Source: Candidatus Stoquefichus sp. SB1
Lineage (GTDB): Bacteria; Bacillota_I; Bacilli_A; Erysipelotrichales; Coprobacillaceae
Length of the DNA stretch: 64,000 nucleotides
Assembly (NCBI RefSeq): GCF_001244545.1
Contig: NZ_LN852695.1
Span: 248,001-312,000 of the forward strand
Direction: 5' to 3'
Positions 1 to 64,000 of this stretch are shown here, piece after piece. How positions within the stretch are numbered: the first letter of the stretch is position 1; each line of letters begins with the position of its first letter. Both the position numbers and the translations under genes were made by a program. The notes under the pieces were generated by a model that had not been told where the DNA came from, made no database searches, and saw only the letters and a list, made by a program, of their open reading frames with translations.

Positions 1-878
1 TGCGCCCGGACAGAGGGGCGGGGCTTCCTTACCTCCTTGTCCCGGTTCTCGTCCTTACCGATCAGTGCGTATGTACCGTAGCTGTTCTTGATCTGTGAGA
101 AAGCAAGGGTCTTATAGGGCAGCATGGAGAAAAGGCGTTCCGTGTCCTTTGTGGACGCAAGCCGTTCAAAGGACGGGGACAGCTCCACCATGAAATGAGA
201 TTTATCCGGGCTGTTGGGGGCAGACAGCTTTTTCATGTCTGCCACAATGCGCCGCGCTTCATGCTCGATCATACCCTCATGCAATGCGGCGATATGTTCC
301 TTTAAGTCCCCCGGTGTCAGCTTATCCCGGCTGTGCTTTTCTTCCCGTAACAGGGATTGCAGGGCTTCCGGGTCTTTCGGCTGTACTTCAAAATATTCAA
401 ACTTCCCAAGCTGGGGGTCGGGATAGCCATTAAAATGTTGCTCGGCTGGCTGCTCCCTCGTCCCATGCTCATAAACAAGCGTCACCGTCCCAGCGTCAAC
501 AGTATTGTCTTTGACGCGCTCATAGTGTTTTTCATAGTCCAGCTCATAGAGATTGCCCGTGATCTTCCCGTCCTGTACCCCGGTCAGCTCCACGGCGTAA
601 GCAAGGATAGGGTCGCGGGTCTGCTCCTTGTAGAAACGCCATGTATTATGCGGGGCGGTGTCGCTGATGAAAACGTCACGCTCCCGAAAGCAGTATGTCC
701 CGGACGGGCGGGAAAGCCACAAGAGCGTTTTGTCAGCGGGGTTTTGGCTTGCCGCCTTTTCCGCAATGATCTTTTTGTCAATGTCAAAATCACTCTGATA
801 AAATCCCGTGTTCTGCTTCATAATGGCTTCAAGGGAAGCGAACACGTCCACATTCTCAAATTTATTCAATTTCCCCAT
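1..878 (-). CDS. ICE conserved protein of unknown function (partial)
   Basis: The reading frame starts at an ATG at 878 and runs open to the window edge, so the C-terminus is missing; at least 292 residues are visible. A ribosome binding site (AAAGGAGC) lies 6-7 bases before the ATG and overlaps the end of the giant upstream gene, whose stop is only two bases away, so the two are translationally linked. The protein starts MGKLNKFENVDVFASLEA, is soluble and charged, and has no signal peptide or membrane segment. I do not recognise a catalytic motif. Position directly after the ArdA/ArdC-type polyvalent gene suggests an accessory factor of the ICE; related proteins are common in this element family, but function is unknown. 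Confidence 0.75.
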   Translation of the reverse strand, partial: MGKLNKFENVDVFASLEAIMKQNTGFYQSDFDIDKKIIAEKAASQNPADKTLLWLSRPSGTYCFRERDVFISDTAPHNTWRFYKEQTRDPILAYAVELTGVQDGKITGNLYELDYEKHYERVKDNTVDAGTVTLVYEHGTREQPAEQHFNGYPDPQLGKFEYFEVQPKDPEALQSLLREEKHSRDKLTPGDLKEHIAALHEGMIEHEARRIVADMKKLSAPNSPDKSHFMVELSPSFERLASTKDTERLFSMLPYKTLAFSQIKNSYGTYALIGKDENRDKEVRKPRPSVRA

Positions 879-880
879 AA

Positions 881-3800
881 TCAGCTCCTTTCCAAGTCCT
901 GCGACTTGCTTCTTGCCTGTTTCCTCTGCGCTGCCCGTTCCTTGTCGGCTTTGAGCTGCGCCCGAATAGAGGGCTTCTTTTCGGTCTTTTTCCCCGGTTT
1001 CGTTTCCTTTCCCTGTTCCTTTTCCGCTTTCAGCGCGGCGGCATACTCGGCAAGGGAGATCTGTTCGCCGTTTCTTGCCTTTGCTTCCAGCTCGTCAGCG
1101 GTAGGGGTATTGTTGATGATACCGTCAAAATGGTTGTCGTTCTGCTCGATAGCGTCCTCGACGTGCTTTAGGGTGTCTGCCTTTTCCGGCTGCTCGGCGG
1201 CAACTGCAAACGCCTGTGTCCCGTTCCCCATAATGAGATATTTTCCGTCCTCCGACGTATGGTGAAGTCCATACCCGGCTTCCCTCATTTGTTCGGCGGT
1301 CATATCGGTTACAGAAAAGCTCCCCCGTGGCGTTCTGATCTGCTCCCCGGTCATGCGGGTGTCGGGGGTAAGCTGCGGTGTCTGCTCCTGTAAAAACTCC
1401 GGCACTTCCTTATAGCCGAAACTGTCAACGTAATGCGCGGTGTCCTCCCCGTTGTGATGAAGCACCACTATATCCGATACGGAAAGGCTGTGTCCCTTAA
1501 AATCTTTGGGGTGGTCGATATTGAAACGGGTATAAATATCTTCAAGGGAAGTCCTCGGCGTAAGCTCGGCGGTGTAGATCAGATTATAATTTGCCGCTTC
1601 CACGGAAAGCCCAGCCGCCTGCAGACGGTCGTAAGGCTCAAAATGATAGTCCCGCATACCGTCCCCGTCCTTTAACTGGTAAATGGAAAAGGTGTCTTTG
1701 TCCGGCTCTTTCCCGGTGGCGGTCGGCTCCGGCGTTCCCTGTCCCGGCTCGGCGGCGGGCTGTGCTTCCTGTGCCTTTGCATAAAGCTCTTTTACGTCGC
1801 CCTGTGTCAGTTCCCCGGTTTCCAGCTTCCCCAAAAGCTCCCGGCACTTTTCCGGGGTTCCCGTGTAGAGAATATCCCCCAGCTTTGCCATGCCGTTATC
1901 CTGCGCGACATACTCCTGCAAAATGTAGCTGTTTTCCGGGCTGTCACTGTACGGGTTCTGCCGCACCTTGTAAAAGGTTTCCGGCGTGACGGCGTTCCCC
2001 GGCTCCGCGCCCTGTGTTTCCTCCTGCGGCTGCTCCGGGACGGCTTCTTTCTGTGCGGCGGCTTCCCGCCTTGCCCGTTTCTGTAACTCGGTGGGGCTTT
2101 CCCCGTTAAGGGGCTGTATGCACTTGATACGGTCGGCGGCGTAGATCGCATTGTCGTTTAGCTGCCGCTGCCATGCTTCCGCGCTGGGCGCATAACGGAA
2201 GCCGTTCCCTTTTAATTCCTCCCGGATTTCCTTGTCCGGCTTTTCATCAAAGAAAATCTGCAAGCGGTTATCCGCTGTATTGGCTTCCACACGTCCCCCG
2301 TCAAACTCCCAGCCCACATATCCAAGCTCTTTCCTGCGGGTAAGGGCGGTAATGCGGTCTTTCAGCCTGTGGATTTCCGCGTTGTTGTTGGATAATTCAT
2401 AGCTTTCAAAGGGTTTCGGGTTCCCCCGCCAGCTCCCGGACATGGACGCTTTCATTTTTTCAATCTGCTCCGGGGATAAATGGGGGCAGCCGTCAAGGGT
2501 CTTATGCTTGCGGTAGTAAGCGTTGACCGCTTTCATGGTTTCCTGCAAGGCTTCCAGCTTTGCAAGTTTGCTTTCCAGCTTAGAAACGGCGTTCGGGTCG
2601 TCGGCACTGATACCGCCCATGCCGGTACTGCGGATTTTGTCAAGCAAACCCTGTATCTCCCGGTATTCCTCCATGTTCTTATCTGCGGCGGCGTTCTGCT
2701 TCTCCTTTTTGCGGACAGGGAAGTTGCTTCCCCCGGCAATCATAATGGACGGGACGCGGGCGGTGATCTCATAGCCCTTATTCATGTTCGCCGCCAGCTT
2801 CCGGGCGTAAGCGTCAAGCAGCCCGTCAATCCTTTCATGGAAAGAGGGGTCAACGCGCTTTTTCTGCCTTGCAGCAAGCTCGGCGGCTTCGTCTACATAG
2901 TGGCGGTATTCTGCCGTTGCGCTTCCGGGCTTGTAATCGGAAAAACTGATTGCTTCCTTTGCGCGGCGGGCTGCGTTCTCATTGATCGGGTAGTATGTAA
3001 CCTTTGTTTCCGTCTGCTCCGGCTGTTCTGCTGTATGGCTCTGCGGGTCGGCGGCTTTCTCCGTCTGCACTTCTTTCCGCTGTGCAAGCGTCTTTTCCGC
3101 ACGCTCCCGGACTTCTTTGCTAATTGACAGCGAATACAGGTCAGAGGTTGAGGAAAAGCCTACGTTGTTAAAAACATAATCAACATCAGTTTCTTTCAAT
3201 GCCCCCGCTGTAAAATAATCTTCCCTTGTGGGGTTCTCGCTCACTTTTCCGTCTGATATGGCATAATTCAGCCCCGTTTCTATGTGGGAACAGATTTTAC
3301 CGTCAACGGCAAGCGTCACATAATACCAGCCCATGTGACCGCCGCTTTTCTCGTCCGTACCGTCGTTAAATTCCACATTGAGCAGGGTGTAGGGCTTCAA
3401 GCCTTTCTGTCCGGCAATCTCATTGTCTTTTGTTTCCCGCTTCCTAAGTGCGGAAATGGCGGCTTCCTTTGTTGCGGCTATGATCTCCGGGTTGTACCGT
3501 ACCAGCGCGGCATTGACACATTCAGTCTGCACTTTTACGGTTTTCGCTTGCGGTGTCCTGTGGTTGCCGATAAACAGGGACGCGCCATTGTCAAACTTGA
3601 TAGATATGTCGCTTGTACCGCGCCATTTCCCGGTACAGGGGGAAGTTTCTATTTTGCCCGACGTACTGCCGAAAGCCTGTGCGACAATCCCGATCTTATC
3701 CTGCAAGGGGAGATTTTCGTACTGTTTGGCGATCTCAACCGCTTTTTTCTGTAAATCTGTAAGGGGTTTGTCGGCGGTCTGTCCTGCCTGTTCCGGCGTG

Positions 3801-6244
3801 TCTGTTTTTTCAGAAACAGGGCTTTTCGGCTCCTGCGGCTCTGTGGTCTGTGCTGCTTCCGGCTCCGGGGCGGCGTAAGGTTCGTACCCGTTGGCAGCGT
3901 ATTCCTCCACGGTCATTCCTGCGGCGGCTGCTTCCTGTGCGATTTCCTCCTTGACGTGTTCCTTGTAGGCGGCAAGCTCCACGTCAAAATCTCTAAGCTG
4001 GGGAACAGGCGGCAAGTTGTATTCGCCTTGATTGACAAGCCCCCTGCACTCGGCAACATAGGCTTGCATGGCGGTATGGTAGGCGGTTTCCGTAGAGGTA
4101 AGGCTCTCCCCGGCTTGCAGGGCTTCCGTAGAGATACGCTCCATTTCGGATAAATTACAGTGCAGTTTGAGATAGGGGATAAATTCATTCAGCAGCATTG
4201 CCCGGTGTTCCTTGTCGGCTTCCAGTGCTTCCTTGCCCTCGTTGTGCAAAAGGTAGTTTTCCCATTCTTTATCGTTCAGATAATAGGTGTGGTGCTGCTC
4301 GATATGCTCCACAAGGGAACCGTCCCCGTCGCCCAAGTCCTGCCGCCCCTCGTAGTGGTCGGCTATACCGTTCATCACATAATCAATGCGGAACGCCACT
4401 TTATCGTAACCGGGGCTTGCAAGATTCGCTTCGTCCAGCCCTGCGATAAGGGTATTGGCGCGGGATAGGGGGATTGTTTCGCCCTCCCGTAGCTGGGGGC
4501 TTTCGCTCCATTCGATTGTAACGGTCGGCTCTGCCGCAAGGTCGGGTGTCGGCTCTTTTTCTGCTTCCTGTGCTTTCGCAGCTTCCCGTTCTTTTTGCAG
4601 CTCTGCAAAATGCCCGTCAATGCTGTTGATGATCTCGGCGGCGGTGGCACGGATTGTTTCAAGGGACGTTTTCAGCTCCGCAAGCTCCCGCCCGCTGCTC
4701 CACCCGGCGACGTACCCAAAGGAATAGTCGGAAGTGTCAAGCCCGTAGTGCTGGCATACGGTATAGGCGATACTTTCCGCCTGAACTTCACGGGTGCGGC
4801 GGTCGGGTCTGTCCCCCTGTTCCTCCTGCGGGGCGTTAAGGTCAATGTCGTGCAACTTCGCGTGGGCGATCTCATGGATAGCGGTCTTTAGGTTCTGAAG
4901 CTCGCTCATGCCCTCGTCAATGGCAATGCGCTTTTCCTCCAAGTGGTAGTAGCCGTGGGCTGTCCCCTCGATCTTCTCAAAGCCCATAGGCACGGGAGAG
5001 GTCTTTTCCAGCGCGGCGAAAAAATCCTCGTACTGTTCCACGTCCCCGGTCAGCTCGTTTGCGCCAATGGCGGGAAGCTCCCGCCCCTCGGTCTGCGATA
5101 CGTCAAAAACGGCGACGACTTTATAGGCGGGGATTTGGATTTCTTTTGTTTCCATGACGGGCTTCCCGTTGCTGTCTGTCACCGTCTTTCCCGTCTGCGG
5201 GTCTTTTTTCTCTACCTCCTGCCGGATTTTGTACGGCGACGGGGCAAGGATACGGATACCTTTTTCCCCGCGCATTACGTTCCGTCCAAAGTTATTTTTC
5301 CATGCGTTAAATCCAGCGATAAGGGAAGCGTCGGGCTTCTGCATGGCAATCAGCAGCGTATTGTTGAAGCTGTAATTATGGAACTTTGACATGACTTGCA
5401 GATATTCCTTGTAGCGTTCACTGTCAAATAAATCCGTGATACCCTGCTCTAAGCGGTCTGTGATCTCCTTGATCTTTTCAGCGGGCTTGTCGGCGGTGAG
5501 GATAATCGGGTTGACCGGGCGCGGCTGGGGCGGCGGTTCCTGCTGTGTCCCCGGCTGGGGTTCCTCCTGCTCCGGCGCGGCTTCGTCCTTTTCCAGTTTA
5601 TCCGGGGTGGGGTGTTCCGGCTCCGGGAAGCTCATTACCTTGTATTCTTTCGGTATGTCATTTTCCCGCCCATTGTACCACTGTGAAAAGGTGTTGCCGT
5701 TGTTGTAGATATAGCCTTGATCGGTAAACTGTCCCCGGTCTTTCAGTACCGCGTCCCGCCCGTATTCCTCGTACTTGAAATATTTCTTTGCTTCTTCGGG
5801 CAGCTCCAATTCGTCCAGCTCGTCAATAAGGTAATAGCCATAGTCGGCTTCGGTTCGGACGGTGGGATAAATCCAGTAGCAGTCAAGATTTTGTGCAAGG
5901 TTGATAAGGTCTTTCACGCTCCCGGCGTGTTCCCCCAGCGTTACCGCCGCCGTGAATTTGTTCCTGTCCTCGTCGCCCTGCATTTCTAAGAGCTTTCCAA
6001 GATAATTCAGCTCGTCAATGGTGCTTTCCTGTATCACGGAAAGCGGCACGTCAAAGGGGTATTGCTCGGTGTTGGAAAATCCGTTAATGAAAAAATCCTG
6101 CGGGTTCTCCGCTGTAATGCCGACGCTTTTCATGGCGGCGTGAAGCTGCTCCGTGGTGGTCGGCATGGATAGCCATTCGCCGCCCGGTTGCCCGGTTTCA
6201 AAGCGGCTGCGGCTGTCGATTAAGATTGAAAATGTTTCGCTCAT
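881..6244 (-). CDS. Giant polyvalent ICE protein with ArdA-like, ArdC-like metallopeptidase and YodL-like domains
   Basis: About 1,787 residues. Residues 1-205 resemble ArdA antirestriction proteins (acidic, with the N-terminal GEWLSMP-type strand and long acidic helices). Residues 250-400 match the ArdC-type single-stranded-DNA-binding domain, followed by a zincin motif HEIAH at about 459-463 with downstream acidic residues (about 488-492), as in ArdC metallopeptidases. A long middle part has alternating charged linkers and LPD-like segments; a YodL-like domain lies at about 1500-1610 and a DUF4316-like basic tail ends the protein. There is no signal peptide, so it probably acts in the cytoplasm, perhaps entering recipients with the DNA to block host restriction. 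A GTG/ATG choice exists: the ATG at 6244 sits 9-10 bases from AAAGGAG and is preferred over the ATG at 6250. Domain borders are by eye. Confidence 0.8.
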   Translation of the reverse strand: MSETFSILIDSRSRFETGQPGGEWLSMPTTTEQLHAAMKSVGITAENPQDFFINGFSNTEQYPFDVPLSVIQESTIDELNYLGKLLEMQGDEDRNKFTAAVTLGEHAGSVKDLINLAQNLDCYWIYPTVRTEADYGYYLIDELDELELPEEAKKYFKYEEYGRDAVLKDRGQFTDQGYIYNNGNTFSQWYNGRENDIPKEYKVMSFPEPEHPTPDKLEKDEAAPEQEEPQPGTQQEPPPQPRPVNPIILTADKPAEKIKEITDRLEQGITDLFDSERYKEYLQVMSKFHNYSFNNTLLIAMQKPDASLIAGFNAWKNNFGRNVMRGEKGIRILAPSPYKIRQEVEKKDPQTGKTVTDSNGKPVMETKEIQIPAYKVVAVFDVSQTEGRELPAIGANELTGDVEQYEDFFAALEKTSPVPMGFEKIEGTAHGYYHLEEKRIAIDEGMSELQNLKTAIHEIAHAKLHDIDLNAPQEEQGDRPDRRTREVQAESIAYTVCQHYGLDTSDYSFGYVAGWSSGRELAELKTSLETIRATAAEIINSIDGHFAELQKEREAAKAQEAEKEPTPDLAAEPTVTIEWSESPQLREGETIPLSRANTLIAGLDEANLASPGYDKVAFRIDYVMNGIADHYEGRQDLGDGDGSLVEHIEQHHTYYLNDKEWENYLLHNEGKEALEADKEHRAMLLNEFIPYLKLHCNLSEMERISTEALQAGESLTSTETAYHTAMQAYVAECRGLVNQGEYNLPPVPQLRDFDVELAAYKEHVKEEIAQEAAAAGMTVEEYAANGYEPYAAPEPEAAQTTEPQEPKSPVSEKTDTPEQAGQTADKPLTDLQKKAVEIAKQYENLPLQDKIGIVAQAFGSTSGKIETSPCTGKWRGTSDISIKFDNGASLFIGNHRTPQAKTVKVQTECVNAALVRYNPEIIAATKEAAISALRKRETKDNEIAGQKGLKPYTLLNVEFNDGTDEKSGGHMGWYYVTLAVDGKICSHIETGLNYAISDGKVSENPTREDYFTAGALKETDVDYVFNNVGFSSTSDLYSLSISKEVRERAEKTLAQRKEVQTEKAADPQSHTAEQPEQTETKVTYYPINENAARRAKEAISFSDYKPGSATAEYRHYVDEAAELAARQKKRVDPSFHERIDGLLDAYARKLAANMNKGYEITARVPSIMIAGGSNFPVRKKEKQNAAADKNMEEYREIQGLLDKIRSTGMGGISADDPNAVSKLESKLAKLEALQETMKAVNAYYRKHKTLDGCPHLSPEQIEKMKASMSGSWRGNPKPFESYELSNNNAEIHRLKDRITALTRRKELGYVGWEFDGGRVEANTADNRLQIFFDEKPDKEIREELKGNGFRYAPSAEAWQRQLNDNAIYAADRIKCIQPLNGESPTELQKRARREAAAQKEAVPEQPQEETQGAEPGNAVTPETFYKVRQNPYSDSPENSYILQEYVAQDNGMAKLGDILYTGTPEKCRELLGKLETGELTQGDVKELYAKAQEAQPAAEPGQGTPEPTATGKEPDKDTFSIYQLKDGDGMRDYHFEPYDRLQAAGLSVEAANYNLIYTAELTPRTSLEDIYTRFNIDHPKDFKGHSLSVSDIVVLHHNGEDTAHYVDSFGYKEVPEFLQEQTPQLTPDTRMTGEQIRTPRGSFSVTDMTAEQMREAGYGLHHTSEDGKYLIMGNGTQAFAVAAEQPEKADTLKHVEDAIEQNDNHFDGIINNTPTADELEAKARNGEQISLAEYAAALKAEKEQGKETKPGKKTEKKPSIRAQLKADKERAAQRKQARSKSQDLERS

Positions 6245-6360
6245 TTGCATTTGCTCCTTTCTTTTATGGCAGCATTGCGGAAGCTGCTTTTTTTATTGTT
6301 GCCCGGTCTGCCTTGCAGCACCCGCGCTTTCTGCCAAGATTTTAATTTTTTCAAGAGGGT

Positions 6361-6420
6361 TTGGGACACTTCCCAACAAGCAAAATCCCCGTCCGGCGCG
6401 TCAGCGTCGAAAGGGGATTT
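6361..6420 (-). other. Two hairpins in the gap between topB and the polyvalent gene
   Basis: A 6-bp perfect inverted repeat (TTGGGA, 4-base loop, TCCCAA; 6361-6376) lies beside an 8-bp one (AAATCCCC at 6383-6390 with GGGGATTT at 6413-6420). They fall in the 200-base gap downstream of topB. Neither is followed by a clear T run on the minus strand, so they may be mRNA processing or stability elements rather than terminators. The rest of the gap shows nothing else. Confidence 0.45.
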
Positions 6421-6459
6421 ACGGAAAAGGGTACTCTTTTCCTATGCTTGCTACGAAAC

Positions 6460-8553
6460 TTATTTTTTCTTCGGTATCTCTATCTTGTAGTTGACGTACT
6501 TCCCGCCCGTATCGGCTAAAACAACGGTTCCGTCGTAGGTTTTGCCTGTTTTCGGGGAATACAAGCCCTTGACATTTATCTTGCCGGATTTTAAGAGGGC
6601 GGCGGCAATCTTCGGGGTAAAGGTGACTTTCCTTTCTTCAAAGAAACGGTCATTTTTCCACATGGTAAAAGCACAATCCCGGTTAGAACAGTAGAAATTC
6701 TTCCTGCCCTCATGGACGGGAGAACCGCACCGGGGGCATTTCCCGATAGAGGGCTTTTCTTCCCCGCCCGTGAAAGCTACCTTGTCCTTGTCGGCGGTGG
6801 CGTTCTCCTTTACCAGCTCCCGCGCCATAGCTTCAATGCGCTGCATGAAGTCCCCGGCGTCGGCGGCTCCCTTTGCGATCTGCGTCAGATTGTTTTCCCA
6901 TTCGGCGGTAAGCTGCGGGGAAGTGAGCATATCCGGCAGCACCGACACAAGGGCGGCTCCGTTCTGTGTGGGGATAAGCTGCTTTCCCTTGCGCTCTGCA
7001 AAGCCAGACTTCACCAGCTTTTCAATAACGGCGGCGCGGGTGGCGGGAGTGCCAAGCCCCCGGCGTTCTGCGTCCGGGTCGGTGTCCTCGTTCCCGGCGC
7101 GTTCCATTGCCGACAAAAGGGTTGCTTCGTTGTGGGGCTTTGGCGGCGTTGTGAAATGCTCCGTCACCTTTGCCGTGGGACTTTCAAAGCTCTGTCCCTC
7201 GGAAAGCTCCGGCAGGGTGTTTTCCCCGTCACTGTCTGCGTCCTCCGGGTCGGGCTTGCCTTTCAGCGTTGCCCGGTAGCGGCGTTCAAGGTCTTTCCAG
7301 CCGCCCGCAAGCACCGTCTTTCCCCGCGCCGTAAATTCTGTATCTGCGCATGAGAAAACCGCCGTGACCGCTTCAAAGATATGCGGCTCGGCGGCAGCGA
7401 AAATAAGACGCGCCCCGGCAAGGGTGAGGATATTCCTTTCACTTTCCGGCAGCGCGGCAAGGTCGGTCTTTGCAAGCTCCATAGTAGGGATAATGGCGTG
7501 GTGATCTGATACTTTGCTGCTGTCAAGTGTCCGGGAAACCTCCGGGGTAAACTCTGCGCCCTCCATAAAGGGGAGCTTGCCGGATAACATGGCAACGGTC
7601 TTTGCCGCCGTGTCCCCCATGTCGTCGGTCAGAAATGCGCTGTCTGTCCGGGGGTAGGTAAGCAGCCGCTTTTCATACAAGGTCTGCGCAAGGTCAAGGG
7701 TCTGCTTCGCCGTGTAGCCATAGATTTTATTGGCTTCCCGCTGTAAGGAAGTGAGGTCAAAGAGTTTCGGCGGGGCGGCGGTCTTTTTCTCTTTTGTGAG
7801 GGAAACACAAACCGCCGTTCCTGCTTCACAAGCTGCTTTCAGTGCGTCGGCTCTCGATTTATCCGAAATCCTTTCGCTGGCGGCTTCCGCGCCGGACAGG
7901 TCAAGGCGCACATGGTAGTATTTTTCTTTCTTGAAATGGGAGATCGCTTCGCCCCGGTCAACCAGCATTTTCAGTGTGGGGGTCTGCACCCGCCCCACGT
8001 TCAAGGTCTTGTCATACAGGCAGGAGAAAAGGCGCGTCGCATTGATACCAATGATCCAGTCGGCTTTTGCGCGGCATAATGCGGAAGCATAGAGCGCGTC
8101 ATAGTCCCGCCCGTCTTTGAGGTCGGCAAAGCCCGCCTTGATCGCCTTATCCTCCATTGAGGAAATCCACAAGCGGCGCATGGGCTTGTTGCAGCCCGTC
8201 ACTTCATAGACAAAGCGGAAGATCAGCTCGCCCTCGCGCCCAGCGTCGCAAGCATTGACTACCTCGGAAACGTCGGCGCGGTGCATAAGCTCCTTTAAGA
8301 TTGAAAACTGCTTCCCCTTGTCGGCGGCGACGTTGTACTGCCATTCCTCCGGCAGAATGGGTAAGCTCTCATAGCTCCACTTTTTATACTGCTCCCCGTA
8401 GGCGGCAGCTTCCGCAAGCTCCACCAAATGACCGACACACCAAGAAATGAGGTAGCCCCCGCCCTCGATATATCCGTCTTTTTTCTCTTTTACCCCAAGC
8501 GCGGCGGCGATACTTGCCGCGACGCTGGGCTTTTCTGCAATCACTAACTGCAC
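6460..8553 (-). CDS. topB: DNA topoisomerase III (type IA)
   Basis: 697 residues, typical for TopB. The N-terminal Toprim domain begins LVIAEKPSVAASIA and includes the acidic cluster NACDAGREGELI. The type IA core follows, with the active-site tyrosine in LLTYPRTDSAFL near residue 300. The C-terminus has a four-cysteine zinc ribbon (CPRCGSPVH then YCSNRDCAF) at about 610-640. It relaxes and decatenates DNA through a 5-prime phosphotyrosine intermediate; in conjugative elements it is thought to assist replication or transfer of the circular form. The start is GTG at 8553, 6-8 bases after AGGAGG. It follows a small cysteine-rich gene in the same operon. Identification is certain; its specific role in the ICE is inferred. 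Confidence 0.96.
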   Translation of the reverse strand: MQLVIAEKPSVAASIAAALGVKEKKDGYIEGGGYLISWCVGHLVELAEAAAYGEQYKKWSYESLPILPEEWQYNVAADKGKQFSILKELMHRADVSEVVNACDAGREGELIFRFVYEVTGCNKPMRRLWISSMEDKAIKAGFADLKDGRDYDALYASALCRAKADWIIGINATRLFSCLYDKTLNVGRVQTPTLKMLVDRGEAISHFKKEKYYHVRLDLSGAEAASERISDKSRADALKAACEAGTAVCVSLTKEKKTAAPPKLFDLTSLQREANKIYGYTAKQTLDLAQTLYEKRLLTYPRTDSAFLTDDMGDTAAKTVAMLSGKLPFMEGAEFTPEVSRTLDSSKVSDHHAIIPTMELAKTDLAALPESERNILTLAGARLIFAAAEPHIFEAVTAVFSCADTEFTARGKTVLAGGWKDLERRYRATLKGKPDPEDADSDGENTLPELSEGQSFESPTAKVTEHFTTPPKPHNEATLLSAMERAGNEDTDPDAERRGLGTPATRAAVIEKLVKSGFAERKGKQLIPTQNGAALVSVLPDMLTSPQLTAEWENNLTQIAKGAADAGDFMQRIEAMARELVKENATADKDKVAFTGGEEKPSIGKCPRCGSPVHEGRKNFYCSNRDCAFTMWKNDRFFEERKVTFTPKIAAALLKSGKINVKGLYSPKTGKTYDGTVVLADTGGKYVNYKIEIPKKK

Positions 8554-8568
8554 TTAAAAATCCTCCTT

Positions 8569-8751
8569 TCATTTTCCCATGTTTTTCTCTGTCAGCTTCT
8601 TGATACAGTACCCCACGCAGGGCGGCTCCCGGTTGTAGGGACAGCCCTTGCAGCGCGGGGGAATGGAAGCGGGCGGCGATTTTCCACGCCGCCCGTCACC
8701 CGGTTTCTGTATCATCATTCTTTCTAAGGGGTTGTCGGTGAACAGGGTCAT
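8569..8751 (-). CDS. Small cysteine-rich ICE protein
   Basis: 60 residues with a compact cysteine cluster (CKGCPYN, then PPCVGYC) that could bind a metal ion; basic C-terminus, no membrane segment. Its ATG overlaps the TGA of the upstream DUF4366 gene (ATGA), with a GAGG ribosome binding site inside that gene, which argues for real translation. It sits between the DUF4366 gene and topB. I cannot assign a function. Confidence 0.7.
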
Positions 8752-9476
8752 GCTTCCTCGTCCTCCGTTCCCCCGCCGTCCCCGGTTTCGTCGGGTTCCG
8801 GCTCGTCCTCGTCGTAATCGTCAAAATCGAAATCGTCAAGGTCTGTGCCGCCTTTTACGTCCTGCTTCGGCTTCATAACCTTAAAGTAGTAGGCTGCGCC
8901 CCCGCCGCCAAGAAGTGCCACAATGAGGAATACCAAAAGCCCGCCCGTGTTGTTTTTCTTTTCCGGCTGCTCTGCGGGTTCCTCCGTTTCCGGCTCCGCT
9001 TCCTTGCCGCTGCAAGCGGTCATGTTGTCCTTGCAGACGGGGCAGCTTACATTTACTTTCCCGGCTTCGCATTTCTCCGTACAGTTGCAGACTGTGGGCG
9101 GCTCCGTGGCGGTGTTCCCGTCCTCCATGAGTGCCATAAGGTCGGCTTCGTCCACTTGATTGAGGAAATGCACGGTGTTCTCGCCCTTGTCGTCCCGGTC
9201 AATGAGGATATAAAAGTAATTGCCGTTTTTGGTCGTCACGGTGATAAGCTGCTTGTTGCCGCCAAAATCGTCCACAAGGGTAGCGTTCCCGTCCGGGGTG
9301 AGGGGTTCTTCCTTTTCGGGTTCCTCGTAGACAACGCCGCTGTCGTCGGTCGCGTCGTCCTGTCCCTCCGGGGTCTGCGCGTAAGCGGTAACGGAAAAGC
9401 CGCCCATAAGGACAAGGGCGGCGCATAAGGTCAGCAGGGCATTAAAAATCTTCTTATTCTTATTCTTATTCTTCAT
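8748..9476 (-). CDS. DUF4366 / CD1107-family exported membrane protein of the transfer operon
   Basis: 242 residues. The N-terminus is lysine/asparagine rich (encoded by a short AAGAAT-type repeat), followed by a signal peptide that likely ends near the AYA at about residue 32. A globular extracytoplasmic part follows, with four cysteines (CNCTEKC, CPVC), then a membrane helix at about 180-200 ([21 protein letters not shown]) and a strongly acidic cytoplasmic tail rich in D and E. This layout matches the CD1107 family of Tn1549-like elements. It overlaps the upstream DUF4315 gene by 11 bases and is preceded by GGAGG. It is probably part of the conjugation channel or its surface; that role is inferred from context. 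Confidence 0.88.
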
Positions 9477-9735
9477 CTTCGTTTTCCTCCTTATCGTCGA
9501 TGTCTGCGCCGCTTAAAACGGGCGCGGGGGTCATGCCGGGGATTGCGCCCCCGGACAGCATGGAAGTAAGCTCTGCGGGGGAAAGCCGCATGGAGCGCAC
9601 AAGCTGGACGATCTGCAAATTCTCCGCTTCGGTTTTCTGTGCTTCCAGCCCTTTCAGTTTGTTCTGATACTCGGTGATCTTCTCGCGGGTCTTTTCAATC
9701 TCCCGGTTGATACGGTCAATCTTGTTTGCTGCCAT
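9466..9735 (-). CDS. DUF4315 family protein
   Basis: 89 residues. The first 55 residues are a predicted coiled coil ([20 protein letters not shown] and on), followed by a proline/glycine-containing linker and an acidic end ([12 protein letters not shown]). This arrangement, and its place between the CHAP-domain gene and the DUF4366 gene, are typical of DUF4315 proteins of Clostridial conjugative elements. Ribosome binding site AAAGGAG lies 9 bases upstream of the ATG. The molecular role is unknown; it may be a small structural partner of the transfer machinery. Confidence 0.88.
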
Positions 9736-9770
9736 AATGTAAAACTCCTTTCATAGTCAAAAAATGTTGT

Positions 9771-11924
9771 TCAGTTCCAATTCATCAGTCCATAGCCTTT
9801 AATGCAGCCATAGTCAAGGGAATAGCTCTTAATCTTGCAAGCGTCCCCGGAATTGCCCTCGACGGTGTAAACGCGCTGCCCGTCCGTGCCGATCACAAGC
9901 CCTACATGGTCTGCGCTCCCGTCCCCGTCCCAATCAAAGAAAATCGCGTCGCCGGGTGCTATGTTTGGATAATTGCGGTCGCCCCATTGCCCGTGTGACT
10001 GGAACCACGGGATACCCTGTGACTGGCAGGCGGCAAAGCGCGGCTCGCTTTTCCCGGCTTGATTGTAGCACCATGAAACGAAACAGGCGCACCATTCCAC
10101 GCGGCTGCTGAAGCCGTACCAGCTCCAATAGGGCTGTCCCCCTACATTTCCTACCTGTGACTTCGCCCGGTCTACAATGGCGGTATTTCCGGGGCGTGTG
10201 CCGTTCACAAGCTGTACCCCGCTTAAATCCTCGGACGGGTTTGTGTCCGGGGAACCGCCGCCGAAAATGAGGGGCTTGTTTCCGCTGGTTTCCAAGTACA
10301 CACGGAACATTTCAAGCTGCTCCGGCGTGAGTAGTCCCGGCGCAAGCTCGGATATGGGCTTGTTCTCCAGCTTGACGTTGAGAATGTAATAGTTATAGGC
10401 TACGTCTACCTCGTATTCGTAGGTTTCCGTAGAGGTTTCCCCCGTTACCGGGTCGGTGACTGTCCGCGTCCCTGTCCGGGTTTCCGTGCGGTGGCGTACC
10501 TCCACTTCCTCCGTGAGAGTGAGGGTATATTGCAGCGCAAAGATACGATCTATTTCTGCCTGTGCCGTTGCCGGGGTATAGGTCTGTAAAAGCGCGGTAA
10601 GGTAGGACGCTAATTCATGGGGGTTATGCCCGATACTGTCAAGGTCATAGCGGTACTCGTCATAGCCGGGGTTGTCGCGCTCAATATTGTCAATCTCGCG
10701 TTGTAGCTCCGTTTCCAATGCCGTATAGTTATTTTCCACGGCGACTAAATCCGCGTCCTCCGACGTGTAGGAAGTCCCAACAATGCCGTTTACCATGCCG
10801 GAAAACATAGCCCCGCAAGAGGACAGCGCGGAAGATACCATAATGAAAAGCAGCAGCGCACCTATGGCGATACAGACACCCGCCGGGTGCCGCCCTACAA
10901 AAGCGACTGCCTTTTTGGTTTCCTCTGCGGTCTTTTTCGCCGCTTTCCGGGTGTTCTCCGCTGCGTTCTTGACGGACTTTGCGCCCTGTGCCTTGACGGT
11001 CTTTGCATACTGCTTTTTGATACGCTGCTTCTGCATATACCGGGAGAGCGGGTTGGACGCGGCGATCTGCGGGTTGTCGTGGAGTGCCTTTTGGTAGAGG
11101 TAATTGGCGTTTGCTTTTTCCGCTGCCTTTTCAGCTTTTGCCGCCGCCCGGTAGGGTTTGAGCTTGTGACTGCGGTAGCCCTCCTTAATCTTCCTCGCCC
11201 CGTACTTTGCGCCTTTCTCCGCTAATTCCTCGGATTTGTGCGCACCCTCCACGCCGGAATTGTCCTTTTCCACGGAATGTACCTTGTTATGGACGAAAAT
11301 ACCCGCTTCCTGCGCGGGGCGGGATAACGGGTTTTTATGTGCCTTGCCGCCGTTCATAGGCTTTTCCCGTTCCTCAAAACGCAGGCGGGTCTTGCCTTTC
11401 CCGGCAGCTTCGTCAAAGGTTCGCTCCTTGACAAGTTTCTTTTCCTTTGGGATTTTCGCCCTTGCTTCGTCCAGCCTGTCAGCGGCTTTGTCGGATTTCT
11501 TGATGTATCTTTCCAGCTCCGGCGTTGCCCGTTCTTCCTCGGTGAATTGCAGCCGGGAAGTGCGGGCGCGGCTTTCCGCTTCTGCCTGTGCTTTCCTTGC
11601 CACCTTTTTGCTGGCTGCGCGGGTGTGCGCCCCGTCGATATGCTCTAAGACGCGCTCGGCGGTTCCCGTGTTCTGTGCGGCTTCCGTCCCCGGCGCATGG
11701 GGCAGGGGCGGCGCGTTAGGGGAAATATCCGGGGCGGGATTGCCCGGTAGGGGCTGTGCTGCCTGTGCGTCCTGCGCCGCCTGTTGCTCCGGCGTTTTCA
11801 GCAGGGCAGCTTCCCGCGCCCGTTTGCTGATACGCTTTTGTTTCCCGGTAGCCGCGTTTACTTCGATAGCCCCGTCACGGGTCATTTTCTGCGTGATCTT
11901 GTCGCGGGCTTTGTACTGCTTCAT
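9771..11924 (-). CDS. CD1108-family transfer protein with C-terminal CHAP peptidoglycan hydrolase
   Basis: 717 residues. The N-terminal half is basic and rich in alanine, lysine and glutamate (residues 1-340), then one membrane helix (GVCIAIGALLLFIMVSSAL, about 350-370) places the rest outside the cell. After a helical stalk region comes a C-terminal CHAP/NlpC-like amidase of about 120 residues with the catalytic cysteine in WCACFVSWC and a histidine in the ADHVGLVIG motif. The enzyme probably opens the wall for the conjugation channel, like VirB1/Tn916 Orf14 proteins. Ribosome binding site GGAGGTGA precedes the ATG. It follows virB4, as in related elements. The hydrolase fold is clear; cleavage specificity is not. 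Confidence 0.9.
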   Translation of the reverse strand: MKQYKARDKITQKMTRDGAIEVNAATGKQKRISKRAREAALLKTPEQQAAQDAQAAQPLPGNPAPDISPNAPPLPHAPGTEAAQNTGTAERVLEHIDGAHTRAASKKVARKAQAEAESRARTSRLQFTEEERATPELERYIKKSDKAADRLDEARAKIPKEKKLVKERTFDEAAGKGKTRLRFEEREKPMNGGKAHKNPLSRPAQEAGIFVHNKVHSVEKDNSGVEGAHKSEELAEKGAKYGARKIKEGYRSHKLKPYRAAAKAEKAAEKANANYLYQKALHDNPQIAASNPLSRYMQKQRIKKQYAKTVKAQGAKSVKNAAENTRKAAKKTAEETKKAVAFVGRHPAGVCIAIGALLLFIMVSSALSSCGAMFSGMVNGIVGTSYTSEDADLVAVENNYTALETELQREIDNIERDNPGYDEYRYDLDSIGHNPHELASYLTALLQTYTPATAQAEIDRIFALQYTLTLTEEVEVRHRTETRTGTRTVTDPVTGETSTETYEYEVDVAYNYYILNVKLENKPISELAPGLLTPEQLEMFRVYLETSGNKPLIFGGGSPDTNPSEDLSGVQLVNGTRPGNTAIVDRAKSQVGNVGGQPYWSWYGFSSRVEWCACFVSWCYNQAGKSEPRFAACQSQGIPWFQSHGQWGDRNYPNIAPGDAIFFDWDGDGSADHVGLVIGTDGQRVYTVEGNSGDACKIKSYSLDYGCIKGYGLMNWN

Positions 11925-11985
11925 GGTCTGTCACCTCCGATCTGCGCCCAGCAGAGGGCGCAAGGTTGATAAAATAATCTGCAAA

Positions 11986-14412
11986 TTACGCGCCGCCCAC
12001 TTCCTCCGGCTTTGTCGTCATAACGCGGTACAGCTCGGTATCTTTCGGGAAACGGTCTACAAAGGGCAGAATGACGTTGCCATAGAACAAAAGCCCCTCG
12101 CCCGCTTCGGAATGGGTGACATAGCTCATTTGCTGCGGGGAGATATTGAGCTGCTTTGCAAGGATAGCCCGGTCGCCCGCCGCCTGATTGAGCATGAGGA
12201 CAAAATCGCTGTTCTCAAAGATATTTTCAACTTCCCGGCTTGCCAAGAGGTCTTTCACGTTCTGCGTGATCGCCGTGGGTATGCCGCCCCATTTTCTGAA
12301 ACGCTTCCAAATCTCCACGCTGTAAGCGGCGGTCTGTTCGTCTTTCAGTAACAGGTGAAATTCGTCCATAAAATACCTTGTGGATTTCTTCGCCGCCCGG
12401 TTCACGGTGACGCGGTTCCATACTTGATCTTGCACAATGAGCATACCTAACTTTTTAAGCTGCTTCCCAAGCTGTTTAATGTCAAAGCAGACAAGGCGGT
12501 TGTTCAGTTCCACGTTGGTACGGTGGTTAAAGACGTTAAGGCTCCCGGAAACGTAAAGCTCCAATGCCGCCGCGATACGCGCCGCTTCCGGCTCCGGCTG
12601 CTTCAAAAGCTCGTCGTAAAGGTCGCCCATGATCGGCATTTTTGCCGGGTCGGGGGCTGCAAGGAAAGGGCGGTACACATTCCTAACAGCGCGGTCAATC
12701 ACGGTCTTATCCACGGGCTGTAAGCCCTCCTTGCCGCCGACGATCAGCTCACAAAGGGAGAGGATAAAGTCAGATTTCAGTGCAAGCGGGTTGTCGTCCT
12801 CGGAATAGTTGAGGTTAATATCCATAGGGTTGACGTAGTGCGGGCTGGTGGGGGAAAGCCTTATCACCTGTCCCTGTAACCGCTGCACAAGGGGGTAATA
12901 CTCGGCTTCCGGGTCGCAGATAATTATATCGTCGTCCGTAATGAGGAAAGCGTTTGTCATTTCCCGCTTTGCCGCAAAGGATTTTCCGCTTCCCGGCGTT
13001 CCCAAGATCAAGCCGTTGGGGTTTTTAAGCTGCTTGCGATCGCAGAGTATCATGTTGTTGGAAAGAGCGTTCAGCCCATAATAAAGGCTTGCGCCCCTCT
13101 GAAAAAGCTCCTGCGTGATAAAGGGGATAAAGATCGCCGTGCTGCTGGTTGTCAGTCCCCTTTGAATGGGGATAAGGTTCTCACCGATAGGGACGCTTGA
13201 CATAAGCCCCGCTTCCTGCTGGTAGTCAAGCCGGGTGAGGGCGCAGTTATATTTCTGTGCAATACCCGCCGCCGCGAAAATGTCATTTTCCAGTTTCCGC
13301 TTCGTGTCTGCCATGTTCACCACAAGGAACGTCAAGAGGAACATTCTTTCATTGCGGCTCTGTAAGTCCTGCAAGAGATTTTTCGCTTCGCCGCCGAAAG
13401 TGGCAAGGTCAGACGGTATAATATCCATGTCGTACCCGGCGCGGACGGCTTTCTTCTGTTCCTCAATCTTCATTTTGTCAAGGTCGGTGATCTTTCTCTT
13501 GACGGTCTTAATGGCTTCCGTCTGGTCGATACTGTGGATATGCAGGTTTACGATCACGCCCGTTTCAAGGTCTAACATATCCGCTAAAATGCGGTCGTTC
13601 AGCTCCGGCGCAAGTATCTGTAAGAACGATACCGCGCCGATCTTTTTCCCCATGCGGAAGTACCGCCCCTCGCCAAAACGGAATGAGGGCGGGGCGATAA
13701 AGTCCTTTGTGGTAAGCCCGGACGGGGCAAGCCATGAGAAATCAAAGTTGAACGGCTCCCCCTCCGGGTGGAATACCCCGTGCATGGTCTGTAAGCGTTC
13801 ATAGCCTGTCATGGGGCGGGCGGTCACGCCTAAAACCTTAAAATTGTTCAGTATGTCCGTTTCGATACGGGAAAGGCGGGATTTTGCCGCGCTCATGTTA
13901 TCCGCTTCGATACTGAACGTGATATATTTGTGCTTCACAAGCCCGTTGTTCCCTTTGGAAAGCTGGCTTTTCAGCATATCCCCGTATTCCGTGCGGATAG
14001 AGTTGAAAGCATCGTCCTGCGCCGGAATGTTGATTGCCTTTTCCGCTTCCTCCCGCTGCGTCCCTTGATTGATGAAAGAGAGCTGCACTGATACGGAAGC
14101 GTCAAAGTAGTTGAGGAAGTCGCACCAGTTCTCAAAAATGGCGGTCTTGTCGTCCGCTTGTGCAAGCTGGTAGTTTATATCCTCAAAGACAATGCTCTTG
14201 CTGTATTTCCTTTCCGTCACCCGGCATATCCCGTCCGGGTACAGGTTGATGTAGGGGATCGTCTGCTGGGCGGTGTGCGCCTTTCCGTCCCCCTTTGCCT
14301 GTCTGATAATGGCGGCGATCTGCTTCTTTTCCTCGCGGGTCAGTTTCCGCTTCGGTTTAGCCTTTCCGGGGTCTTTTCCCGGTGCGCCGCCTTTGGTTGT
14401 TTCCTTTGACAA
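11986..14412 (-). CDS. virB4: VirB4-type conjugation ATPase (TTG start)
   Basis: 808 residues from a TTG at 14412. That start is chosen because a strong AAAAGGAGG lies 9 bases upstream and the protein then begins MSKETTKGGAPGKD; the frame is open further upstream, but that part overlaps the PrgI gene and has no ribosome binding site. Walker A is GTPGSGKS at about 471-478, and Walker B (YFMDEFHLLL) is about 240 residues later. VirB4 ATPases power the assembly and operation of type IV secretion channels at the membrane. It overlaps the upstream prgI-like gene by 56 bases, so the two are probably co-translated. Assignment is secure from motifs and operon order. Confidence 0.94.
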   Translation of the reverse strand: MSKETTKGGAPGKDPGKAKPKRKLTREEKKQIAAIIRQAKGDGKAHTAQQTIPYINLYPDGICRVTERKYSKSIVFEDINYQLAQADDKTAIFENWCDFLNYFDASVSVQLSFINQGTQREEAEKAINIPAQDDAFNSIRTEYGDMLKSQLSKGNNGLVKHKYITFSIEADNMSAAKSRLSRIETDILNNFKVLGVTARPMTGYERLQTMHGVFHPEGEPFNFDFSWLAPSGLTTKDFIAPPSFRFGEGRYFRMGKKIGAVSFLQILAPELNDRILADMLDLETGVIVNLHIHSIDQTEAIKTVKRKITDLDKMKIEEQKKAVRAGYDMDIIPSDLATFGGEAKNLLQDLQSRNERMFLLTFLVVNMADTKRKLENDIFAAAGIAQKYNCALTRLDYQQEAGLMSSVPIGENLIPIQRGLTTSSTAIFIPFITQELFQRGASLYYGLNALSNNMILCDRKQLKNPNGLILGTPGSGKSFAAKREMTNAFLITDDDIIICDPEAEYYPLVQRLQGQVIRLSPTSPHYVNPMDINLNYSEDDNPLALKSDFILSLCELIVGGKEGLQPVDKTVIDRAVRNVYRPFLAAPDPAKMPIMGDLYDELLKQPEPEAARIAAALELYVSGSLNVFNHRTNVELNNRLVCFDIKQLGKQLKKLGMLIVQDQVWNRVTVNRAAKKSTRYFMDEFHLLLKDEQTAAYSVEIWKRFRKWGGIPTAITQNVKDLLASREVENIFENSDFVLMLNQAAGDRAILAKQLNISPQQMSYVTHSEAGEGLLFYGNVILPFVDRFPKDTELYRVMTTKPEEVGGA

Positions 14413-14764
14413 TCGCTGATACCTCCTTTTCCAGTTTTCGCTGCTTCTCCAAGACAGCGTATAAATTCTGCGTCTGATAGGGTCGCTCCTTTGGTCGGAC
14501 AAACTTTGTCTGAATGATGTTCTTCACCACGACTTCAAGGGGCTGTCCGTGTTTCTCGTACATTGCCATGAGGAAGCAGGGGAGCATGACGACGATCATC
14601 ACGAACGACGCTGCGCTGGTTCCCGCGCTGTCCTTTAGCAAGAAAAAAAGTGGCAAGCCCACAATGAGGGCTACCGCGAAACAAACGATCTGCCGCTTCG
14701 TAAGGTTGAAAGCGACTTTCGTTTTTATCTTTGATAAATCCTTTGGTACGGGTACATACGCCAT
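14357..14764 (-). CDS. PrgI-family membrane protein of the conjugation channel
   Basis: 135 residues. The N-terminus (VPKDLSKIKTKVAFNLTKRQ) is the typical PrgI signature, followed by two membrane helices at about 29-45 and 50-68, and a basic C-terminal part. PrgI/VirB3-like proteins lie upstream of VirB4 and anchor it to the membrane. The end of the gene overlaps the start of virB4. An AAAGGAGG-like ribosome binding site precedes the ATG. Confident family call. Confidence 0.9.
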   Translation of the reverse strand: MAYVPVPKDLSKIKTKVAFNLTKRQIVCFAVALIVGLPLFFLLKDSAGTSAASFVMIVVMLPCFLMAMYEKHGQPLEVVVKNIIQTKFVRPKERPYQTQNLYAVLEKQRKLEKEVSAIVKGNNQRRRTGKRPRKG

Positions 14765-14783
14765 ACCGAAAACCTCCTTTCTG

Positions 14784-15479
14784 TCAGAGTTCTATGCTGT
14801 TTTTGGTTTCATTCCCCCATGTGTCCCAGCCCGCCGTTTCCTGCCTTGCGAAAAGCTCTATCCGGGGAATGTCGCCCATGAGGGCAACGATTTTGTCCCG
14901 CGTAATGTCCGGCTTTTTGCTGTGCTGCTCTATGGGGGAGATAATGAATTGATGAATACCCGCCGACTTGCGCTTTGGGTGTCCCCGTGTGGCAAGCAGA
15001 CAGATTTCCGCATTTCCCCGCGTCCAAAATCCCAAGCCGTAAAACCATGTGTAGGATTTTTTATTGAGTTTCAGCCATACAAAGGCGGCGGTCTTATAGG
15101 TAAAGCCCCAAGCCTTAATTAGCCGCAGGGCTTCGGGAAGCTGTGGGAATGTCGCCCACAAAAAAAGTGCGCTGTCCTCTGCCGCAAGGTCAGCCACGGG
15201 GAGCGCACATAATTCCTCTATGCTCATGGTCGGGTAGTGGTGTTCTGCCGCGCCGGAAAGCCGCTTCTGTGCGTACTTCCACGGGGGATCGGCGTAGATT
15301 ATGCCGTATTTCTTTTCAATGGTTTCTTGTCCCTCCTTTCTGTGTGCTTCCTGCAAGTCCCCCATTATGGCAGTTAAGGCAAAGGTCAGTTTATGCCCTT
15401 TGCCCGTCCCTATTGTATGGGGTTCCTCCCGCGTCAAGGTCGGGTTGTATTTTCGCCGCTCCGCTCTGAAAATCTCCAC
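14784..15479 (-). CDS. MT-A70 family DNA adenine methyltransferase
   Basis: 231 residues from the GTG at 15479. The core has the adenine-specific methylase motif DPPW (YGIIYADPPWKY, about 57-68), the MT-A70 signature, and a later glycine-rich S-adenosylmethionine-binding section (FWTRGNAEICLLATRG). It probably methylates N6 of adenine in ICE DNA, protecting it from restriction in new hosts. The start is unclear: the GTG has only a weak ribosome binding site, whereas a strong AAAGGAGG lies inside the frame ten bases before an ATT codon at 15320 that would make a protein beginning right before the conserved domain. Being embedded in the transfer operon, it acts together with the ArdA/ArdC-like protein as a defence-evasion set (inference). 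Confidence 0.88.
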   Translation of the reverse strand: MEIFRAERRKYNPTLTREEPHTIGTGKGHKLTFALTAIMGDLQEAHRKEGQETIEKKYGIIYADPPWKYAQKRLSGAAEHHYPTMSIEELCALPVADLAAEDSALFLWATFPQLPEALRLIKAWGFTYKTAAFVWLKLNKKSYTWFYGLGFWTRGNAEICLLATRGHPKRKSAGIHQFIISPIEQHSKKPDITRDKIVALMGDIPRIELFARQETAGWDTWGNETKNSIEL

Positions 15480-15497
15480 CCTACCCTTGACACGCCT

Positions 15498-16367
15498 TTA
15501 GTGCGCCGCGAAAATTGACTTTGCAAGTGCGCCGGATTTGAACAGGGAAAAGCAGAGGATAACCGTATATGCCGCAAGGGAAAATATCGCGCTGTGTAAG
15601 TTATCCGCTACAATCATGCTGTTTACCAGCACCGCGTAAATACCGACACATATCATAATGAGGAAGCCTTGAAAACCGATAGCGAACAAGGATTTTAGGT
15701 AGTTGTTCCCGATCTGTCCCCATTCCCGGTTAGTCATTGTTGCAAATGGGATAGGCGACACGGAACAGTAAAGGTATATTTCAATCATTCTGCCGTACAG
15801 GATAACCGTGATAAGCACCGACATGATCTTCATGCAAAGGCTCACAAGGCTTGTTTCCATGACAAGCAGGAGTAATTCGGGGATTTCCATTGCGTCAAGC
15901 CCGGACTGCATGGAAGCAAGGGCGGCGGCAACATCAATGTTCGTGCTGCCGCTTATCACCCCTGCCGCGCCGGAAACGACGTGCTGCGCAACGTCAAAGA
16001 CTGCCATAGTAATATCAAAGGTGTGGGTGACAAGGTACACCGCCACCCACGCCTTGAAAAACCACTTGAAAAACATAAATGTGTCAACGTCGTGCATGTT
16101 GTTCTTTTCCGTTACCATGCTGATAAGCTCCACGCATAGGACGTAGGTAATGACAAGCCCCGCAATGGGTACGATCACATTCTCCGATAACGTGCGTATC
16201 ATGTTGAATATGCCCGCGTTCCACCCCTGCGGGGTCTGCCCTACCTCGGCGGCGATAGTGCCGACTTTCTCGTTTACGTCCCCGAACATAGTTGACAGGT
16301 TCCCGTTAATGGCTCCTATGAGGATTTCCTTTATCCATTCCGTGATCGCGTCAAGTATGCTCTGCAT
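15498..16367 (-). CDS. VirB6/TrbL-like polytopic membrane protein (CD1112 family)
   Basis: 289 residues with five to six membrane helices, among them one at about 60-80 (VIVPIAGLVITYVLCVELI), one at about 100-120, one near 165-190 and two at the C-terminus. The amphipathic N-terminus (ILDAITEWIKEILIGAINGN) is typical of the family. Such proteins form the inner-membrane pore of Gram-positive type IV secretion systems. It follows the Maff2 gene by 20 bases; the ribosome binding site is weak (CAGGTAA), suggesting coupling. The family call rests on topology, N-terminal motif and operon position. Confidence 0.86.
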   Translation of the reverse strand: MQSILDAITEWIKEILIGAINGNLSTMFGDVNEKVGTIAAEVGQTPQGWNAGIFNMIRTLSENVIVPIAGLVITYVLCVELISMVTEKNNMHDVDTFMFFKWFFKAWVAVYLVTHTFDITMAVFDVAQHVVSGAAGVISGSTNIDVAAALASMQSGLDAMEIPELLLLVMETSLVSLCMKIMSVLITVILYGRMIEIYLYCSVSPIPFATMTNREWGQIGNNYLKSLFAIGFQGFLIMICVGIYAVLVNSMIVADNLHSAIFSLAAYTVILCFSLFKSGALAKSIFAAH

Positions 16368-16387
16368 AAGCGTTTACCTGTTGCCGA

Positions 16388-16603
16388 TTAGGAGAACAGG
16401 TTCGCAAGCAGCGGTACAAGGGTCGTGCCGATCAGCGCAACGCCGCCGCCCGCCATGAGCTGTTTCATGCCCTGTGACTTCGCGCCGGGGTTGTCGTTGC
16501 CGTAGCCCTCCATGAGATTGACAACGCCCCAAATGCCAAGACCAGCCCCAAGAGCGATAACAAGTGTTTTCAAAACGCCTACTGCGGAAGTAAAAAATGC
16601 CAT
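16388..16603 (-). CDS. Maff2-family small membrane protein
   Basis: 71 residues beginning MAFFTSAVGVLKTLVIALGA. Two hydrophobic helices (about 8-26 and 48-66) flank a short polar loop (NDNPGAKSQGMKQ). This is the VirB2/Maff2-like pilin or channel protein seen directly before the VirB6-like gene in Clostridial conjugative elements. The ATG at 16603 is chosen because AGAAAGGA lies 9 bases upstream; a longer frame exists but adds a basic segment with no ribosome binding site. Confidence 0.88.
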   Translation of the reverse strand: MAFFTSAVGVLKTLVIALGAGLGIWGVVNLMEGYGNDNPGAKSQGMKQLMAGGGVALIGTTLVPLLANLFS

Positions 16604-16657
16604 GATAAAATCCTTTCTGCCGCGTGTGCGGCTGTCCGTCAAGCGGACAAAAGGCGG

Positions 16658-16819
16658 TCAGCGATCAGTCGCCGCCGCATAAAAAAACCGCCCTGTATAA
16701 AAGGCGGTGTCCCCACGCTGCGTAAGTTCTGCGGCGCGGCGGTATTCAGTTGTAAGGGTTTGGGCGGTACGTCCCCCGGTAGGGGCGCGTATCATGTAGC
16801 CCGTGTTTACGTTCTTCAT
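16658..16819 (-). CDS. Putative small ICE protein (53 residues)
   Basis: A short frame with an AAGGAGC ribosome binding site nine bases before the ATG at 16819 encodes a 53-residue basic protein beginning MKNVNTGYMIRAPTGGRTAQ and ending YAAATDR. There is no membrane segment or known motif. Its 3-prime third overlaps an intrinsic-terminator-like hairpin (16681-16708). A competing longer frame in another phase has no ribosome binding site. It lies between the virD4 group and Maff2. Function unknown; existence moderately supported. Confidence 0.45.
   Translation of the reverse strand: MKNVNTGYMIRAPTGGRTAQTLTTEYRRAAELTQRGDTAFYTGRFFYAAATDR
16681..16708 (-). terminator. Intrinsic terminator upstream of Maff2
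   Basis: On the minus strand ACCGCC (16703-16708), a ten-base loop and GGCGGT (16687-16692) form a GC stem followed by a run of seven T (16681-16687). It would end or attenuate transcription from the virD4 group before the Maff2-virB6-virB4 block. Confidence 0.65.
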
Positions 16820-16893
16820 TTCCGATCAGCTCCTTAAAAAATCTTTTTATGAATGACAGGCAGGAAAGGGTCTGTTTCCGTAGCCGTCGGCGG

Positions 16894-17028
16894 TGTGGGA
16901 ATGTGGGTAACTGGCTGCTCTTTTGGGATTGTGGGTAACTCTGTTTGCAGGACGTGGGAAAGCCGCACTTTGGCTTTTCCATGTGCTGTGAATGGAGTTA
17001 TCCATGATCCCATAGCCTGTTATCCACA
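16894..17028. repeat. Cluster of DnaA-box-like 9-mers
   Basis: In the 240-base gap between the 53-residue frame and the small gene at 17058, one perfect consensus box TTATCCACA (17020-17028) and one near match TTATCCATG (16998-17006) face right, and two copies of TGTGGGTAA (16902-16910, 16930-16938; reverse complement TTACCCACA) face left. An inverted repeat (GGAAAGCC / GGCTTTTCC, about 16957-16980) lies between them. Such clusters mark replication origins, but no function is shown here. Confidence 0.45.
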
Positions 17029-17057
17029 TTTCCATGCCGTAAATCTTTTAAGCCCTG

Positions 17058-17252
17058 TCACTGTTTCGGGACAAGCCCCATGCGGCGGGCTAATTCCTCC
17101 GCGTAAAGCTCCACATAGCGGCGTTCCATTTCTTCCCGCCACTCCCGTATTCCCGCGTCAATGGTGTTTGCCATATCCAGCAGCCACTTCATTTCAAGCT
17201 GCTTTAGTTGCTCCCGCTGCTTCTGCTGTTTCTTTCTGATACGCTTATTCAT
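17058..17252 (-). CDS. Small basic/coiled-coil ICE protein
   Basis: 64 residues from the ATG at 17252, starting MNKRIRKKQQKQREQLKQLE and then mainly helical and charged, ending RRMGLVPKQ. Start chosen because AGGAGG lies nine bases upstream and the ATG overlaps the stop of the preceding small gene. A longer frame of 111 residues runs back into that gene in another phase and is not needed. Its leader is almost identical to that of the upstream small gene. It might be a DNA-binding or transfer accessory factor; function unknown. Confidence 0.6.
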   Translation of the reverse strand: MNKRIRKKQQKQREQLKQLEMKWLLDMANTIDAGIREWREEMERRYVELYAEELARRMGLVPKQ

Positions 17253-17412
17253 GGTCTGCGTCCTCCTGTAAATGCGCCCGGTTCTTTTCGTAAAGCCGTT
17301 CACAATCTTTGATAAATTTCCGCAGGGCAGCTTGCCGCCGCTGTTCTTCCCGGATTTTTGGGTTGACAAGCACCGTAAACCGCCGCTTATCATTTCCGGG
17401 GCTTTTATTCAC
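17245..17412 (-). CDS. Small basic ICE protein coupled to virD4
   Basis: 55 residues from a GTG at 17412 that overlaps the virD4 stop codon; AGGAGG lies ten bases before it, inside virD4. The product starts MNKSPGNDKRRFTVLVNPKI and ends QEDADHE. The last codons repeat the end of VirD4 (QEDADSE), because the ribosome-binding junction is duplicated. It has a basic, helical character and no membrane part. Function unknown. Confidence 0.6.
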   Translation of the reverse strand: MNKSPGNDKRRFTVLVNPKIREEQRRQAALRKFIKDCERLYEKNRAHLQEDADHE

Positions 17413-19192
17413 TGTCTGCGTCCTCCTGTAAATCTGCCCCGTCGATCTCGTAAACGTCAAATTCCTCGTCCGGCTTCACTATGGCGGGGCGGCGTTTGAT
17501 GTGCTTCTCCATGTCAAAGGCGTTCTTCGGGTCTGCGTCGGAGAGGTACTTGTATTTCGGGTGTCGCGTTATATCAAACTTATCTGAAAAGAACGGGCGC
17601 ACACCGCGCACCTGTAAAATGCACTTGCCGCCGTCCATAACGGCGATCTCGTCCTGCGTCATAAGTTCCTTTCCCAGCTTTTGGTAGTTCATGCCGTGGG
17701 AAAGCTCCCGCCCCCGCGTTTCGGACGTGTTGAAGCTGTCTATGGTTTCCTTGCCTAAAATTTCCGATATTTCTTTGAGGGTGCTTTTTTCCTTGCCGCC
17801 CAAGAAAAGGGTGGTGTCGCAATTCCCTACAATCGTGTCAGCGTTGTCTTTGTAGATTGCCTTTAGCTGGCTTTGTGACTGCAAGATAATTGACGCGGAG
17901 ATTTCCCGGCTTCTTATGGTAGCAATGAGCTTTTCAAACTTCGGTATCTGCCCGATATTCGCAAATTCATCAAGTAAGCACCTTACATGGACGGGAAGCC
18001 GCCCGCCGTATTCATCATCAGCCTTGTCACACAAGAGGTTGAATAGCTGGGTGTAGAGTATGCTCACGACAAAGTTAAAAGTGTCGTCGGTGTCGCTGAT
18101 AATGACGAAAAGGGCGGTCTTTCTGTCCCCCAGCGTGTCAAGCTCCATTTCGTCCGTTTCCATAAGCTCCCGCAGCTCCTTAATGTCAAAGGGGGCTAAC
18201 CTTGCGCCGCAGGAAATGAGGATAGAGCTTCGCGTCTTGCCCGCCGACAGCAGGAATTTTTTGTACTGCCGGACAGCGAAATGCTCCGGGTCTTTTTCTT
18301 CCAGCCGTTCAAACATGAGGTCAACCGGGCTTTGAAATTCCGGGTCGTCCTCGCGGGCTTCGCTGGCGTTTATCATTTCAAGCAGCGTCGTGAAGTTCTT
18401 TTCTTCCTCCGGGGCTTCATAGTGGATATAGCCGATAAGGGCGCAGTAGAAAAGCCGTTCCGACTTCACCCAAAAATCCTCGCCGGATTTCTCCCCGTCG
18501 CCTTTGGTGTTGGCGATTATGGTATTTACCAGCTTCAAAATGTCTTTCTCGCTGCGGATATACGCAAAGGGGTTGTAACGCATGGACTTCTTGAAATTGA
18601 TTGTGTTCAGCACTTTTATTCTGTACCCGCCACGCTGTAAGAGCTTCCCGCACTCGATTAAAACCGTGCCTTTCGGGTCTGTGACAACATAGCTGCTGTG
18701 CATTTGCATAAGCGACGGTTTGACGAAAAAGCGGGTCTTGCCGCTGCCGGAACCGCCGATCACAAGGATATTTTTGTTTCTTGCATACTTCGGCTGCTTC
18801 GGGCGGCTGTTCATGGTAAGCCGTTCCGTCTGCGTAAGCGGGATATTGTTCTCAAATACCGGGTCTATGTACGGCTTTATGTCCTCGGCTGTCCCCCAGC
18901 GTGCGGAACCGTACTCAATGCCCTTGCGGTATTTTTTCGCGTTCTTGCCCTTTAGGTAAACGGCAAGCCGGATAATCACCGCCCCGGCAATACCGATCAG
19001 TAAATCGGCGGGGTGGAAGCTGGGGGCTGCGCTGGCAAAGGCGGCGGTGAAGCCCTCCCCCAAGTTCAAGATTTTTTGGCTTGCGTCCATGCCGGGGGAA
19101 AGCCGGACAGCCGCGCCTGCCTTGTCAAACAGGTACACAAAGAGCAGATACGGGAGATTGAGGATAAGCAGCTTCTTGATTTCCGGCTTCAT
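17405..19192 (-). CDS. virD4: VirD4/TraG-type coupling protein
   Basis: 595 residues. Two N-terminal membrane helices (about 5-22 and 62-80) are followed by the TraG/TraD ATPase: Walker A IGGSGSGKT at about 145-153 and Walker B VRCLLDEFANIG in the second half. The coupling protein links the relaxosome to the type IV channel and pumps DNA out at the membrane. Its ATG overlaps the stop of the pcfB-like gene (ATGA), so both are co-translated, matching the PcfB-PcfC pair of pCF10. The 3-prime end carries the ribosome binding site for the next small gene. Identification secure. Confidence 0.96.
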   Translation of the reverse strand: MKPEIKKLLILNLPYLLFVYLFDKAGAAVRLSPGMDASQKILNLGEGFTAAFASAAPSFHPADLLIGIAGAVIIRLAVYLKGKNAKKYRKGIEYGSARWGTAEDIKPYIDPVFENNIPLTQTERLTMNSRPKQPKYARNKNILVIGGSGSGKTRFFVKPSLMQMHSSYVVTDPKGTVLIECGKLLQRGGYRIKVLNTINFKKSMRYNPFAYIRSEKDILKLVNTIIANTKGDGEKSGEDFWVKSERLFYCALIGYIHYEAPEEEKNFTTLLEMINASEAREDDPEFQSPVDLMFERLEEKDPEHFAVRQYKKFLLSAGKTRSSILISCGARLAPFDIKELRELMETDEMELDTLGDRKTALFVIISDTDDTFNFVVSILYTQLFNLLCDKADDEYGGRLPVHVRCLLDEFANIGQIPKFEKLIATIRSREISASIILQSQSQLKAIYKDNADTIVGNCDTTLFLGGKEKSTLKEISEILGKETIDSFNTSETRGRELSHGMNYQKLGKELMTQDEIAVMDGGKCILQVRGVRPFFSDKFDITRHPKYKYLSDADPKNAFDMEKHIKRRPAIVKPDEEFDVYEIDGADLQEDADSE

Positions 19193-19665
19193 AGCGATAC
19201 CTCCCTGTCCTTGTGTTTGGTCTGCTGGCGGCTGGCGTTCAGCTCCTTTGCCTTTTCCCGGAAAGCGGCTAATGCCTTTCGGATTGAGGGCTTCTTATCC
19301 TGCGTCAGCTTCTTTGCGGAAAACTCCTTGAAAGCGGCGGTCAGTGCGTCCGCGTCCCTGCCCTTGAAGAATACAAGGTAGCGGGGCGGGGTTTCCGTCG
19401 CGTCCTTTTTCAGCGCAAAGTCGATACCGTACTTTTTGGCGATACTCTCAAACGCCTTGATATTGTCTTTTGTGATCTCTATGTTGGAAACGCCCGTGTT
19501 CTGCTTCATAAGCTGCTTTAGGGTCTGTTTCCCGTGGGGCTGTTTGCCGATCTGCTTCTTTGCCTGTGCAAGCGCGGCTTTCATTGCCTTTTGCAGCACT
19601 TCGGCGGTCAGCTTCCCGGTCTTGATATACAGGGCAACGGTTTTCTCGTTGATCTCGTCCTGCAT
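19189..19665 (-). CDS. PcfB family protein (DUF3801)
   Basis: 158 residues. The central segment GVSNIEITKDNIKAFESIAK and the following motif around KYGIDFALKKD match PcfB/DUF3801, proteins that in pCF10 accompany the coupling ATPase. The C-terminus is basic and helical (RKALAAFREKAKEL). No membrane segment. A good AAAGGAGGG precedes the ATG at 19665, and the stop overlaps the virD4 start. It likely helps hand the DNA substrate to VirD4. Confidence 0.88.
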   Translation of the reverse strand: MQDEINEKTVALYIKTGKLTAEVLQKAMKAALAQAKKQIGKQPHGKQTLKQLMKQNTGVSNIEITKDNIKAFESIAKKYGIDFALKKDATETPPRYLVFFKGRDADALTAAFKEFSAKKLTQDKKPSIRKALAAFREKAKELNASRQQTKHKDREVSL

Positions 19666-19706
19666 GGGGTCTTTCCCTCCTTTCGGGGTGGTCTATGGGG
19701 CGGCGG

Positions 19707-19934
19707 TCAGATACGCACCCGCAGCCCGTTAAGATCGTCGGCTCTGATACCAACTAAGTACCATTCCTGTTTCATGTTCATTTCAATGCGGGTCGGCTTC
19801 CACTTGCCGCGGGTGAACACGTCGAAACAGTCCCCGCAATGCAGCCCGCCGTAATAGCTGGCAAGGTCAAAGCGAATGTCATAGCGGTCTGTGCGCTCGT
19901 CAAATACCAATGCTCCCGTCGTTTTCTGTGCCAT
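19707..19934 (-). CDS. DUF5348 family small protein
   Basis: 75 residues from the ATG at 19934, 8 bases after AAAGGAGG. The sequence MAQKTTGALVFDERTDRYDI and the later GDCFDVF and YLVGIRADDL segments match DUF5348 proteins of ICEs; the fold looks beta-rich. A longer upstream frame overlaps the rep-like gene and is spurious. Role unknown; lies in the operon between the replication-initiator-like gene and pcfB. Confidence 0.78.
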   Translation of the reverse strand: MAQKTTGALVFDERTDRYDIRFDLASYYGGLHCGDCFDVFTRGKWKPTRIEMNMKQEWYLVGIRADDLNGLRVRI

Positions 19935-19965
19935 AATAAAATCCTCCTTTTGTGGTTGTGGGTGG

Positions 19966-20943
19966 TTACAGGCTTTCGCCCGGTTTGAATGAATAGGGGT
20001 CGTGCGGCTCCTGTGGCGCAAGTGCGCCGCTTGCCATATCGTGAGCCACAAGGGACGTATAATAGTTGCCGATTGTGGACGGGGCATTGAAAAGCACCGC
20101 CCGTAGATACTGCTTGATGTTGCGGATTTTCGTTGTGTTCTCCCGCATACAGTCCAGCACAAAGCGGATATGTTCACTGTCCAGCTTCATAAACTTTGCT
20201 TTCACCAGCTCGGCGGGGTAGTCGTCCCCGGCAATACGGATCGTCTTTCTCCGGGTGCAGACAGTTTCAAGCATAATGTCAACAATTTCGTCCAGCCTGT
20301 CCCCGTCAAACTTCATATCCTGCATGAGAATGTCATAGGAGATATTGTCCTTGATGATCTCCCGGTAAATCTCATATGCGCTCTGTGTTTCCGTTTCCTT
20401 TCGCTTCCGTTCCGGCGGCGCAGCCGCTTCTCCGTCAGAGGGAGAGGGGGTAGGGGAAAGGATAGGAATGGAATGGGTACTTTGTAAATCTGTATTTATT
20501 TTTTCTTTTGTTGGTAAGTCAGTCTTTTGTATATCTTTATTTAATTGCATTGGATTTTCCAACGTAGGTTTTTCCAACATTGGTTTTTCCTGCGTTGGAT
20601 TATCCAATGTTGGATTTTCCAATGTAGGTAAATCCGGCGTAGGTTCTGTATGCGGCTGCTCATAGATCACATAATCAGCTCCGCGCAAGCGTCCCTTTTC
20701 GTCGCGTTCCCGTGAACGGACGATATACCCGGCGCGTTCCAGTTCCTTTATTGCTTCCCGGATAGCGTCTATCTTTTCCCGGTTAATCTGTGACAGCCCT
20801 GCAAGGGTGTAGTCCCAATCTTCGGGAAGTGACAGCATTTGCGATAAAAGCCCCTTTGCCTTTAAGGTCAGCTCCTTGTTGCGTAAATGGTGGTTGCTCA
20901 TAACGGTATAGCCCTTGTTGCGCTCCACTCGGAAAACTGCCAT
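19966..20943 (-). CDS. Replication initiator-like protein with winged helix and DUF6017-type C-terminus
   Basis: 325 residues. The N-terminal 90 residues (MAVFRVERNKGYTVMSNHHL, then LTLKAKGLLSQMLSLPEDWDY) form the winged-helix domain typical of RepA_N/DnaD-like initiators of Firmicute plasmids and ICEs. A proline/threonine-rich linker with a five-residue tandem repeat (about residues 103-131) follows, then a C-terminal helical domain as in DUF6017 proteins. It probably starts replication of the excised element, or regulates it. It is the first gene of the minus-strand run; AAAGGAG lies 10 bases before the ATG. A terminator precedes it at 21094. Confidence 0.82.
   Translation of the reverse strand: MAVFRVERNKGYTVMSNHHLRNKELTLKAKGLLSQMLSLPEDWDYTLAGLSQINREKIDAIREAIKELERAGYIVRSRERDEKGRLRGADYVIYEQPHTEPTPDLPTLENPTLDNPTQEKPMLEKPTLENPMQLNKDIQKTDLPTKEKINTDLQSTHSIPILSPTPSPSDGEAAAPPERKRKETETQSAYEIYREIIKDNISYDILMQDMKFDGDRLDEIVDIMLETVCTRRKTIRIAGDDYPAELVKAKFMKLDSEHIRFVLDCMRENTTKIRNIKQYLRAVLFNAPSTIGNYYTSLVAHDMASGALAPQEPHDPYSFKPGESL
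20550..20639 (-). repeat. Six imperfect 15-bp tandem units in the rep-like gene
   Basis: Six units with the pattern TTGGATTTTCCAAcg, each containing a small dyad (TTGGA / TCCAA), run in frame. They encode the repeated pentapeptide P-T-L-E-N/K in the linker of the initiator-like protein. Units differ by one to five bases, so the array is not recent. It could serve as an iteron-like binding site as well as coding a linker. Confidence 0.8.
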
Positions 20944-21093
20944 AGCTTCATCACTCCTTTGGTTGTGGATTTGTTACGCGATAGAACGCCGTTTTGCCGG
21001 GGTTAGGTATAAATCCCTGTCCCCGTTAAAAACGCGCCCGCAAAGCCGCATATAGCAAGGCTCTTTTCGCCCCTACTGCGTAACATGAGGGCA

Positions 21094-21144
21094 TAAAAAA
21101 AGCGGCGTTCCTGTTCTCCCTGTTATGGGATAGAGAAACGCCGC
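21094..21144 (-). terminator. Intrinsic terminator upstream of the ICE rep-like gene
   Basis: On the minus strand the stem GCGGCGTT (21137-21144 with 21102-21109), containing an inner TCCC/GGGA pairing, is followed by seven T residues. It would stop read-through from the chromosome into the first ICE gene; the 150 bases between it and the rep start must hold that gene's promoter. Confidence 0.75.
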
Positions 21145-21225
21145 ATTTGCGTCGTATTCAGTTTTCATTTATTCTTTCTCAATGCTGTGTGCTGGTGTTT
21201 GGGCTTGCAGGGTTCCGGGTGGCAT

Positions 21226-21320
21226 ATCAAGGCTCTTTCCCTCAAAAGTAGTAAATTGGTAGTAAATTCAGCTTGAAATCCTGCTTGTATGCCCGTAAAT
21301 CAAGGCTTTTTTGAGATAAT
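21226..21320. other. Right boundary region of the ICE (attachment site candidate)
   Basis: Base composition and codon style change abruptly here: GC-rich to the left, AT-rich to the right. The stretch contains a 10-bp tandem copy (GTAGTAAATT at 21248-21257 and 21259-21268) and a 9-bp direct repeat ATCAAGGCT (21226-21234, 21299-21307), the kind of arm-type repeat seen near ICE ends. The core attachment site cannot be fixed because the other end is outside the window. Confidence 0.45.
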
Positions 21321-21377
21321 CAACCATTTTAATATAAAAGTTAATCTTTTTTTAGAATATATCGCTATTTTTCTACT

Positions 21378-21405
21378 TTGTTTTATAATCCAACTGTGTT
21401 ATAAT
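21378..21405 (+). promoter_or_regulatory. Promoter of the serS leader
   Basis: TTGTTT (21378-21383), 16-base spacer, TATAAT (21400-21405), about ten bases upstream of the T-box leader. Clean sigma-A match. Confidence 0.65.
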
Positions 21406-21411
21406 CTATGT

Positions 21412-21617
21412 GTTAAATCGATGCGTTGGATAAGTAAATAACATAATATGATAGAGAACTGATGGGTGGTGTAAATCAGTATAGCATGTTATTGAAATCT
21501 CCCAACAAGAGAAGCTAATCACTTCCGGCTGATCCGTTATCTCATATAAAGATATCTTTTGATATGAAATAGGGTGGCACCACGATATATTCGTCCCTTG
21601 AATGGTGTTTTTATTAT
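21412..21617 (+). promoter_or_regulatory. T-box riboswitch leader of serS
   Basis: The leader between the promoter and serS contains a GTGGTGTAA-type Stem I apical motif (near 21465-21475) and the diagnostic T-box AGGGTGGCACCACG at 21571-21584. Downstream, CACCA (21578-21582) can pair with TGGTG (21603-21607) before a T-rich stretch, giving a terminator that competes with the antiterminator (T-box with ...CGTCCCTT). T-boxes sense uncharged tRNA; placed directly before serS, this one should read tRNA-Ser. The specifier codon could not be fixed by eye. Confidence 0.9.
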
Positions 21618-21636
21618 ATAAAAAGGAGAGAGAAAA

Positions 21637-22914
21637 ATGATTGATATAGCAAAATTAAGAGAAAATCCAGAAGCAGTTAAAGAAAATATGAAGAAAAAAT
21701 TTCAACATGATCGTTTACATTTAGTAGATGAAGCTTTTGATTTAGATAAAATGTATCGTGAAACTTTAACAAAAGCCAGTGAACTTCGTGCTATGCGTAA
21801 TAAATTATCTAAAGAAATTGGTCAATTTATGCGTGAAGGTAAAAAAGACTTAGCAGAAGCAAACAAGAAGAAAGTTAGTGAAATGGCTGATCTTTTAAAA
21901 GAATTGGAAGTTAAAGAAGAAGAGTTAGGACCTAAATTAAAAGAAATTATGATGAAAATTCCTAACTTTATTGATGATTCTGTACCTGTAGGTAAAGATG
22001 ATAGTGAAAATGTAGAAATTCAAAAATATGGAGATCCAGTTGTTCCTGATTATGAAATTCCATATCATGCTGATATTATTGCTAAATTTAATGGTTTAGA
22101 TAAAGATGCAAGTGGAAGAACAAGTGGAAATGGATTTTATTATTTAATGGGAGATATTGCACGTTTATCTTCTGCAATGATTTCTTATGCAAGAGATTTT
22201 ATGATTGATAAAGGATTTACTTATTGTATTCCTCCATTTATGATTAGAAGTGATGTTGTGACTGGGGTTATGTCATTTGAAGAAATGGATGCAATGATGT
22301 ATAAAATTGAAGGTGAAGATTTATATTTAATTGGAACAAGTGAACATAGTATGATTGGTAAATTTAAAGATCAGATTGTAAAAGAAGAAGATTTACCAAT
22401 TACAATGACTTCTTATTCACCATGTTTTAGAAAAGAAGTGGGTGCACATGGTATTGAAGAAAGAGGAATTTATAGAGTTCATCAATTTGAAAAACAAGAA
22501 ATGGTTGTTTTATGTAAACCAGAAGAAGCAATGGAATGGTATAATAAGATGTGGTCTTATACTGTTGAATTGTTTAGAAGTTTAGAGATTCCAGTGAGAA
22601 CATTAGAATGTTGTAGTGGGGATTTAGCAGACTTAAAAGAAAAATCTTGTGATGTTGAAGCATGGTCTCCTCGTCAACAAAAGTATTTTGAAGTTGGATC
22701 TTGTTCAACATTAGGTGATGCTCAAGCAAGACGTTTAGGTATTCGTACAAAAGGTGAACAAGGAACTTATTATGTAGCCACTTTGAATAATACTGTTTTA
22801 GCAAGTACACGTGCATTAATTGCTTTTATTGAAAATAACTATAATGAGGATGGAACAATTCATATTCCTGAAGTTTTACGTCCTTATATGGGTGGCAAAG
22901 AAAAAATTAGTTAA
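21637..22914 (+). CDS. serS: Serine--tRNA ligase
   Basis: 425 residues, the usual length. Residues 1-105 form the coiled-coil arm that contacts the tRNA long variable arm (KASELRAMRNKLSKEIGQFM). The class II core follows with motif 2 (FRKEVGAHGIEERGIYRVHQ) and the glycine/arginine motif 3 region ending in NTVLASTRALIAF. It charges tRNA-Ser with serine in the cytoplasm. AAGGAG lies eight bases upstream. Its T-box leader implies induction when charged tRNA-Ser is scarce. The gene stands alone between leader and terminator, next to the ICE boundary. Confidence 0.98.
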   Translation: MIDIAKLRENPEAVKENMKKKFQHDRLHLVDEAFDLDKMYRETLTKASELRAMRNKLSKEIGQFMREGKKDLAEANKKKVSEMADLLKELEVKEEELGPKLKEIMMKIPNFIDDSVPVGKDDSENVEIQKYGDPVVPDYEIPYHADIIAKFNGLDKDASGRTSGNGFYYLMGDIARLSSAMISYARDFMIDKGFTYCIPPFMIRSDVVTGVMSFEEMDAMMYKIEGEDLYLIGTSEHSMIGKFKDQIVKEEDLPITMTSYSPCFRKEVGAHGIEERGIYRVHQFEKQEMVVLCKPEEAMEWYNKMWSYTVELFRSLEIPVRTLECCSGDLADLKEKSCDVEAWSPRQQKYFEVGSCSTLGDAQARRLGIRTKGEQGTYYVATLNNTVLASTRALIAFIENNYNEDGTIHIPEVLRPYMGGKEKIS

Positions 22915-22936
22915 AATGGGGGTTTCTCCATTTTTT
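22913..22936 (+). terminator. Intrinsic terminator of serS
   Basis: AAAATGG and CCATTTT form a stem directly after the stop codon, followed by seven T residues. Confidence 0.8.
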
Positions 22937-23023
22937 TCTTTAGAAAATCTTTTCTTTATTTTTCACAGGATTTACACATTCGTCTGTTAAAATATCTTTC
23001 GAATGATAGAAAGGGGACTATTT

Positions 23024-24535
23024 ATGAAAAACATCCTAGAATATTTAGAACAGTCTTCTCGACAATATTTTACAAAAGTTGCTTTTACTGATGAAAATCG
23101 TGAAATGACGTATGGAGAATGTGTTGAGTGTTCACAAAAAGTAGGAACAACATTATTAGAATTAAACCATAAAAGAAAACCAATTGCTGTTTTGATGGAT
23201 AAAAATGTTGAAAGTTTGTCGTGTTTCTTTGGGGTAGTTTATAGTGGCAATTTTTATGTAGTGATTGATTCTTTTATGCCAAAGGACCGTATAGAAAAAA
23301 TATTTGAAACATTACAACCGATTGCATTAATTTCTGATTATCAGCATCAAGAACTTGCTACTTCATTACATGAAACTGTTTATTTTTATGAAGATATGAT
23401 GAAATCAGATATTGATAATGAAAAATTAGGATTGATAAGAAAGCAAATGATTGATACTGATCCGCTATATGCTTTATTTACATCAGGATCAACTGGTGTG
23501 CCAAAAGGGGCAGTTTTATCACATCGTAATGTTATTAATTATGCATCATGGTATAAAGATACATTTGAAATTACTGAAAATACTGAATTTGGAAGTCAAA
23601 CACCTTTTTATTTTAGTATGTCAGTATCTGATGTTTATAGTACAATTATGTCAGGAGCAACTTTACATATTTTACCTAAAAAATTATTTTCATTTCCAAT
23701 CAAACTTATTGAATATATGAATGAAAAGAAAGTCAATACAATTTATTGGGTACCATCGGCATTGTGTATTGTCGCTAATTTAAAAGTATTGGATTATTTA
23801 ATGTTAGAACATGTTGATAAAGTTCTATTTGCAGGTGAAGTGATGCCAACAAAACAATTAAACTATTGGCGTCAAAAATTACCAAATGCAATGTATGCTA
23901 ATTTATTTGGTCCTACTGAAACAACAGATATTTGTACTTATTATATTGTTGATCGTGAATTTAAGGATGATGAGGTTTTACCGATTGGTAAAGCTTGTGA
24001 TAATACAGATGTATTCTTATTGGATGAAAATAATTGTGAAGTTCTAGGTAATCAAGAAGGGGAACTTTGTGTTAGAGGTTCTTTCTTGGCTTTAGGATAT
24101 TATAATAATGATGAAAAAACAAAAGAAGCATTTGTGCAAAATCCTTTGAATAAAGCTTATCCTGAAGTTATTTATCGTACAGGTGATTTAGTTAAATATA
24201 ATGATAAAGGTGAGTTAATCTATATAACAAGAAAAGATTTCCAAATCAAACATATGGGTTATCGTATTGAACTTGGTGAAATTGAAGCTGCTGTCAATTC
24301 TTTAGAAAAAATACAGAGTTGTGCAGTTATATTTGATGAAATAAAAGATAAAATTGTTTTGATATATACAGGAAAAATTGATGATAAAGGTATCATGGAT
24401 GGGGTTTCTCATAAAATTCCTCATTATATGCATCCAAATGTTATTGTCAAAACAAAATTAATGCCGTATAATCAGAACGGTAAAATTGATAGAAAATGGC
24501 TAAAGGGTCATTATGAAGAAATGGGAGGAAAATAG
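23024..24535 (+). CDS. dltA: DltA-like D-alanine--carrier protein ligase
   Basis: 503 residues from the ATG at 23024, chosen because AAAGGGG lies eight bases upstream; the earlier in-frame start is weak. An AMP-forming adenylation enzyme: P-loop LFTSGSTGVPKG at about 147-158, the FGPTETT motif and the YRTGDL motif before the C-terminal subdomain. It activates an amino acid (D-alanine in canonical DltA) and loads it onto the carrier protein encoded next. First gene of a four-gene unit. The order adenylation-carrier-MBOAT-SGNH differs from the usual dltABCD, so the acyl group and final target are not fully certain. Confidence 0.88.
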   Translation: MKNILEYLEQSSRQYFTKVAFTDENREMTYGECVECSQKVGTTLLELNHKRKPIAVLMDKNVESLSCFFGVVYSGNFYVVIDSFMPKDRIEKIFETLQPIALISDYQHQELATSLHETVYFYEDMMKSDIDNEKLGLIRKQMIDTDPLYALFTSGSTGVPKGAVLSHRNVINYASWYKDTFEITENTEFGSQTPFYFSMSVSDVYSTIMSGATLHILPKKLFSFPIKLIEYMNEKKVNTIYWVPSALCIVANLKVLDYLMLEHVDKVLFAGEVMPTKQLNYWRQKLPNAMYANLFGPTETTDICTYYIVDREFKDDEVLPIGKACDNTDVFLLDENNCEVLGNQEGELCVRGSFLALGYYNNDEKTKEAFVQNPLNKAYPEVIYRTGDLVKYNDKGELIYITRKDFQIKHMGYRIELGEIEAAVNSLEKIQSCAVIFDEIKDKIVLIYTGKIDDKGIMDGVSHKIPHYMHPNVIVKTKLMPYNQNGKIDRKWLKGHYEEMGGK

Positions 24536-24536
24536 A

Positions 24537-24767
24537 GTGGAAGAATTATTAGATATTTTAAAAGGATTAAAACCTGGTGTTGATTTTGAAAATGAAAAGA
24601 ATTTAATTGATGATAGACTTTTAGATTCATTGGATGTTATGAATTTAACTGTTGAATTAAATGATGAATTTGATATTGAAATTACACCATTAGATATATT
24701 ACCTGAAAATTTTCAATCTGTTGATGCAATGTATGCATTAATTACACGTTTACAAGACGAAGGATAA
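24537..24767 (+). CDS. dltC: D-alanyl carrier protein
   Basis: 76 residues from the GTG at 24537. That start has GGGAGG eight bases upstream; the longer frame would overlap dltA. The phosphopantetheine attachment serine lies in LLDSLDVMN at about residue 31. Small, acidic, helical: a typical DltC. It carries the activated amino acid to the MBOAT protein at the membrane. Starts two bases after the dltA stop, so coupled. Confidence 0.9.
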   Translation: MEELLDILKGLKPGVDFENEKNLIDDRLLDSLDVMNLTVELNDEFDIEITPLDILPENFQSVDAMYALITRLQDEG

Positions 24768-24770
24768 TTT

Positions 24771-26351
24771 ATGGCATATACAACTTATGTATATTTAATA
24801 CTTTTTTTAGGAAGCACATTTCTTTTTTATAGTGTGTTTCCTAAAAAATATAAATGGGTTGTTTTATTATCAGCAAGTTATCTTTATTATATTGCAGCTA
24901 GTCGTTTATGGTTAGTTATTTTTATTTTAATGACATCATTATCCGTGTATTTAAGTGCAATATGGATTGATAAAATAAATGATCTATTTACAAGTGTTAA
25001 AAAATTACTAGATCGAGAACAGAAAAAAGCATTTAAAGAAAAATTATTATGGCAAAAGAAAATGGTTGTTATTTTAATGTTAATAATTAATTTAGGAGCA
25101 TTAGTTTTCTTGAAATATTATAATTTTTTTGCAGATGTACTTAATTTTGCATTATTTGATTTTTTAAATATTCATATACCTATGTTGAAATTATTTTTAC
25201 CATTAGGAATTTCATTTTATACTTTGCAGGCAATTAGCTATGTAATTGATGTTTATAGAGGAAAATATAAAGCTGATAAGAATTTTGGGAGAGTTGCTTT
25301 ATTTTTAACTTTCTTTCCTACAATTGTTGAAGGACCTATTGCAAGATATGATCAAGTTGCACATCAATTATATGAAGGACATCCTTTTCATTATGAGAAT
25401 TTAACACAAGGTGTGCAGTTAATTCTTTGGGGAATGTTTAAAAAGATTGTAATTGCAGATAGAGCAAATATGCTTGTTAATTTTGTTTTTGGTGATTATT
25501 TGAAATTTTCAGGATTAAGTGTTGTTTTTGCAATTATTTTTTATACAATTCAGCTTTATACAGAGTTTTCTGGTGCTATGGATATTGTTCGTGGTAGTGC
25601 TCAAATATTTAGTGTGAATTTACCAGAAAACTTTAAACAGCCATTCTTTGCAAAGAGTATTAATGAATTTTGGCAAAGATGGCATATGACTTTAGGTGCA
25701 TGGCTTAGAGATTATGTTTTTTATAGTGTTTCTTTATCAAATCCATTTAAAAAATTCAATCATTATGTAAGAAGTCATTTTAATGAATATTTTTCTAAAT
25801 TATTACCTGCGACAACAGCATTATTCTTTGTTTGGATTTGTAATGGTTTATGGCATGGTGCCAGTATGAAATATGTGATGTATGGGATGTATTATTATAT
25901 TATTATGGTTATTGGTATGTTTATGGAACCTATTTTTCACAAGGTTAAAGAGAGTTTACGTATTAAGAAAGAATCACATGCATTTCATTTATTTCAAATT
26001 TTAAGAACTGTTGTTATTGTTAATATTGGAATGTTAATTTTTAGGGCAGATACTTTATCACAAGCATTTAATATGTTTATTTCATGTTTTAAAAACTTTA
26101 ATTTTGATATTTCACAATTAGCACATTTAGGCTTAAGTGTTCCTGATATTATGGTGGTATTAATAGGGACATTGGTTGTCTTTATTATTGGGTTATTTAA
26201 AGAAAGAGGTATTGAAATTAGAAAAAGTGTGGCTAAATGGAATATTGTGCCAAGATGGGCATTTTATATAGCTGGTTTATTTATTGTTATTATCTTTGGA
26301 GCATATGGTAGAGGTTATGATATTGTTAGCTTTATCTATGCACAATTTTAG
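24771..26351 (+). CDS. dltB: MBOAT O-acyltransferase (DltB-like)
   Basis: 526 residues with about ten or more membrane helices. The MBOAT histidine is in NGLWHGAS (H362), preceded by the family motif SINEFWQRWHMTLGAWLRDY at about 299-318. It passes the acyl group from the carrier protein across the membrane for wall or lipoteichoic acid (or another glycan) esterification. Starts three bases after dltC. Strong family call; whether the substrate is D-alanine is inferred from the operon. Confidence 0.92.
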   Translation: MAYTTYVYLILFLGSTFLFYSVFPKKYKWVVLLSASYLYYIAASRLWLVIFILMTSLSVYLSAIWIDKINDLFTSVKKLLDREQKKAFKEKLLWQKKMVVILMLIINLGALVFLKYYNFFADVLNFALFDFLNIHIPMLKLFLPLGISFYTLQAISYVIDVYRGKYKADKNFGRVALFLTFFPTIVEGPIARYDQVAHQLYEGHPFHYENLTQGVQLILWGMFKKIVIADRANMLVNFVFGDYLKFSGLSVVFAIIFYTIQLYTEFSGAMDIVRGSAQIFSVNLPENFKQPFFAKSINEFWQRWHMTLGAWLRDYVFYSVSLSNPFKKFNHYVRSHFNEYFSKLLPATTALFFVWICNGLWHGASMKYVMYGMYYYIIMVIGMFMEPIFHKVKESLRIKKESHAFHLFQILRTVVIVNIGMLIFRADTLSQAFNMFISCFKNFNFDISQLAHLGLSVPDIMVVLIGTLVVFIIGLFKERGIEIRKSVAKWNIVPRWAFYIAGLFIVIIFGAYGRGYDIVSFIYAQF

Positions 26352-26363
26352 GAGGAAGATGGA

Positions 26364-27353
26364 ATGGAAGGAAAAATGGATATAAAAAGACGACTTATTG
26401 ATATATCTAAGATTGTTATCTTTTTATGTATTTGTGCTTTCTTATTAACTTATATTTCTCCAATCTTTGTTCCTAAAAATAATAGTGATCAAAGTGGTAT
26501 TAAATATGAAAATGCTCGAGGTTTCTATGGTGAGAAAAGTAAATCTGTTGATGTTTTAGCTATAGGTAATAGTGATTTATATAGTGCTATGAATCCATTA
26601 CAAATATGGAAAGAACATGGTTATACTTCCTATGTTTGTGCGGAACCACAGCAAAGTATATTTGCTGCTTATTATATGTTAAAAGAAGTGTTGACTTGTC
26701 AAAAACCAAAGGTTGTTCTATTAGAAGTTGATGAATTATTTTCTAAAAATGAATCAGAAGATATTGATGAAGCATTAAATAATGCTATAAAATATACATT
26801 TCCTTTATTTGAATATCATAGTCGATGGAAAGATTTAACTGCTGAGGATTTTAAGGATAATGATCCCGACTATAATACACGAATGGAATCTAAGGGTTAT
26901 ATTTTCCATAACAATATTAAATCAAATCCAGATGGATTTAAGTATTTGCTTAAAAATAGAAAAGCTTCAATTACTCAAACAACACAATCATATCTGAAAA
27001 AATTTATTAAGTTAGCTCATGAAAATGGAGCAGAAGTGATGTTTGTTTGGTTCCCATCAGCGACTACAGCAACAACAAAACGTCATGAAACAGTTCAAAG
27101 ACTTGCGAAATCATTAAATATTCCATTTGTTGATTTTAATATTGATCAATATGGAACAGGATTTAATTGGCAAACTGATACACGTGATGGTGGAAATCAT
27201 TTGAATTATTCCGGAGCTACAAAAATTACTCGATTCTTAGGAAAATACTTACAACAAAATTATCAATTAACAGATCATCGTCATGATCCTCAATATGAAC
27301 AATGGAATAAGGATTATGATGCATTTATGAAAAAGAATAAATTACATTATTGA
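26364..27353 (+). CDS. SGNH-type membrane-anchored esterase/transferase (DltD-like)
   Basis: 329 residues. One N-terminal membrane helix at about 16-34, then an extracellular SGNH/GDSL fold: nucleophile serine in AIGNSDLYS (about S70) and the late catalytic D/H region in GGNHLNYSG (about H288). It replaces the canonical DltD, which is longer and not obviously alike; it probably moves the acyl group from the MBOAT product onto the final polymer outside the cell. GGAGG lies eight bases upstream of the ATG. Last gene of the Dlt-like unit. Confidence 0.78.
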   Translation: MEGKMDIKRRLIDISKIVIFLCICAFLLTYISPIFVPKNNSDQSGIKYENARGFYGEKSKSVDVLAIGNSDLYSAMNPLQIWKEHGYTSYVCAEPQQSIFAAYYMLKEVLTCQKPKVVLLEVDELFSKNESEDIDEALNNAIKYTFPLFEYHSRWKDLTAEDFKDNDPDYNTRMESKGYIFHNNIKSNPDGFKYLLKNRKASITQTTQSYLKKFIKLAHENGAEVMFVWFPSATTATTKRHETVQRLAKSLNIPFVDFNIDQYGTGFNWQTDTRDGGNHLNYSGATKITRFLGKYLQQNYQLTDHRHDPQYEQWNKDYDAFMKKNKLHY

Positions 27354-27378
27354 TTTGTTGGTTAATTCTTGTTATAAT
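27350..27378 (+). promoter_or_regulatory. Promoter of the SRP RNA gene
   Basis: TTGATT (27350-27355, overlapping the stop codon of the SGNH gene), 17-base spacer, TATAAT (27373-27378). The SRP RNA starts about eight bases downstream. Confidence 0.7.
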
Positions 27379-27385
27379 AAATCTT

Positions 27386-27464
27386 GCCATTACAATAGGC
27401 GGCTTCGAACCATGTCAGGACCGGAAGGTAGCAGCATTAAGAATGTCCGTTTATGTGTAGTGGC
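27386..27464 (+). ncRNA. ffs: Signal recognition particle RNA (4.5S type)
   Basis: The conserved apical core GTCAGGACCGGAAGGTAGCAGC is present (27414-27435), including the GGAA tetraloop. Ends close in a stem GCCATTAC (27386-27393) with GTAGTGGC (27457-27464), followed by a T run that terminates it. It is a short 4.5S-type RNA without Alu domain. It binds Ffh and directs membrane proteins to the translocase. Directly upstream of tadA. Confidence 0.93.
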
Positions 27465-27486
27465 TTTTTTTCAAAGGAGTAAGAAT

Positions 27487-27936
27487 ATGGATGATGAGAA
27501 ATATATGAAACTTGCCTATCAACAGGCTCTTCTTGCAAAAGAAGTAGATGAAGTTCCAATTGGTGCAATTATTGTGAATCATGATGGAGAAGTTATTGCA
27601 CAAGCATTTAATCAAAAAGAATCATTACAAGATGTAACTGCACATGCGGAAATGTTAGTGATCCGTAAAGCATGTCAAAAACTTGGAACTTGGCATTTAG
27701 ATAACTGTGTTTTATATTCAACATTGGAACCCTGTATTATGTGTAGTGGTGCGATTATTCAAAGTCGAATGGATAAAGTTGTTTATGGAGCGAGTGGGCA
27801 AAGATGGCATGGTATTTCTGAATATTTAAGATGTCATCAATTTAATCATTATCCAGAGGTTATTGGTGGAATTTTAGAAGAAGAGTGTTGTCAGTTATTA
27901 TCTGATTATTTTAGAATGAAAAGAAATCGAACATAA
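27487..27936 (+). CDS. tadA: tRNA-specific adenosine deaminase
   Basis: 149 residues from the ATG at 27487 (AAAGGAG eight bases upstream); longer frames would run through the SRP RNA. Zinc deaminase motifs: HAEM at about 54-57 and PCIMCSG at about 83-89. It converts adenosine 34 to inosine in tRNA-Arg(ACG). The SRP RNA-tadA-dnaX-recR order is common in Firmicutes. Identification secure. Confidence 0.95.
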   Translation: MDDEKYMKLAYQQALLAKEVDEVPIGAIIVNHDGEVIAQAFNQKESLQDVTAHAEMLVIRKACQKLGTWHLDNCVLYSTLEPCIMCSGAIIQSRMDKVVYGASGQRWHGISEYLRCHQFNHYPEVIGGILEEECCQLLSDYFRMKRNRT

Positions 27937-28010
27937 TGATTTGATTTCATATAATGAATTAGAATTTAATGAGTTGTTTTTAATGATATCGAAAGATATC
28001 TTTTATTATC

Positions 28011-28039
28011 TTTTGAAGGCACATAAAATGTGCTATAAT
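28011..28039 (+). promoter_or_regulatory. Promoter of dnaX
   Basis: TTTTGA (28011-28016) and TATAAT (28034-28039) with a 17-base spacer; the minus-ten is extended (TGCTATAAT). The dnaX ATG lies about 22 bases downstream. Confidence 0.65.
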
Positions 28040-28060
28040 TGACAAAGGAGCGTGATCAAA

Positions 28061-29932
28061 ATGGCTTATAAAACATTATATAGAGCATATCGTCCACAAA
28101 AATTTGAGGATGTAGCAGGACAGGAACATATTATTACAACATTAAGACATGCTGTAGAAGAAAATAAGATTGCGCATGCTTATTTGTTCTGTGGACCACG
28201 AGGAACAGGTAAAACAACTATTGCTAAATTATTAGCAAAAGCAATTAATTGTACAGGTCATCCTAAACCTTGTGATGAATGTGAAAACTGCCAGGAAATA
28301 ACTTTAGGATCGCATCCTGATGTGATTGAAATTGATGCAGCTAGTAATAATGGTGTAGAAGAAGTTAGAAGTCTTATCGAAAAGGTGAAGTATGCACCAA
28401 CACAAGGAAAATATAAAGTTTATATCATTGATGAAGTTCATATGATGTCTACTGGAGCATTTAATGCTTTACTCAAAACATTAGAAGAACCTCCAGCACA
28501 TGTTGTTTTCATTTTAGCAACAACAGAACCACATAAGATATTACCAACGATTATTTCAAGATGTCAGCGCTTTGATTTTACAAAGCTAAGTATGCATGAT
28601 ATTATCCAAAGAATGAAAGATGTTATGAATAGTGAAAATAATCAGTGTGATGATGAAGCTTTGGAGATGATTGCAAAATTAGCTGATGGTGGAATGCGTG
28701 ACGCTTTATCTATTTTAGAACAATGTTTGGCTTTTAATGATAAACATTTAACAGTTCAAGATGTTAATCAAATATATGGAATTGTTTCTTTAGAGAATAA
28801 AATAGATTTTATAAAGGTATTGCTTACAAAGGATATGAAAAAAGCATTGACTTTATTAGAAGAAATGAAAATGAATGGAATTGATATTAAAAGATTAACA
28901 CTTGATTTAGTTGATATTTTAAAGGATATTGTAATATATAGAAATACGAATGATGAATCAATATTATTTGTTTTATCTCGATATTATTTAGATATGATTG
29001 TTCCATATATATCATGCGAGGAAGCTTTAGAGTTTATTGATATATTAATGGAAGCAAGTGAAAAATATGCTAAGGTTATCAATCCGGCTATTTATTTTGA
29101 ATTAGCTATTCTTAAAATGTGTAATCAGGTTAAAAATGAGTCTGTTAATCATATTGATACAGTCACTGTTCCAGTCAATCCTAACATGTCACAAGTAGAT
29201 TCTGTAAAAGAATATATTGAACCTAAGAGTGTAGTTGAAGAAGTTCCTTTAGTGGATACACCACCTTCTATTGAAACACCAGTGATAGAGGATATCATTG
29301 ATGATCCTATCGAAGATATTATTGATGATCAAATGATAGGTGAACCATTAGAAGAACCTATTTTTGAACAAAATATAGCAATTGAAGAAGAAATTCCTGT
29401 TTTTGAATTTGAAAAACAAGATGAAGTCAATGATCAAATTGATTCAGATATACAAGTTGACCCTAATGATATTCTTAATATTTTAGTTCAAGCAAAAAGA
29501 GATGTCTTAGAATCTGTTCAGGAAAGATGGCCAATTATTAAACGCTATCTGGCTAATCTTAATACAGCTAAAAGTGCTTCTATGCTTTGTGATGGATCAG
29601 CAGTTGCAGCTTGTCCAGGTGGTCTTGTGATTTCTTTTGAATTCCAGCCAGCAGTGAATGCTGTTAATTATTACAAGAATTATAAACAGTTAAGTTCTTT
29701 TTTAACTGAAATATTGGGTCAGGAGTATCGTTTTGTTGCTATTCAACAAGATAACTGGATTCGTATGAGAAGTCAATTTATTGATTTAAAGAAAAAGGGT
29801 CAATTGCCACAACCGCATGAATTAACTTTAAAACATATCGATTCACATGATCTTGATCATGTTGATTTAAATGAAGCACAAGAATTTGCCATTAAATTGT
29901 TTGGTGATATTGTTGAATTTAAGGAGGATTAA
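28061..29932 (+). CDS. dnaX: DNA polymerase III subunits gamma/tau
   Basis: 623 residues from the ATG at 28061 (AAAGGAG ten bases upstream; an earlier GTG is weaker). AAA+ clamp-loader core: Walker A GPRGTGKTT at about 45-53, four-cysteine zinc module with CDECENC, Walker B IIDEVHMM, and sensor region. A long acidic linker (about 375-480) and a C-terminal tau domain follow. It loads the sliding clamp and links helicase and polymerase at the replication fork. First gene of dnaX-ebfC-recR. No programmed frameshift signal of E. coli type was found. Confidence 0.97.
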   Translation: MAYKTLYRAYRPQKFEDVAGQEHIITTLRHAVEENKIAHAYLFCGPRGTGKTTIAKLLAKAINCTGHPKPCDECENCQEITLGSHPDVIEIDAASNNGVEEVRSLIEKVKYAPTQGKYKVYIIDEVHMMSTGAFNALLKTLEEPPAHVVFILATTEPHKILPTIISRCQRFDFTKLSMHDIIQRMKDVMNSENNQCDDEALEMIAKLADGGMRDALSILEQCLAFNDKHLTVQDVNQIYGIVSLENKIDFIKVLLTKDMKKALTLLEEMKMNGIDIKRLTLDLVDILKDIVIYRNTNDESILFVLSRYYLDMIVPYISCEEALEFIDILMEASEKYAKVINPAIYFELAILKMCNQVKNESVNHIDTVTVPVNPNMSQVDSVKEYIEPKSVVEEVPLVDTPPSIETPVIEDIIDDPIEDIIDDQMIGEPLEEPIFEQNIAIEEEIPVFEFEKQDEVNDQIDSDIQVDPNDILNILVQAKRDVLESVQERWPIIKRYLANLNTAKSASMLCDGSAVAACPGGLVISFEFQPAVNAVNYYKNYKQLSSFLTEILGQEYRFVAIQQDNWIRMRSQFIDLKKKGQLPQPHELTLKHIDSHDLDHVDLNEAQEFAIKLFGDIVEFKED

Positions 29933-29934
29933 GT

Positions 29935-30243
29935 ATGAATTTTAATAATTTAGTAGCACAAGCACAACAAATGCAAAGAAAAGTTAATAAATTAAAAAAA
30001 GAATTTAATGAAAAAGAGTTTGATATAACTTCACAAAATGATCTCATTACAGGTAAGATGAAAGGTGATCTTACTATGACTGAATTACATATTGATCAAT
30101 CATTAATCGATATTGAACACAAAGAAGATATGGAAGACTTATTAATGATTACAATGAATCAAATGATTCAAAAAATTGAAAAAGAAAGGGAAGATACATT
30201 AAATAAAGCAACAAATGGTGTTGATGTATCTGCATTCTTATAA
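29935..30243 (+). CDS. ebfC: YbaB/EbfC nucleoid-associated protein
   Basis: 102 residues, beginning MNFNNLVAQAQQMQRKVNKL, the classic family start, with a helical N-terminus, central beta sheet and helical C-terminus. Forms a tweezer-like DNA-binding dimer. It lies two bases after dnaX and shares its stop codon region with the recR start, as in most Firmicutes. AAGGAGG precedes the ATG. Confidence 0.96.
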   Translation: MNFNNLVAQAQQMQRKVNKLKKEFNEKEFDITSQNDLITGKMKGDLTMTELHIDQSLIDIEHKEDMEDLLMITMNQMIQKIEKEREDTLNKATNGVDVSAFL

Positions 30244-30836
30244 TGGAATACCCAAGTAGTTTTGAAGAACTGGTAGAATGTTTTAAAATGTTACCTGGTA
30301 TTGGTACGAAAGGTGCTGAGCGTATGGTCTATCATGTTTTAGAAATGGATTCTCAGCAAGTTCAAAGATTTTCAAATGCTTTGATTGATTTTAAAACAAA
30401 CATTCAGTACTGTAAGAAGTGTGGTCATATTTGTGAAGGTGATATATGTGAAATCTGTGAGGATGAGACTAGAGATCAGACGACAATATGTGTTGTAGAG
30501 TCTCCTAAAGACGTCTTTGCGATGGAAAAGTTAAAAGAATATCATGGATTATATCATGTTTTACATGGCACAATGTCTATTATGGATGGAAAGACAATTG
30601 ATGATTTGAATATTCAAAGTTTATTTGATAGATTAAATGAGAATATTAAGGAAGTTATTATTGCAACAAATCCAACAAGAGAGGGCGAAACAACAGCACT
30701 TTTTCTTGCTAAGCTTTTAGCTAAACACAATATTCCAGCATCCCGAATAGCAAATGGATTACCAATCGGTGGAAATTTAGATTATGCTGATGAATTAACT
30801 TTATTAAAATCATTAGAAGGAAGAAAGAAAATATAA
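30243..30836 (+). CDS. recR: Recombination mediator RecR
   Basis: 197 residues, standard length. N-terminal helix-hairpin-helix (MLPGIGTKGAERM), a four-cysteine zinc finger (CKKCGHICEGDICEIC, about 57-72) and a C-terminal Toprim domain (CVVESPKDVFAME). Works with RecF/RecO to load RecA at gaps. Its ATG overlaps the ebfC stop (TAATG), so it is coupled. An intrinsic terminator starts three bases after the stop. Confidence 0.97.
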   Translation: MEYPSSFEELVECFKMLPGIGTKGAERMVYHVLEMDSQQVQRFSNALIDFKTNIQYCKKCGHICEGDICEICEDETRDQTTICVVESPKDVFAMEKLKEYHGLYHVLHGTMSIMDGKTIDDLNIQSLFDRLNENIKEVIIATNPTREGETTALFLAKLLAKHNIPASRIANGLPIGGNLDYADELTLLKSLEGRKKI

Positions 30837-30838
30837 GT

Positions 30839-30869
30839 CACCTCATATAATGAATGAGGTGATTTTTTT
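30839..30869 (+). terminator. Intrinsic terminator of recR, overlapping the bofA ribosome binding site
   Basis: CACCTCAT (30839-30846) pairs with ATGAGGTG (30854-30861), seven-base loop, then a run of seven T. The 3-prime arm is itself the GAGGTG ribosome binding site of the next gene, whose TTG start lies at 30868. Confidence 0.8.
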
Positions 30870-31053
30870 GGTCAGAAGAATAACACGTATTTTCTTTAGG
30901 TTGCTATTTGCAACATTGTTTATATTTGTTTTTAATTCATTACAATCGTTAACACATATGACGCTAACATTGAATGTTTTTAATATTCTCATGATTTCTT
31001 TATTTGATGTTTTTGGTGTTGCGTTATGCATTATTCTTAAATGTATACTGTAA
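30868..31053 (+). CDS. bofA: BofA-like membrane protein (pro-sigma-K processing inhibitor family)
   Basis: 61 residues from a TTG at 30868, chosen since GAGGTG lies seven bases upstream; an ATG at 30850 would lie inside the hairpin. Two membrane helices (about 8-25 and 35-60), with an asparagine-centred segment NVFNILMISLFDVFGVALCI resembling the BofA C-terminus. In spore formers BofA follows recR and holds back SpoIVFB until sigma-K is needed. Similarity is limited, so synteny after recR carries much of the call. Confidence 0.65.
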   Translation: MVRRITRIFFRLLFATLFIFVFNSLQSLTHMTLTLNVFNILMISLFDVFGVALCIILKCIL

Positions 31054-31072
31054 GTGAATTGATAAATAATGC

Positions 31073-31101
31073 TTTATATCTGAGCGGATTTTTTATATAA
31101 T
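31073..31101 (+). promoter_or_regulatory. Promoter of tmk
   Basis: TTTATA (31073-31078), 17-base spacer, TATAAT (31096-31101); the minus-35 is weak. Downstream GAGGTG precedes the tmk ATG. Confidence 0.5.
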
Positions 31102-31126
31102 AGAAGTTGAAATGAGGTGTTTATAG

Positions 31127-31750
31127 ATGCCAGGAGTATTTATTACTTTTGAAGGTGGCGAAGGTAGTGGAAAGACAACAATTGCTGCTTTAATTAAAGA
31201 GGCTTTAGATAAAGAAGGATATCAGGTTACTTTAACAAGAGAACCAGGTGGTGTTGAGATTGCGGAAAAAATTAGAGATATTATTCATGATGTGAAATAT
31301 ACAAATATGGATAGTAAAACAGAGGCTTTGCTTTATGCGGCAAGTCGTCGTCAACATTTGGTTGAAAAGGTGATCCCTGCTTTAAAGAGGGGAGAAATTG
31401 TTATTTGTGATAGATTTGTAGATAGTTCAATGGTATATCAAGGAATCGCAAGAGGAATCGGAATGAAAGAGGTTTATGATATGAATCTCTTTGCTACAGA
31501 AAATATTCTACCAAAACGTACAATATTTTTCGATATCAAGCCTGAAGATGGATTAAAGCGAGTTTATGCTAATAAAGATCGTGAAGTTAATCGTTTAGAT
31601 CTAGAAAATATTGATTTTCATAAAAATGTATATCAAGGTTATTTATCTATATGTGATATGTTTCCAGAACGTATTGTTAAAATCGATGCAAGTAAAGATA
31701 TAGATGCTGTATTTTCTCAAGTTTTAGAAAGAATTAGAGAAATTATATGA
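31127..31750 (+). CDS. tmk: Thymidylate kinase
   Basis: 207 residues. P-loop FEGGEGSGKTT at about 8-18, the DRFVDSS motif at about 95-101 and a lid region with REVNRLD. Phosphorylates dTMP to dTDP for DNA synthesis. Four-base overlap with holB (ATGA). Typical tmk-holB-ricT order of Firmicutes. Confidence 0.97.
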   Translation: MPGVFITFEGGEGSGKTTIAALIKEALDKEGYQVTLTREPGGVEIAEKIRDIIHDVKYTNMDSKTEALLYAASRRQHLVEKVIPALKRGEIVICDRFVDSSMVYQGIARGIGMKEVYDMNLFATENILPKRTIFFDIKPEDGLKRVYANKDREVNRLDLENIDFHKNVYQGYLSICDMFPERIVKIDASKDIDAVFSQVLERIREII

Positions 31751-32700
31751 GTTTCCAGGAAGAATTAAAGCAGCAACAACCTATTCTCTATCAAATATTA
31801 ATAAAAAGTTTTACGAATCATAAAATTCCGCATGCTTTTTTATTAGTAGGAAAGAATAGTGGACCAGCTGCTCATTATATTGCCAAAAGTTTAATTTGTG
31901 AACAGGATATTCTCGCATGTAATGAATGTAATAATTGCCGACGTATTGATGAACATAATTATGGTGATTTTATTTATGTTAATGGAAATGATGAGACTAT
32001 TAAGAAGGGGAAGGTAGAATATATACAGGAGCAATTTGCAAAATCTTCAATGGAAGGTAGTGCTAAAATTTATATGCTGGAAAATATTGAAAATTCCACA
32101 CCAGAGGCAATGAACAGTTTATTAAAAGTTCTTGAAGAACCTATTGATGGTGTTTATGCAATATTTACTTGCCAGAACCTTAGTCGTGTTTTACCAACAA
32201 TTCAATCAAGATGTCAGGTTATACAATTATTACCAAATTCTAAGTTGATGCTTAAGGAACAATTAACAAAAAATGATATACCAATTGATGATGTGAATAT
32301 CCTTACTGAACTTTTTGATACTTATGATGAATGTCAACCTTATATTGAATCAGAAATGTTTGATTCATTAAAATTAGAAGTTTTTCATTTCATTGAGGAT
32401 TTATATTTTCATAGGGATAATCTCATTATTAATGTAGAAACACATTTAATGAAAGATTTTAAAGATAAAGAAAAAGTTCAATTATTTTTAAATATGCTAG
32501 TGCTTGGTTTAAGAGATTTGTTTCACGTGAAACATTCAATGGAGTTAACTTATCCATCGTACAGATCACTTTATGAGAAAATCAACGAACCAGAGGATGA
32601 ACTCGTTAGAAAAATTGATATTATACTTAATGCAGAATATTTATTAAGTACAAATGCAAATGTCATGTTATTAATTGATAGTATGATGTGTAAAATATAG
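31747..32700 (+). CDS. holB: DNA polymerase III subunit delta prime
   Basis: 317 residues. AAA+-like clamp-loader subunit; the four-cysteine zinc cluster (CNECNNC) is present, and the SRC motif lies in IQSRCQV. The P-loop is degenerate (VGKNSGPA), as usual for delta prime. Starts within tmk. An exact parS site lies in its coding sequence at 32519. Confidence 0.92.
   Translation: MSFQEELKQQQPILYQILIKSFTNHKIPHAFLLVGKNSGPAAHYIAKSLICEQDILACNECNNCRRIDEHNYGDFIYVNGNDETIKKGKVEYIQEQFAKSSMEGSAKIYMLENIENSTPEAMNSLLKVLEEPIDGVYAIFTCQNLSRVLPTIQSRCQVIQLLPNSKLMLKEQLTKNDIPIDDVNILTELFDTYDECQPYIESEMFDSLKLEVFHFIEDLYFHRDNLIINVETHLMKDFKDKEKVQLFLNMLVLGLRDLFHVKHSMELTYPSYRSLYEKINEPEDELVRKIDIILNAEYLLSTNANVMLLIDSMMCKI
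32519..32534. other. parS site (ParB/Spo0J binding), exact consensus
   Basis: TGTTTCACGTGAAACA is a perfect palindromic match to the Firmicute parS consensus TGTTNCACGTGAAACA. It lies within holB and is read as FHVKH, using CAC and GTG codons in an AT-rich genome, which points to selection at DNA level. Confidence 0.85.
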
Positions 32701-32712
32701 AAAGGAGAATTT

Positions 32713-33543
32713 ATGGAAGAAAAATTAGCGCTTATTCGTTTCAATAATGTAGGAAAGTCTTACTATTTTTCTACTGACTTAGATATACATAAAGGTGAAA
32801 AAGTTGTTGTTGAAACGGTAAGAGGATTAGAATTAGGAGAAATGATTACAGAACTCAAAGATTTATCTGAGTTTAATTTGGATACTGAATTAAAAAGAAT
32901 TAAAAGACGTGCTAATCGTGCGGATTTGGATTTATTTGAATTCAATAAAACAAAAGCTATGAAATCTTTAGAAATCTGTAGAGACATAGTAAAAGAGTAT
33001 AAACTTGATATGCACCTAGTCAATTGTGAATATACATTGGATGCATCAAAAGTTATATTTATGTATACTTCTGAAAGTCGTGTGGATTTTAGAGAATTAT
33101 TAAAAGAATTAGCAAGTGTGTTTAAATGTCGAATAGAGTTACGACAAATAGGACCACGTGATAAATCTAAAATTATTGGAGGTATTGGTTCATGTGGTTT
33201 ACCATTATGCTGTTCTTCATTTTTAGGAGAATTTGACGGAGTCTCAATCAATATGGCAAAAAATCAGATGTTAGCTATTAATATTGATAAGATATCAGGA
33301 GCATGTGGACGTTTGTTATGTTGTCTTAAGTACGAAGATGAAGCATATACAATTGAAAAACAACGTTTTCCTAAAATTGGTGCAAGAGTAAGATATGAAG
33401 ATAAAATTGTAAGAGTTGTTGGTTTAAATGTTATCAGTGATCTTGTTAAAATTGAACATGATGGCAATATTTCTTTTGTTTCTTTAAATGAAATTAAAAC
33501 ACTACCATCTAAGGATCGTAAACATGACCAAAGAAGTCACTAA
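32713..33543 (+). CDS. ricT: PSP1-domain protein RicT (YaaT)
   Basis: 276 residues. PSP1 C-terminal domain with the cysteine pattern GSCGLPLCCSSFLGEF and later CGRLLCCLKYED, which in YaaT/RicT bind iron-sulfur clusters. RicT works with RicA and RicF (YlbF/YmcA) in RNase Y-linked mRNA processing and in sporulation and competence control. AAAGGAG lies upstream. Follows holB as in Bacillus. Confidence 0.95.
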   Translation: MEEKLALIRFNNVGKSYYFSTDLDIHKGEKVVVETVRGLELGEMITELKDLSEFNLDTELKRIKRRANRADLDLFEFNKTKAMKSLEICRDIVKEYKLDMHLVNCEYTLDASKVIFMYTSESRVDFRELLKELASVFKCRIELRQIGPRDKSKIIGGIGSCGLPLCCSSFLGEFDGVSINMAKNQMLAINIDKISGACGRLLCCLKYEDEAYTIEKQRFPKIGARVRYEDKIVRVVGLNVISDLVKIEHDGNISFVSLNEIKTLPSKDRKHDQRSH

Positions 33544-34258
33544 TTATTTATTAGCTTATAAAAACATGAAAATTATCCAAAGAAAAGATATGTTTAACTT
33601 TTCTTTGGATACTGTTTTATTAGCACATTTTTGTACAATTAATAAAGATTTAAATGAAATTGTTGATTTTGGAACAAATAATGCTGCAATACCTTTATTA
33701 TTAAGTCGAAGAACTGATAAAAAGATTATTGGTATTGAAATACAAGAAGAAGCTGTTGAACTTGCAAGAAAGAATGTTCTTTTGAATCAACTAGAAAATC
33801 AAATTGAAATTGTACATAGTGATATTAAAGAATATATTAAAGAACAAAAGAAAGTAAAGTTAATTGTCTGTAACCCACCTTTTTTTAAGGTAGGAGAACG
33901 TAGTCATTTAAATGATAACGAATATTTACAAATAGCTCGTCATGAAATAAAAATTAGTCTTGATGAAATCGTACAATGTGCAGCAGCACTATTAGATAAT
34001 AAAGGACGTTTTGCAATGGTTCATCGTCCTGATCGAATGATTGAAATTATTAATTGTATGCAAAAATATGATATAGAACCAAAGCGTGTTAGATTTGTTT
34101 ATCCTAAAGTCGGGAAAGAATCACATATTTTTCTTATTGAAGGAATGTATAAGGGAAATAAAGGGTTAAAAATAGAGGCTCCTCTATATGCTCATGAAGA
34201 GGATGGAAGTTATACAAAGGAGATACGTTTAATGTTTGGAGAAAATGAAAATGAATAG
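33524..34258 (+). CDS. tRNA1(Val) adenine N6-methyltransferase-like protein (YabB/TrmN6)
   Basis: 244 residues from the ATG at 33524 (AAGGA eight bases upstream, overlapping ricT by 20 bases). Rossmann methyltransferase: motif I DFGTNNAAIPLLLS and catalytic NPPF at about 120-123. It probably makes N6-methyladenosine in tRNA (TrmN6 family). Order ricT-yabB-rsmI is conserved in Firmicutes. Confidence 0.88.
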   Translation: MTKEVTNYLLAYKNMKIIQRKDMFNFSLDTVLLAHFCTINKDLNEIVDFGTNNAAIPLLLSRRTDKKIIGIEIQEEAVELARKNVLLNQLENQIEIVHSDIKEYIKEQKKVKLIVCNPPFFKVGERSHLNDNEYLQIARHEIKISLDEIVQCAAALLDNKGRFAMVHRPDRMIEIINCMQKYDIEPKRVRFVYPKVGKESHIFLIEGMYKGNKGLKIEAPLYAHEEDGSYTKEIRLMFGENENE

Positions 34259-35099
34259 ACAGAAAAGTTTTGAAAATAATCAACCTACATTATTTCTAGT
34301 TGCAACACCAATAGGAAATTTAAGTGAAATGACTTATAGAGCAGTAGAAACATTGAAAACTGTTGATTTTATTGCTGCAGAAGATACACGTAATACTGTT
34401 AAGTTATTAAATCATTTTGAAATTACAACAAAATTAATTTCACATCATGAACATAATCTTGTCACTTCTATTCCTAAAATTATTCAAATTTTACTTGAAA
34501 ATCATAATGTTGCGTTAGTAAGTGATGCGGGATATCCAGCAATCAGTGATCCAGGTTATGAATTGGTTAAAGAATGTATAGAGAATAACATTAATATTGT
34601 TCCAATTTCTGGAGCAAATGCATGTTTAGATGCTCTTGTGGTATCTGGTATTGCCCCTCAACCATTTTTATTTTATGGTTTTCTAGATCATTCAGATAAA
34701 AGAAAAAAGAAAGAGCTAGATAGTCTTAAAAATTATAAAGAAACAATTGTTTTTTATGAAGCACCACACAGAATCAAGAAAACATTAAGTTTGATGTTTG
34801 ATATATTTGGAAATAGAAATATTGCTTTGTGTCGTGAAATAACTAAAAAACATGAAGAGGTTAATCGAGGAACAATAGAGGAAATCTTAACAGTTGTAGA
34901 TGATATGAAAGGTGAAATGGTTATTGTTGTGGAAGGTAACCCTCAAGAAGAAATACAAGTTGTTTATGAACAGTCTATAGAAGAACATGTTAATGAATAC
35001 ATTGATAAGGGGATGTCTACAAAAGATGCCATAAAAGAAGTAGCAAAACAAAGAAATATATCAAAGAATACGGTTTATCAAGAATATCACAAGAAATGA
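34251..35099 (+). CDS. rsmI: 16S rRNA (cytidine-1402 2-O) methyltransferase
   Basis: 282 residues from the ATG at 34251, nine bases after GGAG; it overlaps the previous gene by eight bases. Tetrapyrrole-methylase fold: LVATPIGNLSEMTYRA, AAEDTRNT, and VSDAGYPAISDPGYE motifs. It methylates C1402 of 16S rRNA. Stop codon lies inside the following terminator. Confidence 0.96.
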   Translation: MNRQKSFENNQPTLFLVATPIGNLSEMTYRAVETLKTVDFIAAEDTRNTVKLLNHFEITTKLISHHEHNLVTSIPKIIQILLENHNVALVSDAGYPAISDPGYELVKECIENNINIVPISGANACLDALVVSGIAPQPFLFYGFLDHSDKRKKKELDSLKNYKETIVFYEAPHRIKKTLSLMFDIFGNRNIALCREITKKHEEVNRGTIEEILTVVDDMKGEMVIVVEGNPQEEIQVVYEQSIEEHVNEYIDKGMSTKDAIKEVAKQRNISKNTVYQEYHKK

Positions 35100-35124
35100 A
35101 TATAAAATGTTCATTTCTTTTTTT
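35092..35124 (+). terminator. Intrinsic terminator of rsmI
   Basis: AGAAATGAA (35092-35100) pairs with TTCATTTCT (35110-35118), followed by a T run. It contains the rsmI stop codon. Confidence 0.8.
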
Positions 35125-35138
35125 GAATGAAGTATAAT
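35110..35138 (+). promoter_or_regulatory. Promoter of the fru operon
   Basis: TATAAT at 35133-35138 with a weak TTCATT 17 bases upstream, overlapping the rsmI terminator. No clear operator seen. Confidence 0.45.
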
Positions 35139-35163
35139 ATAAGTAATGATAGGAGGATATACA

Positions 35164-36090
35164 ATGATTTATACAATTACATTCAACCCATCAATTGATT
35201 ATATTGTTTCAGTTGATCATTTCAAGATTGGTGCAGTTAATAGAGTTTCAAAGGAATATCTACTTCCAGGAGGGAAAGGTATTAACGTATCTATTGTTCT
35301 AAATAATTTAGGAATTGATAATGTTGCATTAGGATTTATTGCAGGATTTACAGGTAATGAAATTAAGAATAGGATAGAAACAGATTTTCATGTAAAAACA
35401 GATTTTATTGATGTTCAAAATGGATATTCGAGAATTAATTTTAAAATGAAAAGTGATGAAGAAAGTGAAGTTAATGGTAATGGTCCAACAATTGATCGTG
35501 AACATATTAATCAACTTTACAATAAACTCAATGCTTTAAAAGCAGGAGATATCTTAGTTCTTTCAGGGAGTATACCAAACTGTGTAAGTAATGATATATA
35601 TAACCTTATTATGAAAGAGTTAAAAGATAAGGGTATTAAAATTGTGGTTGATGCAACTGGTGATTTATTGATGAAAGTATTGGAAAACAAACCATTCCTG
35701 ATTAAACCAAATAATCATGAATTAGGAGAAATGTTTCACGTGAAACTTTCTGATAAAAAAGACATAATCAAGTATGCAAAAAAACTACAAGAACTAGGAG
35801 CAGAAAATGTTCTCATTTCAATGGCTGGAGATGGTGCTTTATTTATATGTCAAAATGGAAAAGTGTATTTTAGTGAAGCACCAAAAGGAGTTGTAAAAAA
35901 TTCAGTAGGTGCAGGAGATTCAATGGTTGCTGGTTTTATAGCTGGTTATGTACAAAATGATAATTATTTAGATGCATTTAAAATGGGTGTAGCTACAGGC
36001 AGTGCAAGTGCTTTTTCAGAAAATCTTGCAACTAAAGAAGAAGTTGAAAAACTCTTTCATTCAATTCAAGAGGTAGAGTATGAATATTAA
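35164..36090 (+). CDS. fruK: 1-phosphofructokinase
   Basis: 308 residues from the ATG at 35164, after AGGAGG. PfkB sugar kinase: N-terminal TFNPSIDYI, GGKGINVSIVLNNLG, and C-terminal GAGDSMVAGF (catalytic aspartate). Converts fructose 1-phosphate to fructose 1,6-bisphosphate after PTS uptake. Overlaps fruA by 11 bases. No FruR regulator is adjacent, unlike the usual fruRKA. A parS-like site lies within the gene. Confidence 0.95.
   Translation: MIYTITFNPSIDYIVSVDHFKIGAVNRVSKEYLLPGGKGINVSIVLNNLGIDNVALGFIAGFTGNEIKNRIETDFHVKTDFIDVQNGYSRINFKMKSDEESEVNGNGPTIDREHINQLYNKLNALKAGDILVLSGSIPNCVSNDIYNLIMKELKDKGIKIVVDATGDLLMKVLENKPFLIKPNNHELGEMFHVKLSDKKDIIKYAKKLQELGAENVLISMAGDGALFICQNGKVYFSEAPKGVVKNSVGAGDSMVAGFIAGYVQNDNYLDAFKMGVATGSASAFSENLATKEEVEKLFHSIQEVEYEY
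35732..35747. other. Second parS-like site, one mismatch
   Basis: TGTTTCACGTGAAACT matches the parS consensus at 15 of 16 positions. It is inside fruK, again read as FHVK, 3.2 kb from the first site. Confidence 0.7.
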
Positions 36091-37948
36091 GAATCTTTTA
36101 AAAGAAGATAGTATTATTTTAAATAAGCACTGTCTGACTAAAGAAGAAGTAATAGATACACTTGTTGAATGTCATTATCAAACAGGACATATAAAAGATA
36201 AAAAAATTTATAAAGAAGCTATATTGGAGAGAGAAAAATTATCTTCTACTGGTGTTGGTAATATGATTGCTATTCCACATGCACAAAATGAAACTGTTAA
36301 TTATCCTTCATTAGTTGCAATGGTAGATAAAGAGGGCGTTGATTTTCAATCACTTGATCAACAGCCTGCCAAAATATTTTTTATGATTGCTGTTCCTAAA
36401 GAAGGAGGATCACAGCATTTAGAAATACTTGCACAATTATGCCAAATTTTAATGGAAGAAAAAATTGTCAAACAATTATTAAATGCATTAACACCTAAAG
36501 AATTTATAGATATATTAACTGGAGAAATAGGAAAATCAGTTGATGAAAAAGAAAACAAGGATTTTGAAATTCTTGCAGTTACTGCTTGTCCAACCGGAAT
36601 TGCTCATACATATATGGCTGCAAAAGCATTAGAAGATACAGCTAAGCAATTAGGTATTCGGATTAAAGTCGAAACGAATGGGGCAAGTGGAGTTAAAAAC
36701 AAATTAACTGAAGAAGAAATATCAGCAGCAAAGTGTATTATTGTTGCTGCTGATAAAAAGGTTGATATAAATAGATTTAAAAATAAAAGAATGATTCAAG
36801 TTCCTGTTGCCAAAGGAATATATAATTCTAAGGAATTATTAGAGGAAGCAATGAGTGAAGAGAAAGAAGGGGTAACACATTTATCAAAAAATAAATTTGA
36901 GATAAAACCTATTAAGGCTATATATAAACATTTAATGAATGGTGTTTCACAAATTATTCCGATATTAATGATTTATGGAATTGTAAGTACATTTTTGAGT
37001 TGGTTTAGTACAAGTGATGTTGGAACCTTTTATACTGGAACTATGGGAAGTTATAGTAATAGTTATTTAAATTACTTATCCTTAATTTCAACTATATTAT
37101 TAACAACTTTTATTATTCCATTGTTTAGTGCTTTTATTGCAGATAGTATAGGTGATAAGCCAGCATTTGTTGTTGCACTTGTCAGTTCAATAGTTACGTT
37201 AAGTGTATTTAATAATGAAATAACAATTTGGCTAGCCATTTTAATAGCATTTGGATCAGGATATCTTGTTTTGGGATTAAAAAAACTTTTCTCATATTTA
37301 CCAAAAGTTATAGAAACAATTATACCTAATTTATTATTACCATTATGCGGAACTGCTATCATGATTTTTATTGTAATTGTCGTGTTACAGAATGGTCAAA
37401 ATATACTCATTAGAAATCAAACATCAATGATTCCTTTAGTAACAAATGAAATTGTTTTAGCAATCATTGGTTTTGTTATTGGTGTAATGATGTCTATTGA
37501 TATGGGTGGACCAATTAATAAAACTGCCTACCTGATAGGAATTATTGGAATTTTCATAGGAAGATATACAGCGATGTCTGCAGCAATGATTGGTGGAATG
37601 ATTCCACCAATAGCAATTGGATTGGCTAGTCTCATATATCCTTCTATCTTTACAGAAGAAGAAAGAAAAGGAAAATGGAAATGTATAATTAAAGGATTAT
37701 GTTTCGTAAGTGAAGAAGCAATTCCGTATATGATTAAGGATAGAAAAGGCATTCATATTCCATGTATTATTGCTTCAGGAATTGGTGGTGCATTGTCTAT
37801 GTATTTTGCATGTAGTCAAATGTTCCCACATGGAGGTATCTTCACAGTGATCTTTATTAACCATTCTTTGGAATTCTTAATTTCATTATTAGCTGCCACT
37901 CTGATTGGAGCAAGTTTAATTATTCTATTTAAAAAGACTTCAAATTGA
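36080..37948 (+). CDS. fruA: PTS fructose transporter EIIABC
   Basis: 622 residues. EIIA at 1-150 with the phosphorylated histidine in AIPHAQ; EIIB at about 165-260 with the phosphocysteine in TACPTGIAHTYMAA; EIIC from about 280, about nine membrane helices. It imports fructose as fructose 1-phosphate. Overlaps fruK, so the pair is a single operon. The stop lies inside a terminator hairpin. Confidence 0.95.
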   Translation: MNIKNLLKEDSIILNKHCLTKEEVIDTLVECHYQTGHIKDKKIYKEAILEREKLSSTGVGNMIAIPHAQNETVNYPSLVAMVDKEGVDFQSLDQQPAKIFFMIAVPKEGGSQHLEILAQLCQILMEEKIVKQLLNALTPKEFIDILTGEIGKSVDEKENKDFEILAVTACPTGIAHTYMAAKALEDTAKQLGIRIKVETNGASGVKNKLTEEEISAAKCIIVAADKKVDINRFKNKRMIQVPVAKGIYNSKELLEEAMSEEKEGVTHLSKNKFEIKPIKAIYKHLMNGVSQIIPILMIYGIVSTFLSWFSTSDVGTFYTGTMGSYSNSYLNYLSLISTILLTTFIIPLFSAFIADSIGDKPAFVVALVSSIVTLSVFNNEITIWLAILIAFGSGYLVLGLKKLFSYLPKVIETIIPNLLLPLCGTAIMIFIVIVVLQNGQNILIRNQTSMIPLVTNEIVLAIIGFVIGVMMSIDMGGPINKTAYLIGIIGIFIGRYTAMSAAMIGGMIPPIAIGLASLIYPSIFTEEERKGKWKCIIKGLCFVSEEAIPYMIKDRKGIHIPCIIASGIGGALSMYFACSQMFPHGGIFTVIFINHSLEFLISLLAATLIGASLIILFKKTSN

Positions 37949-37960
37949 AGTCTTTTTCTT
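37931..37960 (+). terminator. Intrinsic terminator of the fru operon
   Basis: AAAAAGACTTC pairs with GAAGTCTTTTT around a short loop that holds the stop codon, then a T-rich run. The stem is also usable for the converging lysR transcript. Confidence 0.8.
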
Positions 37961-37995
37961 TTATTAGCATTAAAGAAAAGTTTTATAAATAATAA

Positions 37996-38871
37996 CTAAA
38001 GAAAATGGATTGTTCTTTTCAAGAATTCAATCATTTCATATTCTTTTTCAGTAAAACTTGTAGTAGTTAATGAAATAGCGTAAATACTCATTTTAAAGTT
38101 ATCATCCTTTATTGGTATATAAATTAATTCAGGATTTTTTGATTCCTCAGTAAGTGTTAAAAGAGAAAAATATTTATTACTTTTTAATGCTAAAAATAGT
38201 TCATCTCGATTCTCTACTTTTAAAGAAATATGAGAGTTATAAATATTTTTTATTATTGATTCTTCTGGCATAGATGTATAATAAGTTAAGGGAAATTCTT
38301 GAGTTTCTTTAATAGAAATGGATTTTCTTTTGGCAAACATATGATTTTTACTAACAACAACATACATTTGAATGGATTCAAAAAGCAGTAAGAATTTTAA
38401 ATTATATTTTTTCATTTGATTTATAAAATTATTTATATCTAATTGATTGATTAATAAAATTCCAATACGTGCTCTTTGAGATATTATGTCATTTATGATT
38501 TGGGAATCTTGTGTCCTACGAAGTATGTTAGAAAATGAAAATCCTTGTTCTTGAAGTTTAAGAAATGATTCAAGAATATATGATAAATAAATAAAAGAAA
38601 CAGAAGAAATTGTATTTTGAATAGAAGATAAATCCTCTATTTTTTTATACTCTGTTATAATTTTTTGAGCTGATTCTATAAATTGAGTTCCTTTTTCAGT
38701 TAATTTGATACCTTTGGGCGTTCTTAAGAAAACTGTAAATCCTAATTCTAGTTCACAACGTTTTACAGTATTGTTTAATGAGGGTTGAGAAATGTACAGT
38801 TTTTGAGAAGCACTATTGATGGAACCACACTGAGAAATAACAATAAATTGCTTTAAATGATGGATCTCCAT
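37996..38871 (-). CDS. LysR-family transcriptional regulator
   Basis: 291 residues. N-terminal winged helix (HHLKQFIVISQCGSINSASQ, then KLYISQPSLNNTVKRCE), then a substrate-binding-type effector domain. It is divergent from the M20 amidohydrolase, the classic arrangement for a LysR activator of the neighbouring gene. A 22-bp perfect palindrome lies in the space between. The effector is unknown, perhaps an amino acid derivative. Confidence 0.92.
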   Translation of the reverse strand: MEIHHLKQFIVISQCGSINSASQKLYISQPSLNNTVKRCELELGFTVFLRTPKGIKLTEKGTQFIESAQKIITEYKKIEDLSSIQNTISSVSFIYLSYILESFLKLQEQGFSFSNILRRTQDSQIINDIISQRARIGILLINQLDINNFINQMKKYNLKFLLLFESIQMYVVVSKNHMFAKRKSISIKETQEFPLTYYTSMPEESIIKNIYNSHISLKVENRDELFLALKSNKYFSLLTLTEESKNPELIYIPIKDDNFKMSIYAISLTTTSFTEKEYEMIEFLKRTIHFL

Positions 38872-38888
38872 AATATCATTTCCTTTCA

Positions 38889-38910
38889 GTTATAATGTAT
38901 ATGTTATAAC
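38889..38910. promoter_or_regulatory. Candidate LysR operator
   Basis: GTTATAA-N8-TTATAAC is a perfect inverted repeat in the 123-base divergent gap. It fits the T-N11-A rule of LysR sites and overlaps possible minus-ten elements. Confidence 0.55.
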
Positions 38911-38994
38911 ACATATAAAATTTTGCTTCAAGACAAAAGAATGAAAAGAAGATAAAATATAAATATTCATAAAATTGAGAAGGAGAGTGGTTAA

Positions 38995-40152
38995 ATGTAT
39001 TCCTTAATTTATAATGAAGCAATAGAAATGTATGAAGAACTTGTAGAATGGCGTAGGGAGTTACATAAAATACCTGAATTAGGCTTGGAATTACCTCAAA
39101 CTGTTTCTTTTATAAAAAACAAATTAATAAAATGGGATATTCCATTTAAAACAATGGTGAATGGAAATTGTATTGTAGGATATTTAGGTGCAGGAGATAA
39201 ATGTTTACTTTTAAGAGCTGACATGGACGGATTACCGATAGAAGAAGAAAGTGAACTTCATTTTGCTTCTTTAAATGGGAATATGCATGCATGTGGACAT
39301 GATATGCATACAACTTCATTACTAGGGGCAGCAAAAATATTAAAAAAACATGAAAAGGAATTAAAAGGAAAGATTAAACTGTTATTTCAGCCAGGAGAGG
39401 AAACTTTTACAGGTGCTCAAGCTGTTATTGATGAAAGAATATTAGAAAATCCAAAAGTAGATTCAGCTTTTGCAACACATGTAGCATCAGTTTCTCCAGT
39501 GGGTACAATTGCATATGGAACATTAACAGCAACTTCAGTATATGGGTTTAAAATAACCATAATTGGAAAGGGTACACATGGAGCAATGCCTCAAAACGGA
39601 ATAGATCCAATCAATGTTGGTGTACATATTTATCAAGGGTTACAAGAATTGATTGCAAGAGAATGTGCACCAAATAAGGAAGTTACATTAACAATAGGAC
39701 AGTTCAATGCTGGAACTGTAAATAATGTTATTCCAAAGACAGCGATATTACAAGGAACGCTTCGAACTTTTGATAATGATATAAAACAGTATTTAATGAA
39801 AAGAATAGAGGAAATTGTTAATAATATTTCCAAAGCATTTCATGCAGAATGTCAGATAGATGTATTAACAGACATTCCTGTTCTTTGTTGTGATAAAGAA
39901 AGAAATGAACAGCTTGCAAAAGTTTTTCAATCAATGAATCCAGCTTTCAATATTGTATCTGGACTTCATACAACTGGATCAGATGATTTTGCAATGTTTT
40001 CTGAAAAAGTACCATCATCATATTTTATGATAGGTGCAAGAGTAGATTCAAATAATGTTTTTGCTCATCATAACCCAAAAGTTTGTTTTAATGAACAAGT
40101 CTTACCAATTGAAACAGCTGTATATGTATGTGCAGCTATGGATTGGAAATAA
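38995..40152 (+). CDS. M20D-family amidohydrolase (N-acyl amino acid / hippurate type)
   Basis: 385 residues. Metal-binding motifs: HACGHDMHT (about 98-106), the catalytic glutamates in LFQPGEETFTGA (about 131-142) and the C-terminal HHNPKVCF. M20D enzymes cleave acyl groups from amino acids or open indole-like amides in the cytoplasm. No signal peptide. AAGGAG lies nine bases upstream. Faces the LysR gene, so probably LysR-controlled. Substrate unknown. Confidence 0.9.
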   Translation: MYSLIYNEAIEMYEELVEWRRELHKIPELGLELPQTVSFIKNKLIKWDIPFKTMVNGNCIVGYLGAGDKCLLLRADMDGLPIEEESELHFASLNGNMHACGHDMHTTSLLGAAKILKKHEKELKGKIKLLFQPGEETFTGAQAVIDERILENPKVDSAFATHVASVSPVGTIAYGTLTATSVYGFKITIIGKGTHGAMPQNGIDPINVGVHIYQGLQELIARECAPNKEVTLTIGQFNAGTVNNVIPKTAILQGTLRTFDNDIKQYLMKRIEEIVNNISKAFHAECQIDVLTDIPVLCCDKERNEQLAKVFQSMNPAFNIVSGLHTTGSDDFAMFSEKVPSSYFMIGARVDSNNVFAHHNPKVCFNEQVLPIETAVYVCAAMDWK

Positions 40153-40234
40153 AAGAATTTATGAATAATCATATTTTCAATATCAAGTTTTGAATAAAAT
40201 GGAAATATTCTATCATACTTAAGAAGGTGATATA

Positions 40235-41188
40235 ATGAAGGAAAATAGAAAAGTAACGTTAATAGGAACTGGTATGGTTGGAATGAGTATGGCATATTCT
40301 TTATTAAATACAGGTGGAATTGATGAACTTGTTTTAATAGATTTAGATGAAGAAAAAGCTAAAGGGGAAGCAATGGATCTTAATCATGGGATACCATATA
40401 GTAGACATAAGATAAAAGTGAAAGCGGGAACATATAAAGAGTGTAGAGATAGTGATATTGTTGTTATATGTGCAGGAGCAAATCAAAAAGAGGGACAAAC
40501 AAGATTAGAATTAACACAAATCAATGCAAGAATTATGAAAGATATTTCATTAAAAGTGAAAGGCAGTGGATTTCAAGGGATTGTTATTGTAGCAAGTAAT
40601 CCAGTTGATATCATGAGTTATGTAGCATATAAAGTTATGGGAATTGATAAAAGTAGAGTGATTGGAAGTGGAACTTTATTAGATACTGCTAGAATGAGAT
40701 ATCTTCTTAGTGAATATTTAGATGTATCAAGTGATGATATTGAAGCTTATATTTTAGGTGAACATGGGGATTCTTCATTTATTTCATGGATGAATACTTA
40801 TGTTGGATGTAAAACATTGATTGAATATGTTGATGAAAAGAAATTGGATATGCATGATTTGAATGATATCTATAATGATGTAAAAAATGCTGCTTATGAA
40901 ATTATTGAAAGAAAAAAAGCAACTTATTATGGAATTGGTTTATCTTTAAATAAACTTGTTTTATCAATATTTGATGATACTCATAAAATCTTATGTGTAA
41001 GTGCTTATTTAGATCATGAGTATAAACATAAAGATATTTATATGGGTGTTCCATGTGTTATTGGTAGAGATGGAATTAAAGAAATTATTGAGCTGCCATT
41101 GAATGGTGTGGATCAGGCAAAGTTTGATGAAAGTTATGAAATATTAAGAAAAGTAAAGCGAGAAGTAAAAAAAGATTTAGGACTTTAA
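40235..41188 (+). CDS. L-lactate / 2-hydroxyacid dehydrogenase (LDH family)
   Basis: 317 residues. NAD-binding GTGMVGMS, substrate loop ANQKEGQTR (glutamine at the lactate/malate selector position, so a monocarboxylate rather than malate), and catalytic histidine in LGEHGDSS. Reduces pyruvate or a longer 2-keto acid. Being next to a LysR-controlled amidohydrolase, L-2-hydroxyisocaproate dehydrogenase activity is possible; plain LDH cannot be excluded. Confidence 0.88.
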   Translation: MKENRKVTLIGTGMVGMSMAYSLLNTGGIDELVLIDLDEEKAKGEAMDLNHGIPYSRHKIKVKAGTYKECRDSDIVVICAGANQKEGQTRLELTQINARIMKDISLKVKGSGFQGIVIVASNPVDIMSYVAYKVMGIDKSRVIGSGTLLDTARMRYLLSEYLDVSSDDIEAYILGEHGDSSFISWMNTYVGCKTLIEYVDEKKLDMHDLNDIYNDVKNAAYEIIERKKATYYGIGLSLNKLVLSIFDDTHKILCVSAYLDHEYKHKDIYMGVPCVIGRDGIKEIIELPLNGVDQAKFDESYEILRKVKREVKKDLGL

Positions 41189-41200
41189 TCCTAAATCTTT
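41171..41200. terminator. Bidirectional terminator between ldh and the NlpC/P60 gene
   Basis: AAAGATTTAGGA pairs with TCCTAAATCTTT around the ldh stop codon; A and T runs on either side serve both convergent genes. Confidence 0.8.
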
Positions 41201-42387
41201 TAGTATAATCTTCTATAATTATAAACATAACGTGACCAATATCCATCAAGTTGTGCAGTTTTAACACATTGATTTGGATATTGTCCAACAGTACCAGAAC
41301 CTTGACCAGCAGCATGAACGAAACTTCCACCACCGATATAAATTCCAATATGAGCAACACCACTACCATAACTAAATGTAATAACATCACCAGGCTGTAA
41401 CTGTGATTTTGAAATAGCTTTACCACTACGAGAATAACCAGCAGCAGTTGTTCTAGTTATACCTACACCAGCTGTTTTATGTGCCCAATAAACAAGACCA
41501 GAACAGTCAAAATATGTTGGTCCACTTGCTCCCCACCAGTAACGTGCACCTTGTTTTGAAAGCGCCTGTTTTGCAATAGCATTACCGACTTCAGATGATC
41601 CAGCAACAAATGAACCACCGCCACCACCACCGCTTGGAGCTTGTGACATTAATTCAGTTAAAGCAGCATCTATTTTCTTTTGAGCATCAGATACTTTTTT
41701 AGCTTCTTTTTGATTATCAGCAATTTCTTGTTGTTGTGAAGCTTTAAGATTAACAAGTTTTTCTTGTAAATCAACTTGTGCATTCTTTTGAGATTGTAAA
41801 GCAGCTTTTGCATTAAGTAATGTTTGCTTTTGGGAATCTAAATTCTTCTTTTGTGTTGTTAAATCATCTACTAATTCTTTTTCATATGAAGTAATATCAT
41901 TAACACTCGTTAAACGAGAAAAGAATGTTGTAAAATCTTCAGCACCAAATAAGAAGTCAACTAACCAATTAGAATTATATGTTGATTGCATAACATATAA
42001 TCGTTCTTGCATAAGTTTTTCTTTTTTTGTAATATCTTTTTCAATATTATTAATTGAAGAAAGTAAGTAATTGATTTCTTTTTCTTTAGAATCAATTTGT
42101 GAATTGATTGTAGATATTTTAGAAGAAACAGCACTAATATCATTATTCGTTTCTGTTAATTCTTTTTTTGTTTCACTTATTTCTTTTTTTAGATTGCTAT
42201 TCTTTTTACTTAAATATTCATTAAATTGCTGACAAACCTTCTTATTTGAATTTGTCAAAGAAGAAGAACACAATTTTATGTACTTTGATTCATTGCCTTC
42301 AAAATCAACAGCATTAACATGATTGTTAGGAACACTCATAGCAAATACTGAACAGAAGGTTAAGAGACTTATTAATATTTTTTTCAT
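41200..42387 (-). CDS. Secreted NlpC/P60 peptidoglycan hydrolase with coiled coil (PcsB/CwlO-like)
   Basis: 395 residues. Signal peptide at 1-26, long coiled coil at about 40-245, glycine-rich linker, and a C-terminal NlpC/P60 domain with catalytic cysteine in FDCSGLVYW and histidine in VAHIGIYIG. The layout is that of PcsB/CwlO, D,L-endopeptidases activated by FtsEX. It probably cleaves stem peptides during cell growth. A minus-strand TATAAT lies at 42408-42413. Activator not seen in the window. Confidence 0.92.
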   Translation of the reverse strand: MKKILISLLTFCSVFAMSVPNNHVNAVDFEGNESKYIKLCSSSLTNSNKKVCQQFNEYLSKKNSNLKKEISETKKELTETNNDISAVSSKISTINSQIDSKEKEINYLLSSINNIEKDITKKEKLMQERLYVMQSTYNSNWLVDFLFGAEDFTTFFSRLTSVNDITSYEKELVDDLTTQKKNLDSQKQTLLNAKAALQSQKNAQVDLQEKLVNLKASQQQEIADNQKEAKKVSDAQKKIDAALTELMSQAPSGGGGGGSFVAGSSEVGNAIAKQALSKQGARYWWGASGPTYFDCSGLVYWAHKTAGVGITRTTAAGYSRSGKAISKSQLQPGDVITFSYGSGVAHIGIYIGGGSFVHAAGQGSGTVGQYPNQCVKTAQLDGYWSRYVYNYRRLY

Positions 42388-42447
42388 TTTATCACCTCTG
42401 CCAAAATATTATAACATAAATAATGAGTAATGAGCCACCAATATTTG

Positions 42448-43371
42448 TTAAAACAATAAATCTTCCCACATTTCCCCATTATTATACCTATTAATAGATT
42501 GAATTACTGCATTTCCAACTCTTAAAAGTGCTTCATCTGTAGAACCACCAATATGTGGCGTATAAATAACATTATCTAAATGAATAAGTGGATATGTTGC
42601 ATCAACAGGTTCATTCTCTAAAACATCTAATGCAGCTCCCGCAATTCTTTTCTCTTTTAAAAAAGTATAAAGATCATGTTCATCAATAAGTGCACCTCTA
42701 GCAGTATTAATAAGATAGGCAGTTGGTTTCATTAATGATAATTGCTTAGCTGTAATCATATGATATGTTTCAGGAGTTAAAGATGTACCTAAAGATATAA
42801 AATTAGCTTTTTGAAAGACTTCTTCCATTGTTTTACAATGTTCAATATGAAGATCATTTGCTTTAGTGAAAGTTAAAGAACGAGAATATCCAATAACTTT
42901 CATTTGAAAACCATCACGAAGAATTTGAGCAGCTTTTAGTGCTATCTGTCCAGTTCCAACTAACCCCAATGTTTTCCCAGTAATTTCATGACCTAAGTAT
43001 TTTATTGGAGCCACTTCATGTATTTGATCTGTTAAATAATCATGTTGCAATTGTGTTGTTTGACGAGATAACTGTAAAATCATTGTTACAATTAATTCAG
43101 CAACACTTAAAGCATTTTGACCAGGAGTATTGCAGAGATGAATATGTTTGGATTTTAAATATTCTACATCCACATCATCATATCCAGTCCCATGAATAAC
43201 AACTAACTCTAAAGCAACACATTGATCAATAAAATGACGATCAATTTTTAAATTACGACTAATCACAATTTGACACTCGGATAAATAGTCCTTATTATCA
43301 ATAACCTCATATTCTTCAATTAACTTTTGATATGCTTTTTCATGAATTGGTTCACATAAAAAGACTTTCAT
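42448..43371 (-). CDS. D-2-hydroxyacid dehydrogenase
   Basis: 307 residues from the ATG at 43371 (GGGGTGA upstream). NAD-binding LVGTGQIA, catalytic arginine in INTARGALIDE, glutamate in DVLENEP and histidine in YTPHIGGST are all present. It oxidises or reduces a 2-hydroxyacid (for example phosphoglycerate, hydroxypyruvate or D-lactate relatives). Stands alone, so the substrate is open. Confidence 0.9.
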   Translation of the reverse strand: MKVFLCEPIHEKAYQKLIEEYEVIDNKDYLSECQIVISRNLKIDRHFIDQCVALELVVIHGTGYDDVDVEYLKSKHIHLCNTPGQNALSVAELIVTMILQLSRQTTQLQHDYLTDQIHEVAPIKYLGHEITGKTLGLVGTGQIALKAAQILRDGFQMKVIGYSRSLTFTKANDLHIEHCKTMEEVFQKANFISLGTSLTPETYHMITAKQLSLMKPTAYLINTARGALIDEHDLYTFLKEKRIAGAALDVLENEPVDATYPLIHLDNVIYTPHIGGSTDEALLRVGNAVIQSINRYNNGEMWEDLLF

Positions 43372-43475
43372 GAATATCACCCCACTAACATATATTATAA
43401 AGTGTCTTAAAATTGTGTCAAATGTAAAGACATTATTTGAAAAGAAACATATAGTATCTTGAAGGAGGTGAATTC

Positions 43476-44489
43476 ATGGTAAGAGATGGTGTAGATGTGT
43501 CACAGTATCAGGGAGAAATCAATTGGGAACTTGCTAAAAAGCATATTGATTTTGCAATTCTAAGATGTGGCTATGGACAAGATATACCTGGACAAGATGA
43601 TCCTACGTTTAAAAGAAATGCAGATGAATGTACAAGATTAGGCATTCCTTTTGGTGTTTATCTTTATTCATATGCAACAAATGAAAGAGATGCTCTATCA
43701 GAAGCAAGACATGTTCTCAGATTAGTTGCTAATTACAAAATGGAATATCCAGTGTATCTTGATTTAGAAGATCCACGTGTAGGAAGATTATCAAATGATC
43801 AAATCGAAAGAAATGCTCGTGTGTGGGCAGATGAAATGGCCAGACATAATTATTTTCCAGGATTTTATGCATCATATTATTGGTGGAGAACAAAATTAAC
43901 AGGAGCATTTTTTACAAGATATACAAAATGGGTTGCAAGATATGCAGATGAATTAGGTGCAGAAGGTTTTGATATGTGGCAATATACTGATAAAGGATTT
44001 GTTGAAGGAATTAATGCACCTGTTGATCGTAATTATGCATATCGTGATTTTCCAGCTGAAATTAGAGAAGGCGGATTTAACAATTTTGAAAAAGAAGAAC
44101 CAGAAGTGCCAACAGATGAATATCAAGTAGGCGATCATGTGACTTTTGATCATGTTTATATTTCTTCAGATAGCAGTATACCATTGATTCCTTATATGAA
44201 TCATGGAACAATCACAAGAATTGTTAGAGATGCAAGAAACCCATATTTGATTGGTAATGGTTTAGGATGGGTTAATGATGAAAGTATTACAGGGACAATG
44301 AAATATTTATCAAATCCAACTTATCGTGGTGATTCATTAGTTGATGCTTTAACACAAATTGGTGTTGATGCTTCATTCTCATCGCGTCGAGAACTTGCAA
44401 AGAAAAATGGTATCAACGATTATACGGGAAGTGCTAGACAGAATTTAGAATTATTACGTTTATTAAAAGATGGAAAGTTGAGACAATAA
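43476..44489 (+). CDS. GH25 lysozyme with C-terminal wall-binding modules
   Basis: 337 residues. GH25 catalytic domain at 1-195: VDVSQYQGEINW start, active acids in YLDLEDP, and the FDMWQYTD motif. An SH3-like segment (about 210-275) and a short repeat-like domain at the end (SLVDALTQIGVDASFSSRRE) probably bind the wall. There is no signal peptide or membrane segment, so export needs another route, as for phage endolysins. GGAGG lies eight bases before the ATG. Not part of an obvious prophage. Confidence 0.92.
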   Translation: MVRDGVDVSQYQGEINWELAKKHIDFAILRCGYGQDIPGQDDPTFKRNADECTRLGIPFGVYLYSYATNERDALSEARHVLRLVANYKMEYPVYLDLEDPRVGRLSNDQIERNARVWADEMARHNYFPGFYASYYWWRTKLTGAFFTRYTKWVARYADELGAEGFDMWQYTDKGFVEGINAPVDRNYAYRDFPAEIREGGFNNFEKEEPEVPTDEYQVGDHVTFDHVYISSDSSIPLIPYMNHGTITRIVRDARNPYLIGNGLGWVNDESITGTMKYLSNPTYRGDSLVDALTQIGVDASFSSRRELAKKNGINDYTGSARQNLELLRLLKDGKLRQ

Positions 44490-44515
44490 GAAGTTGATTT
44501 AATCAACTTCTTTTT
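44490..44515 (+). terminator. Intrinsic terminator of the lysozyme gene
   Basis: GAAGTTGAT (44490-44498) pairs with ATCAACTTC (44502-44510), then five T. Confidence 0.85.
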
Positions 44516-44609
44516 CATTTAATGTTTTTATGTTTAAACAATTTAATTTTGTATAAATATACGTAAAAAAACGTTAATAAAATTATAGAAAATATTAATA
44601 AAAAAGATA

Positions 44610-44638
44610 TTGTATTCATGTTTATACAAGCGTATAAT
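44610..44638 (+). promoter_or_regulatory. Promoter of the YitT gene
   Basis: TTGTAT (44610-44615), 17-base spacer, TATAAT (44633-44638). Confidence 0.65.
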
Positions 44639-44662
44639 AAGTGCGTATTTTAGGAGGGGACT

Positions 44663-45544
44663 ATGGTTTACGCAAAAACAAAAGAAAAAGAAGAATGGCA
44701 AAAGCATGTGACATCGCTTATATGTGTTTTGATTGCTTCTTTGATTATGTCAGTCAATATCAAGTCATTTGTTCGTGCTGGCAATTTAATTCCAGGGGGA
44801 TTTACTGGATTATCATTATTAATTCAAAGATCTACTAGTGTATTTTGGGGAATAAGCTTACCTTATTCTATCATAAATATTGCTTTAAATGCTTTACCAG
44901 CTTTTATTGGTTTTAAAATGATTGGTAAAAAGTTTACCAGTTATTCTGTGATTATGATTATACTTAATTCATTTCTTGTTGATATGATACCAGTGACACC
45001 TATTACATATGATCCATTATTAGTTTCTGTTTTTGGTGGAATCTTAAATGGTATTGCTATTGTTATTGCATTATATGGAAAAGCATCAAGTGGAGGAACA
45101 GATTTTATAGCTGTTTATCTATCAAATAAATTAAAAAAACCTTCATGGAACTTTGTTTTTGGTATTAATGTTGTTATTTTATTAACTGCTGGAATGTTAT
45201 TTGGTTTTGAAGAAGCAATGTATTCAATTATATTTCAATTTGTTTCTACTCAAATTATAGAAAGATTCCATCAAAGAGATCAAAAAGTTACATTATTTAT
45301 TGTTACAAATGAACCAGATCATTTAGAACAAGAATTAATGAACTATACTCATCATGGAGTCACACATATAGAGGGGAAAGGTTGTTATTTAAAAGAAAAT
45401 AAAGCTATGTTATATACTGTTGTTGGAGCTGATGAAGTCAAAGATGTTATTCATCTGGTAAAAGAATTGGATCCACAAGTCTTTATAAATATTGTTAAAT
45501 CAGAAGGGATTACAGGTCGTTTTTATCAAGAACCGATAGAATAA
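44663..45544 (+). CDS. YitT family membrane protein
   Basis: 293 residues. Five membrane helices in the first 185 residues with the family signature ASSGGTDFIA, then a DUF2179 cytoplasmic domain (about 205-290). Such proteins are often linked to metabolite export or signalling; exact role unknown. AGGAGGGG precedes the ATG. Single gene with its own promoter and terminator. Confidence 0.93.
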   Translation: MVYAKTKEKEEWQKHVTSLICVLIASLIMSVNIKSFVRAGNLIPGGFTGLSLLIQRSTSVFWGISLPYSIINIALNALPAFIGFKMIGKKFTSYSVIMIILNSFLVDMIPVTPITYDPLLVSVFGGILNGIAIVIALYGKASSGGTDFIAVYLSNKLKKPSWNFVFGINVVILLTAGMLFGFEEAMYSIIFQFVSTQIIERFHQRDQKVTLFIVTNEPDHLEQELMNYTHHGVTHIEGKGCYLKENKAMLYTVVGADEVKDVIHLVKELDPQVFINIVKSEGITGRFYQEPIE

Positions 45545-45573
45545 AAGAAACATCGTTAGGATGTTTCTTTTAA
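45543..45573. terminator. Bidirectional terminator between yitT-like and rlaP-like genes
   Basis: AAAAGAAACATC (45543-45554) pairs with GATGTTTCTTTT (45560-45571) between two convergent genes. Confidence 0.8.
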
Positions 45574-46305
45574 AATATGCAAAAACATAGAATTTAAATC
45601 TTCTTGATTGACTTCATTAAAATCATATTGATCATCAAGATGCTGTTTAATAAAGTGTAATTGTTCTTCAATATAAGTATTCATTTTACTGAAATCTTCA
45701 GAAACATAAGTTTCTTCTTTTGACTTTTTTGTATTCATCATTTTATGAATAAGTTCATGATAAGTTGGATCTAATTGTGCTTCTACAAGTTGCATGAATG
45801 GTACAGGTGGAAGTGTCTGAGATCGAATAATCCATAAACAACATAGCATCGTACGTAAAACATAAAAATATTTTTTACTAGTGAGGAATTGAGAGTCATA
45901 ATGATTGAAAGTCATATAATAGTAATGTTTAATGAGTTTTGATAATTGAACAGTACTATCAAAAAATGGAAGCAAGTCATTCCATAAAGGTAATGCGTAA
46001 TAAACGATAGGTGAATGAATCCATTCATAAAGGGTAGGGTTAGATTTTTGAGCAAGTTTTAAAACTTTTTGAATATCCCAACCACTAATATCAAAAATAC
46101 TGTTTAATTCATATTCAATAACATCTTTTTTAGGAAAAAGACTAAGATAATCTTTTTCTTTTCTTACATAGATGAAGCGGACATCATAATCACTATCTTG
46201 TGACTCAAAACCCCAAGCACGACTTCCTGATTCTACTGCATAAAGGATAGTTACATCTTCTTTTTTCTCAATATCTTTAAGTTTTTGTAAAATGATATCT
46301 TTCAT
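45556..46305 (-). CDS. RlaP-type nucleotidyltransferase (RNA-repair associated)
   Basis: 249 residues. The polymerase-beta-type nucleotidyltransferase core is visible: AVESGSRAWGFESQDSDYDV has the GS motif and the two metal-binding aspartates (DSDYD, about 37-41). The rest is helical. This is the YcgL/RlaP family (PF10127 type), which is known to associate with RNA ligases. It starts 13 bases after rtcB, with GGAGATG upstream, so the two form an operon. Likely role: nucleotide addition or end modification of cleaved RNA before or after ligation. The activity is predicted, not shown. Confidence 0.78.
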   Translation of the reverse strand: MKDIILQKLKDIEKKEDVTILYAVESGSRAWGFESQDSDYDVRFIYVRKEKDYLSLFPKKDVIEYELNSIFDISGWDIQKVLKLAQKSNPTLYEWIHSPIVYYALPLWNDLLPFFDSTVQLSKLIKHYYYMTFNHYDSQFLTSKKYFYVLRTMLCCLWIIRSQTLPPVPFMQLVEAQLDPTYHELIHKMMNTKKSKEETYVSEDFSKMNTYIEEQLHFIKQHLDDQYDFNEVNQEDLNSMFLHILKETS

Positions 46306-46318
46306 ATTTCATCATCTC

Positions 46319-47536
46319 CTATGCTTTAAAATTATATATAGGTTTTATAATATTGACTATTGTAACAGTATCATCAATATTATGAATAATATCATCTATT
46401 GACTTATAAGCCATAGGACATTCATCTAATGTTCCTTCAGAAATAGATGTAGAATAAATGCCTTTCATTTGTTCTTTAAATTCATCTAAAGTAAATTTCT
46501 CTTTTGCTGTTGTACGGCTATATAATCTACCAGCACCATGTGGGGCAGATTCATTCCATTCTGGATTACCTTTACCAATACATATTAAACTTCCATCTCG
46601 CATATTAATAGGAATTAATAATTTCTCATTTTGCTTAGCAGAAACAGCACCTTTTCTAATAATATGCTGAAGAGGATCAATATAATTATGAATTGTTTCA
46701 AAATATGATAATTCTTCTAAAGAAATATTATATAAATGTTTTAATATTGTACTTGCAATCATATAACGATTAAGAGTAGCAAATTCTTGACAGATATACA
46801 TATCATGTAAATATTTATCTTTATATTGACCTTCTAAATAACAAAGGTTTTTAGGTAAATCAATGCCTTTTGCTGTAAAGTCAGCTCTTAATTGCTTTAA
46901 AGCATTTTGTATTTCATTTCTTCTTCCTTGTTCTTTATATTCTTTAATTAATTGCTCCTGTTTTTCAAATAATTCATCTTTACCACTTAATAAATCAAAA
47001 GCAAGATTTTGATAATAATCAGCCACTTGTTTTCCTAAATTACGGCTTCCTGTATGAATAACAAGGTAATGGTTCCCTTGATTATCAATATCAACTTCTA
47101 TAAAGTGATTTCCACCGCCAAGAGTCCCAATACTTCTCTCCATTCTCTTAGAATCTTTTAATGATCGAAAACAGTGTAAATCTCTTAATTGATCAAAGCG
47201 TGTCATTCTACCAGGATGAACTGATGTTCCACATGGAACAAATTGTCTAATGATTTTATCTAAAGCTGGCAAATCTATTTCACGTTTTCCTAATTCTACT
47301 GTTAACATACCGCATCCTATATCCACACCAACGATATTAGGAATGACTTTATCTTTAAGATCAGCAGTAAAACCTATAACACACCCTTTACCAGCATGAA
47401 CATCAGGCATAATTCTTATTTTAGCACCACTTGTAAATGGTTGGTTACATAATGTTTGAATTTGTTCATAAGCACTTTCTTCTATAATATCAGTAAAAAT
47501 TCTCGCTTTTGCATATAAGCCATTAATTTCTTTCAT
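46319..47536 (-). CDS. rtcB: RNA ligase RtcB
   Basis: 405 residues from the ATG at 47536 (AAAGGGG upstream); a longer frame would extend into the preceding terminator. All expected ligands are visible: D72 and C75 (GVDIGCG), H144 (GGGNHFIE), H161 (IHTGSR), H283 (IHNYID) and the guanylated histidine H333 (APHGAGR). RtcB joins RNA 2,3-cyclic-phosphate ends to 5-prime hydroxyls with GTP and manganese, repairing tRNA or rRNA cut by ribotoxins. No archease gene is adjacent. Placed after two WYL regulators and before an RlaP-type gene. Confidence 0.95.
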   Translation of the reverse strand: MKEINGLYAKARIFTDIIEESAYEQIQTLCNQPFTSGAKIRIMPDVHAGKGCVIGFTADLKDKVIPNIVGVDIGCGMLTVELGKREIDLPALDKIIRQFVPCGTSVHPGRMTRFDQLRDLHCFRSLKDSKRMERSIGTLGGGNHFIEVDIDNQGNHYLVIHTGSRNLGKQVADYYQNLAFDLLSGKDELFEKQEQLIKEYKEQGRRNEIQNALKQLRADFTAKGIDLPKNLCYLEGQYKDKYLHDMYICQEFATLNRYMIASTILKHLYNISLEELSYFETIHNYIDPLQHIIRKGAVSAKQNEKLLIPINMRDGSLICIGKGNPEWNESAPHGAGRLYSRTTAKEKFTLDEFKEQMKGIYSTSISEGTLDECPMAYKSIDDIIHNIDDTVTIVNIIKPIYNFKA

Positions 47537-47597
47537 AAACAAAACCCCTTTCTTAATGACCCCTTTATTATATTGTGTATAAAAAGATAAATCTTGG

Positions 47598-47636
47598 AAA
47601 AAAAGTTGCGAACTTAACGAAGTCCACAACTTTTTT
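47598..47636 (-). terminator. Intrinsic terminator between the WYL genes and rtcB
   Basis: On the minus strand AAAAAAGTTG and CAACTTTTTTT form a strong stem that also includes an inner GACTT/AAGTTC pairing. It ends the WYL transcript just after its stop codon; a TATAAT lies further on (near 47570) before rtcB, suggesting a separate promoter. Confidence 0.75.
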
Positions 47637-48507
47637 GCTGAGTTAGGCGTTCTTTAAAAAGATTTACAAAAGATTCAGGTCCAATAACTTTTACATAAGG
47701 ACCAAAAGAAAGAATTCGTATTAAGACTTCTGTTTCATCATCACTTTGATAGAAAATTGTTATTTTATATTTTTTATCATCAATTTGTTCAGCATTTTTT
47801 TGCATATCTGCAAAATGTGTCATAACACGATCCAAACAATTCCTTTCATCAAAAAGTTCAATAGTCAAATAATTTTGAAGATGTTGTTTAGGAAAATGAA
47901 ATATATCAGAAAATGTGTCTAATAATTCAATAGACTTTATTTTACTAATATTTAAAGTTTTGTGAAAACGATTATCTAATGTTAATAATCTGAATTTATC
48001 ATTTTTTAAAGAATATTCAATTTGATAAGGTATACAAACAATATCTTTATTTAAATAAGAAATAAGAACCTTTCTTTTATTTTCAATAGCTTTTAAAAGA
48101 AGATGAAAATGTTTTTGATATGTTTTGTCATCATATGGATCACCATCAGCATATTGATCATATATTTTATAATCCTCCAAAGTAAATAAAGGTTCTTCAT
48201 CAATATGTGGAAATTGAATTGAAAAAAGTTTAAATCTAGGATCAAGACTCATTGATTTTAGCCATCTTTTCTCTAAAATAGTGAGTGGCATTGTTGGAGA
48301 ATGCTGGAGCGGTGTTTGTAGAGACTGTGTTATAACTTGCCAATTTTCATCTTTAATAGCAGGAATAATATGTAAAGGACTTTCTTGGAAGGCATATTTG
48401 TGGATGATTTCTAACATTTTCTCTTCAGTTAATTTATGCTCAAGAGCAAGTTCAATCATTTTGTGAACTGATTGATAATAGCAACCATATATTTCATGAA
48501 ACAGCAT
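47614..48507 (-). CDS. WYL-domain regulator, second of two
   Basis: 297 residues. Helical N-terminal half, then a WYL-like beta-sheet domain (around FHLLLKAIENKRKVLISYLN) and a C-terminal WCX-like part. No clear winged helix, so DNA binding may rest with its partner. The ATG overlaps the stop of the first WYL gene (TAATG). Probably forms a heteromeric sensor with it; WYL domains bind nucleotides or oligonucleotide ligands in several families. Confidence 0.75.
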   Translation of the reverse strand: MLFHEIYGCYYQSVHKMIELALEHKLTEEKMLEIIHKYAFQESPLHIIPAIKDENWQVITQSLQTPLQHSPTMPLTILEKRWLKSMSLDPRFKLFSIQFPHIDEEPLFTLEDYKIYDQYADGDPYDDKTYQKHFHLLLKAIENKRKVLISYLNKDIVCIPYQIEYSLKNDKFRLLTLDNRFHKTLNISKIKSIELLDTFSDIFHFPKQHLQNYLTIELFDERNCLDRVMTHFADMQKNAEQIDDKKYKITIFYQSDDETEVLIRILSFGPYVKVIGPESFVNLFKERLTQQKSCGLR

Positions 48508-49739
48508 TATTCATCAACTCCTTCTATATTATACATTTGATACATTTTTAAAAGATCATTCTTAAACTCATTTTCAATTGTCCGATTTGAAAAATGTAAT
48601 TCAGTTATTCGACAAATAAAAGTTCTTATCCAAGGAATCATCTCTAATGTATCATAAACATCAGCAACAAAACGATAATGACAATCATCAATTTGAATAA
48701 TATCTCCACATCTTTTTTCTCTTAATAATCTTTGATAAATATATGATTCATATTTTTGAATAAAAATAACAAATTCAACATGTTCTAACTTCTTTCGAGG
48801 ATAACATTGAATAGACCATATATGCTTTTCAATTTGTTGTAGTTTTTGTCTATGTTCCTGAAATGTAGGCTGAATATCTTGTAATATAATATCAGTCATA
48901 AAATCAATGCGATAACTTTTGATTGTCTTAAAATGAAAAGAATAAGCCAAAAGATGTGTGCGTCCTGTTTGTGAACTTATGTATATTCGTAAAGGAATCA
49001 CATGAAACGTATGTTGAAGCTGGGAATGAGGATTTTGACTTTGAATAAGAATATCTCTACGTTGTTGCATGGCATCAAATAATTGATATATGATTTCACT
49101 ATCAATAGCATCAGCAATATAATGATGTTTAAAACGAAAAATATGTTGATGGGGAATTTTGTTGAGAAGATAGTAACCAATAACCCCAAGAATACCTATT
49201 TCAGAATAAAATGAGAGAGCCTGCTTATAGTCGTCTAAATCTATAGAAACAGCTCTTTGATATACATTTTGTTTCCCAGATTTGTTTTTTTGAATCAAAC
49301 CTAATTGAGTATATTCATTCAATTTCTTTCTTAATGTTGATTCATCAAAAATAAGAGGATGTTGAAAATCTTCTAAATAAATATCGATTTGATTCAAGAT
49401 ATCTTGAAGAGATAATTCTATTGATGGAGTGTACAATATATCAAAAATCATAAAATGCAAAGTTATATCTTTAGCTGTAAAACTTTTTGATTGAAAAGCA
49501 GCATATAAAGGATTATGAGAAATCCGACGACTATCAATAGATAAGAAAATAACTTTAGAAGATTGATATTCAAAGGACATATAATCTTTTAAATAACTTT
49601 CAAGACGTCTTCTCTCATTATCATAAGAACGCTTGCTGTTATGATACAGATCATCTCTACTTTTAAAACCATAGATATAAAATTCGTGCATATAAGTTCT
49701 TATTTTTTCAAAATGTTTAATTAATTCATGATAAGCCAT
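48507..49739 (-). CDS. WYL-domain regulator, first of two
   Basis: 410 residues from the ATG at 49739. The N-terminal 180 residues contain helical segments that could include a winged helix (STLRKKLNEYTQLGLIQKNK, about 165-185), followed by a WYL domain (about 215-320, with SQTGRTHLLAYSF) and a C-terminal part. Opens the WYL-WYL-rtcB-rlaP locus. Likely represses or activates the RNA-repair genes in response to RNA ends (inference). Confidence 0.75.
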   Translation of the reverse strand: MAYHELIKHFEKIRTYMHEFYIYGFKSRDDLYHNSKRSYDNERRRLESYLKDYMSFEYQSSKVIFLSIDSRRISHNPLYAAFQSKSFTAKDITLHFMIFDILYTPSIELSLQDILNQIDIYLEDFQHPLIFDESTLRKKLNEYTQLGLIQKNKSGKQNVYQRAVSIDLDDYKQALSFYSEIGILGVIGYYLLNKIPHQHIFRFKHHYIADAIDSEIIYQLFDAMQQRRDILIQSQNPHSQLQHTFHVIPLRIYISSQTGRTHLLAYSFHFKTIKSYRIDFMTDIILQDIQPTFQEHRQKLQQIEKHIWSIQCYPRKKLEHVEFVIFIQKYESYIYQRLLREKRCGDIIQIDDCHYRFVADVYDTLEMIPWIRTFICRITELHFSNRTIENEFKNDLLKMYQMYNIEGVDE

Positions 49740-49833
49740 CTTTTTCAACCTCGCTATGTTAAATTATAACATACTCAAAAGAAAAGACATATGTATCTTT
49801 GTAAGTTCTTATATGATACTACATGGAAATGAA

Positions 49834-49872
49834 CATAAAGACAGCATAAGATGTACTGTCTTTATGTTTTTT
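49834..49872 (-). terminator. Terminator-like hairpin between ferritin-like and WYL genes
   Basis: Perfect 11-bp inverted repeat CATAAAGACAG (49834-49844) / CTGTCTTTATG (49856-49866). It lies after the ferritin-like gene; the minus-strand T run is weak, the plus-strand one is better. Confidence 0.6.
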
Positions 49873-49889
49873 AGTAATAAAAATAAGGA

Positions 49890-50402
49890 TTATTGATGAA
49901 AACGAGAATTGTATTCATTCAGAAATTTTTCAAATATTTGAATGTGTAATTGTTCATCAAGTATGATACGTTGAAGAACATTTTGAATAACAGGTTCATC
50001 AATACAAGATATTTGATATTGATAGATATCAATAGTATTTTGTTCTTGAATAATTGCATTTTCTAACATTGTTTGAATTTGTCGTGGATAGACATTATAT
50101 CCAGGTGACCAATATTCTAAAAAGTCATTTTGACAATCCCATAGGCGAGGATCAATACCTAGTTTACAGCACATTTTTGCAAAAATATCTAAATGATGCA
50201 TTTCTACAATACTTATTTCATGCATAGCTATAGAAAGATCTTTCCAGCTATTTTCCATAATAACGTTGTTATAAAAGTAAAGACTGACTGCATTCATTTC
50301 TGAATGTAATCCACCTACATTAGATAGTATCATTTGTCCATAATGAATATTGATATCTAGTTGATCAATAGATGGATAAGGTTTATCGACGTAATATTTC
50401 AT
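49890..50402 (-). CDS. Ferritin-like diiron protein
   Basis: 170 residues, all helical, with carboxylate/histidine pairs typical of a four-helix diiron bundle: GLHSEMNAV, IVEMHHLDIF, IIQEQNTID and LDEQLHIQIF. It resembles rubrerythrin/manganese-catalase-like proteins that handle iron or peroxide. Its ribosome binding site (GGAGG) is within the 3-prime arm of the hairpin after the GNAT gene, so translation and termination may be linked. Exact role unknown. Confidence 0.72.
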   Translation of the reverse strand: MKYYVDKPYPSIDQLDINIHYGQMILSNVGGLHSEMNAVSLYFYNNVIMENSWKDLSIAMHEISIVEMHHLDIFAKMCCKLGIDPRLWDCQNDFLEYWSPGYNVYPRQIQTMLENAIIQEQNTIDIYQYQISCIDEPVIQNVLQRIILDEQLHIQIFEKFLNEYNSRFHQ

Positions 50403-50409
50403 ATATAAA

Positions 50410-50437
50410 AACCTCCATATTCATAAATATGAAGGTT
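50410..50437 (-). terminator. Terminator of the GNAT gene, overlapping the ferritin-like ribosome binding site
   Basis: On the minus strand AACCTTCATATT (50426-50437) pairs with AATATGGAGGTT (50410-50421), 4-base loop, followed by TTTTAT. The distal arm contains the GGAGG of the next gene. Confidence 0.65.
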
Positions 50438-50442
50438 AAATT

Positions 50443-50952
50443 CTATTTATTCAATATTTTTTCAAAACCTATTCGTGGTGCACCACTAGCCAAAGTAATT
50501 GTACCACAAGCTATAAAGTCATGCTTTGTTAAAAAACGTTGCATTGACTGATTATCCATGTGAGTATCAATTCTTATACTCTTAATATTATTGTGAAAAC
50601 ATTGACTAGTTACATAATCTAATAATTGATTGGCTAGATTTTGTCCTTTCATTGTTTCATCAACAACAATTCTATGAATAATTGCATAGCGTTGTTGAGA
50701 AGTCAACCATTGTCCTTGAATGACAGCATAGCAAGGATCATCTTCTATAGCAAAATACATTGTACCAACAATTTTATCATCATTAATAAGAACATAACTA
50801 TGTTGTTTATGTATGTCATCCAAAATAGTTTCACTATTTGGATAACCGTCCTGCCATTGATCAATATTATTTTCTTTAAAATAATTTTGAGCTTGATGAA
50901 CCAGCACCATAATATCTTTAACATCAGTACAGGTAGATTTTCTAATTTTCAT
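50443..50952 (-). CDS. GNAT-family N-acetyltransferase
   Basis: 169 residues from the ATG at 50952 (GGGAG seven bases upstream); overlaps the preceding GNAT gene by 11 bases. The acetyl-CoA site motif is visible in VVDETMKGQNLANQLLDYV. Acetylates a small molecule or protein N-terminus; target unknown. Confidence 0.88.
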   Translation of the reverse strand: MKIRKSTCTDVKDIMVLVHQAQNYFKENNIDQWQDGYPNSETILDDIHKQHSYVLINDDKIVGTMYFAIEDDPCYAVIQGQWLTSQQRYAIIHRIVVDETMKGQNLANQLLDYVTSQCFHNNIKSIRIDTHMDNQSMQRFLTKHDFIACGTITLASGAPRIGFEKILNK

Positions 50953-51451
50953 AATCATTCTCCCTTAAACCATATAAAATTAAATCATGATATTTCCCAT
51001 CTTTAAAAACATGATTTTTTAAGTATCCTTCTTTTACAAAATGATTATGTTCTAATACTTGTGCAGAAGCAATATTTTCAGCATAAACTTCAGCACAAAT
51101 CTTTGTAATAGGATAGTAATCAAATAAGTAACGACATAACATATGCACAACTTTACTCATAATACCAAGTCCCCAATAATGACTATTCAACCAATAACCA
51201 ATATCACAATTCTTCATATAGATATCTTTATGAAACGTAACACCCACACAACCCACACAAATATCATTAACAACAATTCCAAAATCGACAGCACGATTTG
51301 TTAGTGAATGTGTAATAAAAGACATTGCATGATCAAGTGTATAGGGATAAGGAAAAGAGTTTCTTAAATATTGATGAATATGCGAATCATTAGCAGCATT
51401 CGCTAACTCACATGGATCAATATCAGCAAGACTTTTTAATTCAATTTTCAT
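50942..51451 (-). CDS. GNAT-family N-acetyltransferase (RimJ-like)
   Basis: 169 residues. RimJ/RimL-type fold: DIGYWLNSHYWGLGIMSKVV contains the acetyl-CoA loop, and the C-terminal VLEHNHFVKEGYLKNH is typical. AAAGGAGG upstream. Co-transcribed with the next GNAT gene and the preceding aldo/keto reductase gene, 11 bases apart. Substrate unknown. Confidence 0.9.
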   Translation of the reverse strand: MKIELKSLADIDPCELANAANDSHIHQYLRNSFPYPYTLDHAMSFITHSLTNRAVDFGIVVNDICVGCVGVTFHKDIYMKNCDIGYWLNSHYWGLGIMSKVVHMLCRYLFDYYPITKICAEVYAENIASAQVLEHNHFVKEGYLKNHVFKDGKYHDLILYGLRENDYEN

Positions 51452-51462
51452 TATTTCCTCCT

Positions 51463-52383
51463 TTAAGGAAGAGGTTTTTCACTCGCAAGATACAGATCAT
51501 ACCATTGTTGACGTGTTAATTGTACATCACAAGCCTGAGAACTTTCTTTTAAGTGAGCAGGAGATGTTGTACCAACAATTGGTTGCATACATGCAGGATG
51601 ACGCAATAGCCATGCAATAGCAATTGCACTCTTCGTTACATGATATTCATCAGCAAGCTCTTGCATGACATCATTTAATTTTTGATAATCAGGATTATCT
51701 AAGAATGTTCCTTCTGCCCAAGATGCCTGAACAACACTCCAAGGCTGAATAGTGATATCTTTAAGACGACAATAATCTAAAACACCACCATCTTTATCTT
51801 GAGCCCAAGCTTCTTTCATATTCATATTTAAACCAGAATCAATCATAACAGAATGAACAATAGATAATTGTAACTGATTAATAATAATAGGATGTTTTGT
51901 GTACTTTTGTAATAATTCTATTTGTAAAGGGGTGTGGTTAGAAACACCAAAATATTTAACTAGACCAGCATCATATAGTTCGTCAAAGGCTTCAGCAACT
52001 TCCTTTGGATCACATAGTGCATCAGGTCTATGTAACAATAGAATATCAACATAATCAGTATGAAGTCTATCAAGTGAAGCTTTCACACTCTTTATGATAT
52101 GTTCCTTTGAAAAATCATATCTTTTTCCAGGAACAATAGCACATTTTGTTTGAATAATCATTTTTTCACGTAATTCAGGATGACGTTGGAGCACTTCACC
52201 AAAAACAGCTTCAGATTTTCCAGCACCATAAATATCAGCATGATCAAAGAAATTAATCCCTTCATCAAGAGCAGCATAAATCAGTTTTTCAACATCATCA
52301 ACACTCTTATCAGCAATTCTCATGCAACCTAAAGCAATTCTAGAAACAGTTAAATCAGTATGTGGTAATTGATAATATAACAT
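51463..52383 (-). CDS. Aldo/keto reductase
   Basis: 306 residues. Catalytic tetrad: D in FFDHADIYG, Y in the same motif, K in IIQTKCA, H in LLLHRPDA. NADPH-binding ends with IVGTTSPAHL. Related to YdhF/oxidoreductases of general stress. AAGGAGG upstream. Divergent from the DUF1146-spoIID genes. Confidence 0.94.
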   Translation of the reverse strand: MLYYQLPHTDLTVSRIALGCMRIADKSVDDVEKLIYAALDEGINFFDHADIYGAGKSEAVFGEVLQRHPELREKMIIQTKCAIVPGKRYDFSKEHIIKSVKASLDRLHTDYVDILLLHRPDALCDPKEVAEAFDELYDAGLVKYFGVSNHTPLQIELLQKYTKHPIIINQLQLSIVHSVMIDSGLNMNMKEAWAQDKDGGVLDYCRLKDITIQPWSVVQASWAEGTFLDNPDYQKLNDVMQELADEYHVTKSAIAIAWLLRHPACMQPIVGTTSPAHLKESSQACDVQLTRQQWYDLYLASEKPLP

Positions 52384-52399
52384 AAATATTTCCTCCTTG

Positions 52400-52428
52400 T
52401 TGTTATTGTACTAAATAATCGCTATAAT
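52400..52428 (+). promoter_or_regulatory. Promoter of the DUF1146-spoIID genes
   Basis: TTGTTA (52400-52405), 17-base spacer, TATAAT (52423-52428). Confidence 0.6.
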
Positions 52429-52470
52429 GTAAAAGATAAATCATTATGATTTCAACAAAGGAGTGAGAAT

Positions 52471-52677
52471 ATGGTATATCATATTGTAAATGTAGTTGTC
52501 TATGTAATATCAATTGCTATGGCAATGTTTGGATTAAGTTGTTTTCGATTTGAAAATTATATAAAACCAACCAAAATTAGAGAATTTTATTTATTTTATA
52601 TTGTTGCTTCAGTAGCACTAGGATATCTATTTGCATCGTTTATTTTATCATTTGGGACACTCAGTTTTCAGTTATAA
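52471..52677 (+). CDS. DUF1146 (YwzB-like) membrane protein
   Basis: 68 residues with two membrane helices (about 5-22, 42-62) around a conserved loop (RFENYIKPTKIREFY). Matches YwzB, which sits near murA and spoIID in Bacillus. AAAGGAG precedes the ATG. Function unknown. No murA gene is here. Confidence 0.85.
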   Translation: MVYHIVNVVVYVISIAMAMFGLSCFRFENYIKPTKIREFYLFYIVASVALGYLFASFILSFGTLSFQL

Positions 52678-52692
52678 TTAAAGAAGTTAAGC

Positions 52693-52719
52693 ATATATTG
52701 TATTATGAAAACAATATAT
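52693..52719 (+). promoter_or_regulatory. Hairpin enclosing the spoIID start codon
   Basis: ATATATTGT (52693-52701) and ACAATATAT (52711-52719) are perfect 9-bp complements; the ATG at 52705 lies in the 9-base loop. The ribosome binding site is weak. It may control translation or be a protein-binding site. Confidence 0.5.
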
Positions 52720-53610
52720 ACAAAACTTCTTTTTGTTTGTGTTTTGATATTAATGATTGGATGTTTGCATTATCAAGAAGCAATTACATATTTACAATCT
52801 CATTATCAATCACAAAACAAACAATCAGATTATACAGTGACGGTCAAAACAAAATCTAAAACACTGAAAGTTCCTCTTGAAGATTATGTTGTTGGTGTTG
52901 TTGCAGGAGAAATGCCAGTGAGTTTTGAGGTAGAAGCACTAAAAGCTCAAGTCGTGGCAGCAAGAACTTTTGTATTATCAAGGAAGCTGAAAGTTGATAA
53001 TACAACAAATTCGCAAGTTTATTTAACAGATGAACAAATGAAAAAAAATTGGGGTGACAATTATCAAAAAAATAAAGCAAAAATAGAAAAAGCTGTTAAA
53101 GAAACAAGTTATGAAGTTATGACATATCAGGGAGAATATATTTCAGCTATGTTTTTTTCAAGCAGTAATGGGAAAACTGTTAATTGCGAGGATTATTTTA
53201 CAGGTGAAGTTGCTTATTTAAAATCTGTTGATAGTCATTGGGATGTCAGTATTGATCCAACAAATGAAAGAAAAAAGACATTTACAAAACAAGAACTTGC
53301 AAAAGCATTTGGTGTAACATCACCTAATATTGAAATAACCTCATATACATCTAGTGGTTATGTTAAAAATGTCATTGTTAATGGAAAAACATATACAGGA
53401 AGAGAAGTGAGAGAAAAATTATCTTTAGCATCTTCATGTTTTCAAATTTCATTAAGCTCAAAAGGCTATACCTTTACAACCAAAGGAAGTGGACATGGTG
53501 TAGGTATGAGTCAATATGGTGCTCAGGCAATGGCTAAGGAAAATAAAAATTATAAAGATATTTTAAATCATTATTATCAAAATATTGAAATTAGAAGTAT
53601 AGAGTCTTAA
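52705..53610 (+). CDS. spoIID: Stage II sporulation protein D (lytic transglycosylase)
   Basis: 301 residues. N-terminal membrane anchor at 5-22, then the SpoIID domain: VPLEDYVVGVVAGEMPVSFEVEALKAQ and the C-terminal GSGHGVGMSQYGAQAM motif. It cleaves glycan strands during engulfment with SpoIIP and SpoIIM. Followed by the spoIIQ-like gene. Identification secure. Confidence 0.96.
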   Translation: MKTIYTKLLFVCVLILMIGCLHYQEAITYLQSHYQSQNKQSDYTVTVKTKSKTLKVPLEDYVVGVVAGEMPVSFEVEALKAQVVAARTFVLSRKLKVDNTTNSQVYLTDEQMKKNWGDNYQKNKAKIEKAVKETSYEVMTYQGEYISAMFFSSSNGKTVNCEDYFTGEVAYLKSVDSHWDVSIDPTNERKKTFTKQELAKAFGVTSPNIEITSYTSSGYVKNVIVNGKTYTGREVREKLSLASSCFQISLSSKGYTFTTKGSGHGVGMSQYGAQAMAKENKNYKDILNHYYQNIEIRSIES

Positions 53611-53641
53611 CTTTTGTTCATACTTAGATTGAGGTGAAAGT

Positions 53642-54277
53642 ATGAAAAAAAGATCTTTTAAATACAAAAAAGCCCTAGGGATTACCTTGGCTCTTGCATT
53701 ATTTTTAGGTGGTATTGGTGTTGTTCAAAAAGTTTTAGATAACCATACGAGTGATTTTGAAGATGAATCAGTTGTTAAAGTAGAAGAAAAGAAAAAAACA
53801 ACAGAAGAAACTGAAAAGAAAACAATTGAAAATTTAAAATCGCCAGTTAAAGATGGTATCGGTATTGTTAGATATTATTATAATAAAGATGATGATGCCC
53901 CAAAACAAGAACAATCACTTATCTTATTTGAAGGTGTTTATAGACCTAATCAAGGAGTTGATTATGCTAATAAAAATGAAACATTTGATGTATTAGCATC
54001 AATCAGTGGAACAGTCACTAAAAAAACAAATGATCCTGTTCTTGGATGGGTTGTAACAATTACCAATAGTGATAAAATATCAACAACTTATGAATCATTA
54101 TCTAGTGTTTCTGTTGAAATGAATAAAACAGTTAAACAAGGTGATGTAATTGGTAAAAGTGGAGAAAATGTATATGAAGCAGATTTGAAAAATCATTTAC
54201 ATTTTATTTTACAAAAAGATGATCAATTATTTAATCCAGAGAAATATATTGGTCAACCTCTCAATACAATTAAATAA
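53642..54277 (+). CDS. spoIIQ: M23-domain protein, SpoIIQ-like
   Basis: 211 residues. N-terminal membrane helix (about 13-30), then a linker and an M23/LytM domain at about 90-205. The second metal motif HLHF is kept, but the first histidine is replaced by asparagine (RPNQGVDYA), so the domain is probably not an active endopeptidase, as in Bacillus SpoIIQ. In spore formers SpoIIQ forms the forespore side of the channel with SpoIIIAH. Synteny after spoIID supports the name. GAGGTGA precedes the ATG. Confidence 0.85.
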   Translation: MKKRSFKYKKALGITLALALFLGGIGVVQKVLDNHTSDFEDESVVKVEEKKKTTEETEKKTIENLKSPVKDGIGIVRYYYNKDDDAPKQEQSLILFEGVYRPNQGVDYANKNETFDVLASISGTVTKKTNDPVLGWVVTITNSDKISTTYESLSSVSVEMNKTVKQGDVIGKSGENVYEADLKNHLHFILQKDDQLFNPEKYIGQPLNTIK

Positions 54278-54281
54278 GTGA

Positions 54282-54317
54282 TAAAATAGTGGTGATACAA
54301 ATATCATCACTATTTTA
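54282..54317 (+). terminator. Terminator-like hairpin after spoIIQ
   Basis: TAAAATAGTGGTGATA pairs with TATCATCACTATTTTA (one wobble pair), 4-base loop. The T tract is short. Confidence 0.7.
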
Positions 54318-54346
54318 CATATTTTAACAATAAGGAATTATAACAT

Positions 54347-54374
54347 TGTATTTTTTATGATGTTTTGATATACT
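54347..54374 (+). promoter_or_regulatory. Promoter of the structured leader
   Basis: TTGTAT (54347-54352), 16-base spacer, TATACT (54369-54374); transcription should start near 54381. Confidence 0.65.
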
Positions 54375-54380
54375 ATACAT

Positions 54381-54501
54381 GTACTGTATAGGTCAAGATG
54401 AGACTCTTATAAAGTTTGATTTGGCCTGTAAATAAAATTCAAATTCGTATACCTATACTATTTGGTACTAGCTATTTATTGCATAATAAGTAGCTTTTTT
54501 T
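54381..54501 (+). ncRNA. Structured leader / small RNA of unknown class
   Basis: The RNA begins GTACTGTATAGGT, whose GTATAGGT (54386-54393) pairs with ACCTATAC (54451-54458), and GTAC (54381-54384) can pair with GTAC (54465-54468), enclosing a 57-base domain. An intrinsic terminator follows: AGCTATTTATT (54470-54480) with AATAAGTAGCT (54485-54495) and seven T. This aptamer-then-terminator layout is riboswitch-like. I do not recognise the class. It precedes the large surface protein gene, 280 bases ahead. Confidence 0.6.
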
Positions 54502-54782
54502 GTGCTTTAATGCTTCTATAGACAGGTTTGTCATGCAGTTTGTTAAAGTATGCATTTATGAATTTTATTGGAGAATTTAAAAATAATGACGCAATGTTTT
54601 GCAAGATTCAACAAAATGATTAGATAATTTTGACTTATATGAGATTATGTAATTTTTTCTAATCAGAAATATTGTCTATCAGGATTTTGTAATGTGTCTT
54701 TATGACTTAAAGGGGATGATAGAACAAAGTATATTTTTAAAATAAATCTTATTGATAAGATAGAAAGGATGATTATTAAAAA
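54502..54782 (+). other. Long leader before the surface protein gene
   Basis: About 280 AT-rich bases with no open frame of note and no strong promoter recognised. AGAAAGGATG lies close to the ATG at 54783 and serves as ribosome binding site. No inverted repeats of the phase-variation kind were found. Confidence 0.5.
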
Positions 54783-57700
54783 ATGGGAAAATTAAAGAGT
54801 AAAAGAAAATGGATTAAAGTTTTAGGCTCAGTAGGTCTTTCGTTATTAATGACAATGGGAATAATGAATACAAGTGTTGTTAATGTCAATGCTTTGACTA
54901 TGACTGAAGTGTTAGTTGGAAAAAAGGTCACATTCTATGTTAATGAAAGTATTAATGTTTTTGATGCATTAAAAGCAACAGATGAAAGATTAGGACATCT
55001 GGATACAGGATGTTTTACAAATTTAACATTAAATTATTCTACGTCAGGAAGGGATTATTATAGTATATCTGGTAAGCTTGTTACAGGTATAAAATCAGGG
55101 ACTACAACGATTCTTATTTCAGGTGCTGCAAATTGTGGGCAGTATCAGATTTATGAAACCTTTCAGAACACAGCTATTACTATTGAAATAAAAAAACGTG
55201 ATGGTACAAAACCAACTGGTTTTATAGTTAATGATTCAACTAAGAATGGAAAAGAAGGAAGTATAACGGGATTAAATCCTTTAATTGTTTATGAATATAA
55301 AAATGTTGACAATATAGGCTCCTCATATATTAAAATTCCTGCTGGTACAACAAGTATAAATTTACCTAAAGGACATTATAATTTAAGAGTAGCAGAAACT
55401 GATACAACAAATGCAAGTAAGGCAGAAAGCATAACGATTAAAGAACCAGCCCAGACACCAGATATCCCAACAGTCACACAAAGAACAGATACAGCTATCA
55501 AAATTGCTGGTAAAACTGGTGAAGTATATTCAATAGATGGTGGTCAAACATGGGTTAATAATCCAGTTTTCCAAAATCTAACAGCAGATACTGAATATAC
55601 AGTTCTTGCTAAGAAATTGGGTGTTGAAAATGAATATACAACAGACAGTGAGACAAGTCGCCTCGTTGTAAAGACAAAAGCAAGTACAAATTCAGTAGCA
55701 CAGGCTATGGAACCAGAGGTTTTGTCATATAATGATACAACAATTAAGATTAAAGCCAATGCAGATGAAGAGTATTCAATTGATGGTGGTCAAACATGGA
55801 ATAAAACAGGTGAATTTAAAAATCTATCTCCAAACCAATCTTACAATGTTGTAGCAAGAAAAGCTGAAACAGATAGTGCAATGGCAGGACCAGTTTCAAA
55901 TGCAAAAACAATCAAAACGAAAATATCTTCAAATGATGTGCCTGCTCCAGTCAATACTCCAGTATTAAAAGCAACAGATCAATCAGTTGAAGTGATGAAT
56001 CCAGATTCAAAAAATGAATATTCTATTGATAATGGAAAGACATGGATAAAACCAACAGGTAATCAAGTTATCTTTACAGGTTTAGAAGAAGGAAAGAAAT
56101 ACAGCGTTTTAGCAAGAACCGCAGAAACAGATACAGCCATGCCTAGTACTGCAACAAAGGCTACTGATATTACAACTTTATGTCATTTGACAGGAAATAT
56201 ATCAGCAAAAAATTACCCAGTTTCAATGAAGATTTTAGATTCAAAAACAGGCGAAGTTATCCAAGAAATAGAAACTGATAACCAAGGAAATTATAGTACA
56301 TTACTACCTAAAGGTGATTATAAGATTGTAGCTGATTCTAATGGTGAAAGTTTAATCACTGATATTCAATTGGAACCTAATGATACTGATAAAAACTTAG
56401 TATTACAACAAGGAGCTTTGATTAGTGGAACTGTTTATGATGATGAAGGAAATCCTATTGCAAATGCAAAAGTTGTTATTGAAACGCCAAAAGGAAATAT
56501 AGAATTAACAACAGATCAACAAGGCAACTATTATACAGATGCTATTGAAGATGGTAAATATCAATCATATATTTATACAACTCAAGGAATACCTCAATCT
56601 ACAGCAACTACTGTGGAAGTAAAACAAGGACAAATGACAACTGCATCTGGAACGGAATTAAAACCAGGACTTATCACTAAAGGTGAGATAGTTGCAGATA
56701 CTAATGGAGATGGAAAGTTAGATCCAATTCAAAATGGAAAAGTTGAATTAATAGATAAAAATGGCAAGATTTTTGAAACTACAACTGATGCAAATGGTTC
56801 TTATATATTACCATCAGTTGCACCAGGAACTTATCAATTAAAAGTAACTGACTCAAAAACAGGAGCAGTTATCGAAAGAACCATTCAAATTGGTAATGAT
56901 AATTCAACAGCATTAGGAACAACTCCTGAAAAGATTGATGGAACTGTAGAAATCAATGCAGAAAAATTTATTCAAAATAATTTAACTGATGCAAATCAAA
57001 ACGTTATTACAAAGTCTACAGGTGAAAATTATAAGATAATTTTAGATGCTCAAGATGCATGGAATGAATTAACACAACAAGAAAAAGATGAAACAAATAA
57101 GATTCTCGTTAATAAATATAATGGTTTGACATATCCTGAATTATTAAAGCAAGCGGAGTCTATTCAAACACAAGTTCAAAATTTTATTAAAGATCATATG
57201 TCATTAAATGATCAAACAATAACAGAAGTCAATAAAGATACATATGCTACAATCATTTCAGCTAAAGATGCATGGGATAAATTAAGCGAAGATGAAAAAC
57301 AAGCAGCTAATGATGCATTGAAAGTAGCAGGTGCTACACAAACATATGAAGAAATGTTAGCACAAGCAGTAGCTGTTAAAGAAGTAGGTAATCAATTTAT
57401 TAAAGATCATATGACATTAAATGGTCAAACAGTAACAGAAGTCAATAAAGATACATATGCTACAATCCTTTCAGCTAAAGATGCATGGGATAAATTAAGC
57501 GAAGATGAAAAACAAGCAGCTAATGATGCACTGAAAGTAGCAGGTGCTACACAAACATATGAACAAATGTTAGCAGCAACAAAGGCAAAAGTTAATCAAT
57601 CTGCAATAGATTTTATTAATAAATATGTAAGTGATAAGAATAAAAACATTTATAAAGAAGCTAATAAATCTAATTATATGCAAATTCTATCAGGTAGTGA

Positions 57701-57923
57701 TGTATGGAGTAAGTTAAGCGAATCAGAAAAAGATGCGATTAATGCTATACTCATTCATGCTGGTAGTAAAAATTATGAAGATTTATTAAAGCAAGCTAAT
57801 GTTGTAAAAAAATCTGTTCAAACAAATGATAACACGAACATTGTACCTTTATATGCTTTATTGGCAGTATCTCTATTATTAGGAAGTTATATTATAGGAA
57901 AGAGAAAAAAAGAAAATGATTAG
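54783..57923 (+). CDS. Large secreted surface protein with repeat modules
   Basis: 1,046 residues. Signal peptide ends near NVNA (about 36). Three FN3-like segments share the motif EYSIDGGQTW or similar (residues about 240-470). Two CnaB/SdrD-like beta sandwiches follow (ISGTVYDDEGNPIANAKV and GEIVADTNGDGKLDPIQ, about 550-720). Then four 71-residue helical repeats (about 726-1010), two nearly identical at DNA level. The C-terminus has a membrane helix and KRKKEND tail, but no LPXTG. It is probably a wall adhesin or stalk protein. Lies where spoIIID sits in Bacillus, between spoIIQ and mbl. Confidence 0.9.
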   Translation: MGKLKSKRKWIKVLGSVGLSLLMTMGIMNTSVVNVNALTMTEVLVGKKVTFYVNESINVFDALKATDERLGHLDTGCFTNLTLNYSTSGRDYYSISGKLVTGIKSGTTTILISGAANCGQYQIYETFQNTAITIEIKKRDGTKPTGFIVNDSTKNGKEGSITGLNPLIVYEYKNVDNIGSSYIKIPAGTTSINLPKGHYNLRVAETDTTNASKAESITIKEPAQTPDIPTVTQRTDTAIKIAGKTGEVYSIDGGQTWVNNPVFQNLTADTEYTVLAKKLGVENEYTTDSETSRLVVKTKASTNSVAQAMEPEVLSYNDTTIKIKANADEEYSIDGGQTWNKTGEFKNLSPNQSYNVVARKAETDSAMAGPVSNAKTIKTKISSNDVPAPVNTPVLKATDQSVEVMNPDSKNEYSIDNGKTWIKPTGNQVIFTGLEEGKKYSVLARTAETDTAMPSTATKATDITTLCHLTGNISAKNYPVSMKILDSKTGEVIQEIETDNQGNYSTLLPKGDYKIVADSNGESLITDIQLEPNDTDKNLVLQQGALISGTVYDDEGNPIANAKVVIETPKGNIELTTDQQGNYYTDAIEDGKYQSYIYTTQGIPQSTATTVEVKQGQMTTASGTELKPGLITKGEIVADTNGDGKLDPIQNGKVELIDKNGKIFETTTDANGSYILPSVAPGTYQLKVTDSKTGAVIERTIQIGNDNSTALGTTPEKIDGTVEINAEKFIQNNLTDANQNVITKSTGENYKIILDAQDAWNELTQQEKDETNKILVNKYNGLTYPELLKQAESIQTQVQNFIKDHMSLNDQTITEVNKDTYATIISAKDAWDKLSEDEKQAANDALKVAGATQTYEEMLAQAVAVKEVGNQFIKDHMTLNGQTVTEVNKDTYATILSAKDAWDKLSEDEKQAANDALKVAGATQTYEQMLAATKAKVNQSAIDFINKYVSDKNKNIYKEANKSNYMQILSGSDVWSKLSESEKDAINAILIHAGSKNYEDLLKQANVVKKSVQTNDNTNIVPLYALLAVSLLLGSYIIGKRKKEND
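57170..57600 (+). repeat. 213-bp tandem repeats in the surface protein gene
   Basis: Two adjacent copies (about 57187-57399 and 57400-57575) are almost identical, with long shared stretches such as AGAAGTCAATAAAGATACAT; period 213 bases = 71 codons. Diverged copies flank them. A recent duplication that could change repeat number by recombination. Confidence 0.85.
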
Positions 57924-57931
57924 ATGAAATG

Positions 57932-57950
57932 CCAAGAGATTTTCTCTTGG
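57932..57950 (+). terminator. Hairpin after the surface protein gene
   Basis: CCAAGAGA and TCTCTTGG form an 8-bp stem with a 3-base loop; the T run is imperfect. Confidence 0.65.
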
Positions 57951-57973
57951 TATTTCTGTATAGGAAGAGAATA

Positions 57974-58165
57974 ATGAAATCGAGTGATAAAATATATTTA
58001 ATACTAAACAATGATGAAACACAATATCAAAATAAAAGACAGGAATCAATGATCTATAAGCAATTAGAAAGATTTGTTGAACAAGCTAGATATGTTGACT
58101 GCAAAGTTGCGGTTTATGAATTAAAAGAGATTGTTCCAATGAATATACTAAAAAAAAGAATATAA
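57974..58165 (+). CDS. Small hypothetical protein
   Basis: 63 residues from the ATG at 57974 (AGGAAGAGAA upstream). Starts MKSSDKIYLILNNDETQYQN and is charged, with no membrane segment or known motif. It is not SpoIIID. Lies between the surface protein gene and mbl. Function unknown. Confidence 0.55.
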   Translation: MKSSDKIYLILNNDETQYQNKRQESMIYKQLERFVEQARYVDCKVAVYELKEIVPMNILKKRI

Positions 58166-58336
58166 AAGAAGAAAAGGAATATTTTTTATTCTATTAATAA
58201 ATGAATAATCTATTTAATCTTGTTAAAAATATTGAATAAATAATAAAAAAATATAATTTAAATTAAGTGATATTATGGGTTAATTTGTGAAGGCGATAAA
58301 GGAAGAAAATATGTTGAAATAGTGATTATTTTTTTC

Positions 58337-58364
58337 TTGTATTTAATGTGAAAAATGATACAAT
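58337..58364 (+). promoter_or_regulatory. Promoter of mbl
   Basis: TTGTAT (58337-58342), 16-base spacer, TACAAT (58359-58364). Confidence 0.65.
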
Positions 58365-58389
58365 AGAAATGCTTATAGGAGGAATGTTT

Positions 58390-59379
58390 ATGAAATTATC
58401 AAAAGAAATTGGTATTGACTTAGGAACAGCTAACATTCTTATTTATGTTAAAGGTGAAGGTATTGTTGTGAATGAACCTTCAGTTGTAACTATCAATACT
58501 GAAACAAATAGACCAATCGCTGTAGGTGAAGAAGCAAGAGATATGCTTGGGAAAACGCCAGGTAAATTTCAAGCTATTCGTCCTCTTAAAGATGGTGTTA
58601 TCGCAGATTTTCAAATTACAGAAATATTATTGACTCATTTTATTAATAAATTAAACTTAAAAGGTGTATTCTCTAGACCAACAATTTTAATTTGTTGTCC
58701 ATCAAATATCACATCAATTGAAAAGAGTGCTATTCAGGATGTGGCTTTAAGATGTGGAGCAAAAAGAGTTTATATTGAAGAAGAACCTAAAGTGGCAGCT
58801 ATTGGAGCTGGTTTAGATATTTCTAAACCATCTGGTAATATGGTTGTTGATATTGGTGGGGGAACTACAGATGTAGCTGTTCTTTCATTAGGAGATATCG
58901 TTACAAGTACTTCATTAAAAGTTGCTGGAGATAGAATGGATTCTGAATTAATTAAATTTGTAAAAGATAAATACAAATTATTAATTGGTGATCGTACAGC
59001 AGAAGAAATTAAAGTGACTATTGGTACTGCTTATGGAGCTTCTGCAAATGATGTTATGGATGTAAGAGGTAGAGACTTAGTTACAGGATTACCACATACA
59101 ATCCAATTAAATGCTTTAGAAACACAAGAAGCTTTACAAGAATGTTGTACAACAATCTTAAGAGCTACAAAACAAGTATTAGAACAAACACCACCTGAAT
59201 TATCAGCTGATATTGTTAATAAAGGTGTATTCTTAACTGGAGGTGGAGCTTTGCTTCACAATTTAGATAAATATTTAGAAGAAGGTTTAGGAGTTCCTGT
59301 ATTTGTTGCTGACAATGCATTAGATTGTGTTGCTGAAGGTTGCGGAATTATGTTAGAAAACACACAATATTTAAAATAA
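58390..59379 (+). CDS. mbl: Cell-shape protein Mbl/MreB
   Basis: 329 residues from the ATG at 58390 (AGGAGG upstream). Actin-like fold: phosphate-1 IGIDLGTAN, phosphate-2 MVVDIGGGTTDVAVLS, adenosine FLTGGGALLHNL. It polymerises under the membrane to guide wall synthesis. In Bacillus mbl follows spoIIQ-spoIIID; here the spoIIID gene is replaced by unrelated genes. Confidence 0.93.
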   Translation: MKLSKEIGIDLGTANILIYVKGEGIVVNEPSVVTINTETNRPIAVGEEARDMLGKTPGKFQAIRPLKDGVIADFQITEILLTHFINKLNLKGVFSRPTILICCPSNITSIEKSAIQDVALRCGAKRVYIEEEPKVAAIGAGLDISKPSGNMVVDIGGGTTDVAVLSLGDIVTSTSLKVAGDRMDSELIKFVKDKYKLLIGDRTAEEIKVTIGTAYGASANDVMDVRGRDLVTGLPHTIQLNALETQEALQECCTTILRATKQVLEQTPPELSADIVNKGVFLTGGGALLHNLDKYLEEGLGVPVFVADNALDCVAEGCGIMLENTQYLK

Positions 59380-59385
59380 GAATTG

Positions 59386-59414
59386 AGTTATCTCATAATG
59401 GGATAACTTTTTTT
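59386..59414 (+). terminator. Intrinsic terminator of mbl
   Basis: AGTTATC and GATAACT stem, then seven T. Confidence 0.8.
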
Positions 59415-59491
59415 GATTCTTGTTTTCTTTTCCTGTAAATTTAAACATTTGTTTTTATTTTCTGTTAGAATAATGTTCGGAGGTTGAGAAT

Positions 59492-60271
59492 ATGGGTAAT
59501 AAGAAGTATTTTTTCTTTGATATAGATGGAACATTAGCAGTTGGAACACCTGGTGATCAATATGTTCCTGAATCAGCAAAGTTAGCTTTAAAGAAATTAG
59601 AGGAACAAGGTCATTTTTTAGCAATCGCTACAGGGAGAAGCTATGCAATGGCTAAAGACCATATGAAAGAATTAGGTTTTGAAAATATGGTTAGTGATGG
59701 TGGTAATGGAATTACGATTAACGGAAAATTAGTCGAAATTAAACCATTAGATTATGATAAATGTATTGCTTTAATTGATGAGTGTAAAGAAAAAGGTTTT
59801 ATCTGGGCTATTTCACCAGATAATGAAACAAGAAGATTAGCACCAGATGATCGTTTTTATGATTTTACACATGATATTTATATGGATACAGTTGTTAAAG
59901 AAGATTTGGATCCAAGAGATTATGATGAAATTTATAAAGTCTATGTTGCTTGTTATAGTCCAGAAGAACAACAATTAGAAGCATTAAAAGATTTACCATG
60001 GTGTCGTTTTCATAAAGAATATTTATTTGTTGAACCAGGGGATAAATCAATAGGTATTAAAGCAATTGTTGATCATTTTGGTGGTGACTATAGTGATGTT
60101 GTTGTTTTTGGTGATGAAAAGAATGATTTAAGTATGTTTACTGATGAGTGGACATCAATTGCAATGGGAAATGCTATTGATGCATTGAAAGAAAAAGCAA
60201 CATATATTACAACTGATGCAGATGATGATGGTATTTATAATGCTTGTAAGCATTTTGGATGGATAGATTAA
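59492..60271 (+). CDS. HAD-superfamily phosphatase (Cof type), first of two
   Basis: 259 residues. HAD motifs: FFDIDGTLAVG (nucleophile aspartate), ATGRSYAM, and VFGDEKNDLSMF. Cof-type enzymes dephosphorylate sugar phosphates or flavin/pyridoxal cofactors. Its stop lies one base before the next HAD gene. GGAGG upstream. Substrate unknown. Confidence 0.92.
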   Translation: MGNKKYFFFDIDGTLAVGTPGDQYVPESAKLALKKLEEQGHFLAIATGRSYAMAKDHMKELGFENMVSDGGNGITINGKLVEIKPLDYDKCIALIDECKEKGFIWAISPDNETRRLAPDDRFYDFTHDIYMDTVVKEDLDPRDYDEIYKVYVACYSPEEQQLEALKDLPWCRFHKEYLFVEPGDKSIGIKAIVDHFGGDYSDVVVFGDEKNDLSMFTDEWTSIAMGNAIDALKEKATYITTDADDDGIYNACKHFGWID

Positions 60272-60272
60272 T

Positions 60273-61061
60273 ATGGATAAGAAGATTATATTTTTTGATA
60301 TAGATGGAACATTATATGCTCCAGAGTTAGGCGGAATTAGTAAACGAGTCAAAGAAGCAATTAAAAAGACTCAGGAAAAAGGTCATTTATGTTTTATAGC
60401 AAGTGGAAGACCATATGGATATATTGCTGAAAATGTCAAAGAAGTTGGCTTTGATGGTTATGTACTAGCTAATGGAGCAAATATAAAATATCAGGGTCAA
60501 GATTTAGAAACGCGTTATATGGATGTAGAAGCAGTCAAAACATTATGTCTAAAACTCAAAGAAAAAAATATTGAGTATGTTTTACAAACATCTCAATTAT
60601 GTTACTTAAGTAAAAAGTGTACAGCCTTACTAGAGTTTTATAAAAAATGTAATATTGATTTTCATAATTTCTGTTTTGAATATGATGAAGAAGAAATTAT
60701 GAAAAAGACAGTAAAAATAGAAGTGTGGGTAAAAGATGAAAAAGAATTAGAATATGCTGTATCTTGTTATGGAAGTTTTAATTATGAATTACATCCTGAT
60801 CATCATAGTATGGAAGTCTATGCAAAAGATGTCTCTAAAGCAACAGGTATTTTAGATGTCCTTAAAGAATTAAATATTCCTTTAGAGAATAGTTATTGCT
60901 TTGGCGATGGACCAAATGATGTAGAAATGTTTGAAACAGTTGCTCACCCAATTGCGATGGGGAATGCATTAGATATTATTAAGGAAAGAGCAGAAGTGAT
61001 TTGTTTAAGTGTTCTTGAGGATGGAGTTTATTTTCAATTAAAAGACTTATTTGACTTATAG
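60273..61061 (+). CDS. HAD-superfamily phosphatase (Cof type), second of two
   Basis: 262 residues, with FFDIDGTLYAP, ASGRPYGY and CFGDGPNDVEMF. A paralogue of the preceding gene, likely from tandem duplication long ago. Weak ribosome binding site, so probably coupled to it. Confidence 0.92.
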   Translation: MDKKIIFFDIDGTLYAPELGGISKRVKEAIKKTQEKGHLCFIASGRPYGYIAENVKEVGFDGYVLANGANIKYQGQDLETRYMDVEAVKTLCLKLKEKNIEYVLQTSQLCYLSKKCTALLEFYKKCNIDFHNFCFEYDEEEIMKKTVKIEVWVKDEKELEYAVSCYGSFNYELHPDHHSMEVYAKDVSKATGILDVLKELNIPLENSYCFGDGPNDVEMFETVAHPIAMGNALDIIKERAEVICLSVLEDGVYFQLKDLFDL

Positions 61062-61078
61062 TTAAATAAGTCTTTTAA
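61038..61078 (+). terminator. Intrinsic terminator of the HAD pair
   Basis: Perfect 15-bp stem TTAAAAGACTTATTT / AAATAAGTCTTTTAA enclosing the stop codon; a long structure typical of strong terminators. Confidence 0.8.
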
Positions 61079-61134
61079 TTGATTGAATAAAGGAGTCAAA
61101 CATTGTAAAATAATAAATCAAAGTAGGTGAGATA

Positions 61135-61530
61135 ATGAAAATTATTGCATGTGTAGATAATGATATGGGTTTAATGTTTCATCAAAGAAGGCAAACACAA
61201 GATCGTATTGTGAGAGAGAATATAAAAGCATTAAAAGAAAGAATCTATATGAATGAATATTCTTATCAATTATATAAAGATACTTTAGATGATGTGATTG
61301 TTGATAATGATTTTATAAAACATGGAGAAAATCATTATTGTTTGATTGAGAATGTCAGTGTTAAGGATTGTGATATTGATGAAATGATATTATATAGATG
61401 GAATACGATTTATCCATGTGATTATTATTTAGATATTGATTTATCAAAATTTCAATTGGTTAAACAGGAAATGTTTAAGGGATCATCCCATGAAGTGACA
61501 AAAGAGATTTATCGAAAGGAAAAAGGATGA
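61135..61530 (+). CDS. Uncharacterised partner of the nuclease
   Basis: 131 residues, cytoplasmic, beginning MKIIACVDNDMGLMFHQRRQ. Relatives of this short protein are often labelled ribonuclease Z in databases, but no metallo-beta-lactamase motif (HxHxDH) is visible, so that name is not supported. The ATGA overlap with the exported nuclease gene suggests an operon; an immunity or chaperone role is possible. AGGTGA precedes the ATG. Confidence 0.7.
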   Translation: MKIIACVDNDMGLMFHQRRQTQDRIVRENIKALKERIYMNEYSYQLYKDTLDDVIVDNDFIKHGENHYCLIENVSVKDCDIDEMILYRWNTIYPCDYYLDIDLSKFQLVKQEMFKGSSHEVTKEIYRKEKG

Positions 61531-62231
61531 AAAAGAAAGATAAAAAAAGATTAATTCAATTAGTTATTGCAGGATTGATTGTTGTAGGTGGATATATTAC
61601 AACAGAATATCGGAGTGATGATTTTCATTCTCCAATGAAGATAGAAAGTGATGATATTGAAACCTATAGTGGTAAGCCATATGTTGTTGTCAATGACAAT
61701 GAACCCTATTTTACAAAAGATGACCTGACAACAAAATCTTTTGAAAGATATAGTGAGTTAGATGAATTAGGAAGATGTGGAGTGGCTTATGCAAATGTAT
61801 CTGAAAAGACGATGCCAACAGAAAAAAGAGGATCAATTGGACAAGTCAAACCAAGTGGCTGGCAAACAGTGAAGTATGATTTTGTTGATGGGAAATATTT
61901 GTATAATCGATGTCATCTGATTGGTTATCAGCTGACTGGTGAAAATGCTAATGAAAAGAATTTAATTACAGGAACAAGATATATGAATACCCAAGGAATG
62001 TTACCTTTTGAAAATCAGATTGCTGATTATGTGAAAGAGACAGGCAATCATGTTTTATATCGTGTGACACCTATCTATGAAGATGATAATCTGGTTGCTG
62101 ATGGTGTTTTAATGGAAGCAATGTCAGTTGAAGATCAGGGGTTAGATATTGAGTTTAATGTTTTTGTCTATAATGTACAGCCTGGCGTTACAATTAACTA
62201 TAAAAATGGTGAAAGTCATATTACAAAATAG
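61527..62231 (+). CDS. Membrane-anchored DNA/RNA non-specific endonuclease (EndA/NucA type)
   Basis: 234 residues. N-terminal membrane helix (about 9-26), then the beta-beta-alpha-metal nuclease domain with the catalytic histidine in YNRCHLIGYQL (a variant of DRGH) and NLITGTRYMN. It resembles pneumococcal EndA, which degrades DNA at the cell surface. Overlaps the preceding gene by four bases. Strong family call; biological role (nutrition, uptake, biofilm) is open. Confidence 0.92.
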   Translation: MKKKDKKRLIQLVIAGLIVVGGYITTEYRSDDFHSPMKIESDDIETYSGKPYVVVNDNEPYFTKDDLTTKSFERYSELDELGRCGVAYANVSEKTMPTEKRGSIGQVKPSGWQTVKYDFVDGKYLYNRCHLIGYQLTGENANEKNLITGTRYMNTQGMLPFENQIADYVKETGNHVLYRVTPIYEDDNLVADGVLMEAMSVEDQGLDIEFNVFVYNVQPGVTINYKNGESHITK

Positions 62232-62258
62232 GTCTGAGATAAAAAATCTCAGACCTAT
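62228..62258. terminator. Bidirectional terminator between nuclease and mupG
   Basis: ATAGGTCTGAGAT (62228-62240) pairs with ATCTCAGACCTAT (62246-62258); serves both converging genes. Confidence 0.85.
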
Positions 62259-62265
62259 ATATTTT

Positions 62266-63417
62266 CTATTTTAAAATTTTAAAATGATGTCCTGGTTTAA
62301 TGAATTCTAATAACATTAATTCTTCAGGTTTAATAGTTGCAACTAAGTTACGTTCACCATCATTTGGAATTTCAGTAAGTACGATTTCTAATTCTCCTCG
62401 ATAATGAGCAAGATTATCATTAACAATCAAGACATCTCCACGAGTAAACATTTTCTTACCTGGATCTCTATAAGGGATTGATTGAGATTCAACATCTGAA
62501 CTCATACCACCAGAGATTGGACCATCTTGAACACTCTTTTGTTCTTTAAACCAAACTCTAGGCATTGATGAACGAAGCATGAATGTAGAATGATCATAAC
62601 GATCCCAATGTGGAGCATAATCATACATAATCATTTTTTCATTATCAGAAATACCTTCAGCTTCATCTACTTTAATTTCAATGGCTTGTAAATTAACTTT
62701 TGATAAAGCTTCTAATTCTTCATCACTTGCTGGATAATTTCCAATTAAAACATCATCAACATCTCCAGTAGCTAATAAATAACGTGCTTGTAAATCAATT
62801 GGTAAACCACGCATAATTTCAACTGTAGGTAAACCACAGAATACTTGCCATGGTCCAATTGTATTTTCATTGTTTGATGAAACAAAAGCAGCAGTGTGTA
62901 AATTCAATTCTTTCCAATAACGGTTATATTCCATAAATAAATCAAAATCTAACCCACTATAACGTTCTGGGAAGAAGTTATGGCACATAATGATTTGATC
63001 TTTATTACCACCATTATTAATTAATAACTCTACACCCATATCCATACTTGCATTAAATTCAATCTTAATATTATATGGATTACGAGTTAACTGAATATCA
63101 CCTTGAGTCCCAAAGTTACCATCCATTCTAATAATATCAAGTCCTAAATCAGCAAATGGTTTTAAATTTCCAGGTGTTGCTCCAATTAAATCAAATACAG
63201 CAGGATTTGTATCAGCAGCAACCTCAAATCCTAAATCATGAGCTTTTGTCATAAATTCCTTAAATTCAACCAAATAAGTTTCTCTTTGATCTTCAGGAAT
63301 AGATAAGAAACATGTAAAAATTCTGCTATATCCCAACTTAGCAGCTTTCTCCATGTAAGCGTATACCTCTTCTTTTGGTGATTTGTCTGGGTATACAGAA
63401 ATACCTAATTTATGCAT
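62266..63417 (-). CDS. mupG: MupG-family 6-phospho-N-acetylmuramidase (DUF871)
   Basis: 383 residues. TIM-barrel start LGISVYPDKS, then FTCFLSIPEDQ and the conserved MCHNFFPERYSGL; C-terminal cyclophilin-like part. MupG hydrolyses MurNAc 6-phosphate-GlcNAc released from peptidoglycan. No PTS or MurQ gene is next to it, so other wall-recycling genes must be elsewhere. AAGGAGG upstream. Confidence 0.92.
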   Translation of the reverse strand: MHKLGISVYPDKSPKEEVYAYMEKAAKLGYSRIFTCFLSIPEDQRETYLVEFKEFMTKAHDLGFEVAADTNPAVFDLIGATPGNLKPFADLGLDIIRMDGNFGTQGDIQLTRNPYNIKIEFNASMDMGVELLINNGGNKDQIIMCHNFFPERYSGLDFDLFMEYNRYWKELNLHTAAFVSSNNENTIGPWQVFCGLPTVEIMRGLPIDLQARYLLATGDVDDVLIGNYPASDEELEALSKVNLQAIEIKVDEAEGISDNEKMIMYDYAPHWDRYDHSTFMLRSSMPRVWFKEQKSVQDGPISGGMSSDVESQSIPYRDPGKKMFTRGDVLIVNDNLAHYRGELEIVLTEIPNDGERNLVATIKPEELMLLEFIKPGHHFKILK

Positions 63418-63541
63418 ATTCGTTTTCCTCCTTGTACGTTCACATTATACCATTAATCATAGAAATAATTAAGGGTAAAAAAGATTTTCTATAAATTTCC
63501 TTCAATTTGTAATATAATACTTACAAGAAAGGAGCATGGAT

Positions 63542-64000
63542 ATGAGTTTAGAAATATGTTTATCTTTTGTTGTAACATTTATTATAAGCCTAATGCTTGT
63601 TCCCATTGTTAGTAAAATATCAAAAAAACTTGGTATCATTGCTCATACAAACCGACGAACAATCCATAAAGGAATTATTGCCAGAACTGGTGGTTATGCC
63701 ATCTATGCAAGTTTTTTGATTGGGACAATGATTTTTTTGAAAACTGATACTCAAATTAATGCTATATTGATTGGTGGATTTATTATTTTTCTCACTGGTT
63801 TTTATGATGATATTCATGATTTATCTCCAAAACTAAAAATGCTTGGACAGATTATTGCTGCACTGGTTGTTATTTGTTATGGAGATATTGCCTTAAAAGG
63901 ATTTACTTTACCATTTTTACCTGCTTTTATTTCCCAGGCAATTGCAATCTTTGTAACAATTGGATGGATTGTAGGAATTAGTAATGCTGTTAATTTGATT
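63542..64000 (+). CDS. TagO/WecA-type undecaprenyl-phosphate sugar-1-phosphate transferase (partial)
   Basis: The frame starts at an ATG at 63542 (AAAGGAG upstream) and runs into the window end; 153 residues are visible. Several membrane helices and the family motifs RRTIHKG and DDIHDLSPKLKMLGQ are seen; NAVNLI at the edge begins the catalytic loop. It starts teichoic acid or polysaccharide synthesis on undecaprenyl phosphate. C-terminus missing. Confidence 0.9.
   Translation, partial: MSLEICLSFVVTFIISLMLVPIVSKISKKLGIIAHTNRRTIHKGIIARTGGYAIYASFLIGTMIFLKTDTQINAILIGGFIIFLTGFYDDIHDLSPKLKMLGQIIAALVVICYGDIALKGFTLPFLPAFISQAIAIFVTIGWIVGISNAVNLI

Follow-up and report, generated by a model that had tools for sequence, protein, structure and literature searches.

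A conserved leader module, a candidate attenuator, before surface protein and diguanylate cyclase genes of Candidatus Stoquefichus

A conserved leader module is found six times among 315 genomes of the order, in three genomes and two genera of a small group of gut bacteria. The copy described here is situated in a 64,000-nucleotide stretch of Candidatus Stoquefichus sp. SB1, the whole of which is termed the window, and precedes a gene for a surface-type protein (Table 1). On comparison of the copies, the conserved elements are a 21-base core, an intrinsic terminator and a block beyond the terminator, R3. The module probably decides whether the genes behind it are read. A probability of about 0.5 is given to the reading that it is an orphan attenuator of narrow distribution, which probably depends on a protein and gates read-through into c-di-GMP-linked surface genes. 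A first-pass annotation had described a leader of riboswitch-like layout with long-range paired ends; a conserved leader module does exist, mainly on grounds other than those given there.

Table 1. Features of the module copy in the window (window coordinates)
Feature	Position	Strand	Basis and remarks
Promoter	54346..54374	+	located by sequence; same layout in all six leaders
Leader RNA, variable 5′ part	54381..54451	+	predicted fold; local hairpin TATAGGTCAA/TTGGCCTGTA
Conserved core CCTATACTATTTGGTACTAGC	54452..54472	+	overlaps terminator stem base; genome pattern searches
Intrinsic terminator	54470..54501	+	predicted fold and covariation
R3 block	54535..54560	+	conserved; 60–63 bases past the core in 6/6 copies
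Stretch aligning with the S. massiliensis c-di-GMP-I riboswitch and second terminator	54560..54705	+	alignment
Surface-type protein gene, 1046 aa	54783..57923	+	domains SdrD_B, carboxypeptidase-regulatory-like

Copies of the module and their conserved elements

Three copies are found in the window's genome (G000), two in Candidatus Stoquefichus massiliensis AP9 (G001), the other genome of the genus, and one in a different genus of the family (G019). The second copy in the window's genome and the two in S. massiliensis were obtained by DNA search, and the third copy of the window's genome was added by a pattern search. The core reads CCTATACYATTNNGTACTAGC in five copies and is diverged in the sixth, that of G019 (0.60–0.62 identity to the others). 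A covariance model of core plus terminator, run over the 315 genomes, gives the five known copies 82–87 bits and finds the G019 copy with an E-value of 0.0037. The latter is situated between spoIIQ and a surface-type protein gene, the same place as in the window. A model of the whole leader, the building set of which includes the G019 sequence, returns the same six copies and one weak match, since dropped.

With the core and terminator model, matches with E-values up to 1 occur in 37 of the 315 genomes. Inspection of 27 weakly matching loci showed what appear to be ordinary terminators or coding sequence, which were rejected, with the exception of L057, the G019 locus. The whole-leader model has matches up to E = 0.1 in four of the 315 genomes. 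Its weak match, in G070 (E = 0.053), is the one that was dropped; it stands before a gene that we take, from a reading of its sequence, to be a sugar-transport component. The core pattern with at most one mismatch is present in 2/43 family genomes. Exact cores are found at 11 loci in the genome contigs, where inspection by eye shows a terminator after the core at two S. massiliensis loci only, and at five loci in viral contigs, none followed by a terminator (also by eye). Apart from the two S. massiliensis loci, these occurrences are without a terminator and are attributed to chance. A DNA search of 42 genomes with the G019 leader gave no second copy distinguishable from AT-rich noise. Phage and plasmid searches for the module gave no match, and no description of the leader was found within the open-access papers and terms searched.

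The annotated promoter is present in the window and consists of a −35 hexamer TTGTAT (54346–54351), a 17-base spacer and an extended −10 hexamer TATACT (54369–54374); the 17-base spacer recurs in all six leaders. The start of the leader near 54381 is inferred from the position of the −10 hexamer. The annotated terminator is likewise present; its hairpin (54470–54495) has an 11-bp stem with only two G-C pairs and a 4-base loop, and the T-run extends to 54501. A gap of 280 bases to the gene had been reported and is found to be 281 bases. A simple pattern scanner lists neither the promoter nor the terminator of the window, as its cut-offs are too high for these hexamers and this G-C content, and the claim therefore rests on the comparison with the five other copies. 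A strong terminator-like hairpin of 16 pairs at 54282–54317 (+), directly past spoIIQ, sets the leader apart from transcription of spoIIQ.

The five Stoquefichus copies are most alike in the core (mean identity 0.94), followed by the terminator (0.83–0.85), R3 (0.73) and the promoter (0.68); the stretches between these are near 0.5, with 0.52 for the 5′ part of the leader. In every copy the core runs into the terminator arm and leads to an intrinsic terminator. The invariance of the core extends into that arm (AGC), although two copies pair AGC weakly (A-U, G-U). The terminator stem covaries: 98.3% of its cells are paired, two pairs are changed on both sides (four cells), and the covariation score is reached by 1 in 500 shuffles. 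The module is shared as a unit between different genes: a stretch of 228 bases, alike at 86% identity in two places of the window's genome, precedes a surface protein gene in one and a PAS-GGDEF gene in the other. R3 is part of the DNA shared between copies that have unrelated genes behind them.

An Rfam 15 scan of the window leader yields nothing at or above the gathering threshold (best caiA, 21.7 bits against 55.5), and a scan of four module loci shows no match up to E = 0.5. The annotation, which recognized no known class for the leader, is supported on this point. Elsewhere in the window a T-box leader (RF00230, 109.8 bits) is found at 21412–21601 (+) and a bacterial small SRP RNA (RF00169, 57.1 bits) at 27383–27470 (+).

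Genes behind the module and the riboswitch in the sister species

The 1046 aa protein displays a signal peptide and a C-terminal membrane anchor, both read from sequence. By eye, its N-terminus is closely similar to that of the surface protein at the spoIIQ locus of S. massiliensis. The G019 spoIIQ locus has a different protein behind the module, alike in the signal peptide only (37 residues, 43%). The second copy of the window's genome and the second S. massiliensis copy precede genes of related surface proteins (46% over 346 aa), and the former protein shares repeats with the 1046 aa protein. Behind the third copy of the window's genome is a PAS-PAS-GGDEF gene, a diguanylate cyclase. The genes behind thus differ, and the module is therefore conserved apart from its gene. 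A GGDEF-type open frame, identified by sequence reading, is found upstream of serC-serA near the second module copy (L005 6152–6472, −).

Thirty spoIIQ loci were compared by eye, from 30 of the 43 family genomes. The next gene is mbl in 21, the leader and a surface gene follow in 3, another gene in 3 and others in 2, and one locus meets the contig end. Since mbl is directly next in 21/30, the cassette was most simply inserted into a spoIID-spoIIQ-mbl arrangement. In the window the surface cassette between spoIIQ and mbl is at 52705–59379.

The orthologous leader of S. massiliensis holds an intact c-di-GMP-I riboswitch further downstream (L003 1362–1444, 48.6 bits), situated between R3 and the gene and followed by its own 9-bp terminator. 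The aligned stretch of the window shows no match to the family (RF01051) up to E = 10. Its identity to the sister sequence is 57% in the aptamer region, whereas the core reaches 96%; it keeps AATGACGCAA and in the alignment is without four bases of the GNRA hairpin. The riboswitch is no longer recognizable in the window, and we infer a loss on the way to the window's genome, not a gain in the sister species.

S. massiliensis has three RF01051 matches, including the one in the orthologous leader, and the window's genome has two, with scores of 48.6–66.1 bits. Both riboswitches of the window's genome are intact (L094 1501–1579 and L096 1501–1576) and stand before genes that, by eye, encode a secreted sensor of solute-binding type and a sensor protein in the membrane. 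A search for c-di-GMP-II gave 0/2 genomes, with the control also without a match.

Proposed mechanism and alternative readings

In each of the six copies a promoter, a leader and an intrinsic terminator precede a gene and are in line with it, which is the layout of an attenuator leader. A leader with read-through control and of no known class is supported because the module recurs, its terminator covaries, the genes behind it differ and Rfam gives no match. That much of the annotated riboswitch-like layout stands, while long-range paired ends are unsupported as the basis of a riboswitch.

In the proposed mechanism, the module would act in cis and be mobile in the course of evolution. The strong promoter would give an RNA of about 100–125 bases, with termination at the hairpin as the default. 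In certain conditions a factor, for which an RNA-binding protein is the likeliest candidate, would act on the 21-base core where it overlaps the base of the terminator stem, and the polymerase would then continue into the gene behind, whether for a surface protein or a diguanylate cyclase. A protein is favored over a metabolite because a short sequence identity, and not a fold, is conserved. R3 is part of the module; since it is located past the terminator it could not act on termination during RNA synthesis, and its role, if any, may be as DNA or within transcripts that have passed the terminator. Such a transcript would, in the sister species, next meet the c-di-GMP-I riboswitch, giving two inputs in series. 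Counting against an attenuator are the lack of a demonstrable alternative antiterminator structure in the predicted folds, the small number of copies (six, five of them from one genus) and a terminator with so few G-C pairs.

A further-reaching form of the attenuator reading is tentative. Here the module would be a new leader class, of RNA with a protein or ligand. It would be the first of two gates on adhesion and c-di-GMP synthesis, placed in series with c-di-GMP riboswitches, and would move from gene to gene as a cassette of about 215–260 bases. If read-through control is true, three surface or signaling genes of a little-studied gut genus would be linked under one signal, beside c-di-GMP riboswitches. 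The sister species, with and without a recognizable downstream riboswitch, would offer a natural comparison of two inputs with one before the same surface gene.

It is rather unlikely that the copies are a family of small-RNA genes, in which a free RNA of 100–125 bases acts in trans via the core and the gene behind has its own promoter. The complete promoter-terminator unit and the conserved core in 6/6 copies fit such genes. However, every copy examined precedes a gene and is in line with it, R3 is part of the conserved module though it is past the terminator, and the scan shows no consistent second promoter. In three leaders no sense-strand promoter-like site was found by scan past the terminator; the window has two weak promoter-like sites there, within chance expectation. 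Were the gene's own promoter below the scan threshold, the element would be an independent small RNA.

A new riboswitch class that binds a metabolite or an ion, along the lines of the original reading, is unlikely. The terminator directly after the conserved core, the tandem arrangement with a known riboswitch in the sister, and the folding of two leaders better than shuffles, the window's (z = −3.68; one shuffle in 200 does as well) and that of the S. massiliensis orthologue (z = −3.97), are consistent with it. However, the folding of three other copies does not beat shuffles (z = +1.53, −1.34 and −0.69). Within the RNA, the terminator is the sole consensus helix that RNAalifold gives for the six leaders; a paired stretch that it shows across the promoter cannot belong to an RNA element and was rejected. 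Around the core, a 4-bp hairpin shows just one double-sided change in the six sequences.

The long-range paired ends do not hold as a conserved structure. The two words proposed to pair, GTATAGGT (54386–54393) and ACCTATAC (54451–54458), exist and are complementary, but they are not paired with each other in the predicted fold of the window, where GTATAGGT pairs with the nearby GGCCTGTA; of the long-range pairing only GTAC with GTAC is kept. Over the six leaders pairing between the 5′ end and the core is no better than in shuffles (Fisher p = 0.23; window alone, 0.028).

A leader-peptide attenuator was also considered and rejected. The window leader carries an 18-codon open reading frame starting at 54379; by eye, the frame of the S. 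massiliensis orthologue has 17 codons with different residues, and G000b and G000c are without a comparable ATG frame.

It is improbable that the module is the site of a DNA-binding regulator, with the core and R3 as operator-like repeats and a terminator that merely insulates. The fixed distance from the core end to R3 in all six copies suits an operator, and in G019 (L057 1440–1560, −) the core and R3 are inverted copies (13/15 bases, p = 0.005), unlike in Stoquefichus. However, inverted similarity over all six copies is not significant (Fisher p = 0.056), and it is G019 and G001b that account for the direct similarity (Fisher p = 0.002). The reading of R1 and R3 as copies of the core was rejected, the resemblance being weak and present in some leaders only.

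A core-R3 helix was rejected as a family-wide structure. It beats shuffles at the spoIIQ locus only (three leaders, p = 0.029, 0.010 and 0.005, of which the window and S. massiliensis are not independent, with sequence windows picked after the repeats had been seen); the other three leaders give p = 0.729, 0.477 and 0.729. The leaders' own partners have no consistent advantage over swapped ones, which often pair equally well or better, and in a wider test only G019 and, weakly, G001a stand out. The helix is at most a subtype feature.

A phase-variable DNA switch, in which a recombinase flips a terminator flanked by inverted repeats, is very improbable because the centers of the arms differ: inverted arms enclose the core and terminator in the window (22 nt, 77%; 54431–54452/54548–54569) and in S. 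massiliensis (29 nt, 76%), and the gene classes resemble phase-variable ones in C. difficile (PMC2784873, PMC9286219), but by eye the six central bases of one arm do not match those of the other at either locus, the arm search found none around the core and terminator in L005, L008 and L057 (2/5 leaders have them, G001b being outside the arm search), and the six copies share one orientation.

Comparison with known systems

In the protein-dependent antiterminators of the RAT type (LicT/BglG) a conserved RNA site overlaps the 5′ arm of a terminator, and the core of the module does likewise. Unlike in those systems, the genes behind the module are not for sugar transport. The core presumably differs from the RAT consensus, and was compared with such families through Rfam scans only.

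The module shares with the c-di-GMP-I riboswitch (RF01051) the same gene classes, the same leader in S. massiliensis and terminator-based control; however, its core is not the aptamer of that family and the window leader has no match to it. In C. difficile, c-di-GMP riboswitches stand before adhesins, according to PMC11477304. PMC11109978 names the family Erysipelotrichaceae in connection with the idnO motif.

The invertible terminator switch of cwpV in C. difficile, as presented in PMC2784873, has a promoter, a terminator in the leader, a surface protein and imperfect inverted repeats, all of which have counterparts here. The cwpV repeats are themselves imperfect, so imperfection alone is no exclusion of a phase switch. 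In contrast to cwpV, inverted repeats with a matching crossover region were not found among the five leaders tested, and the six copies carry no sign of inversion.

Tandem leaders that pair c-di-GMP-I with another class are described in PMC9481103, for example glycine/c-di-GMP-I and AdoCbl/c-di-GMP-I, and c-di-GMP-II doublets precede surface anchor genes there. The first unit of the module is of no known aptamer class, unlike in those two-input leaders, and the second is unrecognizable in the window; the module nevertheless resembles them in having two units in series, some of these leaders standing before adhesion-related genes.
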